This document shows positions 1 through 52,559 of a stretch of DNA of 52,559 bases, in pieces. Location: positions 1-52,559 of the IMG/VR virus record IMGVR_UViG_3300032516_000038; one strand, written 5' to 3'. A model generated the notes under the pieces. That model did no database searches, was not told the DNA's origin, and saw only the letters and a list, made by a program, of their open reading frames with translations. The stretch's first letter is position 1, and each line of letters begins with the position of its first letter. This stretch comes from a virus. The translations under genes and the position numbers were made by a program.

Positions 1-127
1 CCAGGTTTCTCGTTGGCCTTTACACCCTCATCCTGAAGTTGAGTGTCTAGGTTATGCCAGATCCGAAGTGCCTCTCCATGGCCCCAGAACCTAGACAGGG
101 CCTTTACAGCACACCCATGCATGAAGC
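1..127. repeat. Direct terminal repeat, left copy
   Basis: These 127 bases are identical to 52433-52559. The repeat lies inside one continuous leftward coding frame that crosses the ends, so it most likely marks a circular assembly. 127 is a common assembler k-mer size. A true short terminal repeat cannot be excluded from sequence alone. Confidence 0.95.
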
Positions 128-323
128 CTGTGATACCTTCAGTATCTGCCTCATGAGAGGTACTATCAGCGCAATCTGCTATGGTCTTTCCGGCAGCAAG
201 TTGGGCTTCCATGAGCTCGGCCCATCTCTCTCCATAGGTTGCCACAGCCTTGCTATAGGCATCTTTGCTGTTGATCCTGACATACTTCTGATACTCTAAT
301 CTCATTCCTCGCTTGATCCTCAT
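1..323 (-). CDS. Hypothetical protein, 5' part of a gene crossing the contig ends
   Basis: This is a leftward gene starting with ATG at 323 that remains open to base 1. After circular joining it continues at 52432 and stops with TAA at 52387-52389, giving 122 residues. The protein begins MRIKRGMRLEYQKY and is basic at its N-terminus. Its middle is rich in Trp, Gly and His (RFWGHGEALRIWHN). A GGAGGAACA ribosome binding site precedes the ATG and follows directly on the stop of the upstream gene. I do not recognise the family; it is the last gene of the left leftward train. Confidence 0.75.
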   Translation of the reverse strand, partial: MRIKRGMRLEYQKYVRINSKDAYSKAVATYGERWAELMEAQLAAGKTIADCADSTSHEADTEGITGFMHGCAVKALSRFWGHGEALRIWHNLDTQLQDEGVKANEKP

Positions 324-336
324 GTCATTGTTCCTC

Positions 337-513
337 CTAATCCGAGTCCTTGATCCTTTCGATAGCGCTCTCCAGTCTCAGATAAAGCGCAGTCCCTGCT
401 TTCTTTGCGCCGTCGCTTGTGACGTAGTTCATGGTATGCTTGTAGTCCTGGTTCACTCTTTCAGCAGCCTCTACCAGTTCGATTAGGTCTCCCGTCTTTA
501 CTGTTGTACTCAA
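337..513 (-). CDS. Small hypothetical protein with TTG start
   Basis: A 58-residue frame beginning TTG AGT ACA ACA. The TTG shares bases with the TGA stop of the upstream gene (510-512), and AAAGGAG lies about 10 bases before it, which decides the start. The stop at 337-339 is followed immediately by the ribosome binding site of the next gene. The protein (LSTTVKTGDLIELVEAAERV...) looks helical and soluble with no recognisable motif. Confidence 0.6.
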   Translation of the reverse strand: MSTTVKTGDLIELVEAAERVNQDYKHTMNYVTSDGAKKAGTALYLRLESAIERIKDSD

Positions 514-806
514 TCCTCAACAGCTCCTTTGTAGAATCCTTGAACTAGGTAGTCTAGTCTGTCTATATCAGCCTTCGCGTTGCCTAGGTCCTGTAAGGCG
601 TTTTCTACGTCGCTCTCGCCGTAGGGACAAGGTCTACCAAGTTTCTCGATGAACCTGTGGAACTTACCCATGAAGAATAGAACTGATTGGTAGAACTCTT
701 CGGTTTTCTTCAGGTGCTCTCTTTCTCTTTCCGCGTCTGGCATCTCTTCCATCTCCCTGATCTCCTTGAGTATAGCCTTGAACCTTGTCCTCTGCGCTTT
801 ATTCAC
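510..806 (-). CDS. Hypothetical protein, charged and helical
   Basis: 98 residues with a GTG start placed directly against the TAG stop of the upstream gene. A GGGAGAGGG ribosome binding site lies inside the end of that gene. The sequence is rich in Lys, Glu and Arg (RFKAILKEIREMEEMPDAER) and is likely an alpha-helical soluble protein. It is tightly coupled to genes on both sides: its own stop overlaps the TTG start of the next gene. I do not recognise a family. Confidence 0.65.
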   Translation of the reverse strand: MNKAQRTRFKAILKEIREMEEMPDAEREREHLKKTEEFYQSVLFFMGKFHRFIEKLGRPCPYGESDVENALQDLGNAKADIDRLDYLVQGFYKGAVED

Positions 807-1172
807 CTATATCCCTCTCCCTCCACGCCTCCTTGATTTGATCTCTTTCTCGATGGCGTTTGTCAGGTCAGCGGCTATCCCTTCCGACTCTTCTTGGTAC
901 TTCATCTCTTCCTCGGCGACTACTCGAGCTTCCTCCTTTGTTACGTATCTGTAGGAGAGGTAGACGACCAGAGCTGGCTTCCCCCCACTCTCTACCTCAT
1001 GGTAGGAGAGCCCATTCCAGCCCGTCTCTACAAGGAAGCTGCTGATGGTCTCGATGTCGTCAGTCATAAACCCGAGCTCTTTGTGTGGTTCATCCTCGTA
1101 TAGAGGGAGCCACACCATTACCTTAACCCCGTTGTCTAGGATCCAGTAAAGACCGTTCTCACTTCTCTTCAT
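807..1172 (-). CDS. Hypothetical protein
   Basis: 121 residues. The ATG at 1172 has an AAGGGGGATTACAC leader. The N-terminal half has short alternating hydrophobic strands (NGVKVMVWLPLY); the C-terminal third is a highly charged helix ending KEIKSRRRGGRGI. It overlaps the upstream gene by 14 bases and abuts the GTG of the next, so the three genes are translationally coupled. No family is recognised. Confidence 0.65.
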   Translation of the reverse strand: MKRSENGLYWILDNGVKVMVWLPLYEDEPHKELGFMTDDIETISSFLVETGWNGLSYHEVESGGKPALVVYLSYRYVTKEEARVVAEEEMKYQEESEGIAADLTNAIEKEIKSRRRGGRGI

Positions 1173-1383
1173 GTGTAATCCCCCTTCCTACTGATACCCT
1201 GGACTGAAAGTCCCTCACAGCATCTTCGATATCACCGAAGTAATGCCCCAGATTGAACTCCCCCTCAAGATCTATTCTCCATGTTACGAAAGTCTGAGCT
1301 CGTCCCTCCCAAAGACAGATCACGACGTTATCAATCTGCTTTAGGACCTTGACTCCTCGCTCCTCACAGTCTCCTTTATTCAC
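1159..1383 (-). CDS. Small hypothetical protein
   Basis: 74 residues with a GTG start; AGGAGGG lies six bases upstream, within the end of the preceding membrane-protein gene. The start overlaps that gene's TGA stop by a few bases. The chain (VKVLKQIDNVVICLWEGRAQ) reads as a small mixed alpha/beta protein. No known domain is visible. Confidence 0.6.
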   Translation of the reverse strand: MNKGDCEERGVKVLKQIDNVVICLWEGRAQTFVTWRIDLEGEFNLGHYFGDIEDAVRDFQSRVSVGRGITHEEK

Positions 1384-1520
1384 CTGTGGCCCTCCTCTCG
1401 GTAGTAATGACTGAGGAACCTAGCGAACGGCCAGATGATGAACTTTATGACAGCTATGAACACTAGTATTGACAATCCTATTGTGATGTAGTAGAGTACT
1501 TGGCCTTGGGCTACCTCCAT
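1380..1520 (-). CDS. Small single-pass membrane protein
   Basis: A 46-residue frame starting ATG GAG GTA GCC. Residues 8-32 form one strongly hydrophobic segment (VLYYITIGLSILVFIAVIKF) followed by a basic, aromatic tail (ARFLSHYYREEGHR). An AAGGGGTGATACA leader precedes the ATG, and the TGA stop overlaps the GTG of the next gene. A short hydrophilic N-terminus, one membrane span and a positively charged C-terminus suggest an inner-membrane protein of the early region. Its function is unknown. Confidence 0.6.
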   Translation of the reverse strand: MEVAQGQVLYYITIGLSILVFIAVIKFIIWPFARFLSHYYREEGHR

Positions 1521-1552
1521 TGTATCACCCCTTCGCCCCCTAGCGGGCTTGA

Positions 1553-1831
1553 TTAATCCTCTTCTCCTGTATTTTTGGGGGCACCAGTTTCAAGCGCTTC
1601 TCTCCTCTGCTTGTCAGCCCGTGCTTTTCCTCCTTTCGAGGATGCTCCGGCTCTGTTCACCGTCAAGTATCTATCTATGAGCTGTTGTGTGTGATAGGGT
1701 TTCTTTGCATACTTGAGCCAGTAGAATACTGTACTCTTAGGTATATCTAGTTGTTTTGCTATCTCGCGGACAGACTTCCCCTTTGTCAGAAGGTGGGTCA
1801 ACGTCGCTAACTGTGGGCTCCAATGAGTCAT
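1553..1831 (-). CDS. Helix-turn-helix DNA-binding protein
   Basis: 92 residues. Residues 17-41 (KGKSVREIAKQLDIPKSTVF) fit a homeodomain-like helix-turn-helix of the resolvase/transposase type, with GKSVREIAKQL as the first helix and PKSTVFYWLKYA as the recognition helix. The C-terminus is basic and then acidic. An AAGGAGGACAAAGG leader precedes the ATG. A hairpin (1849-1884) lies just upstream of that ribosome binding site. It is a candidate regulator of the left arm; the operator is not known. Confidence 0.7.
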   Translation of the reverse strand: MTHWSPQLATLTHLLTKGKSVREIAKQLDIPKSTVFYWLKYAKKPYHTQQLIDRYLTVNRAGASSKGGKARADKQRREALETGAPKNTGEED

Positions 1832-1848
1832 CCTTTGTCCTCCTTCTT

Positions 1849-1884
1849 AGGGGTGGTAAGACATGTGCTAGCCCTACCACCCCT
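1849..1884 (-). promoter_or_regulatory. Intercistronic hairpin upstream of the HTH gene
   Basis: Perfect 10-bp inverted repeat, AGGGGTGGTA and TACCACCCCT, with a 16-base loop. On the leftward transcript it lies a few bases upstream of the AAGGAGG ribosome binding site of the 1553-1831 gene. It is not followed by a T-run, so it is not an intrinsic terminator; it may stabilise or process the mRNA or control translation. Confidence 0.55.
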
Positions 1885-1890
1885 AGTGGG

Positions 1891-2184
1891 TTAGTTGAGT
1901 TGTGCGCCTCTGGCAAGTTCAGCCATCATTCTTTTTCTCCGGAACGCTTCTATGTGTTCCTCGACCGGTGTGAGGTTTAGTATCAGAGCTGCTGCGAGTA
2001 CTGGATCAAATTCTTCGAGTGATATAGCTAGTTTTTTCATCTCTATCTCGTCGGTCTCGAGCACTTTTCCTATCTCTTCCATGTCCTTCTTGTAGAATGG
2101 GTATACCGCTTCGATGAAAACTACGAGCTGACAACGCCCATTCACAACGTTCTCGCATGTCTCTTCGCACGGCAGGGGCATCAT
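1891..2184 (-). CDS. Hypothetical protein
   Basis: 97 residues. Two adjacent ATG codons (2184 and 2181) follow GAGGAGGGACC, so either may be used. Three cysteines cluster near the N-terminus (PCEETCENVVNGRC), which could form a metal site or disulphides. The remainder is helical and acidic and ends in a basic segment. I do not recognise a family. Confidence 0.6.
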   Translation of the reverse strand: MMPLPCEETCENVVNGRCQLVVFIEAVYPFYKKDMEEIGKVLETDEIEMKKLAISLEEFDPVLAAALILNLTPVEEHIEAFRRKRMMAELARGAQLN

Positions 2185-2206
2185 GGTCCCTCCTCTTCTG
2201 TGGTCC

Positions 2207-2356
2207 TTACTTCTTGGTTACAGGGTTGTCTTTCCACCATTGGCTTAACTTCTTAACCCTCTTCTCTTTCCGTCTCCGGTCCTGCCAGAGCCCTATAAGG
2301 GTGCCACATATTGTTCCAGCGAAGACGCTTATTGCTATAGCGAGGACTTCCTTCAT
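2207..2356 (-). CDS. Small membrane-anchored basic protein
   Basis: A 49-residue frame with ATG at 2356. Residues 3-23 are hydrophobic with small residues (VLAIAISVFAGTICGTLIGL), giving one membrane span. They are followed by a very basic cytoplasmic-type tail (WQDRRRKEKRVKKLSQWWK). AGAGGAGAAGCCTG precedes the start. The upstream gene ends at 2375. Its function is unknown. Confidence 0.6.
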   Translation of the reverse strand: MKEVLAIAISVFAGTICGTLIGLWQDRRRKEKRVKKLSQWWKDNPVTKK

Positions 2357-2374
2357 CAGGCTTCTCCTCTCTTT

Positions 2375-2818
2375 TTACCTGTTGAGCTTAACATCTTCGT
2401 TTTTGGGGCTGAAGAGCTCGTCTAGAGCATCCTCTATGCCCCTCCAGAGTTGTTCTCTGTCACAGCCGGGGACTCTTGAGACTGACCAGACTACAGACAG
2501 TTGCTGGACCAACCCTTCCCGGATACCTATATCTGTCTCACCTTCGCGCACCTGCATGGCCACCCTGGTGATGGCATCTATGATATAGACTCGGATCATT
2601 GAGTTGATGAAGTCTGTTGGAGGGCACTCCTCGATAATCTCTAGGTCTGAGCCACCCTCCATACCCAGATCCGTGTCTATCCTCTGGATGACATCCATTG
2701 CTTCTCTTTCCCTGTGGCAGTTTAGGACTTCCATCACATACTTGCGGAATTCAGTCCTGATAGCCCATCTTGCCTTTCTTCTTGCCTCCCAAGCTTTCTT
2801 TTCGTCTATGGTGTTCAC
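2375..2818 (-). CDS. Hypothetical helical protein; start codon uncertain
   Basis: 147 residues if read from GTG at 2818. The AAGGAGG motif abuts that GTG with no spacer. The codon at normal distance, nine bases on, is ATA, in a context (AGGAGG GTGAACACC ATA) that matches the GGAGGTGAACACA-ATG leader of the 3867-4262 gene. Either a badly spaced GTG or a rare ATA start is used. The protein is strongly charged at its N-terminus (KKAWEARRKARWAIRTEFRK) and helical; no domain is recognised. It is the first gene after the promoter at 2899-2927. Confidence 0.6.
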   Translation of the reverse strand: MNTIDEKKAWEARRKARWAIRTEFRKYVMEVLNCHREREAMDVIQRIDTDLGMEGGSDLEIIEECPPTDFINSMIRVYIIDAITRVAMQVREGETDIGIREGLVQQLSVVWSVSRVPGCDREQLWRGIEDALDELFSPKNEDVKLNR

Positions 2819-2898
2819 CCTCCTTCATGTTTTCAAGCCTCGCCTGCTCTCCATAACCTCCTTCCCCAATCCCTATATTGCCTTGCTTGTCCAATTAC

Positions 2899-2927
2899 AT
2901 TATATCATTCCCCGAACCTTACGTCAA
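2899..2927 (-). promoter_or_regulatory. Leftward sigma-70-type promoter
   Basis: On the minus strand the -35 box TTGACG (2922-2927) and the -10 box TATAAT (2899-2904) are separated by exactly 17 bases. AGGCG precedes the -35 box, as in the promoters at 33127 and 43706. Transcription would start about 80 bases upstream of the 2818 start and read the leftmost genes. Confidence 0.85.
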
Positions 2928-2940
2928 CGCCTGTCCAACG

Positions 2941-3156
2941 TCATTTAGGGCCCTCCATTCCGTCGTCGTTGTCAGTCTCCTCGAACCTTTCGAGTTTGTC
3001 ATTGTTACATTCGTAGCACAAGATCGAAACGACCCGTATTACCCTTTCGGTCTCGTCATCGTAAAGACCACCTTCATCGATCTTTTGGAGTGCGATACAC
3101 TCCACGGTTCTTCTATAGAGTATCGCTCCACATTCCATACATCTCAGTATCTTCAA
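2941..3156 (-). CDS. Small zinc-ribbon-like protein
   Basis: 71 residues starting at TTG 3156 with GGAGGGGTGAGAAGGC in front. Two cysteine pairs, CMEC at residues 6-9 and CYEC at about residues 47-50, form a CxxC...CxxC zinc-ribbon pattern. The C-terminus is acidic. Such knuckles often bind nucleic acid or host proteins, but nothing identifies the target. The TTG overlaps the TGA stop of the upstream 46-residue gene. Confidence 0.6.
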   Translation of the reverse strand: MKILRCMECGAILYRRTVECIALQKIDEGGLYDDETERVIRVVSILCYECNNDKLERFEETDNDDGMEGPK

Positions 3157-3293
3157 GCCTTCTCACCCCTCCATCCTACTCTCATGACCAGGGCTGCAGT
3201 ACCCTGAAGAACCTGCTTCTGTTGCAGGGCCCACAGCCTGAGGATCCTTGAACTTCTGGATAGCTTACGCCAGTACCCTACTTTGACCTTCAT
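3153..3293 (-). CDS. Small basic hypothetical protein
   Basis: A 46-residue frame starting ATG AAG GTC AAA and ending GGT GAG AAG GCT TGA. It is very basic (WRKLSRSSRILRLWALQQKQ). AAGGGGGGAAAGTAAAC provides the ribosome binding site and contains the stop of the preceding gene; its own stop overlaps the next TTG start. This coupling on both sides supports it as a real gene. No family is recognised. Confidence 0.55.
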   Translation of the reverse strand: MKVKVGYWRKLSRSSRILRLWALQQKQVLQGTAALVMRVGWRGEKA

Positions 3294-3295
3294 GT

Positions 3296-3529
3296 TTACT
3301 TTCCCCCCTTGGTCTGAGTCCTCAGTTCTATCTTCCCCACCTCTAGTGCCTTTATGAGCTCGATGACAGCTTCAGACCAGACGATGATTTTCTGGATCTG
3401 GGTGCGTATGTAGGGGTCTGACATAGCCATTGAGGTACCGACTGCGTAGCTCCCTATGCGCCATTCGGCATCGTGGATCGCCGCTTCTAGCATCCGGATC
3501 TTCTCTTCTGTGGTTGCTGGTCCTGGCAT
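3296..3529 (-). CDS. Hypothetical helical protein
   Basis: 77 residues; the ATG is preceded by GGAGGAACATAC. The sequence is mostly amphipathic helix (TEEKIRMLEAAIHDAEWRIG, then IQKIIVWSEAVIELIKALEV) and may form a coiled coil or helical hairpin. It ends in a basic GGK tail that overlaps the ribosome binding site of the next gene. Its function is unknown. Confidence 0.6.
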   Translation of the reverse strand: MPGPATTEEKIRMLEAAIHDAEWRIGSYAVGTSMAMSDPYIRTQIQKIIVWSEAVIELIKALEVGKIELRTQTKGGK

Positions 3530-3540
3530 GTATGTTCCTC

Positions 3541-3834
3541 CTAGATAGATCCGATGACTTGCTCGCCGAGCCCTAGAGACGTGAGGATGTCTTCCGCGGT
3601 CTGTAGGTCTATGCTGACCCTTTCGACCACGTCGCCTTCTGGGTCCTGAACACGAACACCGAAGTGGTACGGGTCATCACGTGTGTAGATGAAGGCCCAG
3701 CCTTCTACGGTGATGAATGTAAACTCAATTAGCCGGGCGTATGTGCATGGATAACCTCTCCACTTCGGGCTCGTGCCTTCGGTGTTGGTGTGTGTGCGGC
3801 CCTCATCGTCTATAGCCTTGCGGTCGTCTACCAT
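3541..3834 (-). CDS. Hypothetical protein
   Basis: 97 residues. The leader AAGGGAGGTGAACATAC before the ATG is the strong form seen repeatedly in this phage. The sequence suggests a beta-rich fold (LIEFTFITVEGWAFIYTRDD, then FGVRVQDPEGDVVERVSIDL). No recognised motif. It lies in the same leftward train as its neighbours, with 32-base intergenic leaders. Confidence 0.65.
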   Translation of the reverse strand: MVDDRKAIDDEGRTHTNTEGTSPKWRGYPCTYARLIEFTFITVEGWAFIYTRDDPYHFGVRVQDPEGDVVERVSIDLQTAEDILTSLGLGEQVIGSI

Positions 3835-3866
3835 GTATGTTCACCTCCCTTCTGTGGATTGATTCC

Positions 3867-4262
3867 CTATGACATCTGACGATGGTAGTAGAGTTCCTTG
3901 AGCTCATTAATCACTGTTTCTTCTGCCAGGCTCCTGCCTGTCCAGTCCTTGAAGAGCCATTCGGTTAAGGTGTTCAGTTGGATGACGAGAGTGCGATGTG
4001 ATTGTGGGTTAGGTTGGCCAGGGAATGAATGGCCAGGATCTATGACCAGACATGCTGGGATGTTGAGGGGACTTGGCGCATCCTGCATCACGACAGCCTG
4101 GATGAGCCTCCCAGTTACCGCGAACTCACAGACCTGATAGTGACTGTCGCCCTTATCTCCATTACCCTCGCGGATGAGGAGATCTATCAGGACATAGAAG
4201 CAGCCCGGTGAGTAGTCGGGTATTATCAACTGCTGGGTGATAACATCCTCATGAGCTTGCAT
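3867..4262 (-). CDS. Hypothetical protein
   Basis: 131 residues from ATG at 4262. A GTG lies three codons upstream, but AAGGGAGGTGAACACA places the ATG at the correct distance. The sequence looks like a beta-sandwich type protein (CFYVLIDLLIREGNGDKGDS ... YQVCEFAVTGRLIQAVVMQD), and DPGHSFPGQPNPQSHRTLVI is a long loop rich in Pro and His. No family is recognised. Confidence 0.65.
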   Translation of the reverse strand: MQAHEDVITQQLIIPDYSPGCFYVLIDLLIREGNGDKGDSHYQVCEFAVTGRLIQAVVMQDAPSPLNIPACLVIDPGHSFPGQPNPQSHRTLVIQLNTLTEWLFKDWTGRSLAEETVINELKELYYHRQMS

Positions 4263-4296
4263 TGTGTTCACCTCCCTTCGTGGATTTCTAGGTTTC

Positions 4297-4461
4297 CTAG
4301 CTAGCGATCTCTGTCTTCTTCAGCTCCCTCATCTTCTGCTCGAAGGCTTCGTGTGTCTTCTGACACCTCCGGCATACGCCAACCTTCTTGCCATTGACCT
4401 CGATGATCTCAGCCGGAACCTTCTCCTTACCACAGTCAATACAACGACAGGTCTTTGCCAT
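4297..4461 (-). CDS. Small zinc-ribbon protein
   Basis: A 54-residue frame starting ATG GCA AAG ACC behind GAGGAGGATGCGGAGA. It carries a CRCIDC knuckle at residues 5-10 and a CRRC knuckle at about 35-38, spaced by a beta-hairpin-like GKEKVPAEIIEVNGKKVGV. This is the classic four-Cys zinc ribbon. The C-terminus is a charged helix. A role in nucleic-acid or host-polymerase binding is possible but not shown. Confidence 0.65.
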   Translation of the reverse strand: MAKTCRCIDCGKEKVPAEIIEVNGKKVGVCRRCQKTHEAFEQKMRELKKTEIAS

Positions 4462-4555
4462 TCTCCGCATCCTCCTCTGTCTTGGTTCGACGGCTCTCCA
4501 GTCGTCCTAGAAGTCAGGGCTGTGAAGAACCCTTGAATCCTTAGAGCCTAGATGC

Positions 4556-5008
4556 TTAGTCTTCTACCGGGTATGAATACTTGCGATCCCGGATCCGTAG
4601 GTAGATTGCTTTTGCCATGGGTTCCAGGTTCAGTAGAGCCTCTACGATGATTGAAGGATATGCGATAGCATAATCCCCACTATCATCTTGGAGCCCGTAA
4701 TACTTGGCGTATTTCTGGAGTGATGTGGGACCGATGTAATCTCTGTCCTCGCCTACGTTGTAGATCTGATTTTCATCAAGTTCCTGTAAGTCAAACATCA
4801 GATCCAGGAACCTCATGGACGTAGGCAGTTCATCGGGGTTGTATGAGACACACCCGTGCTCCATATCAACCACGATAGAGAATTCATTCACCAGGGCCAG
4901 GAGTGTCTTGGGTTCCGAGTATGAATTGATAGTATATCCTCCGTCCCCCGTGCCCGGGATCTTTTCGAGCCCGGCCTGGAATTCCTTGAAGCTGATGGTC
5001 TTTCGCAT
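4556..5008 (-). CDS. Hypothetical protein
   Basis: 150 residues; the ATG follows CAGGAGGTACAGAAG. The sequence is acidic and aromatic (QIYNVGEDRDYIGPTSLQKY, YGLQDDSGDYAIAYPS) with a predicted helical C-terminus. No catalytic motif stands out. The 94 bases upstream of the previous zinc-ribbon gene hold no other gene. Confidence 0.65.
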   Translation of the reverse strand: MRKTISFKEFQAGLEKIPGTGDGGYTINSYSEPKTLLALVNEFSIVVDMEHGCVSYNPDELPTSMRFLDLMFDLQELDENQIYNVGEDRDYIGPTSLQKYAKYYGLQDDSGDYAIAYPSIIVEALLNLEPMAKAIYLRIRDRKYSYPVED

Positions 5009-5027
5009 CTTCTGTACCTCCTGTTTC

Positions 5028-5576
5028 TTAGTTCTTGGGCTCTACGAGTTCATTGATGGCTTCGAGTATCGAGCTGACGAAGCCGCTGGAGTAATCAATG
5101 TCATCATCACTCTGGATCAGGGCCAAGATGTATACTTGGGCATCGAATCCCTCAGCTGAGTCGAGTTCATCGAAGTCCCACGTTCCCACACGGCTCAGCA
5201 GGTCGAGGTAGTAGGGAAGCAAACGCATGTCAACCCAGAGGGCATCAACAAGTTCATGTGTAGCTTCCCTCGGGGTTTCGTCTTTCATGTCTATCCAGTG
5301 ATGTGTGATTGTCTTCCCACTGTGCTCCCGGAAGATACCTAGCCAGTCGAGAGCCCTAGAGGCTTCACCGATTATGCCTGTGATTTCGTCAACAGGGTTG
5401 GGGAGCTCACCTCGCCTATCGCCTTCTTTGTCAAACTCCCATCCTGTTGCCTTCTCCCAGACCCCGACGAGTTCCTGGATGTCGAAGCGTTTCCACTTCC
5501 CTCCATCCATGAAGTTCTTGGGGTCGTTGAACCTGGTTTCCATGTATTCCCTCGTGACCTTGCGGTATTCGTGCAT
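5028..5576 (-). CDS. Hypothetical acidic helical protein
   Basis: 182 residues with ATG at 5576 and an AAGGAGGAATAGAGG leader. It is helical and acidic. The central segment HHWIDMKDETPREATHELVD and the C-terminal Asp-rich segment LIQSDDDIDYSSGFVSSILE could carry a metal, but no known motif is complete. It is the largest gene of the left arm. Confidence 0.65.
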   Translation of the reverse strand: MHEYRKVTREYMETRFNDPKNFMDGGKWKRFDIQELVGVWEKATGWEFDKEGDRRGELPNPVDEITGIIGEASRALDWLGIFREHSGKTITHHWIDMKDETPREATHELVDALWVDMRLLPYYLDLLSRVGTWDFDELDSAEGFDAQVYILALIQSDDDIDYSSGFVSSILEAINELVEPKN

Positions 5577-5602
5577 CCTCTATTCCTCCTTGTGTTCTAG
5601 TC

Positions 5603-5812
5603 TTACTTGAGCCATCCGAGCTCGTAAGCCGCGTTATCAGCTTCCCTAAGAAGTTTCATTATCCGGGTAGCCTTTGACTCTCCGAGCTTGCAACTGTCGG
5701 CGAGGTATTCCCAGAGTTCATCGCCGCTTCCGTGCCCCCATTCTAGCAGGTCCCGGATGATCCCCGGGAAGTCTAGGTTCCTTTCCCAGAGTGGCTTCTT
5801 CTTCCTTGGCAT
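5603..5812 (-). CDS. Small hypothetical protein
   Basis: 69 residues. A basic start (MPRKKKPLWERN) is followed by a helical region with LADSCKLGESKATRIMKLLR, which could be a short helix-turn-helix-like DNA-binding unit. The leader GGAGGGTTACGAGG precedes the ATG. The small size and basic N-terminus are compatible with nucleic-acid binding, but no family is recognised. Confidence 0.6.
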   Translation of the reverse strand: MPRKKKPLWERNLDFPGIIRDLLEWGHGSGDELWEYLADSCKLGESKATRIMKLLREADNAAYELGWLK

Positions 5813-5839
5813 CCTCGTAACCCTCCTTGTATTCGTCGT

Positions 5840-6121
5840 TCAAAGGCTCTTATCCTTGAGTATCTGAGGTAGCAGGTCCACGCGGAATGCAGCTTCGTTA
5901 GAGAATGTGGGCTCATCAGCCCCGTGTTCTATTTCATTGTAGAACACAGAGTCCCCTACTACCTCGTAGGTTTCCGGGTCCAGGGTTACGTCGAGTATCA
6001 TGGTGTTCTTCCTTCTGAGCACTAGCAACGTAGCCACCAGCTTACCATCCTCTGGGTTGATGGACATTGAGAGCTCCACCTTACTGACGTTCGGGTGTTT
6101 CACTAGGTCTGTGAGCTTCAT
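5840..6121 (-). CDS. Hypothetical beta-rich protein
   Basis: 93 residues with ATG at 6121 behind AGGGGGGTTAGAAGA. Alternating strands (SKVELSMSINPEDGKLVATL, NTMILDVTLDPETYEVVGD) suggest a small beta-barrel or sheet. No motif is recognised. Confidence 0.6.
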   Translation of the reverse strand: MKLTDLVKHPNVSKVELSMSINPEDGKLVATLLVLRRKNTMILDVTLDPETYEVVGDSVFYNEIEHGADEPTFSNEAAFRVDLLPQILKDKSL

Positions 6122-6157
6122 TCTTCTAACCCCCCTAGTTCTGGTGTTTCTTTGAAC

Positions 6158-6499
6158 CTAGGAAGCGTAGTCTATCACACCCGCAGAAGCCCAGGCATCA
6201 AGAGCCTCATCGTTGTAGTGAAGCTCTATGAGCCACTCGCAGATGTCGAGGTCCTGCCATGCATAGAGCTCGGGGTTGTTGACTACCTCGGTTATCAGTT
6301 GCATGAGGTTCTTGAACGTCTGGTGCTTGAGGGTTCTGATGTGAATTTTGACCTGAGCTTCAAGGGGTTTGTCATATTCAACCGTGAGTGTCAGGTGTTC
6401 CCCTTTGACTTCCACTACCATCCGCTGGTTCGGATCCCGAGTAGATTGTTTCTCGTTAGCCCGTTGGATTAGCAGCTCTAGATCCTCTTTGAGCTCCAT
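6158..6499 (-). CDS. Hypothetical protein
   Basis: 113 residues; the ATG follows AAGGAGGTTGTGAAGA. The N-terminal half is a beta-rich charged region (MVVEVKGEHLTLTVEYDKPL) and the C-terminal half is helical with acidic and aromatic residues (LDICEWLIELHYNDEALDAW). The short gap upstream contains CTTAGATATGTCA, a match to the repeats near 8.9 kb. Confidence 0.6.
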   Translation of the reverse strand: MELKEDLELLIQRANEKQSTRDPNQRMVVEVKGEHLTLTVEYDKPLEAQVKIHIRTLKHQTFKNLMQLITEVVNNPELYAWQDLDICEWLIELHYNDEALDAWASAGVIDYAS

Positions 6500-6522
6500 T
6501 CTTCACAACCTCCTTAGATATG

Positions 6523-6990
6523 TCATTCTGGGAGCCTGTCTGTCACAACACAGGAGCCGACTGACCATCTTGTCCGTGGGCCTACAAGTTTCACCAGTCT
6601 TTGAGCCGCAGGCATTTCGAGTTGCATGACTGGTATATCCCTGTGGGCCTTGTCGAACCCTGTGATTGTCACAGTCTTAGGGATAAGACGACTCGGCCTT
6701 TCGGGCTTCCGCATACAGTCTTCACACGGAACCCTTGTGCTTCGATAGAACTCTAGCTGACCAAGGTTCAACAGACCCTTGATCCTCCGGTGTTCTTTGT
6801 CATGGAAGGCGTTTAGGAGCTCACCTTTTGACACATGCCTGCGTGTTTTGGCGCCGCAGTGTTTGCAGTGTTCTATAACCCAGAACTCTTTCTCTTCCGG
6901 GCCCTTGATAATCGTGGTTACTAGATCCTCGAGCTCTTCAAGCTCGGCCATCCATTCTGGGGTTGCCGGCTCTTTCTTCCTCGAACCCAT
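6523..6990 (-). CDS. Protein with a split CxxC zinc site
   Basis: 155 residues from ATG at 6990, chosen because AGGGGGGTGAGAAAACA lies immediately upstream. A longer frame begins at a TTG at 7044 but has no ribosome binding site. A CKHC pair (HCKHCGAKTRRH) and a later CEDC pair (VPCEDCMRKP) can chelate zinc; the region between is basic. Its C-terminal part (MQLEMPAAQRLVKLVGPRTR) is not recognised. It is the first gene of the left arm after the non-coding tract. Confidence 0.6.
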   Translation of the reverse strand: MGSRKKEPATPEWMAELEELEDLVTTIIKGPEEKEFWVIEHCKHCGAKTRRHVSKGELLNAFHDKEHRRIKGLLNLGQLEFYRSTRVPCEDCMRKPERPSRLIPKTVTITGFDKAHRDIPVMQLEMPAAQRLVKLVGPRTRWSVGSCVVTDRLPE

Positions 6991-7247
6991 TGTTTTCTCA
7001 CCCCCCTTCGTCGAAGCTCCAGAGCTCTTGTCCTTGCCATGCAATTGCTACTATCAGCATATCAAAACCCAATCACCTTTACTACTCCTTTAGAAACCCT
7101 ATTCTCCTTCCCTTTGGGTTCCCGATGATGAGAAACTCACGGATTCGTTCGGATTGTATGCCCTTACAGTTGGGCGGTTCACGGCTCACATCCTCGCGGC
7201 CCATTACAGCTGCCAGCCCATCATCCCTAGCAGGCGCTAGGATCTCA

Positions 7248-7500
7248 ATCTCCAGAGAAGTTGGATCGGATCGGTGCTATGATCCACCATCCCAGGGATG
7301 GCTTTGACATATCGGATGAGATCCCGAAGATGCTCCAGTGGATCCTAGGTTCTGAGCTCAAAACTACCTATCCCCAGACTCAAGAACCCACATCCTCAAT
7401 CCACGGGGATGGGTTGAGGGCCCACATCCTCCATCTCCAGATGGGTTGGCTCGGATCGGAGCTCCAATCCTCCATCTCGAGAAGAGTTGGCTCGGATTAG
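7248..7500. repeat. Degenerate direct repeats ATCTC-AGA-GTTGG-TCGGAT
   Basis: Three copies start near 7248, 7432 and 7474. Each has ATCTC followed by AGA, then GTTGG(A/C)TCGGAT(C/T). The second and third are spaced about 41 bases apart. Copies two and three continue similarly (GGAGCTCCAATCCTCC-type sequence). The pattern resembles iterons. Confidence 0.6.
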
Positions 7501-7507
7501 AACCCTC

Positions 7508-7601
7508 GAGCTGAGATCCACAGGCTCTGGAAGAAGCTCCAGAGGATCATGGGCCCGGAGCTGAGATCCTCGAGGATCAGGGGAGCGCCGAGCTCAGATC
7601 C
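7508..7601. repeat. Direct repeats GAGCTGAGATCC
   Basis: Three copies at 7508-7519, 7558-7569 and 7590-7601; the last has one mismatch (GAGCTCAGATCC). They lie immediately right of the first repeat family and share the GATCC core. Confidence 0.65.
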
Positions 7602-7716
7602 GCAGGACTCTAGAGGAAAAGACGAAGACTAGCATGGCGGGGTTGGTCAGGGATGACGGGGGATGGCATGGCGAGGCAGGGTTCGATGTCACGGCAGGCG
7701 GTTCTGGCCATGTGAC

Positions 7717-7757
7717 AAAAAAAAAGGCAAGGCTAGTCGTAAAGACCTAGCCTTGCC
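7717..7757 (-). terminator. Intrinsic terminator after 7768-8136
   Basis: The 11-bp perfect stem GGCAAGGCTAG / CTAGCCTTGCC (7726-7736 with 7747-7757) has a 10-base loop. On the minus strand it is followed by nine T residues (7717-7725). This is a textbook Rho-independent terminator ending the two-gene leftward unit 8547-7768. Confidence 0.93.
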
Positions 7758-7767
7758 TGTGGACGGT

Positions 7768-8136
7768 CTACAGAAGACCGTCTTGACGTAGCCACGCGAC
7801 AAGCAGGAGCAGGTCGGAGTATATCTTCACAACAGACACTTGACCGTCTAGGACGGCGTTAGACGTTTCTGCTAGAATGACTGCTAGGTCAGTCTCGGTG
7901 TCGTCCAGGTCTTGAAGACGAATTCCGGTAGTCGGCCAATACATGGGTAGGCCGTCCGGCGGCCAGGTCTTTCCTTCGGCCAATTCCAGGTAGGAAGGAT
8001 GACCGTCCTTCCTAGTCTGGATAACCTGCGCCTGCGGGTAGTATCCTCGCCTTACGTCCTCCTCTGCGGCCATAGTCTCGGCCAGTCTGTTCCTCTCCGC
8101 TAAGACCATTTCATAAAACTTGTCCTTGACTGGCAT
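7768..8136 (-). CDS. Hypothetical protein, possible degenerate MazG-like fold
   Basis: 122 residues; the leader AGAGGAGGTAAGACGAA is nearly identical to that of the neighbouring 8203-8547 gene. The N-terminal VLAERNRLAE and the C-terminal IYSDLLLLVAWLRQDGLL resemble the first and last helices of small MazG-like pyrophosphohydrolases. The expected EExxE metal motif is replaced by ILAETSNAVLD, so activity is doubtful. It is cotranscribed with 8203-8547 and ends just before a strong terminator. The assignment is speculative. Confidence 0.65.
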   Translation of the reverse strand: MPVKDKFYEMVLAERNRLAETMAAEEDVRRGYYPQAQVIQTRKDGHPSYLELAEGKTWPPDGLPMYWPTTGIRLQDLDDTETDLAVILAETSNAVLDGQVSVVKIYSDLLLLVAWLRQDGLL

Positions 8137-8202
8137 TTCGTCTTACCTCCTCTTTGGTGGAGAGGAGGATGCCAGGGCATCCTCCCCTCCTCTAGCTAGT
8201 CC

Positions 8203-8547
8203 TTACGTGGGCAACCTATCAACGATTGCCCGACCGGAGGACATGCTGGCAACCTGCCTGAGAAGCCAGACCAGCATAGCCTTCGCTTCCTTCTCGTGCC
8301 AGTAATACTTGGTGTAGGTGCCGTCATTGTAGGCGGCATTCTTCCTCAACCTGGCACGTATCTGCTTGCCCGAGCAGCCAATAGCTGGCTCGTAACTCTT
8401 GACGGTGTAGACCTTCTGGCCTGCATCGTCTATGCCCGTGGCCTTGACCTTCGCCCAAATAGCAGCGAAGACCTTCTGCTCTTCAGTCTGTGGAACAGGC
8501 ATAGCCTGCGCTTGCGGTGTCTTCGGTGTCTTGTCCTCCTGTGCCAT
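8203..8547 (-). CDS. Putative DNA-binding protein sharing a domain with the 29360-29962 gene
   Basis: 114 residues. After a Pro/Gln-rich N-terminus, residues 56-108 (IGCSGKQIRARLRK ... YTKYYWHEKEA ... SGRAIVD) match residues 113-160 of the 29360-29962 product (LGISPRSLRVILRA ... FTRYYWMEGEP ... SGRAVAD). The shared unit looks like a small helix-turn-helix with a YYW-containing turn. The leader AGAGGAGGTAAAGACGAA gives strong translation. It heads the transcript ending at the 7717 terminator. A chromatin-like or regulatory role is an inference. Confidence 0.7.
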   Translation of the reverse strand: MAQEDKTPKTPQAQAMPVPQTEEQKVFAAIWAKVKATGIDDAGQKVYTVKSYEPAIGCSGKQIRARLRKNAAYNDGTYTKYYWHEKEAKAMLVWLLRQVASMSSGRAIVDRLPT

Positions 8548-8860
8548 TTCGTCTTTACCTCCTCTTTGTCCGTCTTGTCCCTGGCCAAGTCCGGTCTTGC
8601 AGCCTTACGCCGTAAGGCTTCCCTGCTCCTCCTCCTTTATCCTTCTTCCTGTCCATATTTATTTTCATTCACCTATCTAGCATGGGAAGGACCAGACCAG
8701 AGGACGGGAGCAGACACACACAACAGGAGCAGACCTGACCTAGCCATACGGCCAAACGACCCACCCCCTTGCACCCCGCAGGCTAGACGACGACAGCCAA
8801 TAATAACGAGTTGACTGGAGCTGATTTTCAAACTGTAAAAAGGATCCTTTTGGGATACCC

Positions 8861-8982
8861 TTAGATATGTCAAACCCCTATTTTTCAGAAAGCTTCGTGA
8901 TAAGACCCCTTCGACATGTCGAAATGTAACCAAACCTTGAGTTTTTAGGAGTTTAGGTTTAATACCCCTTAGATATGTCGAA
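8861..8982. repeat. Three operator-like repeats around TTCGACATGTCGAA
   Basis: Copies at 8861-8874 (TTAGATATGTCAAA), 8910-8923 (TTCGACATGTCGAA, a perfect 14-bp palindrome) and 8969-8982 (TTAGATATGTCGAA), each preceded by CCC. Spacing is 49 and 59 bases. The third copy occupies the -35 area relative to a TATAAT at 8993-8998. This is typical of binding sites for a dimeric regulator of the late promoter. Confidence 0.7.
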
Positions 8983-9028
8983 CTTGGACAGGTATAATGA
9001 CGAGTTTCAACCAATTTAGGAGAAAAGG

Positions 9029-9057
9029 TTGACGAGTTTTCAGTTATAATGTATAGT
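9029..9057 (+). promoter_or_regulatory. Putative late rightward promoter
   Basis: TTGACG (9029-9034), exactly 17 bases, then TATAGT (9052-9057). It lies 80 bases upstream of the small-terminase start and just after the three operator-like repeats. A second TATAAT (8993-8998) has no matching -35 box and might need an activator. Confidence 0.65.
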
Positions 9058-9138
9058 TAGGGCACAGAGGCTTATGGTTTTTGGGCTCACAACCTGAAAA
9101 CCGAGCCTCTTTCCTGTGGAAAGGAGGTGAACTCGGAG

Positions 9139-9609
9139 ATGCCTGCCTACTCAAAACTATCTCCTGAGGATGCAGCGGCCAAGAAATTCCGTTCCTCAAG
9201 TGGGCCCGGCAAGAAGCTTCAGAAACGTGAGCGCCTCGCCGCCATGAACCACTTCCTCCGGGCTTACGCTACCACAGGTTTACGTTACAAGGCGTCCCAC
9301 GAGGCTGGTGTTTCCTCTAAGACGATCCGTGACTGGGAGGTTAAGTACCCGAACTTCGCCGACAGGGTCCAAGACTGTGAGCTTATCTTTATTGAGGGGA
9401 TGGAAGTTATTGGGATCAGACGCGCCAAGAGAAAGTCTGATGCCCTCATGATTACTTTTCTCAAAGCTTACCATCCCAAGAAGTATAACCCGAAGCTTGA
9501 GGCAAAACTAGACGTAGGTGCGGCCTCAGTAACCGTAATCTTCTCTCCTGACGAGCTCTCAGACAGAGACACGGAGGCCTCAACTCGTGCCCCTAAGCCA
9601 AAGAGTTAA
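9139..9609 (+). CDS. terS: Small terminase subunit
   Basis: 156 residues from ATG at 9139, with AAAGGAGGTGAACTCGGAG in front; an in-frame GTG at 9127 is too close to that site. It should recognise the packaging sequence on phage DNA and recruit the large subunit. Residues about 36-62 (LRAYATTGLRYKASHEAGVS, then KTIRDWEVKYP) form a helix-turn-helix. The acidic, flexible C-terminus overlaps the start of the large terminase gene by 23 bases, which is the usual order. The identification rests on the HTH and position. Confidence 0.8.
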   Translation: MPAYSKLSPEDAAAKKFRSSSGPGKKLQKRERLAAMNHFLRAYATTGLRYKASHEAGVSSKTIRDWEVKYPNFADRVQDCELIFIEGMEVIGIRRAKRKSDALMITFLKAYHPKKYNPKLEAKLDVGAASVTVIFSPDELSDRDTEASTRAPKPKS

Positions 9610-11029
9610 GATAATCGGCCAAGGATACAAGCCTCTGGAGTGGCAGAGGAAGTTTCATCAGTCCAAGGCCCGGTTTAGAGCCGTAATCGGCGGCTTTGGC
9701 TGTGGAAAGACCCATCTAGGAGCTCGGGAAGCTCTAAAGATCACTCAATTATATCCCGGAAGCTACGGTTTGATAGGTAGATTGACTTCCACAGCTCTAA
9801 AAGACACAACCCAGAAGAAATTCTTCGAGGTCTTCCCGGCTGAGTTGATCCACCATTGGAATAAAACTGAAAACCACCTGTGGGTCAAGACAGGGGTCCC
9901 CGGCTTGTATTCTGAGATCGTCTTCCGTCACCTAGACGATCCTGGACAGTTCGGTTCGGCCGATCTTGACTGGTTCTGGATAGATGAAGCCCATGAACCT
10001 GATGGTTCAGAGGTCCCTGAGGATGTGTGGACTACACTGCAAGCTCGTATCCAACGTGGTAGTAGGGGCCCCTATGTTGGCTGGGTTACAAGCAACTCTG
10101 GAGGCAAGGACTGGATCTACAACTGGTTCTTTGATAACGAAGCCAAGATTGACCCTGACGAGTATTGGGGCATCACGGTTAGGAGTGAAGAGAATGCCCA
10201 GCACCTGGAACCCGGTTATCTCGAACGTCTCAACAAATTCCCCAAAGCCTGGGTGGCAAGGTTCCTGCACGCTTCTTTCGACGCATTTGAAGGTCAGATC
10301 TACACCCATTTCGACGAAAAAGTCCACGTAATTGACCGCCTTGCCCTACCTGAAGGCTGGAGGTTGTGGCCTGGAGAGGCCGGCTTCGACTTTGGTATCG
10401 CATCTCCTACTGTCGTAGCCTACTCACGGATTTCACCTGACGGTAGGATATACATAGTAGACGAGTTTTACGAGGCTGAAGCTAACGTAGCTAAAGTTGT
10501 GGCCCACATGCGTACCCGTGGGTACAGACGAGTCTGGGCCGACCCATCTACCAGACAAAGGGCCCTATCCCAGAGTGCGAATGGACAGGTCATCAAACTT
10601 ACTGTGGCAGACCACTTCGCTCGGTTCGGAGTTTCTCTGGACCCTGCACATAATGACTTGTCAGATGGTATAACAGCAGTTACGCAGGCGTTAATCCTTG
10701 ACCATACAGGCAAGCCGAAGTTGTATATTACTGATAATTGCACTAGACTAATTAAAAGTATCTCAAACTATCGCTGGATGGCCAGCAAGCCTGGCGAAGA
10801 GTTTAATGAAAAGCCATCTAAGAAGGACAACCATGGGGCTGATGCCATCCGTTATGTAGTAATATCTCAGCCTCTGTATCGTAGATTGAACCCGCTTCGT
10901 CCCGTTAGAAAGACAAAGGTATCTGGGTGGGATCCTGACAAAATGCATCCGAGTTATCTAGAAGATCTGGATGCAGAGAAGAACCCTGACCTTAAAGATT
11001 ACTTCATGGGAGTGAGTGATGACTGGTGA
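9587..11029 (+). CDS. terL: Terminase large subunit, ATPase-nuclease
   Basis: 480 residues. It packages DNA into the prohead using ATP and cuts the concatemer. Walker A is GGFGCGKT (35-42), Walker B with catalytic carboxylates is FWIDE (130-134). The nuclease domain carries FDFG (D268), an Asp at 319 (WADPS) and D419 in NHGADAIRY. The chosen GTG start at 9587 has CGGAGG nine bases upstream, inside the small terminase gene. The length is normal for the family. Confidence 0.95.
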   Translation: MPLSQRVKIIGQGYKPLEWQRKFHQSKARFRAVIGGFGCGKTHLGAREALKITQLYPGSYGLIGRLTSTALKDTTQKKFFEVFPAELIHHWNKTENHLWVKTGVPGLYSEIVFRHLDDPGQFGSADLDWFWIDEAHEPDGSEVPEDVWTTLQARIQRGSRGPYVGWVTSNSGGKDWIYNWFFDNEAKIDPDEYWGITVRSEENAQHLEPGYLERLNKFPKAWVARFLHASFDAFEGQIYTHFDEKVHVIDRLALPEGWRLWPGEAGFDFGIASPTVVAYSRISPDGRIYIVDEFYEAEANVAKVVAHMRTRGYRRVWADPSTRQRALSQSANGQVIKLTVADHFARFGVSLDPAHNDLSDGITAVTQALILDHTGKPKLYITDNCTRLIKSISNYRWMASKPGEEFNEKPSKKDNHGADAIRYVVISQPLYRRLNPLRPVRKTKVSGWDPDKMHPSYLEDLDAEKNPDLKDYFMGVSDDW

Positions 11030-11277
11030 CGATGATAGTAAACCTTATCTTTATGTTCGCAGGCGCCATCTTAGTCCTGTGGGGATTCGATCGCGGGAGA
11101 GCAACTAACAGGGATGCTAAAGCTTTGCAAGAAGTAGCTTGGCCGTTTAGGAATAGGGATCGCGGTAAGTCGAGCTGGGACCCGACAGTAGAAACTCGTC
11201 CTATCGTTCCGAGGAGAGGCGAGGTACCAAAGGAAACACCTAATCCAGCAGACATTGGAATCCACGAGGAGTTTTAA
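11026..11277 (+). CDS. Small membrane protein between terminase and portal
   Basis: 83 residues from GTG at 11026, or 81 from ATG at 11032; the upstream gene's stop overlaps. Residues about 3-20 (MIVNLIFMFAGAILVLWGF) form one membrane span. The rest is charged and Pro-rich (RRGEVPKETPNPAD). Its function is unknown. Its place next to packaging genes suggests a head or DNA-entry role, but no evidence supports one. Confidence 0.6.
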   Translation: MTMIVNLIFMFAGAILVLWGFDRGRATNRDAKALQEVAWPFRNRDRGKSSWDPTVETRPIVPRRGEVPKETPNPADIGIHEEF

Positions 11278-11279
11278 CT

Positions 11280-13145
11280 ATGGCCTTCACCAAAGCAGAA
11301 GACTTCATAGAAGCCTACAAGGCATCCTGGGAACACAAGGAGTCTTTAGGCTTACATACGCAATGGCCCAGGGATGACAAATACTACAGAGGTATGATGA
11401 ATCCCTCTGAGGATGCGGACGACCCAGGGTCTAACACCAACATAATCCATCCCGCCATCGAAGGCCAGATAGCCGACCTCGTGGCCAACGGGCTTGACTT
11501 CGTGATGTCTGGCGAGGAACCTAGTGATCAACTCTTCTCGGGTACTATCTCAGATATAGTTCACTGGGTCCTTGACAAGAACAACATGCCTATCAAGCTC
11601 GACCGTTTCGAGCGCAGTAGGTTGAAGTTTGGGACCGCCGCTTGGAAAGTCTTCTACAACCCTTATGCTCTAGGTGGTCTAGGCAACATAGAAGTTCTTC
11701 CCCTCAATCCAGCCTACACTTTCTGGGATCCTAGAGTGTCAAGCATTGATGGTGTTCAGGATGGTGAGTTCGTCTTCGTCGCTACAAACCGCAGTCATGA
11801 GTACGTCAAGAGGCGGTTTGGGGTAGATCTTCAGGAAACGATGGGTGATGATAGCTACAATCCTCGGTTCTTCCAAGACGAGAACATGGGAGCTCTTAAT
11901 AACTGGATGAAGAGATCTTGTTTAATCTTGGAGTGCTGGGTCCGAGACGAAGATGGTGGCTTGAGGATCGCCCACGTTATGGCTGGAAAGAAACCTATGA
12001 TCCTCCGTGACACTCAGGAGATCTACCGTAAGAAAGCCACAACGTCAGAAGGCAAGAAGAAAAGAAGAAAGATCTATAAGTATGGACAGTTTCCACTCAT
12101 CCCTGTTCCCTGTTACTTCCGTGAAGGAGTCCTGTGGGGAGATGGGGACCCACACTTCCTGGAGCCGTCACAAGATCTCATCAATGACCTGGACGACCAG
12201 ATCCTAAGAAATGCCAGGCTCATGGGTAACTTGCAGATTGTGGTCAATAGGGCCTCTGGGATTAACTTGAAACTGTGGACTCCTACACCGGGGCTCATGA
12301 TCCCAGCTGCCAACCACGACGCATGGAGGCAGGTTCTTCCGCCTAACATGCCTTCCTACATCCTGAACCGTAGGAACGACGCTTTCCGTGAAGTGGAGAT
12401 GATTAGTAGCAGGCCGGACGTATTGCAGGGAAGACAGTCAGGGAGCGTTAGGGCCGCCTCTGCTATTATCGCCATGCAGGAGAGAGGTCTTGTCAAGTCC
12501 AACCACAAGAGATTGATGATGGAAGCCTCTTTCAACCTAGTAGTTGAACGGATCATCGAGCAGGTTAAAGAGTTCTTCGATGAAGAGAGAGCATTTCGTA
12601 TCCGCGGGGTCATAGATGACGGTACCCTGCATCGTTGGTTCAAGGGCACAGATCTCAGAAAGATACCGAGACACACTCCTTCCGTGAACGGGGATGGTAG
12701 TCTAGTTCCATTGATGGAGAATGGTAAGCCGGTAACTAAAGATGCCATGTTTGATATTCATGTCTCTGTAGGATCAGGGCTTCCAAGTAACAAGGCTTTC
12801 TTGTATCAAAGCCTAATAGAACTTACCGGCTCTATCATAACACCAGTAGAAGCCCGCGACATCCTGAGGAACCATATCAAGTGGCCCCTTCCCCTCAAGA
12901 GTGCAGAGCAGCTTCAGGCTGAGATGCAGAATGCTCAGAAGCCTCAGATGCCTCTGCCTCCACAGGAACAGGCTCCACAGCAGGGTATGCCACAGGGTCC
13001 GCCGCAGGGAGCGGCACCTGACTACAACCTACTATTTAGTAGTCTAGGTCCCGACTTCATGGGTAAACTAATGGCCATGTTGGGCGGGCAGTCAGGTGGG
13101 ACTCCTGGTGGGATGAACTCAGGGCTATCAGGCGTTACAGCTTAG
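11280..13145 (+). CDS. Portal protein
   Basis: 621 residues. It should form the dodecameric ring at the capsid vertex through which DNA passes. Support: length, position directly after the large terminase, an N-terminal region with WPRDDKYYRGMMNPSEDADD, an alternating alpha/beta core, the NDLDDQILRNARLMGNLQIV helix typical of portal stems, and a C-terminal Gln/Pro/Met-rich disordered tail (about 540-600). The ATG at 11280 follows GAGGAGTTTTAACT. The family is inferred from pattern and position, not a database search. Confidence 0.88.
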   Translation: MAFTKAEDFIEAYKASWEHKESLGLHTQWPRDDKYYRGMMNPSEDADDPGSNTNIIHPAIEGQIADLVANGLDFVMSGEEPSDQLFSGTISDIVHWVLDKNNMPIKLDRFERSRLKFGTAAWKVFYNPYALGGLGNIEVLPLNPAYTFWDPRVSSIDGVQDGEFVFVATNRSHEYVKRRFGVDLQETMGDDSYNPRFFQDENMGALNNWMKRSCLILECWVRDEDGGLRIAHVMAGKKPMILRDTQEIYRKKATTSEGKKKRRKIYKYGQFPLIPVPCYFREGVLWGDGDPHFLEPSQDLINDLDDQILRNARLMGNLQIVVNRASGINLKLWTPTPGLMIPAANHDAWRQVLPPNMPSYILNRRNDAFREVEMISSRPDVLQGRQSGSVRAASAIIAMQERGLVKSNHKRLMMEASFNLVVERIIEQVKEFFDEERAFRIRGVIDDGTLHRWFKGTDLRKIPRHTPSVNGDGSLVPLMENGKPVTKDAMFDIHVSVGSGLPSNKAFLYQSLIELTGSIITPVEARDILRNHIKWPLPLKSAEQLQAEMQNAQKPQMPLPPQEQAPQQGMPQGPPQGAAPDYNLLFSSLGPDFMGKLMAMLGGQSGGTPGGMNSGLSGVTA

Positions 13146-13157
13146 GAGGAGTTACTA

Positions 13158-13484
13158 GTGCTCGCACCAGTAAAGATAACCGATATTCTGGAGATCACAG
13201 GTCCCTTACAGAAACCGCATGTAGGTCGCCAACTACTTTATGCGGCCAAGACTATCAATCCTAAGTATGTCAAGCACGCATTGAAATCTCATCTCTTGCA
13301 TCATGGGGATGTGTATGACAGGGTAATCTACTCTCCTACATGCCGGGCGTGTGAGAGAGTTGCTGTCGGAGATGTTAGGCTTAATGAACCTAAAGGCATG
13401 GTCACCTGCCCTATCTGTGGATATCACGGGGCACCGGGACCTCCGGTTTCTATGACGGCTTTAGGACTTAATCTACCAAGGTAA
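13158..13484 (+). CDS. Small zinc-ribbon protein of the head operon
   Basis: 108 residues with a GTG start behind AGGAGGAGTTACTA. CRAC (in SPTCRACERV) and CPIC (in MVTCPICGYHG) form a four-Cys zinc ribbon in the second half; the first half is helical and His-rich (HALKSHLLHHGDVYD). It sits between portal and scaffold-like genes. A role in head assembly is possible by position only. Confidence 0.65.
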   Translation: MLAPVKITDILEITGPLQKPHVGRQLLYAAKTINPKYVKHALKSHLLHHGDVYDRVIYSPTCRACERVAVGDVRLNEPKGMVTCPICGYHGAPGPPVSMTALGLNLPR

Positions 13485-13492
13485 TCCCCTCT

Positions 13493-13552
13493 GCGGGTAG
13501 GACAAACCCGCTGACAACGCGGAAAGGCGCGATCTCGTCGGTAGTGCCGACG
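13493..13552 (+). promoter_or_regulatory. Two intercistronic hairpins before the scaffold-like gene
   Basis: Hairpin 1: GCGGGT / ACCCGC (13493-13498 with 13506-13511). Hairpin 2: CGTCGG / CCGACG (13536-13541 with 13547-13552). They are followed by an A-run and the GGAGCTGAG ribosome binding site rather than by T residues, so RNA processing or stability is likelier than termination. Confidence 0.5.
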
Positions 13553-13573
13553 TAAAAAAAGGAGCTGAGACTA

Positions 13574-14317
13574 ATGGGCGACGAAGTTGTTGGGGGCCCA
13601 GGAGGAGTGGGTGGAGGGGGCGCTGCAGGGGGTAGCCCCGCCCCAGGTATCAGAGGTACGGATTACTTCCTCAAAGAAGATGTTGAGGGTATCGTTCGTG
13701 GCCGAGTGGGTGCGGATGAGGATTACACCCAGCTGGGGCGGAAGTTGATTGCTATGGCTCCAGGAATGGATGTGAAAGCAGCTCTAAAGCAGATGGACGA
13801 GGCAGACCAGAAACGTGATCTCACAAATAGATCCAGTCAGACTGGTATCCCTCTTAATCTTCTAGAAGAGTTCTCTGCGAGGGATGTCAGGATTAGTGAG
13901 AGCACGAGGTCTACAAGAGAGATTGACCACCGTACCACTGCCCTAGAGCTAAGGGATGATCCTCTATATGCTTCACTAAAAGATCCTCAGGTCTTGAGTG
14001 AAGTAATCCGAGAGGCGAACCGAGGCGGTTCCAGCTTGAGAGAGGCTTTCATGTTGAGCCAGGGAGAGAAAACCCTGCGCCAACTCCAAGCTGATATGCC
14101 TAGACTCATTGAGGCTAAAGTCCAGGAAAGGATGAACCTAGGCGGCATAGAAGGAGCTGGGGGAGAACTCCCAGCTGCTACTGTGACCCTGACAGCAACA
14201 CAAAAGAGTGCTGCTGGCTTCCTGGGCATGAGTGAAGGCGATTACATGAGGTATTCTAAAATCACGAACATCGAACAACACCAGGCTTTCATTGAGTCTC
14301 AGAAGGATAAGAAGTAA
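13574..14317 (+). CDS. Scaffold-like head assembly protein
   Basis: 247 residues. A Gly-rich start (GGPGGVGGGGAAGG) is followed by a long helical, charged middle (DVKAALKQMDEADQKRDLTN; TLRQLQADMPRLIEAKVQER) and a short C-terminal helix with Lys (FIESQKDKK). This low-complexity/helical architecture directly upstream of the capsid genes is characteristic of scaffolding proteins, which guide prohead assembly and are then lost. No protease gene is recognised nearby. AAAGGAGCTGAGACTA precedes the ATG. Confidence 0.7.
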   Translation: MGDEVVGGPGGVGGGGAAGGSPAPGIRGTDYFLKEDVEGIVRGRVGADEDYTQLGRKLIAMAPGMDVKAALKQMDEADQKRDLTNRSSQTGIPLNLLEEFSARDVRISESTRSTREIDHRTTALELRDDPLYASLKDPQVLSEVIREANRGGSSLREAFMLSQGEKTLRQLQADMPRLIEAKVQERMNLGGIEGAGGELPAATVTLTATQKSAAGFLGMSEGDYMRYSKITNIEQHQAFIESQKDKK

Positions 14318-14332
14318 AGGAGGTGAAACACA

Positions 14333-14791
14333 GTGGCTGGATGGATGTATCGCAAGGCAAGAGGTAGAGTAGGGAGCGATCCCTCCGGCGAGTTCGTGCC
14401 CATCAATATCAACCAGACTATCGTTAAAGGTGATATAGTAGTCATCTCTGCCGGTATGGGTTCTAAAGCTGCGAACGCTCCTGGTTCTGGCACTATCATG
14501 GGGATCGCCTGCTCTGGTCTTGTTGTTGGTGGTACTCGCGATGCCGACGACAGGATTCAGGTGATCTATGCTGGTGGTGTCGAGTGGGAGGTCCCTGTCT
14601 GGCAGGGAGGCACTAAGAAAACCTTCGCTGCTACAGACATAGGGTCTGCGTTTGATATCAAGGCTGATACCCACTCCATCGATCCTGATACTACGTCCGC
14701 GTCCATGATCCTCGTGGGCTACGACAACACAAATAAGACAGCTCGTGTAGTGATTAAGGAAAGCGCCATAGCCCTCGGGCTAACAGGCTAA
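14333..14791 (+). CDS. Head decoration-type protein
   Basis: 152 residues with a GTG start behind AAAGGAGGTGAAACACA. The sequence is beta-rich with Gly/Ala turns (IVKGDIVVISAGMGSKAANA, GTIMGIACSGLVVGGTRDAD) and resembles small capsid cement proteins, which commonly lie just before the major capsid gene. The fold assignment is inferred from composition and position. Confidence 0.65.
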   Translation: MAGWMYRKARGRVGSDPSGEFVPININQTIVKGDIVVISAGMGSKAANAPGSGTIMGIACSGLVVGGTRDADDRIQVIYAGGVEWEVPVWQGGTKKTFAATDIGSAFDIKADTHSIDPDTTSASMILVGYDNTNKTARVVIKESAIALGLTG

Positions 14792-14819
14792 CCTAGCAAC
14801 TAATGGGAGGTGAACACTA

Positions 14820-15737
14820 ATGGCAACCAATCCATTTATGACGAGTGAGAACTTCACAGAGCTGTTCGATCCCAAGTGGAACCAGATCTTCTTCATGACT
14901 TGGGCTTTGCTTCCCGAACAGTATAAGTCGTTCTGCACCGTCAAGAAGTCTGGCAAATACGCTGAGTACGATCACCACGTGGCTGATCTCGGTCAATGGG
15001 AAGAGAAGGCTCCATTGGCTGGGGTTAAGTATGAGGCTATCAACATGGGTATGCCTGTCACGTATCTCCACAAGGCATACGGCATGGGTGCTCAGGTCGA
15101 GAGAGAACTTGTCGATGACGCTATGTATGATGTGATCGGCAAGCTGCCGAAGGCCATGGCTCGTGGAGCTCAGGTCACGGTTGAAATAATCGCGGCTGAC
15201 GTGCTCAACCTAGCTTTCAGTCGCCTTGGGTATGACGGAGTACCTCTCTGCTCTGCTTCCCATCCGCTCTATGGAAACCTCGGCGGAACTGCTAGTAACC
15301 GTCTCACCGAGGAGTTGAGTCTCACCGGGCTGAAGAGTGCTATCAGTCTCGGCAGGGCTCAGGTCTCTGATGCGGGCCTTAAGGAGAGTGCCTTCCGTGG
15401 TCAGGTGGATCTCTACTTCCCCACCGGCCTAGAGTGGAAGGTTCTTGAGATGCTGGACACTCCCACCACCCCGTGGTCGAACGAGAACACGAAGAACGTA
15501 GTGGCTGGTAAGGTCCGTAACAGATACCCGCTTGACTACCTCACAGACGCAACCAACTGGTTCATCAAGGACACAGGTGCTATGGATGACACCATCGTGT
15601 TTTGGTGGAGGATACCTGTGGAGTCGAAGAAGACCCAGATCTTCGACGTGGGAACTTACAAGTGGGCTGGGTACGAAAGGTTCGGCGTTGGCCACTCTAA
15701 CTGGCGTGGCTGGGTTGGATCAGAGGTTGCTGGGTAG
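14820..15737 (+). CDS. Major capsid protein, Mu gpT-like
   Basis: 305 residues with the strongest leader of the region (GGGAGGTGAACACTA ATG). It begins with an N-arm (TSENFTELFDPKWNQIFFMT) followed by an aromatic E-loop-like segment and the LCSASHPLYG region seen in gpT-family heads, where a PLCSTAHP-type motif is common. A hairpin follows the gene, as often found after highly expressed capsid genes. The HK97-fold assignment follows from the gpT similarity; no structure was checked. Confidence 0.85.
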   Translation: MATNPFMTSENFTELFDPKWNQIFFMTWALLPEQYKSFCTVKKSGKYAEYDHHVADLGQWEEKAPLAGVKYEAINMGMPVTYLHKAYGMGAQVERELVDDAMYDVIGKLPKAMARGAQVTVEIIAADVLNLAFSRLGYDGVPLCSASHPLYGNLGGTASNRLTEELSLTGLKSAISLGRAQVSDAGLKESAFRGQVDLYFPTGLEWKVLEMLDTPTTPWSNENTKNVVAGKVRNRYPLDYLTDATNWFIKDTGAMDDTIVFWWRIPVESKKTQIFDVGTYKWAGYERFGVGHSNWRGWVGSEVAG

Positions 15738-15751
15738 TTATCTCGGGGCCG

Positions 15752-15779
15752 GGGGCTAGGGCCTAAAAACTCTAGCCCC
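15752..15779 (+). terminator. Hairpin after the major capsid gene
   Basis: GGGGCTAG / CTAGCCCC (15752-15759 with 15772-15779) with a 12-base loop. The downstream sequence (TCCCTCTC) is only weakly T-rich, so it may be a leaky terminator or an mRNA 3'-end stabiliser that keeps capsid message high. Confidence 0.55.
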
Positions 15780-15806
15780 TCCCTCTCAGGAAGGATGTGA
15801 TAACAA

Positions 15807-16679
15807 GTGGGTACTGATGCTCTATTCTCCAGGACTCAGAAGATCGTCAGTCAACATGGTCTGTGGGTAGGAGAACAAGACCATGAAGTAATGATTGTGG
15901 GACCTGACGGTGAACTCTACATCACCAACATAACATCTCTTCCTGTCCGGGTTGCGCCAGAGTCCGGTGTTAACTACCGTGGCTGGCACATAGACGGGCA
16001 AGATCTGTTCTTCATTGGTGGTGCTGGGACCAAGGGTCGGTTTATAGACATCGAGGCTGAGAGACCAGAAGGAGCTGATACTTCTGGTGACTGCTACGAT
16101 GATCTACTGAAACTAGCAGCCATAAACTCCTCGGAGTCAGTAGGGTATATTCTAAGGGCCCTCAACGGGAAGGTTACTAACTATGGTCTGCTAGGCATGA
16201 TTGAACACAACCTAGGTGTAAACAACAAGGGTGGTTCTACCGCTGCAACCGTCCGAGTTCTAACTCTTACAGCAGAGAACTATGGAACGGTCACTGATGA
16301 GTTCAGTGGACTAGACCTTGTTCTCAAAAACGAAGGCGCGGTAGCAACCCTCGAGTTCGGTATGCGGCTCCGTAACCTGAACGCCTCGCTAGGAACTTTC
16401 ATAACTTCAGGTTATGTGGTCGGAGATTCTGGAGCCAACATCGGCTGGGGTTACCCGTTCGACTGTAATGGTGCCACGGTTCAGAAGGCTGACTTCCGTG
16501 GCTCAACCGGCAACAGCTTCAAGTGGGCTGCTGCTGCGCCTAGTGGTACCGTCGCGGCACTACAGGGTGATATAGTTTACAATACTGGAGGAGCTTCTGG
16601 AGGATCCCCAGGCTGGCAGTGCACCACGGCTGGGACTCCCGGAACATGGAGGGCGTTGGCAGTCAATGCCTCGTCTTAG
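15807..16679 (+). CDS. Structural protein, beta-rich
   Basis: 290 residues with a GTG start behind AAGGATGTGATAACAA. It is Gly/Ala/Asn/Thr-rich with no charged helices, and its last third (GDIVYNTGGASGGSPGWQCT) resembles a tail-spike or head-fibre tip module carrying a Trp-Gln-Cys motif. It is probably a capsid fibre or decoration protein, given its place right after the capsid gene. Confidence 0.65.
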   Translation: MGTDALFSRTQKIVSQHGLWVGEQDHEVMIVGPDGELYITNITSLPVRVAPESGVNYRGWHIDGQDLFFIGGAGTKGRFIDIEAERPEGADTSGDCYDDLLKLAAINSSESVGYILRALNGKVTNYGLLGMIEHNLGVNNKGGSTAATVRVLTLTAENYGTVTDEFSGLDLVLKNEGAVATLEFGMRLRNLNASLGTFITSGYVVGDSGANIGWGYPFDCNGATVQKADFRGSTGNSFKWAAAAPSGTVAALQGDIVYNTGGASGGSPGWQCTTAGTPGTWRALAVNASS

Positions 16680-16845
16680 CAAGGAGATGATTCAAGCACG
16701 AATTGCGGCCCTCTCTCAAGAGCATCAAGTCGTCCTATCCCGCCTCAATTTCGTGACGGGGGCCATCCAGGAGAGTAATCGGTGGCTGATAGAGCTAGAG
16801 AAGAAGGAACCTAAGAAAGAGCCTGAAGAGACACCTAGCAGTTAA
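16666..16845 (+). CDS. Small hypothetical coiled-coil protein
   Basis: 59 residues from ATG at 16666, overlapping the end of the previous gene by 14 bases. A second in-frame ATG at 16687 abuts AAGGAG and is less likely. The chain (SKEMIQARIAALSQEHQVVL) is a continuous helix ending in a Glu/Lys/Pro-rich tail. It is followed by a hairpin at 16852-16886. Its function is unknown. Confidence 0.55.
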   Translation: MPRLSKEMIQARIAALSQEHQVVLSRLNFVTGAIQESNRWLIELEKKEPKKEPEETPSS

Positions 16846-16851
16846 CCAGGG

Positions 16852-16886
16852 GGAGAGAGGTTGGGATGACGACCTGGCCTCTCTCC
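16852..16886 (+). terminator. Hairpin between head and neck/tail genes
   Basis: GGAGAGAGG / CCTCTCTCC (16852-16860 with 16878-16886), extended by an inner AGGT/ACCT pairing and followed by TTTAGG. The T-run is short, so partial termination or mRNA processing is likely. Confidence 0.5.
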
Positions 16887-16905
16887 TTTAGGAAGGAGTG
16901 ACACT

Positions 16906-17241
16906 ATGATAGAGAGTATTCTCCAAGACAGAGAAGTTGTCAACTCTATACTCACAGTATCTACAAGTGGAGCTGCCGCGGTATTTGATATACACGCACT
17001 CGCAGACCACGTCGTGGTAATCCACTCAATCTCCTGCGGAGAAGTAGATGTAGGCACAGTTGCACAGACTCTAATCCAGATAGGAGAGGATACAGGTTTG
17101 GTTTCTGCGGGTAGGTTCAATAGTGGAGACAATCTTGGTGGAGTCTCTTTCCCTGTGAACACCAGGGTTCTTTTCACTACCACTCTTATATCTGGCAAGT
17201 TGGTTTGGCTCTGGGTGAGGTATTCTCTAAGGAGGGTTTAA
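16906..17241 (+). CDS. Hypothetical structural protein
   Basis: 111 residues; the ATG follows AAGGAGTGACACT. It is beta-rich and hydrophobic with few charges (SGAAAVFDIHALADHVVVIH, VNTRVLFTTTLISGKLVWLW), compatible with a small head or tail structural protein. It is spaced one base from the next gene. No family is recognised. Confidence 0.6.
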   Translation: MIESILQDREVVNSILTVSTSGAAAVFDIHALADHVVVIHSISCGEVDVGTVAQTLIQIGEDTGLVSAGRFNSGDNLGGVSFPVNTRVLFTTTLISGKLVWLWVRYSLRRV

Positions 17242-17242
17242 T

Positions 17243-17443
17243 GTGAGTTTCAATCTCACAGGTAAGGTAAGTGTGACAGTTGAAGCTGTAAAGATTCTCA
17301 GAGATGGCACCCGGATAGACTTAGGTGTGATCTCTCGTAGCGAACAAGACCTCGGAAAAGAGGTGATTAGAATTGGTAGCCGCGATGGTACCGAACGCCG
17401 GGCTCACCGTAATCGCCGGAAGGATAAAGGGGACAGGGCTTGA
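17243..17443 (+). CDS. Small hypothetical protein overlapping the next gene
   Basis: 66 residues with a GTG start one base after the stop of the previous gene (TAAGGAGGGTTTAAT leader). The first 45 residues (LTGKVSVTVEAVKILRDGTR) are a normal-looking beta segment. The last 20 are Arg/Lys-rich (ERRAHRNRRKDKGDRA) and come from the 71-base overlap with the next gene. That basic tail may be a by-product of the overlap. Confidence 0.55.
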   Translation: MSFNLTGKVSVTVEAVKILRDGTRIDLGVISRSEQDLGKEVIRIGSRDGTERRAHRNRRKDKGDRA

Positions 17444-17750
17444 GCCACACCATATCGGCTGGGGTATAGGCACTACAGATCCTGCAGTTGGAAATAGCGG
17501 TCTAGAAAACGCTGCTGCTGAGGATCGTACTGAAGGTACTAGTTCTGTGGTGACTGTGACCACAGCCAGTGATACCTACCAGGTCACGGGTACTGTCACT
17601 ATAGTCACAGTTGGGAAGACCATTACAGAAGTTTGCTTGTTCAACGCGGCAACTGCTGGAGAGATATTGATAAGAGCTACTCATACACCCCAAGAATTAG
17701 GTGTGGGTGAGGGTATTGCATACACTATTAAAGTAACTGCTTTTAGGTAG
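17373..17750 (+). CDS. Phage tail protein of the NAGL...GWGIGTT type
   Basis: 125 residues from TTG at 17373 with AGAGGTGATTAGAA before it; ATG at 17385 is an alternative. The pattern NAGLTVIAGRIKGTG ... HIGWGIGTTDPAVGN ... ITEVCLFNAATAGEIL ... is a recurrent small phage protein family of tail/fibre-adjacent beta proteins. It precedes the fibre gene directly. It overlaps the upstream gene by 71 bases. Confidence 0.65.
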   Translation: MVAAMVPNAGLTVIAGRIKGTGLEPHHIGWGIGTTDPAVGNSGLENAAAEDRTEGTSSVVTVTTASDTYQVTGTVTIVTVGKTITEVCLFNAATAGEILIRATHTPQELGVGEGIAYTIKVTAFR

Positions 17751-17754
17751 GCCC

Positions 17755-18975
17755 TTGGACCTTAACCTGCTTTCATATCGCCTGGCGAGGCGTACAGGTC
17801 TACCTTTTTGGCATGTGTCAGAGAAGGAAGCCTTGCATGCTCTTGGACCTAAAGCTGATAGGGCCCATGTCCACCTGGCGTCTGGCAAGTGGCAGCGCGT
17901 CCGCCACGTCTCGCGCGTCCGTCGGGGTGACAGGTGGGTGGACTCTTGGACGCAGGAGTGCGTCGCGCCACCGCCACTTCAGTTCGGCAGGGGGTTCGTT
18001 TTCGCGCCGCTCATGGCGGCGTCGAACTTGGACCCCGTGACGGCGGGGACCAACGACAACGACGTCCGTGCTTACGGTGCCAACTACACCACGGTACGCA
18101 ACGCGACTTCGGGAACCCTCAGTTCTATAAGTCTATCGTATTGGAGTGTCGGACAGTTCTGGAACGGGGTGACCTATGGCATCTACCGAGCGATGACCCC
18201 GTTTGACGCCACGGGTCTGCCCGATATCTGCGACATCGTGACGGCCCACATCCACCTAAACTGCACCGGACCTGTTAACTATTTCGGCGACACGGTCCAC
18301 CAGGTCTCCTATGACGGCAGCAACCCGATGGGCACCGCCGATTACAACAACTTCGGCGCGGTCTCGCGGGGCAGCGTGTCCATGGTGCCGACTGGGGCCT
18401 ACGTCCTTACGTTAACCGACTTCCAGGACATCTCGAGGACAGCCATCAGCTGTCTTGGATTCAAGGCAGGCAAGGACATAAGCGCGACCCCGCCGACCAG
18501 CACTGAGTACCTCATGATTACCTCCGCCAACGGCACGGACCCGGCGCTCAGGCCGGTGCTGGACATCTCTTATTCCACTACTGTTGAGATTACCATCTCA
18601 ACAACCTTTAAGGCTGGTACTACAATTTCTAGACTCACAAATCTTAATATCTCAACAACCTTCAAAACTAGTTCTACAGCCTCAGCTGGATATTTAAGGT
18701 TGATTTCTATAACTATCGAAGCAGTTGTGAAGTTCTCCAGTAGGATAAGTCGTTTAATTTTCCTCATTAGGGCTGCTGAGGTAAGATTTAGAACTTCTAT
18801 TGTTTCAGTTAAAGGTTTATGGATAAAGACAACTGACACAGAAAGCTCAATCGGGGAAGACACAGAACCAGTTTCAGGTTCTTGGACTAAAAAGGCAGAT
18901 GGAACTTCTGTTTGGGGCAAGAAGACAGATGGAACTTCTGCCTGGACTAAGAAAGAGGAAGGTGGTCCCTTCTAA
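17755..18975 (+). CDS. Mosaic tail fibre or receptor-binding protein
   Basis: 406 residues from TTG at 17755. Three parts are visible. Residues 1-37 form an N-terminal adaptor in normal base composition. Residues about 38-270 (17865-18565) are encoded by conspicuously GC-rich DNA and form a beta-sandwich-like domain. Residues about 270-406 are AT-rich again, with Thr/Ile/Ser-rich repeats and a tail of repeated KK-DGTS-W units. A sharp composition change inside one frame is a sign of a swapped receptor-binding module. The start lacks a strong ribosome binding site. Confidence 0.65.
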   Translation: MDLNLLSYRLARRTGLPFWHVSEKEALHALGPKADRAHVHLASGKWQRVRHVSRVRRGDRWVDSWTQECVAPPPLQFGRGFVFAPLMAASNLDPVTAGTNDNDVRAYGANYTTVRNATSGTLSSISLSYWSVGQFWNGVTYGIYRAMTPFDATGLPDICDIVTAHIHLNCTGPVNYFGDTVHQVSYDGSNPMGTADYNNFGAVSRGSVSMVPTGAYVLTLTDFQDISRTAISCLGFKAGKDISATPPTSTEYLMITSANGTDPALRPVLDISYSTTVEITISTTFKAGTTISRLTNLNISTTFKTSSTASAGYLRLISITIEAVVKFSSRISRLIFLIRAAEVRFRTSIVSVKGLWIKTTDTESSIGEDTEPVSGSWTKKADGTSVWGKKTDGTSAWTKKEEGGPF

Positions 18976-19592
18976 TGGCTTCCTTAACTACTGAGGAAAT
19001 GAGACAGGCCGTGCTAGATCTGACGAGTGAAGTACTCACTCCTACTATTATGGACTCCTGGTTTGTCATGGGACTTCGTAGGATGACACCTTACATACGC
19101 AAAGAAGCTTGGTGGTATCATACAATAACCGCAGACGAGATTACTGCTGTCACCAAAAGATTCCTGCTACCCCCAGACTTCTACAAGCCTGTGGAAGTTA
19201 GTCTCATAAGGAGCACGTTTACTAGGTTTCTTCAGCCCAGAATACTTAATGATGAGTCTACTAATGGATACAGACTCTGGCGTAAAGAAATCCTTATCAA
19301 TAATACTCTCCTTCTGGCCGACCAGATAGACCTTTACTACTACGGACTCCCAACTATCGCCGATATACCAGAAGGTTTCGAGTGGGGCCTAGTTTCCTTT
19401 GCTGCTGCTAAATCCCAGCAGCGTGGTGAGGAACTTGACGAGAAGAGTGATTTCTACCGGGACTTCCTAGAAGTCCTTGCTGAACTTGACAAGTTCACAC
19501 TAGATATTAGCACAGGAGGAGATAATACTCCTGTGGCCATGACCCTAGTCAAATCTGATGTTGTAGATCCTGACGAGGAGACTGAAGTATGA
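18975..19592 (+). CDS. Head-tail connector / adaptor-like protein
   Basis: 205 residues; the ATG overlaps the previous stop (TAATG). It begins with an N-terminal helical part (TTEEMRQAVLDLTSEVLTPT) and has a conserved-looking LLPPDFYKPVEVSLIR segment, an LWRKEILINN strand and DQIDLYYYGLP, a pattern found in podoviral tail-completion/adaptor proteins that bind beneath the portal. Its placement before the stabilisation-like gene agrees. The assignment rests on pattern only. Confidence 0.6.
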   Translation: MASLTTEEMRQAVLDLTSEVLTPTIMDSWFVMGLRRMTPYIRKEAWWYHTITADEITAVTKRFLLPPDFYKPVEVSLIRSTFTRFLQPRILNDESTNGYRLWRKEILINNTLLLADQIDLYYYGLPTIADIPEGFEWGLVSFAAAKSQQRGEELDEKSDFYRDFLEVLAELDKFTLDISTGGDNTPVAMTLVKSDVVDPDEETEV

Positions 19593-20980
19593 GTAAGGAT
19601 GACCTCACCAAAGATTTTGTGCTGGGCCTGGGTGTGGATACTTTCTCCCCAGCCAACACTGTTAAGAAGAATAGTAGTATCCTCAATCTCTGTGGGAGTA
19701 AGTTTCCCTGGAGTGAAACTCGTCCTGGAACAAGTTTACATAGTACCCTTCCCGGTTCTGGCACAGTTCATGGACTCTTTGTCTTTGGACACCCAAAGTC
19801 TGCGGTAACCCCAGTTTTGGTGGCTGGACGTGGTGGGATCACCTATGTTCATGCTGGCGACTCTTGGGCTGCTGTCTCTGGAGGGGGAAGCAAAAGCACT
19901 AGTGCGTATTGGGATGCAGTTAACTTTGGTAGTAGCCTAATCATTACTAATGGGTTCAATGTCCCATTCGACGTTCATGTGGATGCTACCTATCACTCTG
20001 TTCCATACAGCACAGCTCCCGTTGGTCCCTTCATTGTCGCGGATACCAACCGTATATTCATAGCTGCAGCTTTTCTTCTATCTTGGTGTATGATTAACAT
20101 TCCTACAGATTGGGCTTCTACTGGAGTAGATGGGGCTGGTTCTCAAACTTTGGCCCAGGACACAGATAAACCCATGATGGCTCTCTCTGACTATGGTGGG
20201 ATTATGGTTCATCGTGAAGATAGTATAGCTGAGATGATAGGGCTTCCTAACTCATCAAACGTCGCAATCCTAGAAGTACCCACATCTTTTGGCTGCATCG
20301 CCCAGCACTCCCTAGTTAGACATAGAGAGAAACAATACTTTTGGGGAAGAGAAGGTATAGCAGAAGTTCAAGTAGGACTTACTCCTTCTATTATCTCCCA
20401 GCCTGTGCAGTATTGGGTGGACCTAGTTAATCAAGATGCCACAGATAGGATCTGCGGTCATTTAGTCAACGACCGAGAACTGTGGATGGCTATTCCCACA
20501 GGAGTCTCAACGGTACCTGATACTATTTTGGTCTACGATACTCTTCTAGGAGAGTGGTATGTTTACGAGGGTATATGGCATCCTATATCCTTTATCCACT
20601 TTAACCACAAGGACTACATGTTGAGTAGTGACGGTAAGGTGTATGAGCTTAATTCTGGGGTTACTGATGATGGTACCGCAATAGCCTGGGAACTAGTCAC
20701 AGCAGCCCTTGAAAACCAGGGTGAGATGAAATTCAAGAGGGTCATCTTAGGCCCCGATGCTGGGCATTTTAACTTCCAGTATTCGCCCTCTGTGGATGAA
20801 GATGACTGGAGTACTGCTGTAGCTGTTACGGATGATAGTCATAGATTAAAGATCTCATTGCCACCTACTTCTGCTGATCTTGGGTATGGTGATTATTTTA
20901 GAATGAAGTTGTCAGGGACTGGAGTTGTAAGTATCCGAGGGGCTACTCTTAGATACCGAGTGAGGTCTATCAATGGCTGA
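19589..20980 (+). CDS. Tail protein, packaged-DNA stabilisation-like
   Basis: 463 residues with ATG at 19589 overlapping the previous stop; GAGGAGACTGAAGT precedes it. Repeating strand motifs (VHGLFVFGHPKSAVTPVLVA, TSAYWDAVNFGSSLIITNGF, PVGPFIVADTNRIFIAA) look like propeller blades. This agrees with the P22 gp10-type stabilisation protein, which plugs the portal and links to the tail needle. A database comparison was not possible. Confidence 0.6.
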   Translation: MSKDDLTKDFVLGLGVDTFSPANTVKKNSSILNLCGSKFPWSETRPGTSLHSTLPGSGTVHGLFVFGHPKSAVTPVLVAGRGGITYVHAGDSWAAVSGGGSKSTSAYWDAVNFGSSLIITNGFNVPFDVHVDATYHSVPYSTAPVGPFIVADTNRIFIAAAFLLSWCMINIPTDWASTGVDGAGSQTLAQDTDKPMMALSDYGGIMVHREDSIAEMIGLPNSSNVAILEVPTSFGCIAQHSLVRHREKQYFWGREGIAEVQVGLTPSIISQPVQYWVDLVNQDATDRICGHLVNDRELWMAIPTGVSTVPDTILVYDTLLGEWYVYEGIWHPISFIHFNHKDYMLSSDGKVYELNSGVTDDGTAIAWELVTAALENQGEMKFKRVILGPDAGHFNFQYSPSVDEDDWSTAVAVTDDSHRLKISLPPTSADLGYGDYFRMKLSGTGVVSIRGATLRYRVRSING

Positions 20981-21956
20981 GTTCAAGGGTGTAACACTAC
21001 CAACAAAGGCTTCAACAGAAGATATTGTTAAAGCTTTTGGTGAGCTTCAATCACAATTGCGACGGACTTTTACTGGATTGAATGAGCAGAATGTGACTGA
21101 TCTCAAGACTAATAAAGGAGTAAAGCTTTTTGACCGTAGCATAGGAGGACTCCAGGCATGGCAGGATAGTCGGGTAGAAAACCTCGACAGCTCTGAAAGA
21201 CTAAAGCTTCAAATCTATCTTCCTGGAGGCACGAATAAGTTTAGATTAGACTCTATACTAGAGGCCAAACTTAGGATCCAGTTAGAATACTTCAGAGCTT
21301 GGTCTACATCATCGGCGGTAGGAGGTGCTTCGGCCCCAACTTCTGGCGCGTCCTCAGCGGCTGATACAGCAGCGGTCGCCGCCGGAACATCGGGGGCCGG
21401 AGGCACCGGGGCAACTGGCTCAGGTACTGCTAACTTGGGTGCAAACGGTACTGGGGCAACTGGCTCAGGTACTGCTCATGCTCACGCGACCAGCACTACA
21501 AGTGTGAATACCGGCGCCGCTGAACCTGCTGCTCATGTTCATACTTACGATAAAGTGGCAACACCAACCGGGAGTGAAGAGGCCCATACTCATACTGGGC
21601 CATCGCACGCGCATACCGACTCGGGTCACGCTCACACCGGACCTTCGCACGATCACAGTGTCCCGGGTCATGTTCATGGGATGCCTCATACTCACACAGT
21701 AGATATTGCTGACCACGAGCATGGAATAGTCTATGGGATCTATATCTCCGGCTACAAAGCTGCTGGAGTCAGAGTCTATATCAATACTGTGGATAGAACT
21801 GTGGCTCTGGGAGGACCTTTTGATACAAACCAGGATGGTCTTGATATTGCTCCATACCTAGCAGAAGGTTGGAATACAATTGAAATGAGTAGCAGTCAAC
21901 TTGGGAGAATAGATGCTGCTGTGTGGGTCGTACCGTTTCTTAGGATGGAGGAGTAA
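20973..21956 (+). CDS. Tail fibre with Gly/Ala stalk and His-rich metal-binding region
   Basis: 327 residues. Residues 1-115 form an N-terminal assembly region. Residues about 116-170 are Gly/Ala/Ser/Thr-rich and include a 24-base exact repeat (21408-21431 and 21453-21476) with a 15-residue period. Residues about 185-250 hold at least eight His-x-His units (HVH, HTH, HAH, HDH, HEH), as in T4 short fibre and lambda side-fibre tips where His residues bind metal. A beta-rich C-terminal domain follows. It may fold as a metal-bound trimer. Confidence 0.75.
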   Translation: MAEFKGVTLPTKASTEDIVKAFGELQSQLRRTFTGLNEQNVTDLKTNKGVKLFDRSIGGLQAWQDSRVENLDSSERLKLQIYLPGGTNKFRLDSILEAKLRIQLEYFRAWSTSSAVGGASAPTSGASSAADTAAVAAGTSGAGGTGATGSGTANLGANGTGATGSGTAHAHATSTTSVNTGAAEPAAHVHTYDKVATPTGSEEAHTHTGPSHAHTDSGHAHTGPSHDHSVPGHVHGMPHTHTVDIADHEHGIVYGIYISGYKAAGVRVYINTVDRTVALGGPFDTNQDGLDIAPYLAEGWNTIEMSSSQLGRIDAAVWVVPFLRMEE

Positions 21957-21958
21957 GA

Positions 21959-22189
21959 GTGAAAAGAACAGTTCACTGGGATAAAATACACAAGAGGGTT
22001 GTTATCACTGAAGAGCGTGAAATTCCTGAAGATATTGACGCACTACGACGGGAGAGAGCTCAGATAGAACACGAGCTACTCCATGTAGAGGCTCAACAAA
22101 GGGATAATGCGGAGAGACAACACGCGCTTGCAGAACATAAAGGTGTTCTAGACAAAATTATCTCTACCCTAGAGGATGGAGGTAAATAA
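21959..22189 (+). CDS. Small coiled-coil protein
   Basis: 76 residues with a GTG start behind GGAGGAGTAAGA. Apart from the first 20 residues it is a single long charged helix (DIDALRRERAQIEHELLHVE AQQRD... pattern) likely to form a coiled coil. It lies between the fibre and the internal-protein genes and may be a chaperone or internal virion component. Confidence 0.6.
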   Translation: MKRTVHWDKIHKRVVITEEREIPEDIDALRRERAQIEHELLHVEAQQRDNAERQHALAEHKGVLDKIISTLEDGGK

Positions 22190-22191
22190 CC

Positions 22192-23778
22192 ATGTCCACT
22201 CCTGCTGTCTATCTAGGAGAATATGACCAGGAATATATAAAAGGTTATGTTGGTGATCTTTATCGGCGTCTGGGTGTGGCCTCCACAGTAGACGAGAAGA
22301 ACCGTATAATGGCAGAGATTAATAAGGTAGGTTCTGCTCAACCTTGGATCACAGAATGGAGTAACTCTATCGCGGGTGGTTTGTATAGTAGCAAGGGTGG
22401 AGTATCCCCAGGTACCGTAACTAACACGGGTACAGGTACTGGTGTTCTTGGTACCGGTTCTATTATACCTGGTGCCGGTGGAGCTGGTGTCGGTGGTGCA
22501 GGAGGTATGATGGGGTTCGGGAGTCCAGAGGCTTATGCTGCTGAGATCAAGAGGAAACAGGCTGCTGGTATCGCCTTTACTAACCCTACTGAAGCTCAAT
22601 CATTTATGTCTGCTAATCCTGGTCTGTTTGGTGGAGCTGCTGGAGGAGGAACTCCCGGAGGGGGAGCTCCTTCTCCCCCAATACTCCAGGGTACAGATCC
22701 TCTTAGTCAGGCTATCAATAAACTCCTTAGTCAATATCAAAGTGCTGTAGGTACTCCTTTTACCTATGACCCTCAAAGTGATCCTGCCTATCAGGCTGCC
22801 AGTAAACAAGCCGGGTATAATGCTAACCTGGCCACAGAGAATGCGGCAGCGGAACTGGCAGCTCGAGGGATCCTTCCTCAACCTGGTGGGGTCAGCACTA
22901 TGACTGGAGATAGAATGGCCAGTATCCAACAGGATTATTTCACCAATGCTTTAAGTTCTTTGATCCCCGGCTTAGAGTCAAATGCTTTCAACAAGAGACA
23001 GGCAGGCATCGGTGATCTCTCTTCGTTAATCAATACTCTTATGGGGCAACAAGCTACTCAAACTGGTCAAGCTAATACAGCATTCGACCAGGCCATGAGG
23101 GTTTGGGAGATGTCGGGTAAAGCTCCGGGTGGGATCCCTGGAGTCACACCAGGAACTTCCATGTTCACAACAGGTGCAGGTACCGAAGGAGCCTCAAACT
23201 TTAGAGACCTAATGCAGCTTTGGGAGGCCTTGGGTACTGCTCCAGCTGGAATTCCTGGTGTTGCGGAGGGTACTGCTTGGGGTGCCGGGTATAACCAACC
23301 TGTGGATCCTGCGCAACAGGCTACAATCACGAAACTTGCTGCTGATTATAAATTAGACTTGGTGAGTGCTGGAGAGTTGAATACTATCCTCAGTCAAACA
23401 ACCGCTGACGTTGCTAGAGCAACCTGGGTTGCGATGAAGAGTGATCCGACTTACAGGCCAAGTCAGGCTCTTATTAGCGCGGTAGAGAGAGCCATCAAGG
23501 ACAAGTGGCCTCAACAGGCTGCTGGAGATTATCCTGGAAGCGCATTCGCAACTGTTCCACCTAACCTTCTAGTTCAATTCTCCACTTGGAATAAGCAGAA
23601 GAGATTGGACGAGATCGTACGGATCTTACGTCTGCCGATTACTGCTACTATGACCGCGACACAAAAAGGAATGTATATCAAGAGTCGTCTTGGTGCGACT
23701 CCAGAAGAGGTCCAACAGGCTCTAAATATCATCGCTGGTACCACACGCCCGGTCTATCCTGGAACAGGTCCTAGGTAG
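22192..23778 (+). CDS. Internal/ejection-type virion protein
   Basis: 528 residues. It is rich in Gly, Ala, Gln and Thr. After a disordered Gly-rich stretch (about residues 60-170), a segment with FTYDPQSDPAYQAASKQAGY and NAAAELAARGILPQPGGVST resembles a conserved part of podoviral injection proteins. A repeated GIPGV...GT unit occurs twice (around 23130 and 23250). The order, fibre then two large internal proteins before lysis genes, fits ejection proteins. Confidence 0.65.
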   Translation: MSTPAVYLGEYDQEYIKGYVGDLYRRLGVASTVDEKNRIMAEINKVGSAQPWITEWSNSIAGGLYSSKGGVSPGTVTNTGTGTGVLGTGSIIPGAGGAGVGGAGGMMGFGSPEAYAAEIKRKQAAGIAFTNPTEAQSFMSANPGLFGGAAGGGTPGGGAPSPPILQGTDPLSQAINKLLSQYQSAVGTPFTYDPQSDPAYQAASKQAGYNANLATENAAAELAARGILPQPGGVSTMTGDRMASIQQDYFTNALSSLIPGLESNAFNKRQAGIGDLSSLINTLMGQQATQTGQANTAFDQAMRVWEMSGKAPGGIPGVTPGTSMFTTGAGTEGASNFRDLMQLWEALGTAPAGIPGVAEGTAWGAGYNQPVDPAQQATITKLAADYKLDLVSAGELNTILSQTTADVARATWVAMKSDPTYRPSQALISAVERAIKDKWPQQAAGDYPGSAFATVPPNLLVQFSTWNKQKRLDEIVRILRLPITATMTATQKGMYIKSRLGATPEEVQQALNIIAGTTRPVYPGTGPR

Positions 23779-23790
23779 GAGGTAGCCTAG

Positions 23791-26700
23791 ATGCCTAATA
23801 CTACTAACCCATATCTGCCTGGGTATCAACCACCAAAGAAAAAGACTACAGCCCAGACTGATTACCAGAGAGTACTTCAGGAGATAGCTAATGCTCAGGG
23901 GAGACTGGGTCAAGCTGGCCAAGCCCAAGCAGGCGAGCCTGCTCGGTCTCCTGGTTTCCTGGGTACTCTTTTTGATTTACTAAGTCGACCCATCCATGGG
24001 ATCAACACTATGCTCCAGGAGTTTGCAGACCCTAATGTTGGTTTTACTCCTGGAGTAAAAGACCCACTCAAAGCTTTTTGGAGAGGACTCTCGGGACAAG
24101 AGAAGACTTGGGGTAGAGATCTTGCTCGTAGTATGGGTATCAGTGATGAAGAAAGACTCTTCAAGCTAGGTCCCTGGGAACCCACTAAAGCCTCCCTCGC
24201 CGGTACCCTCATGGATGTTTTCAACCCACTAGATCCCCTTAACTGGATACTCCCGGGCGTGAGCAAAGCTCCTATAAAAGGAGCCGAGACAGCAGTGGAA
24301 GCCTTGACAAGAATACTCGGTGAGAAGGTAACTTCTAAGTTCTTCAAGGGCATGGCTCCAGATACTCTAGCTAAGCTTGCCAAACCTGCTTCTATAGGTG
24401 AGCTCCTACAGAAGTTCACAGCTTTTGCCTATGAACATAAACTTACAGATGATCCACAGAAAGTAGTAAAAGCTCTGACTGCGCTTGCCAGGAAACGTGG
24501 TTTTAATATCACAGATAAACTTTCACCTAGTGAGTTTAAGAGGCTTAGTCTAGGAATTCAAGTCCCTGGATTTAATAAGAAGATAGGAACTATCCCTCTT
24601 CTAGGTACTGAACACCTCGTGAAAGGTGTAGAGTGGGCTGGTGATAAGCTCACAGACATTCCTCTCATAGACCAGCTCCTCACCAAGTTCAGCACCAAGT
24701 ATGTTTCCAAGACTGTTCCCTCTAGCGTAGCCATGCGAGGGTTGGCTGGAGCCCCTATTATTAGTAGGCCTGGGGCTGATGTTATGCATGAGGTTGTAGA
24801 GGGACTTCAGGCTGCTGCCCGCACAGCTCGCATAAGGGCTACTACTGAAAGTGAACAGGCTCTTAGAGAGATATTCGAGGGTATGAGTTTACAAGAACGA
24901 AAGGATGTTAAACATGCAGTGGCCCTTGGGAAAGAAGCATCTTTCACATCAGAGCGCCTCCGCGATGCAGCTAAGGCTCTCAAGAAGTATTACGCCAGTA
25001 CCCTTAACTGGATGCGTGGTTTTGGTCTATCAATCAAGGAGATGGATCCGTATGTTCCTCTTGTAGTTACCGGGGGTAGGTTGAGAAAAGGTGAAGCTGC
25101 TGTTGTCAGGGCAGCCTTTGGGGGAGGACCTTTACCGAAGATTGATGATCTTGAACTTCATCGGACTGAAGAGTTCTTCGGTAAATTTGATCCACACCTA
25201 AAGAGAAGAACTACTCTGGCCAGAGCTGTGAGTCCCAGACAGGTAAATGAACTTCTTGGCCGAGAGTGGCTTGCTGAGGATCCCTTAGTCTCTGGTGTGA
25301 TCCGTGCCCGTCATGCTTCTATGGCCGAAGAGGTATCCAAGTTTATCTCTGTGGCGGTCGAGCAGTATGGCTTAGACTACAAAGCCATGATGAAGTGGTT
25401 CGGTAGTGAGGGCATGCCTCCCGGATATGTGGCGGTGCATATCAGACCTGGAGACTATAGACCTGAACTCAAGATCGTGGATGAACTTACACAAGGTCTC
25501 CTAGATAGTCCCGAACATACAATCAGGTTTATGCCTGAGGCTCTGGTGAATGCTTATAATGAATATGCTAAACTCTTCTTCAATGAGTTTCAACGTTCAA
25601 GCTTTGAGAAGCTTTTTAATGACGTGACTTCTTGGTTCCGGACCGTTGCTTACCTGTGGAACTGGGGCCATTACCCTAGAGACTTCTCGGGAAACGTAGA
25701 AATGGGTTGGCTAGGCGGTCTTAGGAACTTTACCAGATATCCTGAGGCCGGAACAAGACTCTGGAGAGGTATAAACTCTTGGGGTAGGTATGAAGATATT
25801 CATGCTTATGCAGAAATGATGATAGAGAAGATACCTGCAGGCTTGGGAGAACCAAGTTATCATACCCTCTATAGAGTGCCTTCTACTACTGAAGAGTTCA
25901 AACAAATGACCAGACCACCACGAAAGATGGGGAAGGGAGCTGCTCCAGTAATAGCGGAGACTACTGGAGATGCGTCTCGTCCTATAGGACTCTATACTAC
26001 TACAGGATATCCTCAAGGTGTAGATCCTAGAACACTTATGGAGACTCACGTAAAAGGTAATTTCCGTAAGTGGGCAAGTGATGTTGAAAAGGACGCAGAC
26101 ATAGAAGCAGCTTTTTCTGGTAGGTTCTCATCAGAGTTGAATGAACTAGGTTTTCGCAGCTGGAAGGATTTTGAGACGAACTACAAACTTCGGGCTACTG
26201 AGATTACAGAGTGGGACCAGGTAGTAAGACCTCTCCATGAACAAGGCTTAACTTCTATAGACTTGCCAGCCAAAGGAGAGACTGTTGGCGGTATTGCTCC
26301 AATGGGAGAATACCTCAAGACAGAGATAAAAGACACAAGAGCTGGCGTGGTTCAGATAGTTAAGATGGACAGAGAAGCTGGAGGACAGATACTTCTTATA
26401 GCCCCAGATATGATTACGCCTAGACAACTAGATAGCATAGTTAGGGCTCAAGCAGCCACTCGTGCTGGAGAAGTTCGTATCATATTGGCCAATAATAGAA
26501 AACTTGCTTTTCTACAAGGTGATCTTAAGGGTATCGTTGATCTTCCTGAGTGGGAACTCTTCCCTCTAGATACTCTTGAACAAATGCTCAAGAGACAAGT
26601 AGAGCCAATAGAAGCAGGTCTACACTTGAAACGAAAAGGTGGTGCAAGAGTTCTAGGGGCTAAGGCCACAGATGAGGCCATGAGCCTGGAACGTTCTGAT

Positions 26701-28050
26701 GGGACTAGGGCTCTCCTGGAGGCCAGAACTACTCAAGGTTCCCAGGTGGTATCTGAGCATCTACGGTCAGAGAAGTATGATGGTATCATCTTTGGGTCTT
26801 CCGCTGATAAGAGTCAAGATGTTTGTGTTTTTGAGCCGGGCTCAGTCAAGACTATTTCGAGAGCCATGAATGACCCGCAGTTTGGTAAGGGTGGTCAATG
26901 GAATAACCACATTCCAGTAAAAGGAGAAGATGGAGCTTATTCTCTTCTCGACAATATAACACTAGTCCATTATGCCCAGACTCATGGTATCACAGGCGTT
27001 GGTGCTGGAGCGGCAGAGTTTGTCCAAAGGACAACAGAAAAGGGCAATCGTCTTTCTAGGGCGTTAAATCGGTACACAGAAATCTCTGCAAAAGCTACAG
27101 TTACTGTGGATGATACGACTAGGTTCGCCGTCTTCATAGACAGGCTTTACAAGGGAGACACTCTTGCCCAAGCTGCTGCTCACACTAAATTGTTCCTCTT
27201 TGACTACTGGGATCTAACTCCTTTCGAGCGATATAGAATGAGACAGTTCATCCCATTCTATACCTGGCTTCGCAAGAACATACCACTCCAACTAACGCAG
27301 ATGGTCAAGCAACCTGGCAAGTTCGCTACCTTTGCCAAGATCCATGGTAACATTACCGAGCCCTATGATACAGAAGATGTGCCTAACTACCTAGAAGAGG
27401 CTGAAGCTATACTCCTCCGTGGTAGTGGTCCTGGTAAGGGTAAGTTTATGATACCATATCTCCCCTACCAAGACCTATCCAAGATACCCTCAAGCGTGAG
27501 CCAGGTCAGAGAACTTCTGGGTGCAGTAAACCCTCTTATCCGCTTCCTTCCTGAAACTCTACTAAACACTCAGTTCTTTAGTGGTAGACCACTTGAAAAC
27601 TACCCAGGTGAGACTACACCAATACCCTTCCTGGGACAGTTAGAAAAGCTCGGGATCAAGATGCCGGAGATGAATAAGAGATTCTTAGGTTACACCTGGG
27701 AGCAAATGCCATTCTTCAGAAACCTCGGTATAATGTCAGACCCAGAGAATCCCCGCTGGGCGACTAGGACGGGTAGCTTCTTTGGGCTTCCTCCTACCTA
27801 TGGAGAAGAACGAACAAACGTAACTGCAGCTTACGAGGAGAGAGATAGACTACGGGCTGTCATAAGGAAACTCCAAGACCTAGGGGTAGCTATAGAAGAC
27901 ACGGATGCAGTCAAGAAAGAAGCCTTTCTTAAACAGCTATCCGAGATGGGTATTAACCTTAGCCCTGACGCTGATCTCCAAGACCAGCCCACGGCTATCA
28001 GAAGGATAATCACCCTACTAAGAGAACGCAATAGAGGAGGAGGAGGGTAA
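23791..28050 (+). CDS. Very large internal virion protein, possibly polyvalent
   Basis: 1419 residues, the largest gene. Its position after the other internal protein suggests it is ejected with DNA. About residues 570-680 contain VTSWFRTVAYLWNWGHYPRD, a hydrophobic pattern like the membrane-associated part of large polyvalent phage proteins. A later segment (about 994-1022) has YDGIIFGSSADK followed by VCVFEPGSVKTI, like the C-terminal end of ADP-ribosyltransferase-type domains in such proteins. The C-terminal third includes RQFIPFYTWLRKNIPLQLTQ. AGGAGGTAGCCTAG precedes the ATG. No catalytic claim is certain. Confidence 0.7.
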   Translation: MPNTTNPYLPGYQPPKKKTTAQTDYQRVLQEIANAQGRLGQAGQAQAGEPARSPGFLGTLFDLLSRPIHGINTMLQEFADPNVGFTPGVKDPLKAFWRGLSGQEKTWGRDLARSMGISDEERLFKLGPWEPTKASLAGTLMDVFNPLDPLNWILPGVSKAPIKGAETAVEALTRILGEKVTSKFFKGMAPDTLAKLAKPASIGELLQKFTAFAYEHKLTDDPQKVVKALTALARKRGFNITDKLSPSEFKRLSLGIQVPGFNKKIGTIPLLGTEHLVKGVEWAGDKLTDIPLIDQLLTKFSTKYVSKTVPSSVAMRGLAGAPIISRPGADVMHEVVEGLQAAARTARIRATTESEQALREIFEGMSLQERKDVKHAVALGKEASFTSERLRDAAKALKKYYASTLNWMRGFGLSIKEMDPYVPLVVTGGRLRKGEAAVVRAAFGGGPLPKIDDLELHRTEEFFGKFDPHLKRRTTLARAVSPRQVNELLGREWLAEDPLVSGVIRARHASMAEEVSKFISVAVEQYGLDYKAMMKWFGSEGMPPGYVAVHIRPGDYRPELKIVDELTQGLLDSPEHTIRFMPEALVNAYNEYAKLFFNEFQRSSFEKLFNDVTSWFRTVAYLWNWGHYPRDFSGNVEMGWLGGLRNFTRYPEAGTRLWRGINSWGRYEDIHAYAEMMIEKIPAGLGEPSYHTLYRVPSTTEEFKQMTRPPRKMGKGAAPVIAETTGDASRPIGLYTTTGYPQGVDPRTLMETHVKGNFRKWASDVEKDADIEAAFSGRFSSELNELGFRSWKDFETNYKLRATEITEWDQVVRPLHEQGLTSIDLPAKGETVGGIAPMGEYLKTEIKDTRAGVVQIVKMDREAGGQILLIAPDMITPRQLDSIVRAQAATRAGEVRIILANNRKLAFLQGDLKGIVDLPEWELFPLDTLEQMLKRQVEPIEAGLHLKRKGGARVLGAKATDEAMSLERSDGTRALLEARTTQGSQVVSEHLRSEKYDGIIFGSSADKSQDVCVFEPGSVKTISRAMNDPQFGKGGQWNNHIPVKGEDGAYSLLDNITLVHYAQTHGITGVGAGAAEFVQRTTEKGNRLSRALNRYTEISAKATVTVDDTTRFAVFIDRLYKGDTLAQAAAHTKLFLFDYWDLTPFERYRMRQFIPFYTWLRKNIPLQLTQMVKQPGKFATFAKIHGNITEPYDTEDVPNYLEEAEAILLRGSGPGKGKFMIPYLPYQDLSKIPSSVSQVRELLGAVNPLIRFLPETLLNTQFFSGRPLENYPGETTPIPFLGQLEKLGIKMPEMNKRFLGYTWEQMPFFRNLGIMSDPENPRWATRTGSFFGLPPTYGEERTNVTAAYEERDRLRAVIRKLQDLGVAIEDTDAVKKEAFLKQLSEMGINLSPDADLQDQPTAIRRIITLLRERNRGGGG

Positions 28051-28265
28051 TGATAGAACAGTTCTGGGCTAACTTCGGTCTAGCTGGGTGTGTGATAGGT
28101 GCTTTGTTTTACATATGGCGTACTGACTTGAAGGCTCTGAGAATAGCCACAGGTCGGCTTGTTAGGCAAATGGACAGGCAGAACTTGATACTGGCAAAGG
28201 CTCTAAAGGTAGATATTCGTGAGATAGATAATGTGTTGACCAATGGAGGAGATCTCTTTGGATAA
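28050..28265 (+). CDS. Small membrane protein, lysis-associated
   Basis: 71 residues; the ATG overlaps the preceding TAA (TAATG) and follows GGAGGAGGAGG. An N-terminal membrane span at about residues 8-24 (FGLAGCVIGALFYIW) is followed by a charged amphipathic helix (RRLVRQMDRQNLILAK-like). It directly precedes the amidase, so a holin or holin-antagonist role is plausible; one span would be unusual for a class I holin. Confidence 0.65.
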   Translation: MIEQFWANFGLAGCVIGALFYIWRTDLKALRIATGRLVRQMDRQNLILAKALKVDIREIDNVLTNGGDLFG

Positions 28266-28959
28266 GGTGAGCAAGATTTTAAGAGACTTGGTCCCTCTGG
28301 TAGAAGCTCTAGAGAATCCCACTCCACCTGTGGACCTAAACCCCAGTCATGTAACCGCTTTCCGACCTCTCTTTGGCTTTAGTATCTGCGTAGACGCGGG
28401 GCATGGAGGGAGAGATCCCGGAGCTGTAGACGGATTCGAGACTTCCCAACAGGATAAGATAGACACCTACGAGAAATACCTTAATTTAGAACTGGCTTTG
28501 ACTGTAGGTCGGATGCTAGAAGTTATAGGAGCCACAGTAGTCTACACCAGGAAGACGGACGTAGACCTCTGTGATGGTAGACCTCGTGTGAGTGCAGAGG
28601 ATCTAGGACGCCGTTGCAAGATCTCTGATAATGCGAAGTGTGACCTTTTCTTGAGTATACACCACAACTCTAGTGGTGATCTTAGTGCTCATGGGACCGA
28701 GACTTTTGTTTACAAGAAGGGGGGTAAGGCCGAGGTCTTTGCTAAGTCTGTCCAGGGGTGTATGGTTAAAGCCACAGGTTTAACAGACCGTGGAGTTAAA
28801 GAGGGTAACTTCATGGTTCTTCGAGAGACCATCGCACCTGCCATCTTAGTAGAGATAGCTTTTATCTCCAACGTCCAGGAGGAGATACTCTCCAATCAAC
28901 CAGACTGGAGGATGAAGGTAGCCCAGGCCATTGTGGATGGAGTCATGAAAGGGAGGTAA
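28243..28959 (+). CDS. Endolysin, N-acetylmuramoyl-L-alanine amidase (Amidase_3)
   Basis: 238 residues. It cuts the amide bond between muramic acid and the stem peptide. The zinc site and catalytic residues are H54 (DAGHGGRDPG), E83 (NLELAL), H140 (SIHHNSSG) and E204 (ILVEIAFISN), all in the family's usual order. An N-terminal leader of about 45 residues lacks a signal peptide. An alternative TTG start at 28258 is well spaced from GGAGGA and fits better, while the ATG at 28243 overlaps the previous gene. It should reach the wall through the neighbouring membrane proteins. Confidence 0.92.
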   Translation: MEEISLDKVSKILRDLVPLVEALENPTPPVDLNPSHVTAFRPLFGFSICVDAGHGGRDPGAVDGFETSQQDKIDTYEKYLNLELALTVGRMLEVIGATVVYTRKTDVDLCDGRPRVSAEDLGRRCKISDNAKCDLFLSIHHNSSGDLSAHGTETFVYKKGGKAEVFAKSVQGCMVKATGLTDRGVKEGNFMVLRETIAPAILVEIAFISNVQEEILSNQPDWRMKVAQAIVDGVMKGR

Positions 28960-28964
28960 GAACT

Positions 28965-29303
28965 GTGGAAGATCTTATCGCTTTAATTGTTCTAGGAGCT
29001 ATAGTAGAGTGGGTGGTGTCTAAGACTCGCAAGTTTGTGGTCCTTCTAGTGACTGATCCCAAGAAGACTGAAATAGTAGTATGCATTCTCTCTATAATGA
29101 CTGGCGTCTACTATTCATTACAAACGGGGAGAAGCATCTTAATGTCAATGGGACTGTCAGTAAAATGGCCAGTAGCCGATATTCTAGTCACAGGTCTACT
29201 TGTGGGAGCTGCAGGCGGGGCCTGGCATGAATTGATCGCTATCTTGAAGGCTTACAAATTGGGACAGCAGATTAAGAATGATGGAGCATCTCCACCCCAG
29301 TAG
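28965..29303 (+). CDS. Putative holin
   Basis: 112 residues with a GTG start behind GGGAGGTAAGAACT. Two or three membrane spans are visible: residues 3-19 (LIALIVLGAIVEWVVS), about 37-56 (EIVVCILSIMTGVYYSL) and about 70-88 (ADILVTGLLVGAAGGAW). The C-terminus is charged. Size, topology and position after the amidase support a holin. It is the last gene of the rightward late operon. Confidence 0.7.
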   Translation: MEDLIALIVLGAIVEWVVSKTRKFVVLLVTDPKKTEIVVCILSIMTGVYYSLQTGRSILMSMGLSVKWPVADILVTGLLVGAAGGAWHELIAILKAYKLGQQIKNDGASPPQ

Positions 29304-29305
29304 AG

Positions 29306-29345
29306 AAAAAAAGAGGGCCCAACCTCGACCCAGGCTGGGCCCTCT
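29306..29345 (-). terminator. Terminator between convergent late and leftward operons
   Basis: 10-bp stem AGAGGGCCCA / TGGGCCCTCT (29312-29321 with 29336-29345). On the minus strand it is followed by seven T residues (29306-29312), so it ends the leftward replication operon; the hairpin may also slow rightward transcription. Confidence 0.9.
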
Positions 29346-29359
29346 GTCCTACCGTGTCT

Positions 29360-29962
29360 TTACTTCTTGCCCTTCTTGTGCTTCTTCTTGCCCTTCTTCT
29401 GTTCCTTCGGCTGCGCCTTCGGGACCACGTCTACAACCTTGGTCTTAGCTGCTACCTCTTTCTTGGCTTTCTTGGGTGAGTCCGCGACAGCCCGGCCAGA
29501 CCGGATGTAGTCACGGATCTTGTTGAGGATGGGCTCTCCTTCCATCCAGTAATACCGAGTGAAGGCGTTATCCGGATAGAACTTCGCCCTCAGGATTACC
29601 CTTAGGCTGCGAGGAGAGATACCCAGTTCAGTCCCGAGCTCCTTGGTCGTAATAGCTCCATCCGGGACGTCGAACTTCCGCTCCTTAGCAGCTTTCTTTT
29701 CTTTCTTTTCCTTCTTAGCCTTCTTCGGCTTCGGCTCTTCCTCTTCCTCTTCCTCTACGTCCTCATCCTCTTCGTCTTCAGTCTCCTCTTCCTCTTCTTC
29801 CTCCTCCTCTTCCTCTTCGTCTTCAGTCTCTTCGTCTTCCTCTTCGTCGTCCTCTTCCTCCTCGGGCTCCTCGTCGTCAGCTAGTTCGTCGAGGTTGTCG
29901 AGGTCATCCAGATCGACGTCGTCCTTCTCTTCGACTACGGGCGCTGCCTTCTTCTTAGCCAT
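29360..29962 (-). CDS. Acidic-tract DNA-binding-like protein
   Basis: 200 residues in four parts: residues 1-13 basic; residues 14-76 almost pure Asp/Glu; residues 77-97 Lys-rich; residues 98-162 a globular unit (ITTKELGTELGISPRSLRVI ... FTRYYWMEGEP ... SGRAVADS) with a helix-turn-helix-like pattern; then a Lys-rich tail. The globular unit matches the 8203-8547 product. The alternating acidic and basic blocks resemble histone-like or chaperone proteins. ACTAGGAGGTAAGATCAC precedes the ATG. Confidence 0.75.
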   Translation of the reverse strand: MAKKKAAPVVEEKDDVDLDDLDNLDELADDEEPEEEEDDEEEDEETEDEEEEEEEEEEEETEDEEDEDVEEEEEEEPKPKKAKKEKKEKKAAKERKFDVPDGAITTKELGTELGISPRSLRVILRAKFYPDNAFTRYYWMEGEPILNKIRDYIRSGRAVADSPKKAKKEVAAKTKVVDVVPKAQPKEQKKGKKKHKKGKK

Positions 29963-29975
29963 GTGATCTTACCTC

Positions 29976-30335
29976 CTAGTGTTTCTCGTCCTCATATTCA
30001 AGGACCACTTGCCCTGCTATCAAGCGGTCGACACTTTCTAGTATCACCTGGTCTCCCGCTTTCATTACCTCTCCGTAGGAAACCTCGTCTCCTAAGTCTG
30101 CAACACCAGCTCTAAGTAAGAGCCTTAAGACTAAGAGACTGGCCACTACGTGTTCATACACCAGGGCTGGGCCCTTGGTGTGGACTTCAATGAGCTTACT
30201 CGCCAGTTTCTTAACTCTCTCTCCCTCTCCTGCCCTGTGGACTTCTCCCATAGAGATTACCAAGAGAGCTTTTTCTCGCATGGAAAGAAGGTCGGAGTCT
30301 GGTATGTTGCTTAGGTCTCCAGCTTCTGCTACGAT
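29976..30335 (-). CDS. Hypothetical protein with a probable ATC start
   Basis: The frame contains ATG at 30281 (101 residues), but nothing resembling a ribosome binding site precedes it. The frame stays open upstream and the only good site, GGAGGTG, overlaps the previous stop and lies nine bases before an ATC at 30335, giving 119 residues (IVAEAGDLSNIPDSDLLSMR at the start). The protein is helical with a hydrophobic stretch (VYEHVVASLLVLRLLLRAGV). Translation from ATC is an inference. Confidence 0.6.
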   Translation of the reverse strand: MVAEAGDLSNIPDSDLLSMREKALLVISMGEVHRAGEGERVKKLASKLIEVHTKGPALVYEHVVASLLVLRLLLRAGVADLGDEVSYGEVMKAGDQVILESVDRLIAGQVVLEYEDEKH

Positions 30336-30339
30336 GGTC

Positions 30340-30633
30340 TTACACCTCCAATAACCGTGAAGCTGCTTTCAGGGCCTCTCTCACGGACTCTACCTTACAG
30401 GCCACCCCTCCATTCTCCTTTATCTGTGAAATCACCTCTGCTTGAAGTGGGGTCAAGCCACGACGATTACCAGGTCTCTTCACTTCAAGGGCGATGAACT
30501 TACCGTTGACGCACCCGAGAAGGTCAGGAACACCTGCAGCCTGGTAGGGACCGCCATGCACTTTCATCCACCAACCTCCGACTTCACTTTCGAGAGCCTT
30601 GAGTATTTTCTTCGTGAGGACTGACTCTAGCAC
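30340..30633 (-). CDS. VRR-NUC domain nuclease
   Basis: 97 residues, about the size of stand-alone VRR-NUC proteins. The motifs G-PYQAAGVPDLLG (D37), ALEVKR (E50, K52) and LTPLQAEVISQIK (Q64) are characteristic of this PD-(D/E)XK-type structure-specific nuclease, which can process Holliday junctions or flaps. The GTG start overlaps the upstream TAG (TAGTG) with GAGG inside the acidic repeat. It lies in the recombination cluster next to the SSB-like and Sak4-like genes. Confidence 0.85.
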   Translation of the reverse strand: MLESVLTKKILKALESEVGGWWMKVHGGPYQAAGVPDLLGCVNGKFIALEVKRPGNRRGLTPLQAEVISQIKENGGVACKVESVREALKAASRLLEV

Positions 30634-31190
30634 TAAAAGTCATCCTCGTCTTCATCTTCATCCTCGTCTTCATCCTCATCCTCTTCATCCTCATCCTCTT
30701 CATCCTCATCTTCGTTGTCGTCAGGAGGAGGGACTCCCTTAGATTTCTTCTTACTTTTCGGCTGAGGAGTATCCTCTTCAACTTCAGGCTCACTATCAAC
30801 TTCTCCCTTAGTCTTGAAGAGGCGGAACTTGCGGATGTTGGCGAATGTCCTAGACCCATCTTTCGATGGAGTATGAACGATATCCGCCATGAATACACGA
30901 CCCACAAGTTTCTTAGGGTCTATTACCAAGTCCTGTGCAGCCGAGTCAGACACCTTAATTCCGAGACCCCTCAGGAAGCCCTTGATAATGAAGAAGTTCT
31001 GTGTCAAGGGTAACCTGATATAGTGAACGCCCTTGGAACCTCTAACGGCCTTCACCTTTACCTCGAACCTGTAGTCCTTTGATTTCCTGTCCTTTTCCAC
31101 CATGGAGAGGACCTTGAAGACGACATTACTAGCCTCATCAGCTAGATCTGCGTCTTTTGGGATGTGGATCTTTACTGCCTTCTCGCCCAT
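30633..31190 (-). CDS. SSB-like protein with an extreme acidic tail (DUF669-type)
   Basis: 185 residues from ATG at 31190, chosen because AGGAGGATAATCCAG lies upstream; a longer frame starting at 31211 overlaps the ribosome binding site. Residues about 1-130 are beta-rich (VVFKVLSMVEKDRKSKDYRF, GVHYIRLPLTQNFFIIKGFL) like phage single-strand-binding proteins that accompany Sak4-type ATPases. A Lys-rich linker is followed by an Asp/Glu tail (about 153-184) encoded by a simple repeat, the usual protein-interaction tail of SSBs. Confidence 0.7.
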   Translation of the reverse strand: MGEKAVKIHIPKDADLADEASNVVFKVLSMVEKDRKSKDYRFEVKVKAVRGSKGVHYIRLPLTQNFFIIKGFLRGLGIKVSDSAAQDLVIDPKKLVGRVFMADIVHTPSKDGSRTFANIRKFRLFKTKGEVDSEPEVEEDTPQPKSKKKSKGVPPPDDNEDEDEEDEDEEDEDEDEDEDEDEDDF

Positions 31191-32067
31191 CTGGATTATC
31201 CTCCTGTCCATATACAGCGTCCCACACCTTAGGGAATGTCGGCTTCTTCATTGGCATACCCTTAAGGCTGAACAGTCTATCCTTTGTCAGTATGTCCTCA
31301 CTAGGTGCAGCCGTGAGGTATTCCACAGTGATCTTATATTTCTTCCCCTCCTTTGTCCTCTTAGTTTTTGTCTTGAAGTACATTCTCGCTAGTATGTCCA
31401 CGGATCGAGCATACTGGCTTCGGATTACAGGTGGCAGCTCCGGGAAGATGGAGTAACCGGACTCATCATCTTCCTTAAGTTTCTCATGAGCCAACCAGAC
31501 TTGGTTGATAGGAAGTTCTGTCCAGGCGTCTAGCCAATACTTAAAGAGGATGCTTAGGTTATTCCACTTAGAACCCTCGAAACTAACGGTGTCCTTATCC
31601 ACATCTTCCATCCCAGCTAGGTCAAGTAGATACTTCTTCCCTAAGTCCACAAGACCTGTGGCTGTATCTAGGATCACTACTTTGTATGGACATTTTCCTC
31701 TACGTAGTGTCTTGTGGAGATACCAGTAGATGCGCTCCATGTCTCCCCAAGAGCGACATACAAAGACTGTCGCTTCGGTCTTTCTGAGTGTCAGGTGTCC
31801 TTTCTCTCCCATGTCTACTAGTAGAGCACTAGGGGCTGTCCCGGCGAACTTCGTCTTGCCTACCCCAGTTCTACCGAAGATCCCTATCCGAAGATACTTC
31901 GGAAGGTCTTTGACCTTGAAGAGTTCTTTCTCGATATCCTTGATGTTTATGTCAATAGGTCTAGGACCTATGAGATCCTTGATCTCTTCTTCTACTTCAT
32001 CTGTGTAAGTATCTTCAGCTTCCTCTACCAGAGGTAGTCCTTCTTTAGACTTCTTGCGCTTCTTCAT
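31138..32067 (-). CDS. Sak4-like RecA-fold ATPase
   Basis: 309 residues from ATG at 32067 with AGAGGAGACTTTG upstream. Walker A GRTGVGKT at 65-72, Walker B VVILDTAT at 130-137, and the Sak4-typical MGEKGHLTLRK segment after the first strand. Family members load or anneal single strands in phage recombination and pair with DUF669-type SSBs such as the next gene. The C-terminus overlaps that gene by 53 bases. Confidence 0.8.
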   Translation of the reverse strand: MKKRKKSKEGLPLVEEAEDTYTDEVEEEIKDLIGPRPIDINIKDIEKELFKVKDLPKYLRIGIFGRTGVGKTKFAGTAPSALLVDMGEKGHLTLRKTEATVFVCRSWGDMERIYWYLHKTLRRGKCPYKVVILDTATGLVDLGKKYLLDLAGMEDVDKDTVSFEGSKWNNLSILFKYWLDAWTELPINQVWLAHEKLKEDDESGYSIFPELPPVIRSQYARSVDILARMYFKTKTKRTKEGKKYKITVEYLTAAPSEDILTKDRLFSLKGMPMKKPTFPKVWDAVYGQEDNPDGREGSKDPHPKRRRSS

Positions 32068-33064
32068 CAAAGTCTCCTCTCTGCTCATATAGAGCTGCAA
32101 TTACTGAGTTTATGTCCTGGTCAAACAACTCAGCCATGCAAAGAGGATTCATCTTGCAGTCATTACAGAACCTCTCTTGGAGAGTCCTAGTAAAGTATGT
32201 GGTGTCTTTGATCCTCATAGCCCTAGTCGCGATCTCATACAGGATAGTCTTAGTCAGGCGGTCTGACGCAGGAACCTTGATCCGAGAGAAGAAGGGTCTT
32301 CCCTTTAGTCTCCGGATCTCTTTCTTGTAGTCCTTAGGATCAAACCCATACTTCTTACACGCCAGTAAGAAGGTGTATGGGTCTGTGTCAATACTCTTGG
32401 CTCTAGATAGGGCCTTACCGCTCTTGAGTAATACAGGTACTGCTGGAGGCTTACTACGGAGATAGTTGAACAAGACTCCATCTACGTCTCTCTTGTTGTG
32501 GAATATGAGAGACTTGACCATCAATGAGTAGATGATGCCCTGGATATCTCCGAACTTGACTTCTGACATAGGAGCTGTAGCACTCTTTGTACTCTTATGA
32601 TCCCAGACCCAGATGGTCTCTGTGGGCTTGTGCTCAAAAACGGCGTCTATCCTACCCCTAATGACTACTGGAGTGCCTGGAATTCTAGCACTGAACTTTC
32701 TCTCGATGATTGGCTTGCCCTCAGGATCACATACAAGTACCCACTCTGAGTCTAGTTCCCGGTAGCGATAGACATAACTCCTCATGGTACGGAATGTCTC
32801 TCCGGGAATGTCTCCCAGCACGACCTTTACTTCTTCACCTAGTTCGTCGAACTTCGCCTTATACTCTCGAAGGGGCCCCTTCCAGTCTTCGCCTGCGTAG
32901 AGAGCAGCGAGACATGCATGGAATAGGGTACCTCGTTCAAGAGGACCCACAAGAGTCTTTGGTTGAAGGTTCATTACACGAGTATAGAGATATAGTCTCT
33001 CACAAAAGGCAAAATCTCGTAGGCCTGAGGGAGAGACTCTGATAAGGTCTTCCCCTTGATCCAC
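32045..33064 (-). CDS. Cas4/AddB-like Fe-S PD-(D/E)XK nuclease
   Basis: 339 residues with a GTG start behind AAGGGGGAAACCACTA. Nuclease residues: H49 (LFHACL), D140 (RGRIDA), D155-x-K157 (VWDHKST), plus QGIIYSLMV (RecB QxxxY-type motif IV). C21 (FAFCERLY) and C300, C303, C309 (CNDCKMNPLC) form the split cysteine set that holds a 4Fe-4S cluster in Cas4 and AddB. It should be an exonuclease creating single strands for the Sak4/SSB pair. A promoter at 33099-33127 precedes it. Confidence 0.88.
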   Translation of the reverse strand: MDQGEDLIRVSPSGLRDFAFCERLYLYTRVMNLQPKTLVGPLERGTLFHACLAALYAGEDWKGPLREYKAKFDELGEEVKVVLGDIPGETFRTMRSYVYRYRELDSEWVLVCDPEGKPIIERKFSARIPGTPVVIRGRIDAVFEHKPTETIWVWDHKSTKSATAPMSEVKFGDIQGIIYSLMVKSLIFHNKRDVDGVLFNYLRSKPPAVPVLLKSGKALSRAKSIDTDPYTFLLACKKYGFDPKDYKKEIRRLKGRPFFSRIKVPASDRLTKTILYEIATRAMRIKDTTYFTRTLQERFCNDCKMNPLCMAELFDQDINSVIAALYEQRGDFDEEAQEV

Positions 33065-33098
33065 TAGTGGTTTCCCCCTTTTGCCTTGTCTTGCCTAT

Positions 33099-33127
33099 AT
33101 TTTATGTGACCTCGATCCACTTGTCAA
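33099..33127 (-). promoter_or_regulatory. Leftward sigma-70-type promoter for the recombination genes
   Basis: TTGACA (33122-33127), 17 bases, TAAAAT (33099-33104) on the minus strand, with AGGCG in front of the -35 box. The start would lie about 30 bases upstream of the 33064 GTG. Confidence 0.88.
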
Positions 33128-33140
33128 CGCCTTTCTAAAC

Positions 33141-33347
33141 CTAATTCTCCCTTACTACTTCTACTGTTCCCGCCCTTCGCTGGTTATCAAACAGTCCTTG
33201 AGCAAGTCCAACCTGTCGTTCGTATATCTCCTTAGCTGTGTTATGTGAGTAGTGTGGGTGACTGGTGAGGCTTATAATGCACTGTATGAGAACCTCTTCT
33301 TCTTGACTCTTATCAGGCTTTTCCATTAATGCTCTCCAGCTCATCAT
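33141..33347 (-). CDS. Small hypothetical protein
   Basis: 68 residues; the ATG overlaps the stop of the previous gene (TAATG) and is preceded by GAGGGGGAAAAGGA. The sequence (SLTSHPHYSHNTAKEIYERQ) is hydrophilic and His-rich in the middle. It is the last gene before the promoter at 33099. No family is recognised. Confidence 0.55.
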   Translation of the reverse strand: MMSWRALMEKPDKSQEEEVLIQCIISLTSHPHYSHNTAKEIYERQVGLAQGLFDNQRRAGTVEVVREN

Positions 33348-33595
33348 TATCCTTTTCCCCCTCGCCAGTTATCCGCGATCATCATCGAGAAGTTTGCGGT
33401 ATGGATTGCATTTGCAGTTGGGTCTTTACCCCCGCGGATATCGAGGGCTAATTCATAGACCCTATCCTGTAATGAACGGAGAAGACCTATCCGTTCAGAC
33501 TGGAGCCATCCATCTTTCCCATATTCACAATCATGTTCAGCCATCTTTTCTTCCATCTTCTCCGAGAACCACCTAATAGCAGATCTCACCACCAC
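33347..33595 (-). CDS. Small hypothetical protein
   Basis: 82 residues with tandem GTG codons at the start and AAGGGGGAAAAA upstream. It is helical and charged (RWFSEKMEEKMAEHDCEYGK) with a Gly-rich end that supplies the next ribosome binding site. It overlaps the upstream gene by ten bases. No family is recognised. Confidence 0.55.
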   Translation of the reverse strand: MVVRSAIRWFSEKMEEKMAEHDCEYGKDGWLQSERIGLLRSLQDRVYELALDIRGGKDPTANAIHTANFSMMIADNWRGGKG

Positions 33596-33828
33596 TTTTT
33601 CCCCCTTCCTCTTCCTCTTCCTCCTGACGGAAGACTTTTATGCCAGGGATGACCTCCGCCACAGAAGCTACATTGGTGACGGCCTTCTGCTATAGCTGAA
33701 CTGATAGAGACTGCTCCAAGATCTTCCGGTATACGGGTACATAGACGACTCACGTGGTACACCTTTCCATTCCCTTTAAGTGATATAAAAACTAGATCTC
33801 TTGGTCCAGATTCCACTCCGGTTCCCAA
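33586..33828 (-). CDS. Ada-type Cys zinc-binding small protein
   Basis: 80 residues from TTG at 33828, with GGAGG eight bases before it; a frame from TTG at 33843 is less well placed. The pattern VYHVSRLCTRIPEDLGAVSI followed by GRHQCSFCGGGH is like the Ada metal-binding family: a conserved YH..xxC then CxxC at the end. The C-terminus is basic and aromatic (GRGRGRGKKWW). Zinc binding and DNA contact are likely; the role is unknown. Confidence 0.6.
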   Translation of the reverse strand: MGTGVESGPRDLVFISLKGNGKVYHVSRLCTRIPEDLGAVSISSAIAEGRHQCSFCGGGHPWHKSLPSGGRGRGRGKKWW

Positions 33829-34079
33829 TAGGAATCCCTCCAAGCTGCCAGTATATATTCCTTCTCCTCTTCTTCCTTAACTATCTTCCGACGTTTGAGA
33901 TCACACATATACAGCGTACTCTCTGGGTCTCTCTCCAGAGCCTTTCTAAGCCCACCCCACGTAGCTCCAGAGTGTACCCCCATAGGGCCGATGACACACC
34001 AGATATAGCGAACTGGTTTAGGTAATCTACCCAAGTCTACTGCGTTCGGGATTTTTCCCAAGGCTGTAAGGACCCCCAA
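33792..34079 (-). CDS. Hypothetical protein after the polymerase
   Basis: Up to 95 residues from TTG at 34079; no ribosome binding site decides between that and a later TTG near 34031. The core (VRYIWCVIGPMGVHSGATWG GLRKALER...) and a charged helix (RRKIVKEEEEKEYILAAWRD) look like a real protein. It overlaps the polymerase gene at its start and the zinc-binding gene at its end. No family is recognised. Confidence 0.45.
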   Translation of the reverse strand: MGVLTALGKIPNAVDLGRLPKPVRYIWCVIGPMGVHSGATWGGLRKALERDPESTLYMCDLKRRKIVKEEEEKEYILAAWRDSYWEPEWNLDQEI

Positions 34080-36502
34080 TGTTTTCCGACTTTTATCTCA
34101 GTCACAATCGGTATGAAGAACCCCACCCCAAAGAGTTCATGCAGGGGGAGATTCTCTAGAACCTGTTTAATCCGTGGCACCCAGTAGTCTACGTGATCTT
34201 TTCTTATTGCCATAAGGAGAGCATCATGAATAATTGACAAGATCCTCATCGTCGGATGATACCTGTCAGGGAAGTCTCTATCGTGTTGTTCTTTAAGCTT
34301 AGAAGCTCCAAGGACTACAAAGTCTGTAGCTGTCCCTTGAACAGGAGCATTGATTGCCTGCCTTTGTGCTTCAGCTCTAACACCCCTATCAGGTGAATAA
34401 ATATCAGGTAGATGACGTATTCTACCTAAGATAGATCTAACATACCCTAACTTAGCTGCTACTTCCTTCTGTCTTTTATGCCAAGCCAGTAAGTCACGGT
34501 AGACTCCAAAGAACCTAGCCCTATACTCTTCAGCTTCTTCTTCTGTGAAGAAAGTTTCGAACTTAGTCAAAGCATATTCCTGAAAGCCCTTTGCACTCAT
34601 ACCATACAAGAAACCGAAGTTGACAGATTTAGCTTTTTTCCTCTGCTCCTTTGTAACCTTCTCTGCTGGTAATCCTAAAATAGACCTAGCTGTGGCCATG
34701 TGGATATCTTCACCAGAAAGAAAGGCCCTTATCATGTTCTTATCCCGTGCCATCTCCGCGGCAATCCTAAGCTCTATCTGGCTGAAGTCTGCTTCTACTA
34801 AGACCCACCCAGGTTCTGCTGTAATGATACCTCTGATCTTTGGATCTCTGGGTACCTGTTGTAGGTTAGGGTCATTACTTGAGAACCTACCAGTGACCAC
34901 TCGAGCTATCCTATACTTCGGATACATTCTGTTATTAGGTTTAATCTTGTCTTTCCATCCATCAAGAAAGAAACTCAGACTATGCTTGAACCCTCGAAAC
35001 TCCATGAGTAGTTCAATGAGTTGATGTTCATCACGAAGACGGATTAATGCTTTCTCGCTAGTACTCGGGGCACCCTTAGGAGTCTTTATTTCCACAGGGA
35101 GTCCAAGACCTTCTTCGCTATAGAGGATATTGGCTACCTGTTTAGGTGAACCCCAATTCACTACTTCAATACCCTGGAGTTCTCTAAAGGACTCAGGTAG
35201 AAGCCCATTCATCTTCTCGGTGACTGCTTCCATAGCTTTCCTGACCTTTATTCGAGCCTTGACTAGCCTTTTTGGTCCTATCTGAACCCCATTGGTTTCC
35301 ATGTCAGTTGCCAGCATTATCCCAGGCATTGAGATATGCTTGGCCAGGGCGGTTAGTCTAACATCTTCTCTAAGTTTTTTATTCATAGGCCCATAGAGAG
35401 ACCTAGTGTAGATAGCATCTTTGGCATTGTGCCTCATAAGGCGTCCTAGAGGGAAGTCCTTATTGAAGTTCTTGGAGTCATCTTTGTAGTTAGAAACACC
35501 TAGAAAGAGTTGCACTAGAAACTCTAGGTTGTGAGGCATGTTCTCGTCAAGCAAGTAACCTACAACCATGGTGTCGAAGTATATCTTTGGTACCCAAATC
35601 CCTGCAAGCAATCGGAGCCACACTAGGTCAAACTGACCGTTCTGGGTAACCCACCTTACCTTCGGGTCTTCTAGTATAGGTCTTAGAGCATCATACACTA
35701 TATTAGCTTTATGTTCCCATGGACTCTTGTGGTGCTCTAGAGGAATCACCCAGGCATGTCCTTCTTTGTCTGATAGAGCTATACAGTATATGGCAGAGTC
35801 AGGAGTTCTAGGGTCTAGGCCTGAAGTCTCTAGGTCAAGAGAGATCAGGTTAGATCCTTTAAGTGCTTTGACACACTCCTCGAGTGCATCTTCATCCCAT
35901 ACCCTTGTCATGGTCTTCTTGTATGATACAACGGGGTCTGGTGTTCCTTGGACAAGGCGGAAGAACTTGGTGATGTCCATCTCAACTAGGATAAGGTTCT
36001 TAGGATTGTAGAGTAGAGAGGCTGGATGAAGTGTGGCTATGACTGTCATACCATTGAGTTTCTGGATCTTTCCCCGCTCCTTGGTGATAGACGAATGGCC
36101 TCTACCTAAGAAACTCATAAGAGCAAACCTACCAAGGAGTAAAACATACTTCGGCTTGACTAACTCTATCTCTGCTTGAAGGTAACGACTGCAAGCTTTG
36201 ATCTCTTTGTTGGTCGGATCACGATTTTCAGGAGGTCTACACTTAACCACATTGGTGATATAAACCTCGTCTCGGGTAACCCCCATGCTAGAGAACGCCT
36301 GGTCTAAGATCTTACCCGCGGATCCACTGAATGGTTTCTCTATCTCATCTTCACGTTTACCTGGAGCCTCTCCAATGACCATGACCTCACACGGTACCGG
36401 TCCTCTGCCTATCAGGCATACACATTGAGCAGTTTCACCGAGTACACAGTCATCACAGTCCGGGTTTCTGAGTGTGAGCCACGCCCTGGTCAGGGTACTC
36501 AA
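34037..36502 (-). CDS. Uracil-DNA glycosylase / DNA polymerase I fusion
   Basis: 821 residues. Residues 1-185 are a family-4 uracil-DNA glycosylase: Cys16, Cys19, Cys88 and Cys104 fit the 4Fe-4S site, with GEAPGKRED (44-52) and HPASLL (159-164). Residues about 215-370 are a 3'-5' exonuclease (D223, E225, D292, D362). The rest is family A polymerase: motif A VEADFSQIELR (D572), O-helix RKKAKSVNFGFLYG (R621, K625, F629, Y633), motif C HDA (759-761) where HDE is usual. It has no 5'-3' nuclease domain. It is probably the replicative polymerase. It starts at TTG 36502 inside the deaminase gene. Confidence 0.93.
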   Translation of the reverse strand: MSTLTRAWLTLRNPDCDDCVLGETAQCVCLIGRGPVPCEVMVIGEAPGKREDEIEKPFSGSAGKILDQAFSSMGVTRDEVYITNVVKCRPPENRDPTNKEIKACSRYLQAEIELVKPKYVLLLGRFALMSFLGRGHSSITKERGKIQKLNGMTVIATLHPASLLYNPKNLILVEMDITKFFRLVQGTPDPVVSYKKTMTRVWDEDALEECVKALKGSNLISLDLETSGLDPRTPDSAIYCIALSDKEGHAWVIPLEHHKSPWEHKANIVYDALRPILEDPKVRWVTQNGQFDLVWLRLLAGIWVPKIYFDTMVVGYLLDENMPHNLEFLVQLFLGVSNYKDDSKNFNKDFPLGRLMRHNAKDAIYTRSLYGPMNKKLREDVRLTALAKHISMPGIMLATDMETNGVQIGPKRLVKARIKVRKAMEAVTEKMNGLLPESFRELQGIEVVNWGSPKQVANILYSEEGLGLPVEIKTPKGAPSTSEKALIRLRDEHQLIELLMEFRGFKHSLSFFLDGWKDKIKPNNRMYPKYRIARVVTGRFSSNDPNLQQVPRDPKIRGIITAEPGWVLVEADFSQIELRIAAEMARDKNMIRAFLSGEDIHMATARSILGLPAEKVTKEQRKKAKSVNFGFLYGMSAKGFQEYALTKFETFFTEEEAEEYRARFFGVYRDLLAWHKRQKEVAAKLGYVRSILGRIRHLPDIYSPDRGVRAEAQRQAINAPVQGTATDFVVLGASKLKEQHDRDFPDRYHPTMRILSIIHDALLMAIRKDHVDYWVPRIKQVLENLPLHELFGVGFFIPIVTEIKVGKHWGSLQPWEKSRTQ

Positions 36503-36917
36503 AGGCTACCTTGGCCTCCTCTAAAAGAGTATAACTAGGTGTCCAAGACGAGTAGGAGCCCATAGCTCCAGGAGGTATGACCACCCTTACTATTCCCGCA
36601 TTGATGATTAGTTTGATACAGGTAGGGCAGGGAACATGGGTGCAGTAGAGACTAGCCCCTTTCGTGGACAATCCTTCTTTGGCTGCAAAGGCTATCGCAT
36701 TGGCCTCGGCGTGGGATGTGCGAACACAATGGTCATTCTCTATCTGACAACCTACGTCGAGACAATGGGGCATACCAGAGGGTGACCCATTGTAGCCCGT
36801 GGAGATGACGTGGCTGTCTCTAGCTATTACAGCTCCTACGTAGGCCTTATCACAGGTGCCTCTTGTAGCAAATACTCGGGCAACTTCCATCAGAATATGA
36901 TCCCTGGTAGGTCTCAC
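36453..36917 (-). CDS. dCMP deaminase
   Basis: 154 residues from GTG at 36917, chosen because AGGAGGAGTGCAA lies upstream and because a promoter occupies 36940-36968 inside the longer frame. Zinc and proton-shuttle residues: H69-A-E71 (SHAEANAIA) and C97/C100 (PCPTC). A second Cys/His set (about 52-64) fits the extra structural zinc of dCMP deaminases. It turns dCMP into dUMP. It overlaps the polymerase start by 50 bases. Confidence 0.93.
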   Translation of the reverse strand: MRPTRDHILMEVARVFATRGTCDKAYVGAVIARDSHVISTGYNGSPSGMPHCLDVGCQIENDHCVRTSHAEANAIAFAAKEGLSTKGASLYCTHVPCPTCIKLIINAGIVRVVIPPGAMGSYSSWTPSYTLLEEAKVAFEYPDQGVAHTQKPGL

Positions 36918-36939
36918 TTGCACTCCTCCTCTTACATCT

Positions 36940-36968
36940 ATTATACCATACCGGGTTAGTCTTGTCAA
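36940..36968 (-). promoter_or_regulatory. Leftward promoter for deaminase and polymerase
   Basis: TTGACA (36963-36968), 17 bases, TATAAT (36940-36945) on the minus strand, with ATGG just before the -10 box. It lies directly after the stop of the 36971 gene and gives a leader of about 16 bases before the GTG at 36917. Confidence 0.9.
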
Positions 36969-36970
36969 AC

Positions 36971-37384
36971 CTAATGTATCGTTCCTCGAAACACGAACTC
37001 GGGACCTGTATCTCTTAACTTGTAAGTTATCTTCCCACCACCCCACTCCTCCCTGTGGTCTTTGATAACCTTTCTCGCAAGTACCTTAGCTCCCTCTTTA
37101 TTAAGAGCATATAAGCTCCCGAACCAGAGATACCTACCACCCTCAAACCTGATATTCACCACGAAGTTATTCATGATGGTTCTATCAGAGATCTCGTCAC
37201 GCTGGTCTTCTTCTCCGATGAGATTCTGTGGTAATCCATTTGAGAGTAATATCCAGCTTTTAGTCACTCGTTCAACGGCGAAGTAGTAAGGACGTGGATC
37301 ACCTGGACCTCTCTCCTCTTGTTTCAGTCTTTCGATAAGCTCCTGCATCGCTATAGTCCCCGGAAGTCTAAGATATACCTTCAC
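36971..37384 (-). CDS. Hypothetical protein
   Basis: 137 residues from GTG at 37384 with AAGGAGTGTTCTAAA before it. It is beta-rich then helical (NNFVVNIRFEGGRYLWFGSL, NKEGAKVLARKVIKDHREEW). Sandwiched between nucleotide-metabolism genes, it may contribute to that pathway, but no motif supports a reaction. Confidence 0.55.
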   Translation of the reverse strand: MKVYLRLPGTIAMQELIERLKQEERGPGDPRPYYFAVERVTKSWILLSNGLPQNLIGEEDQRDEISDRTIMNNFVVNIRFEGGRYLWFGSLYALNKEGAKVLARKVIKDHREEWGGGKITYKLRDTGPEFVFRGTIH

Positions 37385-37385
37385 T

Positions 37386-38078
37386 TTAGAACACTCCTTC
37401 AGCATCCTTCTTGAACATATGAAGCGACCCTATCCAATGAGTGAAGTTTCCCACAGGAAGATCTGCTTCGTTTGCCACATAGCGGAGAAGTTTCATGGCC
37501 ATCCAGATGTCGTTCTCGAAGTGGGTTACTAGATCTGCCGAGCGTTGTAGGTAGGTCATATGGAGTTCCCCATCTCTCAGGATAAACCAATAACCTAGAG
37601 AGCAGGGAATTCTATTGTAACCTCCCATAGATAAAACATCTTCAATAGGATTCCATACACTCATGAATAACTGTCGAGACTCCGGCCGAAGTCGAAGCTC
37701 TTTTATTACATCTCCAGCACTGTGGTGATAAAACCTATCAGCGTAGGTGTAAGAGAACTTACCATGCAACCTAAGGAATTGTCTCCAGACTTCTTTACGA
37801 AGTTTCCATGCCTCACCCGGGTTTGGTGGTTTTACTCCCTTTAGACCCACCACTCTCTCTTGCCACTCTGCGTCAGCCCAAGGTTGAGTGGGATGAAGGT
37901 CACCAAGCATAGCACCTGTTACCGTGTATATGTAGTTTTGAAGTTCTAAAGTGTCATAGTTAGGATCATCCCTTACTACCACATCTTGGTATGTGTCGGG
38001 ATGGACTCTGATACCCATCTCGGCTACATCACGTTTGATCTCAGAGAGAGCCTCTCCAAAGTTATTATAGATCCTCAT
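37386..38078 (-). CDS. Thymidylate-synthase-fold enzyme, dCMP hydroxymethylase-type
   Basis: 230 residues; AAGGGAGGTAGACGAG precedes the ATG. The core matches thymidylate synthases: catalytic Cys159 (RIPCSLGYW), R179-S-A-D182 (QRSAD), and H220 (GSLHMF) with the family spacing (C+20, then +30). The residue at the base-selecting position (E. coli Asn177) is Asp190, as in dCMP hydroxymethylases. It should therefore use dCMP with methylene-tetrahydrofolate. It is short for the family (usual about 245-265), with a Phe in place of the Tyr of the HxY motif. Confidence 0.82.
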   Translation of the reverse strand: MRIYNNFGEALSEIKRDVAEMGIRVHPDTYQDVVVRDDPNYDTLELQNYIYTVTGAMLGDLHPTQPWADAEWQERVVGLKGVKPPNPGEAWKLRKEVWRQFLRLHGKFSYTYADRFYHHSAGDVIKELRLRPESRQLFMSVWNPIEDVLSMGGYNRIPCSLGYWFILRDGELHMTYLQRSADLVTHFENDIWMAMKLLRYVANEADLPVGNFTHWIGSLHMFKKDAEGVF

Positions 38079-38292
38079 CTCGTCTACCTCCCTTGACTAA
38101 TCCTACAACCCATGTCTGGCCTTTCTTGTCAGACACCTGTTTAGTTTCGATCACAATGCAGTTGGCCATGCGTCCAGAACACGTAGCTTCGAAATACTCA
38201 AGGGCTTCCCTGTAACTCCTAGCCGCGCACTTACAGTGTTGCCTGCAGGCTCCTGTCCGATCGATCCCCGTAAATAGATAGTGGGTCGCCAC
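38065..38292 (-). CDS. Small Cys-rich hypothetical protein
   Basis: 75 residues with a GTG start behind AAGGAGGAAATGTA. The cysteines CRQHCKC (residues 16-22) and two later Cys may bind metal. The chain (YLFTGIDRTG, SYREALEYFEATCSGRM, then a beta-hairpin CIVIETKQVSDKKGQTWVVG) looks like a small alpha/beta domain. It overlaps the next gene by 14 bases. No family is recognised. Confidence 0.55.
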   Translation of the reverse strand: MATHYLFTGIDRTGACRQHCKCAARSYREALEYFEATCSGRMANCIVIETKQVSDKKGQTWVVGLVKGGRRDEDL

Positions 38293-38304
38293 TACATTTC
38301 CTCC

Positions 38305-39195
38305 TTATCTAAACCCTTTTCGTTCAAAGTAACCTTTCTCAAAATCAGCCATGTCTACATACGGCAAGCTTAGGTCCTTAGTAGCAGGATGATTACTGCC
38401 TATAGCTTCCTCTCCTCTCGCCATCTTGTAAGCTTTAGTAGCCCTTCGCTGAGTCTTGAAGCTTTGATACTTAGGGTCTGGAGCGGCAAAAGAATCTCCA
38501 TACCTTTTAAGAGCCTTGTCCTGCCACTTAGTGAATACCTTAGTTCCTTCTTCACGAGCTTTCAGTAGTCTCTGGATCTCTTCTTCCCCATGGGCTAGGA
38601 AGAGATAGAGAGGAGTCGTGACCATCCCCTGAAACATAGAGGAGGAATTCCAGTAGACTCTAACATCACTAACCCTGAAACCCAAGAAACTTCCCACAGT
38701 CTTGAGAAAGACATGGGCGAAGATAAGGTCTACACCCCAGCGGGAAGTAACCTCATTAGCCCGGGTGAATACTTCTGCCTCCCACCCCTGACTTCTAGAG
38801 AACCTGACACAGATAGCTAGGAGACAAGCCCCAAGCCTACTATCTCTAACCTTGAAAGGCATAGCAATATCGGGCACATACTGCTTGCCTCTCTTACCTT
38901 GTCTGAAGTATTGGAGTCTGTGGATAAACTTTACGAATTCCACAGGGTCGAAGTAGAGTCGCATGAGCATACTCCACTTGGTCTTCGTATATCCGAAGTC
39001 TAGTAGTTCCATCGCTGTCTCTGCAGTTTCTGATACGATAGTGTTGTGGAAGCTATGAAGAGATACCCCAGGTCTCTGGAAGTTAACTGGACTAGGTTCC
39101 CCATACCTCGCCAGGGACTCTTCATCGTGAAAGAACATGCGATCATTTGTTTTCTTCCATACTTCATCTAGGTCTTGCCCTTTCACATAAAGCAC
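38305..39195 (-). CDS. Second, divergent thymidylate-synthase-fold protein
   Basis: 296 residues with a GTG start behind AGAGGAGTGGGTACTAA. The segment LGACLLAICVRF (C124) followed at 21 residues by R145-A-N-E148 and at +8 by D156 (TSRWGVDLIF) superposes on the catalytic Cys, Arg-Ser-x-Asp and Asn/Asp177 positions of thymidylate synthase. The His of HxY is a Ser (SSSMF, 184-188). It lies three genes from the first family member. It may act on another pyrimidine or a different transfer; the loss of His is unusual. Confidence 0.65.
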   Translation of the reverse strand: MLYVKGQDLDEVWKKTNDRMFFHDEESLARYGEPSPVNFQRPGVSLHSFHNTIVSETAETAMELLDFGYTKTKWSMLMRLYFDPVEFVKFIHRLQYFRQGKRGKQYVPDIAMPFKVRDSRLGACLLAICVRFSRSQGWEAEVFTRANEVTSRWGVDLIFAHVFLKTVGSFLGFRVSDVRVYWNSSSMFQGMVTTPLYLFLAHGEEEIQRLLKAREEGTKVFTKWQDKALKRYGDSFAAPDPKYQSFKTQRRATKAYKMARGEEAIGSNHPATKDLSLPYVDMADFEKGYFERKGFR

Positions 39196-39639
39196 TTAGT
39201 ACCCACTCCTCTGGCGGAATCGGTTTACTTGACCCTTTTGGGTATACATCTGCCATATCCACGAGGCAATCTCTTCAGGTGTATGAGTATCTTGGAAGGG
39301 AAGAAGAAGATGCCTCAAATAGAAATGGAACCCATCTATGATCTCTTCCCAGTAATGTTGTTCATCCGTCAGCATATGGGTAGCTTTCCAAGGCTTGTTC
39401 TTGAGGCTGTTGTTAGCCTCTCCCAACTCGTCGGTGATACGACCAACAGACTCTTTCAGGTACCTTTGCCACTCTAGGTCGTCTATGTCAAAGAGCCGGG
39501 CAGGTCTAGGGTGTCCATTCTTGGCTTCAATCTTATGATACTTACTCTCCAGATCCCACTGGAAGCGGAGTATCTCCACCAGCGTGTCCTGACCCGGCTC
39601 CAGTTTCAGAGGAACCATATCCGATACGTTGACCATCAC
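39196..39639 (-). CDS. All-alpha dUTPase/dCTPase-like pyrophosphohydrolase
   Basis: 147 residues. ITDELGEANNSL (E71, E74) and HYWEEIIDGFHFYL (E98, E99, D102) are the paired metal-binding helices of dimeric dUTPases, the fold of T4 gp56 dCTPase-dUTPase, with an intervening KPWKATHML. It should split dNTP to dNMP and pyrophosphate. It starts at GTG 39639 or ATG 39636, and overlaps the kinase gene by 98 bases. In context it would supply dCMP/dUMP to the two thymidylate-synthase-fold enzymes. Confidence 0.78.
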   Translation of the reverse strand: MMVNVSDMVPLKLEPGQDTLVEILRFQWDLESKYHKIEAKNGHPRPARLFDIDDLEWQRYLKESVGRITDELGEANNSLKNKPWKATHMLTDEQHYWEEIIDGFHFYLRHLLLPFQDTHTPEEIASWIWQMYTQKGQVNRFRQRSGY

Positions 39640-40243
39640 GGCTCATCTCCCTCGAGATATCTCTGGCCTTCCGCATGTAGTCAGCTCGACGCTCGTATAT
39701 TTCTCTCCCTATAGAGAGATACTGCTTGAGATGATATACGATACCATCGAACTGCTGCTTCTGGAGTGGAGGAGATTGGTCAATATCCCATGAGTAAACC
39801 ATGCCGTCCCAGAAGTAATCTTCATACTTCCTCATTTCCTCGTGATATAAGAGCCTTGCCTTGAGTACGACGTTTATGTCAAACTGATGCTCACTTGCAA
39901 GAAACGTCTGACTGAGTTTATCGGAAGACCTACTACAGAGGATCATGAATGGCCGATGGTCTTTAAGACCCTCCATGATGGCCTGGAGTTCACCGTCTGT
40001 AAAGTAACTATCAGGCCTCCCTGTGGCTCTATTGTAAACTATTTCAGAGAATAAGATGCGGTCGTAGATGTTGTAGAGGGTTTCATGTGGCCTTTTCACG
40101 AGGAACTCATCGGCTATCTTTACTACCATCTCACGACAGTGCCCGGGAGACCTACCCTGATACACTAAGTCTGGGATCTCCTCTGTCAGTCTCCGAACCA
40201 GAGAAGTCTTACCTGTGTTGTCAGTTCCCTCAACGATTATCAC
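39542..40243 (-). CDS. Deoxynucleoside monophosphate (thymidylate-type) kinase
   Basis: 233 residues with a GTG start behind AGGAGGAATAGCAGG. The P-loop is GTDNTGKT (6-13) and the NMP-binding DR motif is D60-R61 (IYDRILFSEIVYNR), both typical of thymidylate kinases. The C-terminal 50 residues are a basic then Gly/Ser-rich tail not seen in standard enzymes, partly in the overlap with the next gene. It should phosphorylate the dNMP products of the neighbouring enzymes. Confidence 0.8.
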   Translation of the reverse strand: MIIVEGTDNTGKTSLVRRLTEEIPDLVYQGRSPGHCREMVVKIADEFLVKRPHETLYNIYDRILFSEIVYNRATGRPDSYFTDGELQAIMEGLKDHRPFMILCSRSSDKLSQTFLASEHQFDINVVLKARLLYHEEMRKYEDYFWDGMVYSWDIDQSPPLQKQQFDGIVYHLKQYLSIGREIYERRADYMRKARDISREMSRDGQRIGYGSSETGAGSGHAGGDTPLPVGSGE

Positions 40244-40247
40244 CCTG

Positions 40248-40628
40248 CTATTCCTCCTTCTTAGGACTCATGGTATCTTCTAGATTGAACTCACTCTCAA
40301 ACCCTGTCTTGAGACGAAGCTTGAACCTACCTTCTCCTGTAGCCTCTGAGTCTATGATAGCCTTGAAGTTACCAGGAACTATCCTTCCTTGTATCCAGAG
40401 CTCCAGAGTCTTTCCATCCTTACTTTCTTTCACTTCCCAGCGTCTATGTGCATCCCCCCATGACAGGCTAGCCACATAGTGTAACCCGTAGCCTCCAATC
40501 ACACTACTTATAATGATTACCAGTTCCTGCGGACCGAGGAATACCAGGCATAAACCAATCACGCCAACTATCAAGGACCAGATCGGAAAGGTTTTGCTTC
40601 GCAGCAAGTGCTTGATAAACTCTATCAT
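40248..40628 (-). CDS. Two-span membrane protein
   Basis: 126 residues; GGGAGGGGTACCGTAG precedes the ATG. Two hydrophobic spans are at about 14-31 (FPIWSLIVGVIGLCLVFLG) and 35-52 (ELVIIISSVIGGYGLHYVAS), followed by a soluble beta-rich C-terminal domain (TLELWIQGRIVPGNFKAIID). It overlaps the 3' end of the helicase gene by 125 bases, an unusually long overlap. Its function is unknown. Confidence 0.65.
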   Translation of the reverse strand: MIEFIKHLLRSKTFPIWSLIVGVIGLCLVFLGPQELVIIISSVIGGYGLHYVASLSWGDAHRRWEVKESKDGKTLELWIQGRIVPGNFKAIIDSEATGEGRFKLRLKTGFESEFNLEDTMSPKKEE

Positions 40629-41985
40629 CTACGGTACCCCTCCCTACTAAGTGCAGATATGTAACCTTCTGCGTTTGCCCGTGCCTATGGATGCGATCAC
40701 AGCTCTGGATGTAGTGATCTAACCTATAGTCTACACTCTGGAAAATCATTGTAGACGCAGCGGTTAGGTCAATACCAAGAGCTGAGGCGATCTGGATAAT
40801 CATAATCTGATACCTCGGGTTGCTCTGGAATACTTTCCTTTTCTTGTCCCTAAGTTCACCAGGGACATCCCCATAGATCGTGAGGACCTCCATACTCTTA
40901 GCCCTAAACCTCTTCCTGAGTTCCATGAGTTCCCACAGGAATGTGCATACTATAACCACTTTCTGTCCGTTCTCCACCAAGTCACCAACTAGTTCAACAC
41001 TAGCGTCTAGTTTCTCACTCCCCACTTGGTGGATAGTACCCATTACGTCCTTGACAAAACCACTAGTGATCTGCTGGAGCCTCATAAGTTGAGTTAAGAC
41101 TATCTGACCTATAGCTACCTTGTCCTTCTGGCTTTCCTCAATGTATGCTATGGCATCCCGGGCCATCTCGTCGTAGATTCTTCTAGTAGAAGGTAACAAG
41201 TCAATGGGGATATACTGATAGACCTTTTCAGGTAGTTTAAGAGCCTTCTCTTTTGTGATCCGAAAGATGAGAGGTTCTATCTTCTTCCTGAGCTGCTTAC
41301 TATTCCTGAACCCTAGTATCTCTTTACCTAGATAGCCACCAAAGATTGCGTATGTGTGTCGGAAGAAAGTCCACGAAGTTCCGAAGATACTTTCATCATA
41401 GAACTTGAATGGAGAGAAGTGATCTAGTTGGTTCTTAGGTTGAGGTGTACCAGAGAGACCTATACGGAATTGGGCCATGTGTCTGAGTTCATGACACAAC
41501 CTAGATCTCTTGGCCTTGTAAGACTTGATATAATGAACTTCATCTACCATGACTCCCTGTGGTTCCCAGTCAATCAAGTCTCCCATTAAGAGGATGGCAG
41601 ACTCGTAGTTGACTAGGATCCAGGTAAGTTTAAGTTCAGGTTCAGGTGCTGCCGCGATGGCTACTAGTTGTGCCTCTCGTTGACGAGTTGTCCCAGTTAA
41701 CCTGTGGACAACGTAAGGAATATTCTCAGGAGTATGTTTGGCTATCTCATCTTCCCATACACCTAGAGGCGTGATAGGGGCTATTACCAGGATGCGGTAC
41801 CAACCGTGTTTGAGGAACATGATACAGGCTGCGTCTATGGCTACCTTAGTCTTGCCTGTGCCCGGGTCTAGGTATAGACCAAACCCCCCATTACGAGCGA
41901 GGGCCCCCATACATTTCTTTAGGGCCCTTCGCTGGAAGGGATAGGGCTTAGTCTTATACCTATATTTAATCGCTTTCCCCTTCAA
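40504..41985 (-). CDS. SNF2-type superfamily 2 helicase
   Basis: 493 residues from TTG at 41985 (weak AAGGCGGG upstream, so the start is uncertain). Motif I DPGTGKTK (40-47), motif II VDEVH (147-151, DEVH), motif III LSGTP (177-181), motif V/VI GIDLTAAS... and CDRIHRHGQTQ place it among SWI/SNF-like phage helicases that remodel branched DNA or replication forks. The C-terminal 40 residues extend over the next gene. It belongs to the replication block. Confidence 0.9.
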   Translation of the reverse strand: MKGKAIKYRYKTKPYPFQRRALKKCMGALARNGGFGLYLDPGTGKTKVAIDAACIMFLKHGWYRILVIAPITPLGVWEDEIAKHTPENIPYVVHRLTGTTRQREAQLVAIAAAPEPELKLTWILVNYESAILLMGDLIDWEPQGVMVDEVHYIKSYKAKRSRLCHELRHMAQFRIGLSGTPQPKNQLDHFSPFKFYDESIFGTSWTFFRHTYAIFGGYLGKEILGFRNSKQLRKKIEPLIFRITKEKALKLPEKVYQYIPIDLLPSTRRIYDEMARDAIAYIEESQKDKVAIGQIVLTQLMRLQQITSGFVKDVMGTIHQVGSEKLDASVELVGDLVENGQKVVIVCTFLWELMELRKRFRAKSMEVLTIYGDVPGELRDKKRKVFQSNPRYQIMIIQIASALGIDLTAASTMIFQSVDYRLDHYIQSCDRIHRHGQTQKVTYLHLVGRGTVDDRVYQALAAKQNLSDLVLDSWRDWFMPGIPRSAGTGNHYK

Positions 41986-42172
41986 CTCTAACCCGCCTTT
42001 CCATAGGCCGTGAAATGATTGAGACGAGATATTCCTGACCCATTATTTCAACTCGTATGTCGTTTGGTTTCATAGCCTCTCGGAAGATGATACCATACCC
42101 ATTGCGTTCAGAATCTTTCCTAGCTTCAAGTATCTTGACGACAAGTCTCTCAACATAAGTTGGTGTTATCAA
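41966..42172 (-). CDS. Small hypothetical protein
   Basis: 68 residues from TTG at 42172 with AGGAGGAAACGGAG upstream. The first half is helical (YVERLVVKILEARKDSERNG) and the second a small beta unit (DIRVEIMGQEYLVSIISRPM). It overlaps the helicase start by 20 bases. No family is recognised. Confidence 0.55.
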   Translation of the reverse strand: MITPTYVERLVVKILEARKDSERNGYGIIFREAMKPNDIRVEIMGQEYLVSIISRPMERRVRVEGESD

Positions 42173-42573
42173 CTCCGTTTCCTCCTCACAACTTTCTTTC
42201 TAGAGACTCGTCCGACTCTTTCTGAAGACCACAGGTGAGCCTGTGGATTATGTATCCTGACATTAAACTCGGCAGTGGTTATAGTACACGCGGGGCATCT
42301 GAGTACCTCGAACATTCTGTCCCAATAGAAAAGCCTCACTCTAACACAGTAAGGACACCACAGAGTATCTTGTGTGAGTTCATGTAAGACCCTCTTAGGT
42401 GGGGGGTAAGCTTTAGTAACAGATATAAGTTCTACTATAAGTCCAGGAACTTTAGCATACTTCTTCTTCATTTTCTTAGCAAAAGCTACAGCCCCAGACT
42501 CTTTAGGTGTATCACCTACGAACTTGTAAAGCCGACTCTGCCTGGGCGTTCTGACACTTACGCCCCACTTCAT
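42169..42573 (-). CDS. Zinc-ribbon protein
   Basis: 134 residues from ATG at 42573, which overlaps the TGA of the upstream gene (ATGA). A frame from TTG at 42648 has no ribosome binding site. CPYC (in LWCPYCVRVRLFY) and CPAC (in EVLRCPACTIT) form a compact four-Cys zinc ribbon. The N- and C-termini are very basic (KKMKKKYAK, SRKKVVRRKRS). It is likely a nucleic-acid-binding accessory of the replication genes. Confidence 0.65.
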   Translation of the reverse strand: MKWGVSVRTPRQSRLYKFVGDTPKESGAVAFAKKMKKKYAKVPGLIVELISVTKAYPPPKRVLHELTQDTLWCPYCVRVRLFYWDRMFEVLRCPACTITTAEFNVRIHNPQAHLWSSERVGRVSRKKVVRRKRS

Positions 42574-42797
42574 TTGTAAGTTCTCACAATCCGTGCTCGG
42601 ATGGCCCTCAATGACTCTTTCACCTGACTGGCCTCTTCTCCTCGCCAATGTGAAAGATTGCTTAGGACATAGAGAATCTGGACTGACAGAGCTTCTCCTG
42701 AGACACAGGGTAGGAGATGAGCGTATGCCTTAGCGTACTTACTCGGGCAGTTGTCCATTATCTTCTGGCAACATTCTTCTAGTAATAGGTGCGCCAT
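42570..42797 (-). CDS. Small hypothetical helical protein
   Basis: 75 residues from ATG at 42797 (GGAGGCGGAGAAGG upstream). It is helical with three Cys near the N-terminus (LLLEECCQKIMDNC) and a basic end (RAIRARIVRTYK). It overlaps the genes on both sides. No family is recognised. Confidence 0.55.
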   Translation of the reverse strand: MAHLLLEECCQKIMDNCPSKYAKAYAHLLPCVSGEALSVQILYVLSNLSHWRGEEASQVKESLRAIRARIVRTYK

Positions 42798-43134
42798 CCT
42801 TCTCCGCCTCCCCAAAGACGACCTTTCTGGTTACAGGACCGAATCTTTCTATGATCCTCTGACGATACACAGGACCTCCTGGGCTCTCTAGGTCCTTTAT
42901 GAAGCCATCTAGGACTTCAGGAATTTGATGAGCTGCTTCCAGGTGTAGGTCTATGGGCCATATAGGAGAGGTAGCGAGAGTTACAACGATTAGGTTAAAA
43001 TCTATAGAGCCATCATCGTTCTTTTCCATCGAAGGTGCAAGAGTGCATCTAGGATTAACTATCCCCATCAGTTCTTGAACCCTACTAATCTGGGACATTA
43101 TCAAAGCTTTAAGACCTTCCATGTCTACTGGCAC
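42739..43134 (-). CDS. Hypothetical protein downstream of a structured RNA
   Basis: 131 residues from GTG at 43134, with AGAGGAG eight bases before it (43143-43150). A longer frame from ATG at 43161 abuts the closing stem of the RNA element and lacks a site. Its fold looks alpha/beta (MEGLKALIMSQISRVQELMG, FNLIVVTLATSPIWPIDLHL). The function is unknown. Its ribosome binding site can pair with the loop of the upstream RNA, so translation may be controlled. Confidence 0.6.
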   Translation of the reverse strand: MPVDMEGLKALIMSQISRVQELMGIVNPRCTLAPSMEKNDDGSIDFNLIVVTLATSPIWPIDLHLEAAHQIPEVLDGFIKDLESPGGPVYRQRIIERFGPVTRKVVFGEAEKDGAPITRRMLPEDNGQLPE

Positions 43135-43161
43135 ATCGTCAGCTCCTCTCATAAAGAACAT

Positions 43162-43241
43162 GGGTAGCTAGTGATCCCGGGCCGTTGATCCACGGCTGCT
43201 CCGGACGGGGAAGAGGAGGAGACCCCGCTCACTAGCTACCC
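43162..43241 (-). ncRNA. Compact three-way-junction RNA element
   Basis: On the leftward transcript, a perfect 13-bp closing stem (GGGTAGCTAGTGA with TCACTAGCTACCC; 43162-43174 and 43229-43241) encloses two hairpins. One is CGGGG/CCCCG (43206-43210 with 43223-43227) with a 12-base pyrimidine loop. The other is CCGG plus GCCGT paired with ACGGC plus CCGG (43177-43185 with 43192-43204, four-base bulge). It fills almost all of the 113-base gap between two genes. No known RNA family is recognised; it is not a terminator, as no T-run follows. Confidence 0.7.
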
Positions 43242-43247
43242 ACAGGT

Positions 43248-43622
43248 TCATCGTCTTAAATTAGGTTTCTTTATCCTACGAGCTAACCTAGAGATTGCAT
43301 CTCGTGTGCATATGTGGCTTCCGTAGCTACTCTGATTAGCTAAAGCCCCCTCTTCGTGGTTGAAGTGGTAGCTTCGGAACTCTTCTAGGTTCCTAAAGTT
43401 GTGGACTATCTCCATGTAATCCGCAGGTACGTTGATTGAGATGATGACTCCATACCTGAACATATCGAGAGGAAACCTAAGCTCTCCAGTCTCAGGGTTT
43501 CCATAGTTGAATGTGATTTTCTTTACATCTGCTTCGCCTAGCGTGAGCTCGACTGCCTCCCCTAGCATGAATGAGACACCATTGAAACGAAACCCCTGGC
43601 TTGGGCTGTAAACTCTATTCAA
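43248..43622 (-). CDS. Hypothetical protein
   Basis: 124 residues from TTG at 43622 with GGGGGAGGATCC before it. It is beta-rich first (FMLGEAVELTLGEADVKKIT, GVIISINVPADYMEIVHNFR) with a basic C-terminus (RDAISRLARRIKKPNLRR). It is the first gene downstream of the promoter at 43678-43706. No family is recognised. Confidence 0.6.
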   Translation of the reverse strand: MNRVYSPSQGFRFNGVSFMLGEAVELTLGEADVKKITFNYGNPETGELRFPLDMFRYGVIISINVPADYMEIVHNFRNLEEFRSYHFNHEEGALANQSSYGSHICTRDAISRLARRIKKPNLRR

Positions 43623-43677
43623 GGATCCTCCCCCTAAGCACCTGCTACATGCCTATTTAGACTAGTCCTATACATAT

Positions 43678-43706
43678 ATTATAAGACATCCGCAAACCTT
43701 TGTCAA
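43678..43706 (-). promoter_or_regulatory. Leftward sigma-70-type promoter
   Basis: TTGACA (43701-43706), 17 bases, TATAAT (43678-43683) on the minus strand, preceded by AGGCG. The TGA stop of the upstream gene (43703-43705) lies within the -35 box. Confidence 0.92.
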
Positions 43707-43930
43707 CGCCTATTTTTTACGTCGGGACCGGAGCAATCTTTCCACGTTAAAGTCGAGGGAGGTGGTTTTCTTCCATACCGTTTGAGTAGTAAGACGAACG
43801 GTGTCCAGTGATGACCCCTGAAATAGAACCTTTCGGCGATGAAGTACTTCCCTGCAGCGTGAGTCCAACGCCCGAAACTGATTGAGATCATTCTAATTTC
43901 TCCTACCTCATACATCCTATACTTCCTCAT
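43703..43930 (-). CDS. Small hypothetical protein
   Basis: 75 residues from ATG at 43930, with GGGAGG six bases before it (an ATG at 43936 is too close). It is aromatic and basic (RWTHAAGKYFIAERFYFRGH, HWTPFVLLLKRYGRKPPP), possibly a small nucleic-acid binder. Its TGA stop is the middle of the -35 box of the next promoter. It overlaps the gene upstream, whose stop is at 43933. Confidence 0.55.
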   Translation of the reverse strand: MRKYRMYEVGEIRMISISFGRWTHAAGKYFIAERFYFRGHHWTPFVLLLKRYGRKPPPSTLTWKDCSGPDVKNRR

Positions 43931-43932
43931 GT

Positions 43933-44208
43933 TCATCCTCCCATTCTTTTGAACTTTCTAGGATATTCAGTTGTTGGTTTAACTTCTACTGTGACCTCAA
44001 AGTCTGAGAGGCATGTAGAACTGTCCTCTACCTCTGGTAGTAGATAGTCAGGATAAAACCTATAGAGTAGGTGATAAGCGATTGACTTGTCGTAGCGGGT
44101 AGGTGGCTTGCCCATCAGACGGGTAAAATCTTCTCGAGTTACGTCAAAACATAAAGATTCCCAATCACCTGAGGAAATTCCACGAAACTTAGTAATCTTG
44201 CTAGTCAT
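43933..44208 (-). CDS. Small hypothetical protein
   Basis: 91 residues; GGAGGGGAAGAG precedes the ATG. It has a helical middle (FDVTREDFTRLMGKPPTRYD) and a beta-type end (FEVTVEVKPTTEYPRKFKRM). It is coupled to its neighbours by short overlaps. No family is recognised. Confidence 0.55.
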   Translation of the reverse strand: MTSKITKFRGISSGDWESLCFDVTREDFTRLMGKPPTRYDKSIAYHLLYRFYPDYLLPEVEDSSTCLSDFEVTVEVKPTTEYPRKFKRMGG

Positions 44209-44452
44209 CTCTCTTCCCCTCCTTCAACCAGAGCTTTACTGGCCCGTCAACAGGCGTACCAGAGAACTGGATACGTCTGTGGTCAGTCATAATCGCACGC
44301 CACAGGCCGAGATAACTTATGAGACGACGCCGTGACATCTCCATGAAGTCCGAGGCTGTCTCACGACTCACCGCCCCGTCTCTGTGGAGCAAGACACGGA
44401 TGTTTGAGGCATCGATCTTAGCCCTCTCTGTAGCCATATATGATAGGCTCAA
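44201..44452 (-). CDS. Small helical, basic protein
   Basis: 83 residues from TTG at 44452, which overlaps the TGA of the upstream gene; ATG at 44437 is an alternative. The middle (DASNIRVLLHRDGAVSRETA SDFMEMSRRRL pattern) resembles a helix-turn-helix-type unit with Arg-rich helices. No family is recognised. Confidence 0.55.
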   Translation of the reverse strand: MSLSYMATERAKIDASNIRVLLHRDGAVSRETASDFMEMSRRRLISYLGLWRAIMTDHRRIQFSGTPVDGPVKLWLKEGKRDD

Positions 44453-44625
44453 GGGTCACTCTTGGAAATACGGGTGATCAGATACACGAACGTAACCCCA
44501 AAGGCGATAACCCCTGGTTCAAAGTATTGAATTAACCCTGTGACCATCAGTCCAACAGCAAAGCTTATGATAAGCGAGAAGACTATCCGCAAGATGATAA
44601 CCAGGATCTCTTTAGCCGTTGTCAT
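44449..44625 (-). CDS. Two-span small membrane protein
   Basis: A 58-residue frame starting ATG ACA ACG GCT behind GGAGGTACGGGAAACA. Two hydrophobic spans (ILVIILRIVFSLIISFAVGL; and VIAFGVTFVYLI) are separated by a short polar turn. It ends ISKSDP with a TGA that overlaps the next TTG. It belongs to a cluster of very small membrane proteins (44449-45622). Confidence 0.6.
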   Translation of the reverse strand: MTTAKEILVIILRIVFSLIISFAVGLMVTGLIQYFEPGVIAFGVTFVYLITRISKSDP

Positions 44626-44795
44626 TGTTTCCCGTACCTCCGTTTATCCGCTGCTATCGAACGCTTATGACGATATCTCTGGAGCTGCCACCAGATCTCC
44701 CTACCCGGATTGATACCATTAGCCATCAAGAATGAGATGATGATGCAAACACAGGCCACTCCAAGGTAAAACCAGAACAGCGGTGTTGGTGTCAT
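44622..44795 (-). CDS. Single-span small membrane protein
   Basis: 57 residues from ATG at 44795 (TTGGAGGAAGAAGAA upstream). One span at about residues 7-28 (FWFYLGVACVCIIISFLMAN) is followed by a very basic tail (WQLQRYRHKRSIAADKRRYG). The start overlaps the previous gene's TGA (ATGA). A positively charged tail suggests the C-terminus stays in the cytoplasm. Confidence 0.6.
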   Translation of the reverse strand: MTPTPLFWFYLGVACVCIIISFLMANGINPGREIWWQLQRYRHKRSIAADKRRYGKQ

Positions 44796-44971
44796 TTCTT
44801 CTTCCTCCAAGCGATGATAATCGTGTCGAGATTAAGACCCACGACAATCAAACTGACCATAGCCCACCAAGGATGTCCAGTGAACAGGTTGCTCAAGAAC
44901 ATCCCAACACCGTAGATTACTCCAATAGACCCGACTGTGATGGCCCCAGCTCTGAAATATCTATTCTTCAT
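44792..44971 (-). CDS. Two-span small membrane protein
   Basis: A 59-residue frame starting ATG AAG AAT AGA behind AAGGGGAATAAGCTCTG. Two spans (AGAITVGSIGVIYGVGMFL; and WWAMVSLIVVGLNLDTIIIA) flank a short loop, and the C-terminus is RKKK. Its TGA overlaps the ATG of the next gene. Third member of the membrane-protein cluster; function unknown. Confidence 0.6.
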   Translation of the reverse strand: MKNRYFRAGAITVGSIGVIYGVGMFLSNLFTGHPWWAMVSLIVVGLNLDTIIIAWRKKK

Positions 44972-44977
44972 CAGAGC

Positions 44978-45166
44978 TTATTCCCCTTCCTCGGCGAATT
45001 CCCTCTTGAGTCGGTAGTACTCATCAGGGTCAGAGTATTCGCCTACCATGACACTCTCAGTGAGCCCGCACAATCGGCAGATACGGCTTTGTTTGGGTGG
45101 GAAGCTCGCGAGAATGGTATTCGCATAGCACCAGTCGTGCTCGCAACTTAGGATAGGCTCAGTCAT
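44978..45166 (-). CDS. Small Cys/His protein
   Basis: 62 residues; AAGGTGGTGAAAGA precedes the ATG, which overlaps the previous stop (ATGA). CEHDWC near the N-terminus and CRLC (residues 30-33) can form a C-x-H...CxxC metal site. The C-terminus is acidic (YSDPDEYYRLKREFAEEGE). Probably a small zinc protein. Confidence 0.58.
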   Translation of the reverse strand: MTEPILSCEHDWCYANTILASFPPKQSRICRLCGLTESVMVGEYSDPDEYYRLKREFAEEGE

Positions 45167-45414
45167 TCTTTCACCACCTTCTTAGGGCGTCCAGGACGTA
45201 GCCTCGGCGTAAGCGTTAAACGATGTTCCCTCTGATGTTCTTCAAGTTCAGCTTGTAACTCCTTGACTCGAGCTTCATAGTGGTTAAGAAGGCTGTCATT
45301 TTTATCTCTAAGAAGATGAGGATAGGCAAAGATGTGCCGCCCAGCACGCCACTCTATCTGCCTAATCTGAAACTGTAATCTTTGGATCCTGGTAAGCCGC
45401 TCTTTCTTATCCAT
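45163..45414 (-). CDS. Coiled-coil protein
   Basis: 83 residues; AGGAGAAGATGAAGA precedes the ATG. Two helical stretches (KKERLTRIQRLQFQIRQIEW; NHYEARVKELQAELEEHQRE) suggest a coiled coil, followed by a basic tail (PRLRPGRPKKVVKE). The C-terminal GTGAAAGAATGA links it to the next gene. No family is recognised. Confidence 0.55.
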   Translation of the reverse strand: MDKKERLTRIQRLQFQIRQIEWRAGRHIFAYPHLLRDKNDSLLNHYEARVKELQAELEEHQREHRLTLTPRLRPGRPKKVVKE

Positions 45415-45622
45415 TCTTCATCTTCTCCTCTCTATCACGGTCTGCCACCATATACATCGCCTGGATACCTATGAAAGCTGCCCAGAGAGAGATCCCATGG
45501 ACTGTTGGCCAGAACGCATCCCAGAAACTTTGCGGGAAGGCATGGTCTGCGAAAGCAAGCGCGGGCCACAGGATACACCAGGCGATCCAGGTAAACGCAG
45601 CTCGTATAATCCTACCCCGCAT
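45407..45622 (-). CDS. Membrane protein with two spans
   Basis: 71 residues; GGAGTGAAGAGTA precedes the ATG. Spans at about residues 8-25 (AAFTWIAWCILWPALAFA) and 40-60 (TVHGISLWAAFIGIQAMYMV) with a charged C-terminus (ADRDREEKMKNG). The first span could be cleaved after ALAFA as a signal peptide. Belongs to the small membrane cluster; function unknown. Confidence 0.6.
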   Translation of the reverse strand: MRGRIIRAAFTWIAWCILWPALAFADHAFPQSFWDAFWPTVHGISLWAAFIGIQAMYMVADRDREEKMKNG

Positions 45623-45628
45623 TACTCT

Positions 45629-45982
45629 TCACTCCTTCGGGTTACGCAGGGCCTCAACAGCCTTTTCTATCAGGCCCATGTTGTTGCTCATCTGGAGAAG
45701 GTACTCAGAAACGAGGTCATCTGGGAGGAAGAACCCGTCTGCGGTGGGACCGATATAAGCTGTTCGCCCATGGGCAGCTTCCCACTCAGTCTCCTTGGTC
45801 TTAAAGACCCGATGACTGAGTCCAGGCTTCTTGCCCATGTTCGTGCACTCCACCCGGAGTTCGTAAGCCTCTGAAATCTGGATGGCCAAGATGGGAACGA
45901 ACCGGATCACCTTACCCTTAGCTGTCGTCTTCTCTTGGATCGCGATCTTTTCCTGCTTCTCCTTTGCCACTATAAGCCACAT
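45629..45982 (-). CDS. Hypothetical protein
   Basis: 117 residues from ATG at 45982. A frame from 46012 would begin only five bases from the -10 box of the promoter at 46017-46045, so the downstream ATG is more likely although its ribosome binding site (GAGAGG, directly adjacent) is poor. Basic, then beta-rich (KGKVIRFVPILAIQISEAYE), then helical (SEYLLQMSNNMGLIEKAVEA). It is the first gene of this leftward unit. No family is recognised. Confidence 0.55.
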   Translation of the reverse strand: MWLIVAKEKQEKIAIQEKTTAKGKVIRFVPILAIQISEAYELRVECTNMGKKPGLSHRVFKTKETEWEAAHGRTAYIGPTADGFFLPDDLVSEYLLQMSNNMGLIEKAVEALRNPKE

Positions 45983-46016
45983 CCTCTCGCTTGCTAGTGT
46001 CTTGCCTATCAATTAC

Positions 46017-46045
46017 ATTTTACATAAACCTAATCCTTATGTCAA
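46017..46045 (-). promoter_or_regulatory. Leftward sigma-70-type promoter
   Basis: TTGACA (46040-46045), 17 bases, TAAAAT (46017-46022) on the minus strand. The TGA stop of the sigma-factor gene (46042-46044) lies inside the -35 box. Confidence 0.9.
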
Positions 46046-46692
46046 CTCACATTCTCCTGACCTAGCAAACCAATTCTCAGAGTGTGAAGGGCCTCTTTCA
46101 AGAGTCGAGATACATGACTTTGACTAATTCCTAGAGTTAAACCAACTTTTGTTTGATTCCCATCCTTAAGGTAGTATTCTTCAACAAGGTAACGTTCACG
46201 TTCAGGTAACTCCTCTATCAACGCCAACATCCTTTCTATGTCGAGCCCTGTATCAAAATCCACGGTGTAGGGTATTGTCTCTCCCAGTAACAGGGGACGG
46301 CGCCCGTTACTTCGTTGTTGATTGATAACAGGTTCATCTATGGAGAACCAAGACAGACTACCCGTGTGCTTTTCTAGACCAACATCGCGTATTACGTGGC
46401 CGAGATCATTATCCAGGACTATACCGTAGAAGGTGATAAACGCACTTTTACTGACATCATAATCCCTAACAGCATCCATAAAGGCTATACCTAATACACC
46501 CTCGGGATCATCGAAATGGTAAGACCTGCGTACTGGGTATGGAGCATTGTTTCTCCAGCTCCAGAATTTCCTATAGCTGAACTTCTTCATTCCCTCCCAC
46601 AACTTCACCAACGCTTCCTCTGAACCCCCCTGAGCCAGCACAGCTAACTCATTCATCCGCCTGGTGTTTGCTTCTCTCGTAGCTTTGTCCAC
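46042..46692 (-). CDS. RNA polymerase sigma factor, sigma-70 family
   Basis: 216 residues from GTG at 46692, preceded by GAGGAGGCAGGTTCGA; an upstream GTG at 46716 has no site. The region-2-like core is LGIAFMDAVRDYDVSKSAFI (about 67-86) with FITFYGIVLDNDLGHVIRD; the region-4-like C-terminus is LIEELPERERYLVEEYYLKD then NQTKVGLTLGISQSHVSRLL, a helix-turn-helix. The intervening region is short, as in sporulation-type and phage sigmas. It should redirect host RNA polymerase to phage promoters. It has its own promoter (46746-46774). Confidence 0.85.
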   Translation of the reverse strand: MDKATREANTRRMNELAVLAQGGSEEALVKLWEGMKKFSYRKFWSWRNNAPYPVRRSYHFDDPEGVLGIAFMDAVRDYDVSKSAFITFYGIVLDNDLGHVIRDVGLEKHTGSLSWFSIDEPVINQQRSNGRRPLLLGETIPYTVDFDTGLDIERMLALIEELPERERYLVEEYYLKDGNQTKVGLTLGISQSHVSRLLKEALHTLRIGLLGQENVS

Positions 46693-46745
46693 TCGAACCT
46701 GCCTCCTCTTCCCCACATACTAGTCATTTCTTCCTTTCCATGTCA

Positions 46746-46774
46746 ATTTTACCATGCAAGAAACCATTTGTCAA
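46746..46774 (-). promoter_or_regulatory. Leftward promoter for the sigma factor
   Basis: TTGACA (46769-46774), 17 bases, TAAAAT (46746-46751) on the minus strand, with ATGG before the -10 box. It mirrors the rightward promoter at 46782-46810; seven bases separate the two -35 boxes. Confidence 0.88.
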
Positions 46775-46781
46775 CCCCTTA

Positions 46782-46810
46782 TTGACAACAGTTTCAACGT
46801 ATGGTAAAAT
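46782..46810 (+). promoter_or_regulatory. Rightward promoter for the primase operon
   Basis: TTGACA (46782-46787), 17 bases, TAAAAT (46805-46810), with ATGG before the -10 box. It is arranged head to head with the leftward sigma promoter; ATGGTAAAAT occurs on both sides as an inverted pair. Confidence 0.88.
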
Positions 46811-46858
46811 GATAGTAACACATACAAAATGTGATCTTTGAGAGGAGCACCGCCCCCT

Positions 46859-47077
46859 TTGTCTACAGCCGACTACACTTCAGAAGCCATCCTACAAGCG
46901 GTCAAGGAAACCACTAAATCTATCAATGAGATGATGAGTCTCTATGGTGTTAGTTACCATCAGGTACTCTATCAGATATATCGTAGTAGGATTAAGGCTG
47001 TCAAGGTAGGTCCTACCTGGCGTATCTTGCCTCCATTCCCTCTGACATGGAAGGATGTAACTAAGCTCGAGGCCTAA
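46859..47077 (+). CDS. HTH excisionase-like protein
   Basis: 72 residues from TTG at 46859, with AGAGGAG upstream. The segment KSINEMMSLYGVSYHQVLYQ, then IKAVKVGPTWRI, is the winged-helix pattern of the MerR/excisionase family: helix, turn, recognition helix, wing. It is the first gene of the rightward operon, so it may regulate the divergent promoters. The exact family is uncertain. Confidence 0.65.
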   Translation: MSTADYTSEAILQAVKETTKSINEMMSLYGVSYHQVLYQIYRSRIKAVKVGPTWRILPPFPLTWKDVTKLEA

Positions 47078-47081
47078 CCTG

Positions 47082-49022
47082 ATGACAACCCCTGACGGGA
47101 TTAACATCCTATTCAGAACGTGGGGTACTCAACGCGGTTGGGTTTCTGTGCCCGCCAAGCAGGGAAAGAAGTGGTTTGAAAAAATCTTTGAGTGGCCCAC
47201 AGGAAAAGAAGAACTCATAAAGTGGGTAGAAGAGTGCATAGCAGAGAAGAGGGATATCTATTGGTGTCCAACGCCTCTGACGGGACCCAAAAGAATAAAA
47301 GAAAACATCCCCATTGTGTCCGTTCTGTATGCGGACCTGGACCTGGCCCCTGTTTCGGGCATGCCTGTGAAGCCATCAGTTTTATGGCAGAGTTCCCCTG
47401 GGAGACATCAGTGCTTGTGGTATTTGAGGGAACCTACCAATTCTACAACCGCAGAAAAACTGAACAAGTCCTTGAGTTATGCAAGTCAAGCCGACAAAGG
47501 CGGATGGGATCTTACGCAAGTGCTGAGGATCCCTGGCACCACCAACTACAAATACGATCCACCAGCTCCGGGAAAGGTATCGTATGTCACATCGCGAACA
47601 TACACGAGAAAGCACCTCCGCACCTCTATGAGTGCTATGTCTGGGACGGATGCCCCAAACCTAAACTCGGCTACAACGACCGGTGGCGAGAGTGACGAAC
47701 TAGAAGTTAACTGGACTCTCACATGGCAGCAGGCCCTTGAACCATATATGGGGAAGCTGAAACGTAAAGCACTAGAATTACTACAGACACAGAACGTAGA
47801 GATAGGCGAGAGATCAGACAAGTTATGGGAGCTGGGTAGTCTCCTACTAGAAGCCGGAGTACCTCGTGAAGATGTCTGTGCTGCACTAGCAGATAGCCCG
47901 TGGAACAAATTCAAGGGCCGGAGAGATGAGCACCACAGGATAATAGCAGGCGTGTTAAAAGTACCCGAGCCTGTAACGATACAAATTAATAGAACTCTTG
48001 GGCGTTCATCTTGGGTAAGGTATGGCGAATTACTGGCTGACCCTGACCCGCAACCGGGATGGATGATTAGGGAAATCTGGCAAAGGAACTCACATGGTAT
48101 GTTAGCAGGGGAACCCAAGACCTACAAGTCAATGCTCTCCACAGAATTAGCTATCTCCGTAGCCGGTGGTGTGCCCTTCTTAGGGCAGTATAAAGTAGAC
48201 TCTACTGGCCCTGTCCTCGTGGTACAAGAAGAGAACGCACCATGGATTGTCCAAGACAGGCTCTTGAAAATATCAACAGCTAGAGGATTGAACGACCACG
48301 GATATTGGATGGACATTAAGGGGAGGATGCACCTTAAGCTACCAGCAGATCTACCTATCTTTTTCCTCAATAACCTCGGCTTTGACCTGACAAGCACAGA
48401 AGACCAGGACTTCCTAGAAAGTTCAGTAGCCGAGTTCAGGCCAAAGCTCATCATCCTCGACCCCCTCAACTGGATGCTCGGTGATAAAGACGACAACAAC
48501 GCCCGGGATCTACGACCCGTGCTTATGTGGCTTATGAAACTCAAGTTTCAATACGACACCAGCGTCCTAGTGATCCATCATTGGAACAAAGGCGGTAAGA
48601 GCGAACGAGGCGGGCAGCGTATGCTAGGCTCTGGTACTCTACATGCGTGGGTAGAGTCCGCTATGTATACTAAAGTAGTAGATGAGAGGGCCCATAAGAT
48701 TTCTGTGGAGCGTGAATTTAGAGCGTATCCCAAACGACCTGATCTCCAAATCCAATTCGAGATGGAAGATCCCGGTAATCTAGGCTATGAAGTATTCACA
48801 GAGGAGATGATGGCGAACCAGAATATGGAGGATATTGTAGAGATTGTCAAGAACTCAGGCGGTAAGACTGTAGACGAACTACTAGCCGAAACAGGAATGA
48901 GCAGGCAGTCTATGAGGACGAGATTGGATGAAGCTGTTAACAAGGGCCTCATAGGCAGAATAGGAGGAGGCAGGGGTAGGGGTAAGAAAGCTCTTTACAC
49001 TGGGATGGAGGAACCGAAATGA
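47082..49022 (+). CDS. Primase-helicase (AEP-type primase fused to RecA-like ATPase)
   Basis: 646 residues. The N-terminal part has LYADLDL (D85, D87), QSSPGRHQC (H109) and RIPGTTNYK (149-157), the catalytic features of RepB-like/archaeo-eukaryotic primases. The C-terminal part has Walker A AGEPKTYKS (342-350) and Walker B LIILD (456-460) of RepA-type hexameric helicases. The last 55 residues form a winged helix (GKTVDELLAETGMSRQSMRT). It should prime and unwind at the replication fork. A GAGG site lies nine bases before the ATG. Confidence 0.88.
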   Translation: MTTPDGINILFRTWGTQRGWVSVPAKQGKKWFEKIFEWPTGKEELIKWVEECIAEKRDIYWCPTPLTGPKRIKENIPIVSVLYADLDLAPVSGMPVKPSVLWQSSPGRHQCLWYLREPTNSTTAEKLNKSLSYASQADKGGWDLTQVLRIPGTTNYKYDPPAPGKVSYVTSRTYTRKHLRTSMSAMSGTDAPNLNSATTTGGESDELEVNWTLTWQQALEPYMGKLKRKALELLQTQNVEIGERSDKLWELGSLLLEAGVPREDVCAALADSPWNKFKGRRDEHHRIIAGVLKVPEPVTIQINRTLGRSSWVRYGELLADPDPQPGWMIREIWQRNSHGMLAGEPKTYKSMLSTELAISVAGGVPFLGQYKVDSTGPVLVVQEENAPWIVQDRLLKISTARGLNDHGYWMDIKGRMHLKLPADLPIFFLNNLGFDLTSTEDQDFLESSVAEFRPKLIILDPLNWMLGDKDDNNARDLRPVLMWLMKLKFQYDTSVLVIHHWNKGGKSERGGQRMLGSGTLHAWVESAMYTKVVDERAHKISVEREFRAYPKRPDLQIQFEMEDPGNLGYEVFTEEMMANQNMEDIVEIVKNSGGKTVDELLAETGMSRQSMRTRLDEAVNKGLIGRIGGGRGRGKKALYTGMEEPK

Positions 49023-49348
49023 AGATGGTAGCAACTATTCAGTTCTTGCTAGAAATTGAGGCTATCGAGCATGGCCGTGTGGGTGAACGACTTGCAGAAG
49101 AAGGATTGGCGAGACAACTTGACTGTGTTCTTGCAGATCTTCGTAATTTGTGGATGGTTAGAGAACCCAAGATACTCCGCTCGTATATCGTCACCTCAGA
49201 GGATGAAGATGCAGACAAGAAGCTGAAAGAAGAACTGGCCCAAGTACACCACGACATAGAAGTTCATGAGGAAGCTCTACGTATTCTCGTAAAGTATGGA
49301 TTTGGGTTTATCAATATGAACACCCCGCTGGGAGGGGAACCAAAATGA
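49019..49348 (+). CDS. Hypothetical helical protein
   Basis: 109 residues; the ATG overlaps the previous TGA (ATGA), with GGAGGAACCGAA upstream. A mostly helical, acidic chain (EHGRVGERLAEEGLARQLDC, EDADKKLKEELAQVHHDIEV). It ends GGEPK, whose DNA contains the ribosome binding site of the next gene. No family is recognised. Confidence 0.6.
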   Translation: MKMVATIQFLLEIEAIEHGRVGERLAEEGLARQLDCVLADLRNLWMVREPKILRSYIVTSEDEDADKKLKEELAQVHHDIEVHEEALRILVKYGFGFINMNTPLGGEPK

Positions 49349-49500
49349 AGGAGGAAGATAACCTGAGAGTTCTACTCAAAGTTCCGGCATTGATTATTGA
49401 AGAAAAGCCGGTGTTTACAATAGAAGATAAAGCTGTCAAGCAGCTCGCTCAGATGTTGAGGACCTTGTTCAAGAAACTTAAGGAGGGGGAACCAAAGTGA
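49345..49500 (+). CDS. Small hypothetical protein
   Basis: 51 residues from ATG at 49345, in GGAGGGGAACCAAA-ATGA context. The sequence (NLRVLLKVPALIIEEKPVFT, VKQLAQMLRTLFKKLKEGEP) is small, amphipathic and basic at the end. It ends EGEPK, nearly repeating the end of the previous gene, and its own stop overlaps the GTG of the HD gene. Confidence 0.55.
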   Translation: MKEEDNLRVLLKVPALIIEEKPVFTIEDKAVKQLAQMLRTLFKKLKEGEPK

Positions 49501-50057
49501 ACGACAAAGGCCAGTTGTATTCTATCAAAGCCCGGCAGTTGAAGAGGTATGCACGAGAGAATATCCACAACACTGAACTGAGGGAATGGGCTATCGCCTC
49601 GATCGGTACCCTGCCGAGGGCCATCTTCGAACGAGATCTCAGTGAGGGCCCCCTACAGTACCAGAAAGCAGGGGGTTTAATCAACCACCTACTCGCCACA
49701 GGTAGTCTAGCGGCTACGTTCGCGGAATGTATCGCCCCCGAAGACAAGGTCCTAAGGGATCTCTGTCTAACCGCTGGCATAATGCATGACATATTCGTCT
49801 TCGGAACTAAAGGGACGAGCGAGGGACCTCAGGAGAACCACCCCTTGTATGTAGGACAGTATCTTGGCAAAGGTGAGGTCCCGGTCTACGTATCAGCAGT
49901 TCTCGGGATTGTGGCCGTACACGAGGGAGTAGACGGCCCTATCGAGACCAAGACGAGGAGTAGGACCATGGCGGGTATCATCGTCCATCTTGCGGATCGG
50001 GCCACCATGCGTCCTTGGATCGAGATAGATGTGCCGATGTTGAGAGGAGCAAAGTAA
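49497..50057 (+). CDS. HD-domain phosphohydrolase
   Basis: 186 residues with a GTG start behind AAGGAGGGGGAACCAAA. Metal ligands: H64 (LINHLLATG), H97-D98 (AGIMHDIF), H115 (NHPLY) and D167 (HLADRAT), in HD-superfamily order. It could act on nucleotides or cyclic signalling molecules; the substrate is not visible. The family also includes dNTP hydrolases and nucleotidases, which would fit the nucleotide genes elsewhere. Confidence 0.78.
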   Translation: MNDKGQLYSIKARQLKRYARENIHNTELREWAIASIGTLPRAIFERDLSEGPLQYQKAGGLINHLLATGSLAATFAECIAPEDKVLRDLCLTAGIMHDIFVFGTKGTSEGPQENHPLYVGQYLGKGEVPVYVSAVLGIVAVHEGVDGPIETKTRSRTMAGIIVHLADRATMRPWIEIDVPMLRGAK

Positions 50058-50236
50058 TGTTCCTTCTATTCTGGGGAATAGTTCTTCTGACATTCCTGGT
50101 AGCCCTTATGTGGTGGAAGGGTGGGCTCCATAGTAGTATCTGCAATACCTGTGCTTATCGGAAGAAGACCTGTCAACTCAAGTTCAAGGGCAAGGTAAAA
50201 GAGTGTCTATTCTATAAAGTGATGGAGATGAGGTAA
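50057..50236 (+). CDS. Membrane-anchored four-Cys protein, paralog 1
   Basis: 59 residues from ATG overlapping the previous stop (TAATG), after AGAGGAGCAAAG. One span (LLFWGIVLLTFLVALMWW) is followed by CNTC, another Cys, and CLFY: C-x2-C-x6-C-x10-C-x2-Y. The next two genes have the same plan. The Cys quartet could bind zinc close to the membrane. Confidence 0.65.
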   Translation: MFLLFWGIVLLTFLVALMWWKGGLHSSICNTCAYRKKTCQLKFKGKVKECLFYKVMEMR

Positions 50237-50421
50237 TGACACCCCTACTAAAGTGGTGCACAGCGGTACCCATAATAATCTTCATACTGTGGGTAATCAT
50301 ATGCACAGGCTGGAAGCTTTACAGTCTCTGTCACACATGCTACAGGCGTGGAGCCTGTAGGTTCCAGGTCAAAGGTAAGAGAGTACGGGACTGTAAATCT
50401 TACTGGGAGGGGTGGAGGTAA
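50236..50421 (+). CDS. Membrane-anchored four-Cys protein, paralog 2
   Basis: 61 residues; TAATG overlap at 50234-50238, so it is coupled to paralog 1. One span at about residues 10-25 (AVPIIIFILWVIICTG), then CHTC, C and C-x2-Y (CHTCYRRGACRFQVKGK..., DCKSY). It shares the Cys spacing with the genes before and after but little else, which suggests ancient duplication with function centred on the metal site. Confidence 0.65.
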   Translation: MTPLLKWCTAVPIIIFILWVIICTGWKLYSLCHTCYRRGACRFQVKGKRVRDCKSYWEGWR

Positions 50422-50600
50422 TGACACCGCTCAGGATCAAAGCGTTAATCCTGACAATCATCGTTATATGTATCCTCATATACACTTACTGGGTGGATAA
50501 GGACCTCTGCCCTAAATGCGCTTACATCCACTGTCTCAGGAGAACGAGTGAGAGGAAGACCAAGTGCTCAGCCTACATCAACAACAGGGGGAAGAGATAA
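50421..50600 (+). CDS. Membrane-anchored four-Cys protein, paralog 3
   Basis: 59 residues; TAATG overlap at 50419-50423 and GGGAGGGGTGGAGG upstream. One span (ALILTIIVICILIYTYWV), then CPKC, another Cys, and C-x2-Y (CSAYI) in the same order. With the two preceding genes it forms a tandem triplet that ends at the MazG gene. Confidence 0.65.
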   Translation: MTPLRIKALILTIIVICILIYTYWVDKDLCPKCAYIHCLRRTSERKTKCSAYINNRGKR

Positions 50601-51079
50601 TGCCAACCCTTAGAGAGATACAAGAAGAACAGAAGCCCTGGACCCTGCACAATTTCCCCAACAGGAAAAGCCATACCCCTCTGCTCGGCGCTGTTGAGGA
50701 GCTTGGTGAGTTAGCGAGGGCCTATATCAAAGCAGAGACGGGCATCAGGGGTTCAGAGATCGAACACATGGCGAAGAAGAAAGACGCCATAGGTGATATA
50801 GTTCTCTTCTTGTCAGACTACTGCACAGCTGAGGGCTTTGATCTCCAGGAGTGTGTCGAAGAAACATGGGCTATAGTAAAGCAGCGTGACTGGAAAAAGT
50901 ATCCTCTCACAGGAAGACCAGGAAAGCTAAACCAGTTCATGTTTGACTATAATAGTGTCACCCCACTTGAGGAGTGGGCCCGTAAGCAAAGAGAGGAGAT
51001 GCTTAAAGTTGACGGACTGGGAGACGATAAGCCTGGACCCACAGGAGATCGAACTGAGGATCCCCTGGGAACTCCATGA
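50600..51079 (+). CDS. MazG-type nucleotide pyrophosphohydrolase
   Basis: 159 residues from ATG overlapping the previous stop (TAATG). AVEELGELAR (EELGE, 33-37) and KDAIGDIVLFLSDY (D62, D66) are the two metal-binding helices of the MazG fold. It hydrolyses NTPs or dNTPs to monophosphates; phage members may alter ppGpp levels or purge noncanonical dNTPs. The C-terminus is long and acidic. It overlaps the next gene by 71 bases. Confidence 0.85.
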   Translation: MPTLREIQEEQKPWTLHNFPNRKSHTPLLGAVEELGELARAYIKAETGIRGSEIEHMAKKKDAIGDIVLFLSDYCTAEGFDLQECVEETWAIVKQRDWKKYPLTGRPGKLNQFMFDYNSVTPLEEWARKQREEMLKVDGLGDDKPGPTGDRTEDPLGTP

Positions 51080-51257
51080 AAGTAAGAAGTGGGTTGGATT
51101 TTACCCGGTACACGTGACAAGATTGATGGACGAATGTAAGTTTAGAGGAATACCGCGGGTTATCATTGATGAAGGAGGTCATAGGTTTTTATTTTTCAAG
51201 GGTTTTCGTTTAGGTATGGTGAATTATGAGGCCCTCTACACGAGGTCACCAGAATGA
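51009..51257 (+). CDS. Small hypothetical protein
   Basis: 82 residues from TTG at 51009, preceded by GAGAGGAG ten bases upstream; the frame extends back to 50943 but without a site. The sequence (KWVGFYPVHVTRLMDECKFR, HRFLFFKGFRLGMVNYEALY) is aromatic and basic. No family is recognised. Confidence 0.5.
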   Translation: MTDWETISLDPQEIELRIPWELHESKKWVGFYPVHVTRLMDECKFRGIPRVIIDEGGHRFLFFKGFRLGMVNYEALYTRSPE

Positions 51258-51526
51258 AACTACACGTGATGGGAGCCCTGAAACTAAAGACTGAACCTGA
51301 AGCCTCGACAGTTCAAACCGACTGGGTTGTAGTCACAGAGAAGATGCTGGTAGAAGCCGATGAACCAGTCAGGAGATGGCCGAAATTCTGTGAGGGTCCA
51401 TCAGGTAAACATTATGTGTTTAAGTATACACCAATGTTTTGGTTAGGGCCAGAGTACGAGTTCGTTCACTATTCATACTACGAGGAGGTCCCTATCAATG
51501 CCGCGATGGGAACTGAGCCACAGTGA
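51254..51526 (+). CDS. Small hypothetical protein
   Basis: 90 residues; the ATG overlaps the previous TGA (ATGA), with GAGGTCACCAGA upstream. The chain is beta-rich and aromatic (TVQTDWVVVTEKMLVEADEP, YTPMFWLGPEYEFVHYSYYE). It overlaps the next gene by 29 bases. No family is recognised. Confidence 0.55.
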   Translation: MKLHVMGALKLKTEPEASTVQTDWVVVTEKMLVEADEPVRRWPKFCEGPSGKHYVFKYTPMFWLGPEYEFVHYSYYEEVPINAAMGTEPQ

Positions 51527-51791
51527 AAAGAGTGCCCGAGTACTTGGTATACTACGTGAGAACCCAGGGATTACTATCGCAGAACTGGGAAATAAGTGTG
51601 GGTATGGGAAGCAGAGAATGCGGAATACAGTAATCTTACTTCTAGAGAGTGGGCTTATCCGGCGGGAAGAGGTATGGAAAATCCACGAGGAGGGTAGGGG
51701 GAGAGGAAGTCAGGGCCGTAATATCTATAAATACTATCTCGCTTCGATATGGGGTATGGGAGCCGTAGAGTCTCTTGCGAGTCCTGAGTAG
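51498..51791 (+). CDS. Winged-helix DNA-binding protein
   Basis: 97 residues; GGAGGTCCCTATCA precedes the ATG. KSARVLGILRENPGITIAEL then GNKCGYGKQRMRNTVILLLE followed by SGLIRREEVW form a MarR/ArsR-like winged helix: HTH and a basic wing. The C-terminal half is basic. It lies next to the iteron cluster and could be its ligand, which is an inference. Confidence 0.7.
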   Translation: MPRWELSHSEKSARVLGILRENPGITIAELGNKCGYGKQRMRNTVILLLESGLIRREEVWKIHEEGRGRGSQGRNIYKYYLASIWGMGAVESLASPE

Positions 51792-51822
51792 GGAGTCGAG
51801 TAGGGTGATGAATAAGGAGATA

Positions 51823-52046
51823 AAAATGGTTATTGAGGGAGGGGCAGCTGGCAACGCAAAAAATAAAATGGTTACGTCTGTCTTCTAAGACGTAACCATT
51901 TTATTTTGTGGTGCCGAGCCGGGAGGTTATGGGATATAAATGGTTAGAAAATGGTTAAGTGAGGAGGAATGGCAAAATGACGAAACGTATACGGGGCAAG
52001 ACTGTGAGGACCTCTGATGAAAAAGAAAATGGTTACAAAATGGTTA
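51823..52046 (+). repeat. Iteron-like cluster of AAAATGGTTA
   Basis: Copies of (A)AAATGGTTA at 51823-51832, 51865-51874, 51938-51946, 51948-51957, 52026-52035 and 52037-52046, plus an inverted copy TAACCATTTT at 51893-51902 within the terminator. Two pairs are spaced 10-11 bases start to start, one DNA turn. The cluster covers the gap before the last gene and enters its 5' end. Confidence 0.7.
51860..51907. terminator. Bidirectional terminator with 19-bp perfect stem
   Basis: Arms AAAATAAAATGGTTACGTC and GACGTAACCATTTTATTTT (51860-51878 and 51889-51907), 10-base loop. The T-rich 3' arm ends the rightward operon. It contains a copy of the AAAATGGTTA repeat in each orientation, so it may double as a protein-binding site. 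Confidence 0.88.
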
Positions 52047-52390
52047 CTATTCGTACCCTTGGACAGGCAGGGATGCAAAAAAGTACCCGTGAGGACCCTA
52101 AAAAGATACCAAAATGGCATCAAAAAGATGGCAAACCTAAAATCGTTAAAAAAATGGTAGCAGGGGGTGGGATCAAAGGGATGGTTGAAAACCCTATTAC
52201 CTCCTTTGATATGTCAAATATCATGCTAGAGGATGGTCCAAACAATCCTTATGGTGTGGACGAGGATATCTATGAGGTGTTTATGTCCGAGCAGAAGAGA
52301 GGCAGTCATAAAGGTAGTTCAAAGAAAGGAAAGGGAGCTCGGCGTAAGAAGGGCACCAAGCTCCCTGTGGAACCATGGTCGGGGTATTAG
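51977..52390 (+). CDS. Basic hypothetical protein
   Basis: 137 residues from ATG at 51977 (GAGGAGGAATGGCAAA upstream). Highly basic at both ends (TKRIRGKTVRTSDEKENGYK; KGSSKKGKGARRKKGTKLPV) with a short neutral middle (NIMLEDGPNNPYGVDEDIYE). Two AAAATGGTTA repeats lie within its first codons. The TAG stop overlaps by a few bases with the stop of the leftward gene crossing the ends (52387). It may bind nucleic acid; no family is recognised. Confidence 0.6.
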   Translation: MTKRIRGKTVRTSDEKENGYKMVTIRTLGQAGMQKSTREDPKKIPKWHQKDGKPKIVKKMVAGGGIKGMVENPITSFDMSNIMLEDGPNNPYGVDEDIYEVFMSEQKRGSHKGSSKKGKGARRKKGTKLPVEPWSGY

Positions 52391-52559
52391 TTCTTCGTCT
52401 CTACGACGAGTATAGCTGGGTTGAGTACAGCACCAGGTTTCTCGTTGGCCTTTACACCCTCATCCTGAAGTTGAGTGTCTAGGTTATGCCAGATCCGAAG
52501 TGCCTCTCCATGGCCCCAGAACCTAGACAGGGCCTTTACAGCACACCCATGCATGAAGC
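52387..52559 (-). CDS. 3' part of the gene crossing the contig ends
   Basis: The continuation of the leftward gene at 1-323. Bases 52433-52559 duplicate 1-127 of the window; bases 52387-52432 are unique and encode the last residues (GAVLNPAILVVETKN), ending in TAA at 52387-52389. It converges on the gene at 51977-52390 with a four-base overlap. Confidence 0.75.
   Translation of the reverse strand, partial: FMHGCAVKALSRFWGHGEALRIWHNLDTQLQDEGVKANEKPGAVLNPAILVVETKN
52433..52559. repeat. Direct terminal repeat, right copy
   Basis: Identical over all 127 bases to positions 1-127. Joining the copies gives a circle of 52432 bases. Confidence 0.95.

Follow-up and report, generated by a model that had tools for sequence, protein, structure and literature searches.

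Why would a phage keep two genes for proteins of the predicted thymidylate synthase (TS) fold close together in one cassette of nucleotide-metabolism genes, and what might their products make? We examined this question in a viral record of 52,559 nucleotides (IMG/VR IMGVR_UViG_3300032516_000038; the window, meaning the whole stretch analyzed). A first-pass annotation had placed two TS-type ORFs at 37386..38078 and 38305..39195, and both exist there on the minus strand, as do all the other genes described below. The former encodes a TS-superfamily enzyme of 230 amino acids (hereafter TS1; Pfam Thymidylat_synt, 1.6e-15), and the latter a protein of 296 amino acids (hereafter TS2) that was assigned to the TS fold by AlphaFold2 with Foldseek and by reciprocal profiles.

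Organization of the cassette

Pfam and PHROG matches agreed with the earlier description of the neighboring genes as a dCMP deaminase (36453..37046; Pfam, 8.8e-23; PHROG 174, 1.7e-43), an all-alpha nucleotide pyrophosphohydrolase of the dUTPase_2 type and possible dCTPase (39196..39639; PHROG 12184, 2.6e-20; Pfam dUTPase_2, 4.3e-6), and a thymidylate-kinase-like P-loop kinase that is a candidate modified-dNMP kinase (39542..40243; PHROG 761, 3.1e-9). The gene order is kinase, NTP-pyrophosphohydrolase, TS2, TS1, dCMP deaminase, and Pol I. The last of these, a family A DNA polymerase with an N-terminal uracil-DNA glycosylase domain (34037..36502; Pfam UDG, 5.9e-34; exo, 1.7e-26; DNA_pol_A, 2.4e-89), forms one boundary of the conserved cassette, and an SNF2-type DNA helicase (40504..41985; Pfam SNF2-rel_dom, 5.8e-20; PHROG 62, 1.4e-109) forms the upstream boundary. 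Pfam/PHROG profile searches found no relatives for a 75-residue ORF that lies between TS2 and TS1 and overlaps the TS1 start (38065..38292), or for a 144-residue ORF between TS1 and the deaminase (36971..37405).

The dCTPase, dNMP kinase, and dCMP deaminase of the T4 hydroxymethylcytosine pathway have counterparts in the cassette at the family level, with the same all-alpha fold in the pyrophosphohydrolase. In the MetaGPA study, TS likewise adjoins dCMP deaminase and pyrophosphohydrolase in modified contigs (PMC8670742). The cassette likely encodes a pathway for a 5-substituted cytosine. In contrast to T4, which has a glucosyltransferase, the window ORFs scanned, which include part of the small ORFs of a possibly incomplete record, yielded neither a glycosyltransferase nor a carbamoyltransferase.

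Active site and relatives of TS1

All the TS1 residues named by the first-pass annotation are present, namely, C159 (codon 37602-37604), R179 (37542-37544), D182 (37533-37535), D190 (37509-37511), and H220 (37419-37421), and their spacings (C-R 20, R-D 11, D-H 30) are identical to those of C146, R166, N177, and H207 in Escherichia coli ThyA, as it had proposed. D190 thus corresponds to N177, and the base-selecting position is Asp in 30/30 proteins of the TS1 clade. C159, R179, D182, and H220 are each equally invariant (30/30), position 147 (residue 160) is always Ser or Thr (30/30; Ser in the window), and position 167 is Ser in 29/30. In place of the second SRR-motif arginine, these proteins have Gln or Lys, with Lys in 8/30. 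TS1 shares with ThyA its fold, Cys nucleophile, and spacings, whereas ThyA has Asn177 and His147 and a C-terminal region that is absent from the window TS1.

Asp at position 177 shifts TS to dCMP (PMC8670742, PMC5175136), and positions 177 and 147 were the two by which the MetaGPA study could best tell contigs with modified cytosine apart from unmodified ones (PMC8670742). Because Asp177 and Ser/Thr147 match these discriminating positions in all 30 proteins, they support TS1 as a cytosine enzyme. GenBank records label relatives of TS1 as thymidylate synthase, and the deaminase and dUTPase could also feed ordinary dTMP synthesis; however, the two residues and the known effect of Asp177 speak against this role, and genuine TS genes co-occur with the cassette. 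One locus (L008) has a third TS gene with Asn177, and two others (L045 and L054) have an annotated FAD-dependent TS near the TS2/TS1 pair, so TS1 is not required for dTMP in these three. We therefore regard TS1 as very improbable as a thymidylate synthase.

The AlphaFold2 model of TS1 (pLDDT 91.6) was most similar in Foldseek to AfhB, an RB69-type 5-hydroxy-dCMP synthase (9iqc/9iqu, 4e-15), followed by the CMP hydroxymethylase MilA (5jnh, 5b6d; 2e-14), but the E-values to AfhB, MilA, and TS differ only within about tenfold. Among all PDB sequences, the best profile match was 1njc, the Lactobacillus casei TS N229D mutant with dCMP, in which the mutation puts Asp at the same base-selecting position as in TS1; AfhB was second (3.4e-17). 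Since 5-hydroxy-dCMP synthases are TS homologs (PMC13390438), these matches raise the alternative that TS1 is a flavin-dependent enzyme of this kind, as in RB69-like phages, which would make the modified base 5-hydroxycytosine or a compound derived from it. By contrast, the RB69 and HY126 enzymes have Asn in place of the Asp of the RSxD motif, which is invariant in TS1 and shared with T4 gp42 and TS; moreover, TS1 forms a separate clade, and no arabinosyltransferase set was seen. We consider this alternative unlikely. MilA resembles TS1 in having Asp at the cytosine-selecting position and, like 8/30 TS1 proteins, Lys at the second SRR arginine, but TS1 has Ser167, a mark of deoxyribonucleotide preference (PMC5175136).

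In the phylogenetic tree, the TS1 proteins formed one clade (98/98) apart from the RB69 5-hydroxy-dCMP synthase, ThyA, and T4 gp42, the last on a long branch whose placement is uncertain. T4 gp42 has the TS fold, the Cys, Arg-Ser-x-Asp, Asp at 177, His207, and Thr/Ser at 147 in common with TS1, and differs from it at the second SRR arginine. Given the separate clade and the AfhB and MilA structural matches, we rejected a simple equation of TS1 with gp42. The cassette had been described as the T4 hydroxymethylcytosine set; this label is too specific, because the best structures are AfhB and MilA, no glycosyltransferase was found, and the candidate products (5-hydroxymethyl-, 5-hydroxy-, and 5-methyl-dCMP) are not discriminated by sequence. 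The invariant E74 of TS1 lies in model helix 67-79, which matches the helix of the catalytic Glu (E60 in T4, E58 in E. coli), whereas the sequence alignment places E74 elsewhere; the mapping of E74 and W98 to E58 and W80 comes partly from the order of the secondary-structure elements.

TS2 as a divergent member of the TS superfamily

TS2 gave no match in Pfam, PDB-sequence, or plain profile searches. Its AlphaFold2 model (pLDDT 86.7, pTM 0.86), however, matched only the TS superfamily in the PDB (17/17 Foldseek matches at E<=0.001), with MilA first (2.6e-7), and the cytosine-type enzymes MilA, AfhB (1.2e-6), and T4 dCMP hydroxymethylase were among the top matches, whose TM-scores were moderate (0.40-0.45). 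The TS1 and TS2 profiles matched each other reciprocally in HMMER, and the TS2 profile matched nothing else among 2352 ORFs. Direct hhalign comparison of the two families was weak (E 0.011, probability 4), although it paired C124 with C159 and R145 with R179; we accept homology because of the reciprocal profile matches. By model and profile, TS2 belongs to the TS fold. To our knowledge, MilA has no TS2 partner, and TS2 is absent from the stretches of T4 and RB69 that were searched.

We aligned 30 diverse TS2 proteins, drawn from actinophages as well as from proteobacterial and gut-type phages; among the seven aligned first, identity to the window TS2 was 17-50%. Only four of the 296 positions were invariant, Y81 (codon 38953-38955), C124 (38824-38826), R145 (38761-38763), and D156 (38728-38730), which argues that the motif is not due to chance. 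C124, R145, and D156, as well as E148, had been named in the first-pass annotation, and all are present in the window. Its statement that TS2 repeats the TS1 layout holds for the R-D spacing, which is 11 in 30/30, but not for the C-R spacing, which is 21 rather than 20 in the window and 19-26 across the family. Structure prediction and alignment thus agree with two TS-fold proteins that have Asp at the selecting position, 30/30 in each. The 30-protein alignment showed no conserved equivalent of the sugar-binding His207, as the annotation had noted for the His, or of Tyr209, Arg126/127, or the catalytic Glu at position 58 (the most Glu-rich column reached 50%).

This loss of several active-site residues could mean that TS2 is a non-catalytic structural or regulatory partner, with plain 5-hydroxymethylcytosine or 5-methylcytosine as the product, as in T4 or Xp12, and translational coupling fits a stoichiometric subunit. 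The invariant set, however, consists of Tyr81 and three TS active-site residues, namely, the catalytic Cys, the Arg for the phosphate, and the Asp for the base, and an inactive partner is not expected to retain invariant catalytic residues; we therefore rank a dead partner low, as distinctly unlikely. Judged by sequence and model, TS2 is probably a new, catalytic TS subfamily that acts together with TS1. The earlier suggestion of a different role for the second paralog fits this distinct and widely conserved subfamily.

Distribution and linkage of TS2 and TS1

The window sequence has no close relative in the phage collection. A scan of viral contigs with TS1 gave no matches, and one with the window-type TS2 recovered L001 only; window-type TS2 was also absent from GTDB genomes. 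An alignment of gut-type TS2 gave access to the wider family. TS2 occurs in 106 phage records (85 from actinophages, 18 mainly from proteobacterial phages, and 3 from gut phages), in nearly all of which it is "hypothetical" or unannotated, and in about 30 metagenomic loci. The cassette is common to phages of Gordonia, Mycobacterium, Streptomyces, Curtobacterium, Pseudomonas, Serratia, and Brevundimonas, and also occurs in a Desulfofustis-assigned phage and in gut phages. The kinase holds the same position in Zuko, PotPie, Muddy, Serratia Opt-155, and PMBT14.

TS2 lies immediately upstream of TS1 in 45/46 loci examined, and the two genes overlap or are <=10 bases apart in 21 of these 45. The exception, L037 (a 61-kb, possibly incomplete contig), has TS2 and the deaminase without TS1, which argues against an obligate pair. 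Tandem copies of TS2 were found in three loci (L003, L004, and L008).

Proposed pathway

We favor, with moderate confidence, a two-protein system in which TS1 and TS2 would modify C5 of a cytosine deoxynucleotide before its incorporation into DNA. TS1 would be a dCMP 5-modifying enzyme with a retained TS active site, in which Cys159 would attack C6 of dCMP, Asp190 would hold the cytosine, and Arg179/Ser180 with Arg135 would bind the phosphate. With the putative cofactor residues Glu74, Trp98, and Asp182 retained, TS1 would most likely use methylene-tetrahydrofolate to form 5-hydroxymethyl-dCMP. As a counterpoint to folate use, TS1 has its nearest structural match in a dCMP hydroxylase of the flavin type. 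TS2 may be an ancient and still active paralog in which just the covalent-activation core (Cys124, Arg145, and Asp156, with Tyr81) is retained, and it would most likely partner TS1 in a hetero-oligomer or act after it on the same nucleotide. Phosphorylation by the kinase could carry the modified dNMP toward the triphosphate, while ordinary dCTP and dCMP could be removed by the pyrophosphohydrolase and the deaminase.

Because Cys, Arg, and Asp remain in TS2 and Glu58, His207, and Arg126/127 are not conserved, TS-type folate chemistry seems lost and covalent activation kept. This pattern would suit a two-step hypermodification, in which TS1 makes 5-hydroxymethyl-dCMP and the Cys of folate-free TS2 adds to C6 and expels water, so that the exocyclic methylene takes another nucleophile to give a 5-(substituted methyl)cytosine. 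Such stepwise chemistry fits the tandem TS2 copies and the lack of a separate glycosyl- or carbamoyltransferase among the scanned ORFs, but it has no known candidate donor, and L037 has TS2 without TS1; we hold this route as possible, though tentative. A rather speculative extension is that TS2 is a new TS-fold class with folate-free Cys-C6 activation, producing with TS1 a novel cytosine modification in about 100 phages, including Muddy.

TS-superfamily enzymes that modify cytosine are already known (T4 gp42, AfhB, and MilA); the TS2 subfamily appears to be new. In the papers searched, we found no biochemical or DNA data on any TS1/TS2 family member, nor any account of TS2 phages having modified DNA, although an earlier mention of TS2 in the 2025 work on glycosylated 5-hydroxycytosine is possible. 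An overlooked "hypothetical" gene would encode a protein of the TS fold whose cytosine-type active site is conserved. Muddy, which carries the TS2/TS1 cassette, is a therapeutic mycobacteriophage used in patients. If the pathway operates as proposed, many actinophages, including this one, would carry a modified cytosine for which apparently no one has looked, with a bearing on restriction, on CRISPR and Type IV defence, and on the sequencing and engineering of phages; the TS fold could also gain a new chemistry. Cultured phages, such as the Gordonia terrae 3612 phages Cozz and Emalyn, Muddy (grown on M. smegmatis mc2 155), and Pseudomonas phage PMBT14, are among the TS2 carriers, so altered DNA is directly testable. 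PHROG 13667 and 34294, which have no assigned function, are homologs of TS2.

TS1 as a predicted cytosine-type enzyme

An ORF check of the window recovered both thymidylate-synthase (TS) superfamily genes proposed in the first-pass annotation, on the minus strand at 37386-38078 (TS1) and 38305-39195 (TS2). Codons read directly gave C159, R179, D182, D190, and H220 for TS1, and the C-R, R-D, and D-H spacings of 20, 11, and 30 were those of E. coli ThyA, just as that annotation had described. TS1 (230 amino acids) matched Pfam Thymidylat_synt (1.6e-15), and its top PDB sequence match was 1njc, in which L. casei TS carrying the N229D substitution is bound to dCMP. Among 30 compared members of the TS1 clade, Asp occupied the base-selecting N177 position and Ser or Thr the H147 position in 30/30; the Cys, Arg, RSxD Asp, and His residues were likewise present in all 30. 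MetaGPA identified positions 177 and 147 as differing most between modified- and unmodified-cytosine contigs, with TS accompanied by dCMP deaminase and pyrophosphohydrolase in the former (PMC8670742), and work on MilA (PMC5175136) and T4 dCH (PMC6400193) confirmed the role of the base-selecting Asp. Judged from these residues, TS1 is a putative cytosine-type enzyme. The comparison locus L008 offers an internal control: beside its TS1 stands a third gene, which bears Asn177 and His147 and is a proper TS. In L045 and L054, the same gene run includes a gene annotated as a FAD-dependent TS.

In a tree of 30 TS1 and nine other TS-superfamily proteins, TS1 formed a single clade (98/98) apart from ThyA and from other Asp177 proteins; T4 gp42 and RB69 were long branches of uncertain placement. 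Assignment of TS1 to the T4 gp42 type was set aside because the two did not group phylogenetically. The predicted TS1 structure (pLDDT 91.6) was closest to that of the phage dCMP hydroxylase AfhB (4e-15); MilA and the TS N229D mutant scored nearly as well. TS1 is a further member of an already known enzyme kind. By secondary-structure order, invariant E74 and W98 would lie at the expected places of the TS catalytic Glu and Trp80. TS1 retains the folate-site Asp of RSxD, like T4 gp42 and TS, whereas the RB69 and HY126 hydroxylases have Asn there; we therefore lean, but only lean, toward a 5-hydroxymethyl over a 5-hydroxy product.

TS2 as an apparently new TS-fold subfamily

TS2 (296 amino acids) carries the C124, R145, E148, and D156 reported for it, and sequence-library searches (Pfam, PDB sequences, and profiles) returned no match. 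Its AlphaFold2 model (pLDDT 86.7, pTM 0.86) matched only TS-superfamily proteins in the PDB at E ≤ 0.001, including MilA (2.6e-7), AfhB (1.2e-6), and T4 dCH (6e-5), with moderate TM-scores of 0.40-0.45; among viral models, unnamed homologs came first, followed by TS/dCMP hydroxymethylases. Among 2352 ORFs, the weak matches (E < 0.01) that the TS2 profile gave beyond TS2 proteins themselves were all to TS1 proteins, and the TS1 profile matched TS2 reciprocally. One TS2 bears the independently given GenBank label "pyrimidine hmase synthase". TS2 is a TS-fold protein and represents an apparently new subfamily of that fold with no described function (PHROG 13667/34294).

Across 30 diverse members, only Y81, C124, R145, and D156 were invariant, the R-D spacing was 11 in every one, and position 73 was always Lys or Arg. 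The same members showed no conserved His207/Tyr209 equivalent and no conserved Arg126/127 pair, and Glu did not exceed 50% at any column of the Glu58-helix region. From this conservation, TS2 looks catalytic. The Arg126/127-equivalent arginines of T4 dCH extend into the partner subunit's site (PMC6400193); a TS2 homodimer would therefore lack such partner-reaching arginines, whereas in a TS1:TS2 pair one of them might be provided by the invariant R135 of TS1.

Linkage and distribution of the TS2-TS1 pair

TS1 lay downstream of TS2, on the same strand and within 1 kb, in 45 of 46 TS2 loci besides the window, and in 21 loci the genes overlapped or were ≤10 b apart. The sole exception was L037, where dCMP deaminase directly follows TS2 (5998-7294); a PF00303 gene was absent from this whole 61 kb contig, whose completeness is uncertain. 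TS2 was not found near other TS-superfamily genes in the stretches searched from T4, RB69, E. coli, Achromobacter, Pseudomonas PaMx28, Acinetobacter, Manatee MW202665, and Riparian. Muddy (gp49-44), PotPie, Azira, Zuko, Shrew, NoShow, Opt-155, and PMBT14 share a gene order of kinase, pyrophosphohydrolase, TS2, TS1, (deaminase), Pol I. TS2 records comprised 85 actinophage, 18 mainly proteobacterial, and three gut entries.

In the window, a 226-b gap holding a 75-aa ORF (38065-38292, minus strand) separates TS2 from TS1; in many relatives the two genes overlap directly at this position. Neither this ORF nor another short one on the other side of TS1 (36971-37405, minus strand) had relatives in the compared loci. 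In the therapeutic mycobacteriophage Muddy, the TS1/TS2 pair is gp46-gp47, with gp47 labelled hypothetical. Upstream of TS1, the gut-type phages L003, L004, and L008 encode a pair of TS2 paralogs, both of which have Cys/Arg/Asp, and with its true TS, L008 has four consecutive TS-fold genes.

Proposed pathway and other window genes

The analysis shows genes, folds, residues, and linkage; the following steps are inferred from them. TS1 would convert dCMP to a 5-substituted dCMP, TS2 might act as partner subunit or in the next step, and the kinase with host enzymes would yield the triphosphate of the modified nucleotide, while the pyrophosphohydrolase and deaminase would reduce ordinary dCTP/dCMP. 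The scanned window ORFs yielded neither a glycosyl- nor a carbamoyltransferase, so the modified base would remain small unless TS2 itself is the tailoring enzyme.

The family A DNA polymerase (34037-36502, minus strand) has a fused N-terminal uracil-DNA glycosylase (UDG) domain (residues 32-169, 5.9e-34). With genes for a dUTPase-like protein and a dCMP deaminase alongside, this fusion suggests active uracil exclusion. Judged by eye, the L001 relative apparently has the same fusion. The window also encodes a sigma-70 region 4 protein (46042-46716, minus strand) and an HD-domain protein (49497-50057, plus strand), and its flanks contain many short ORFs.
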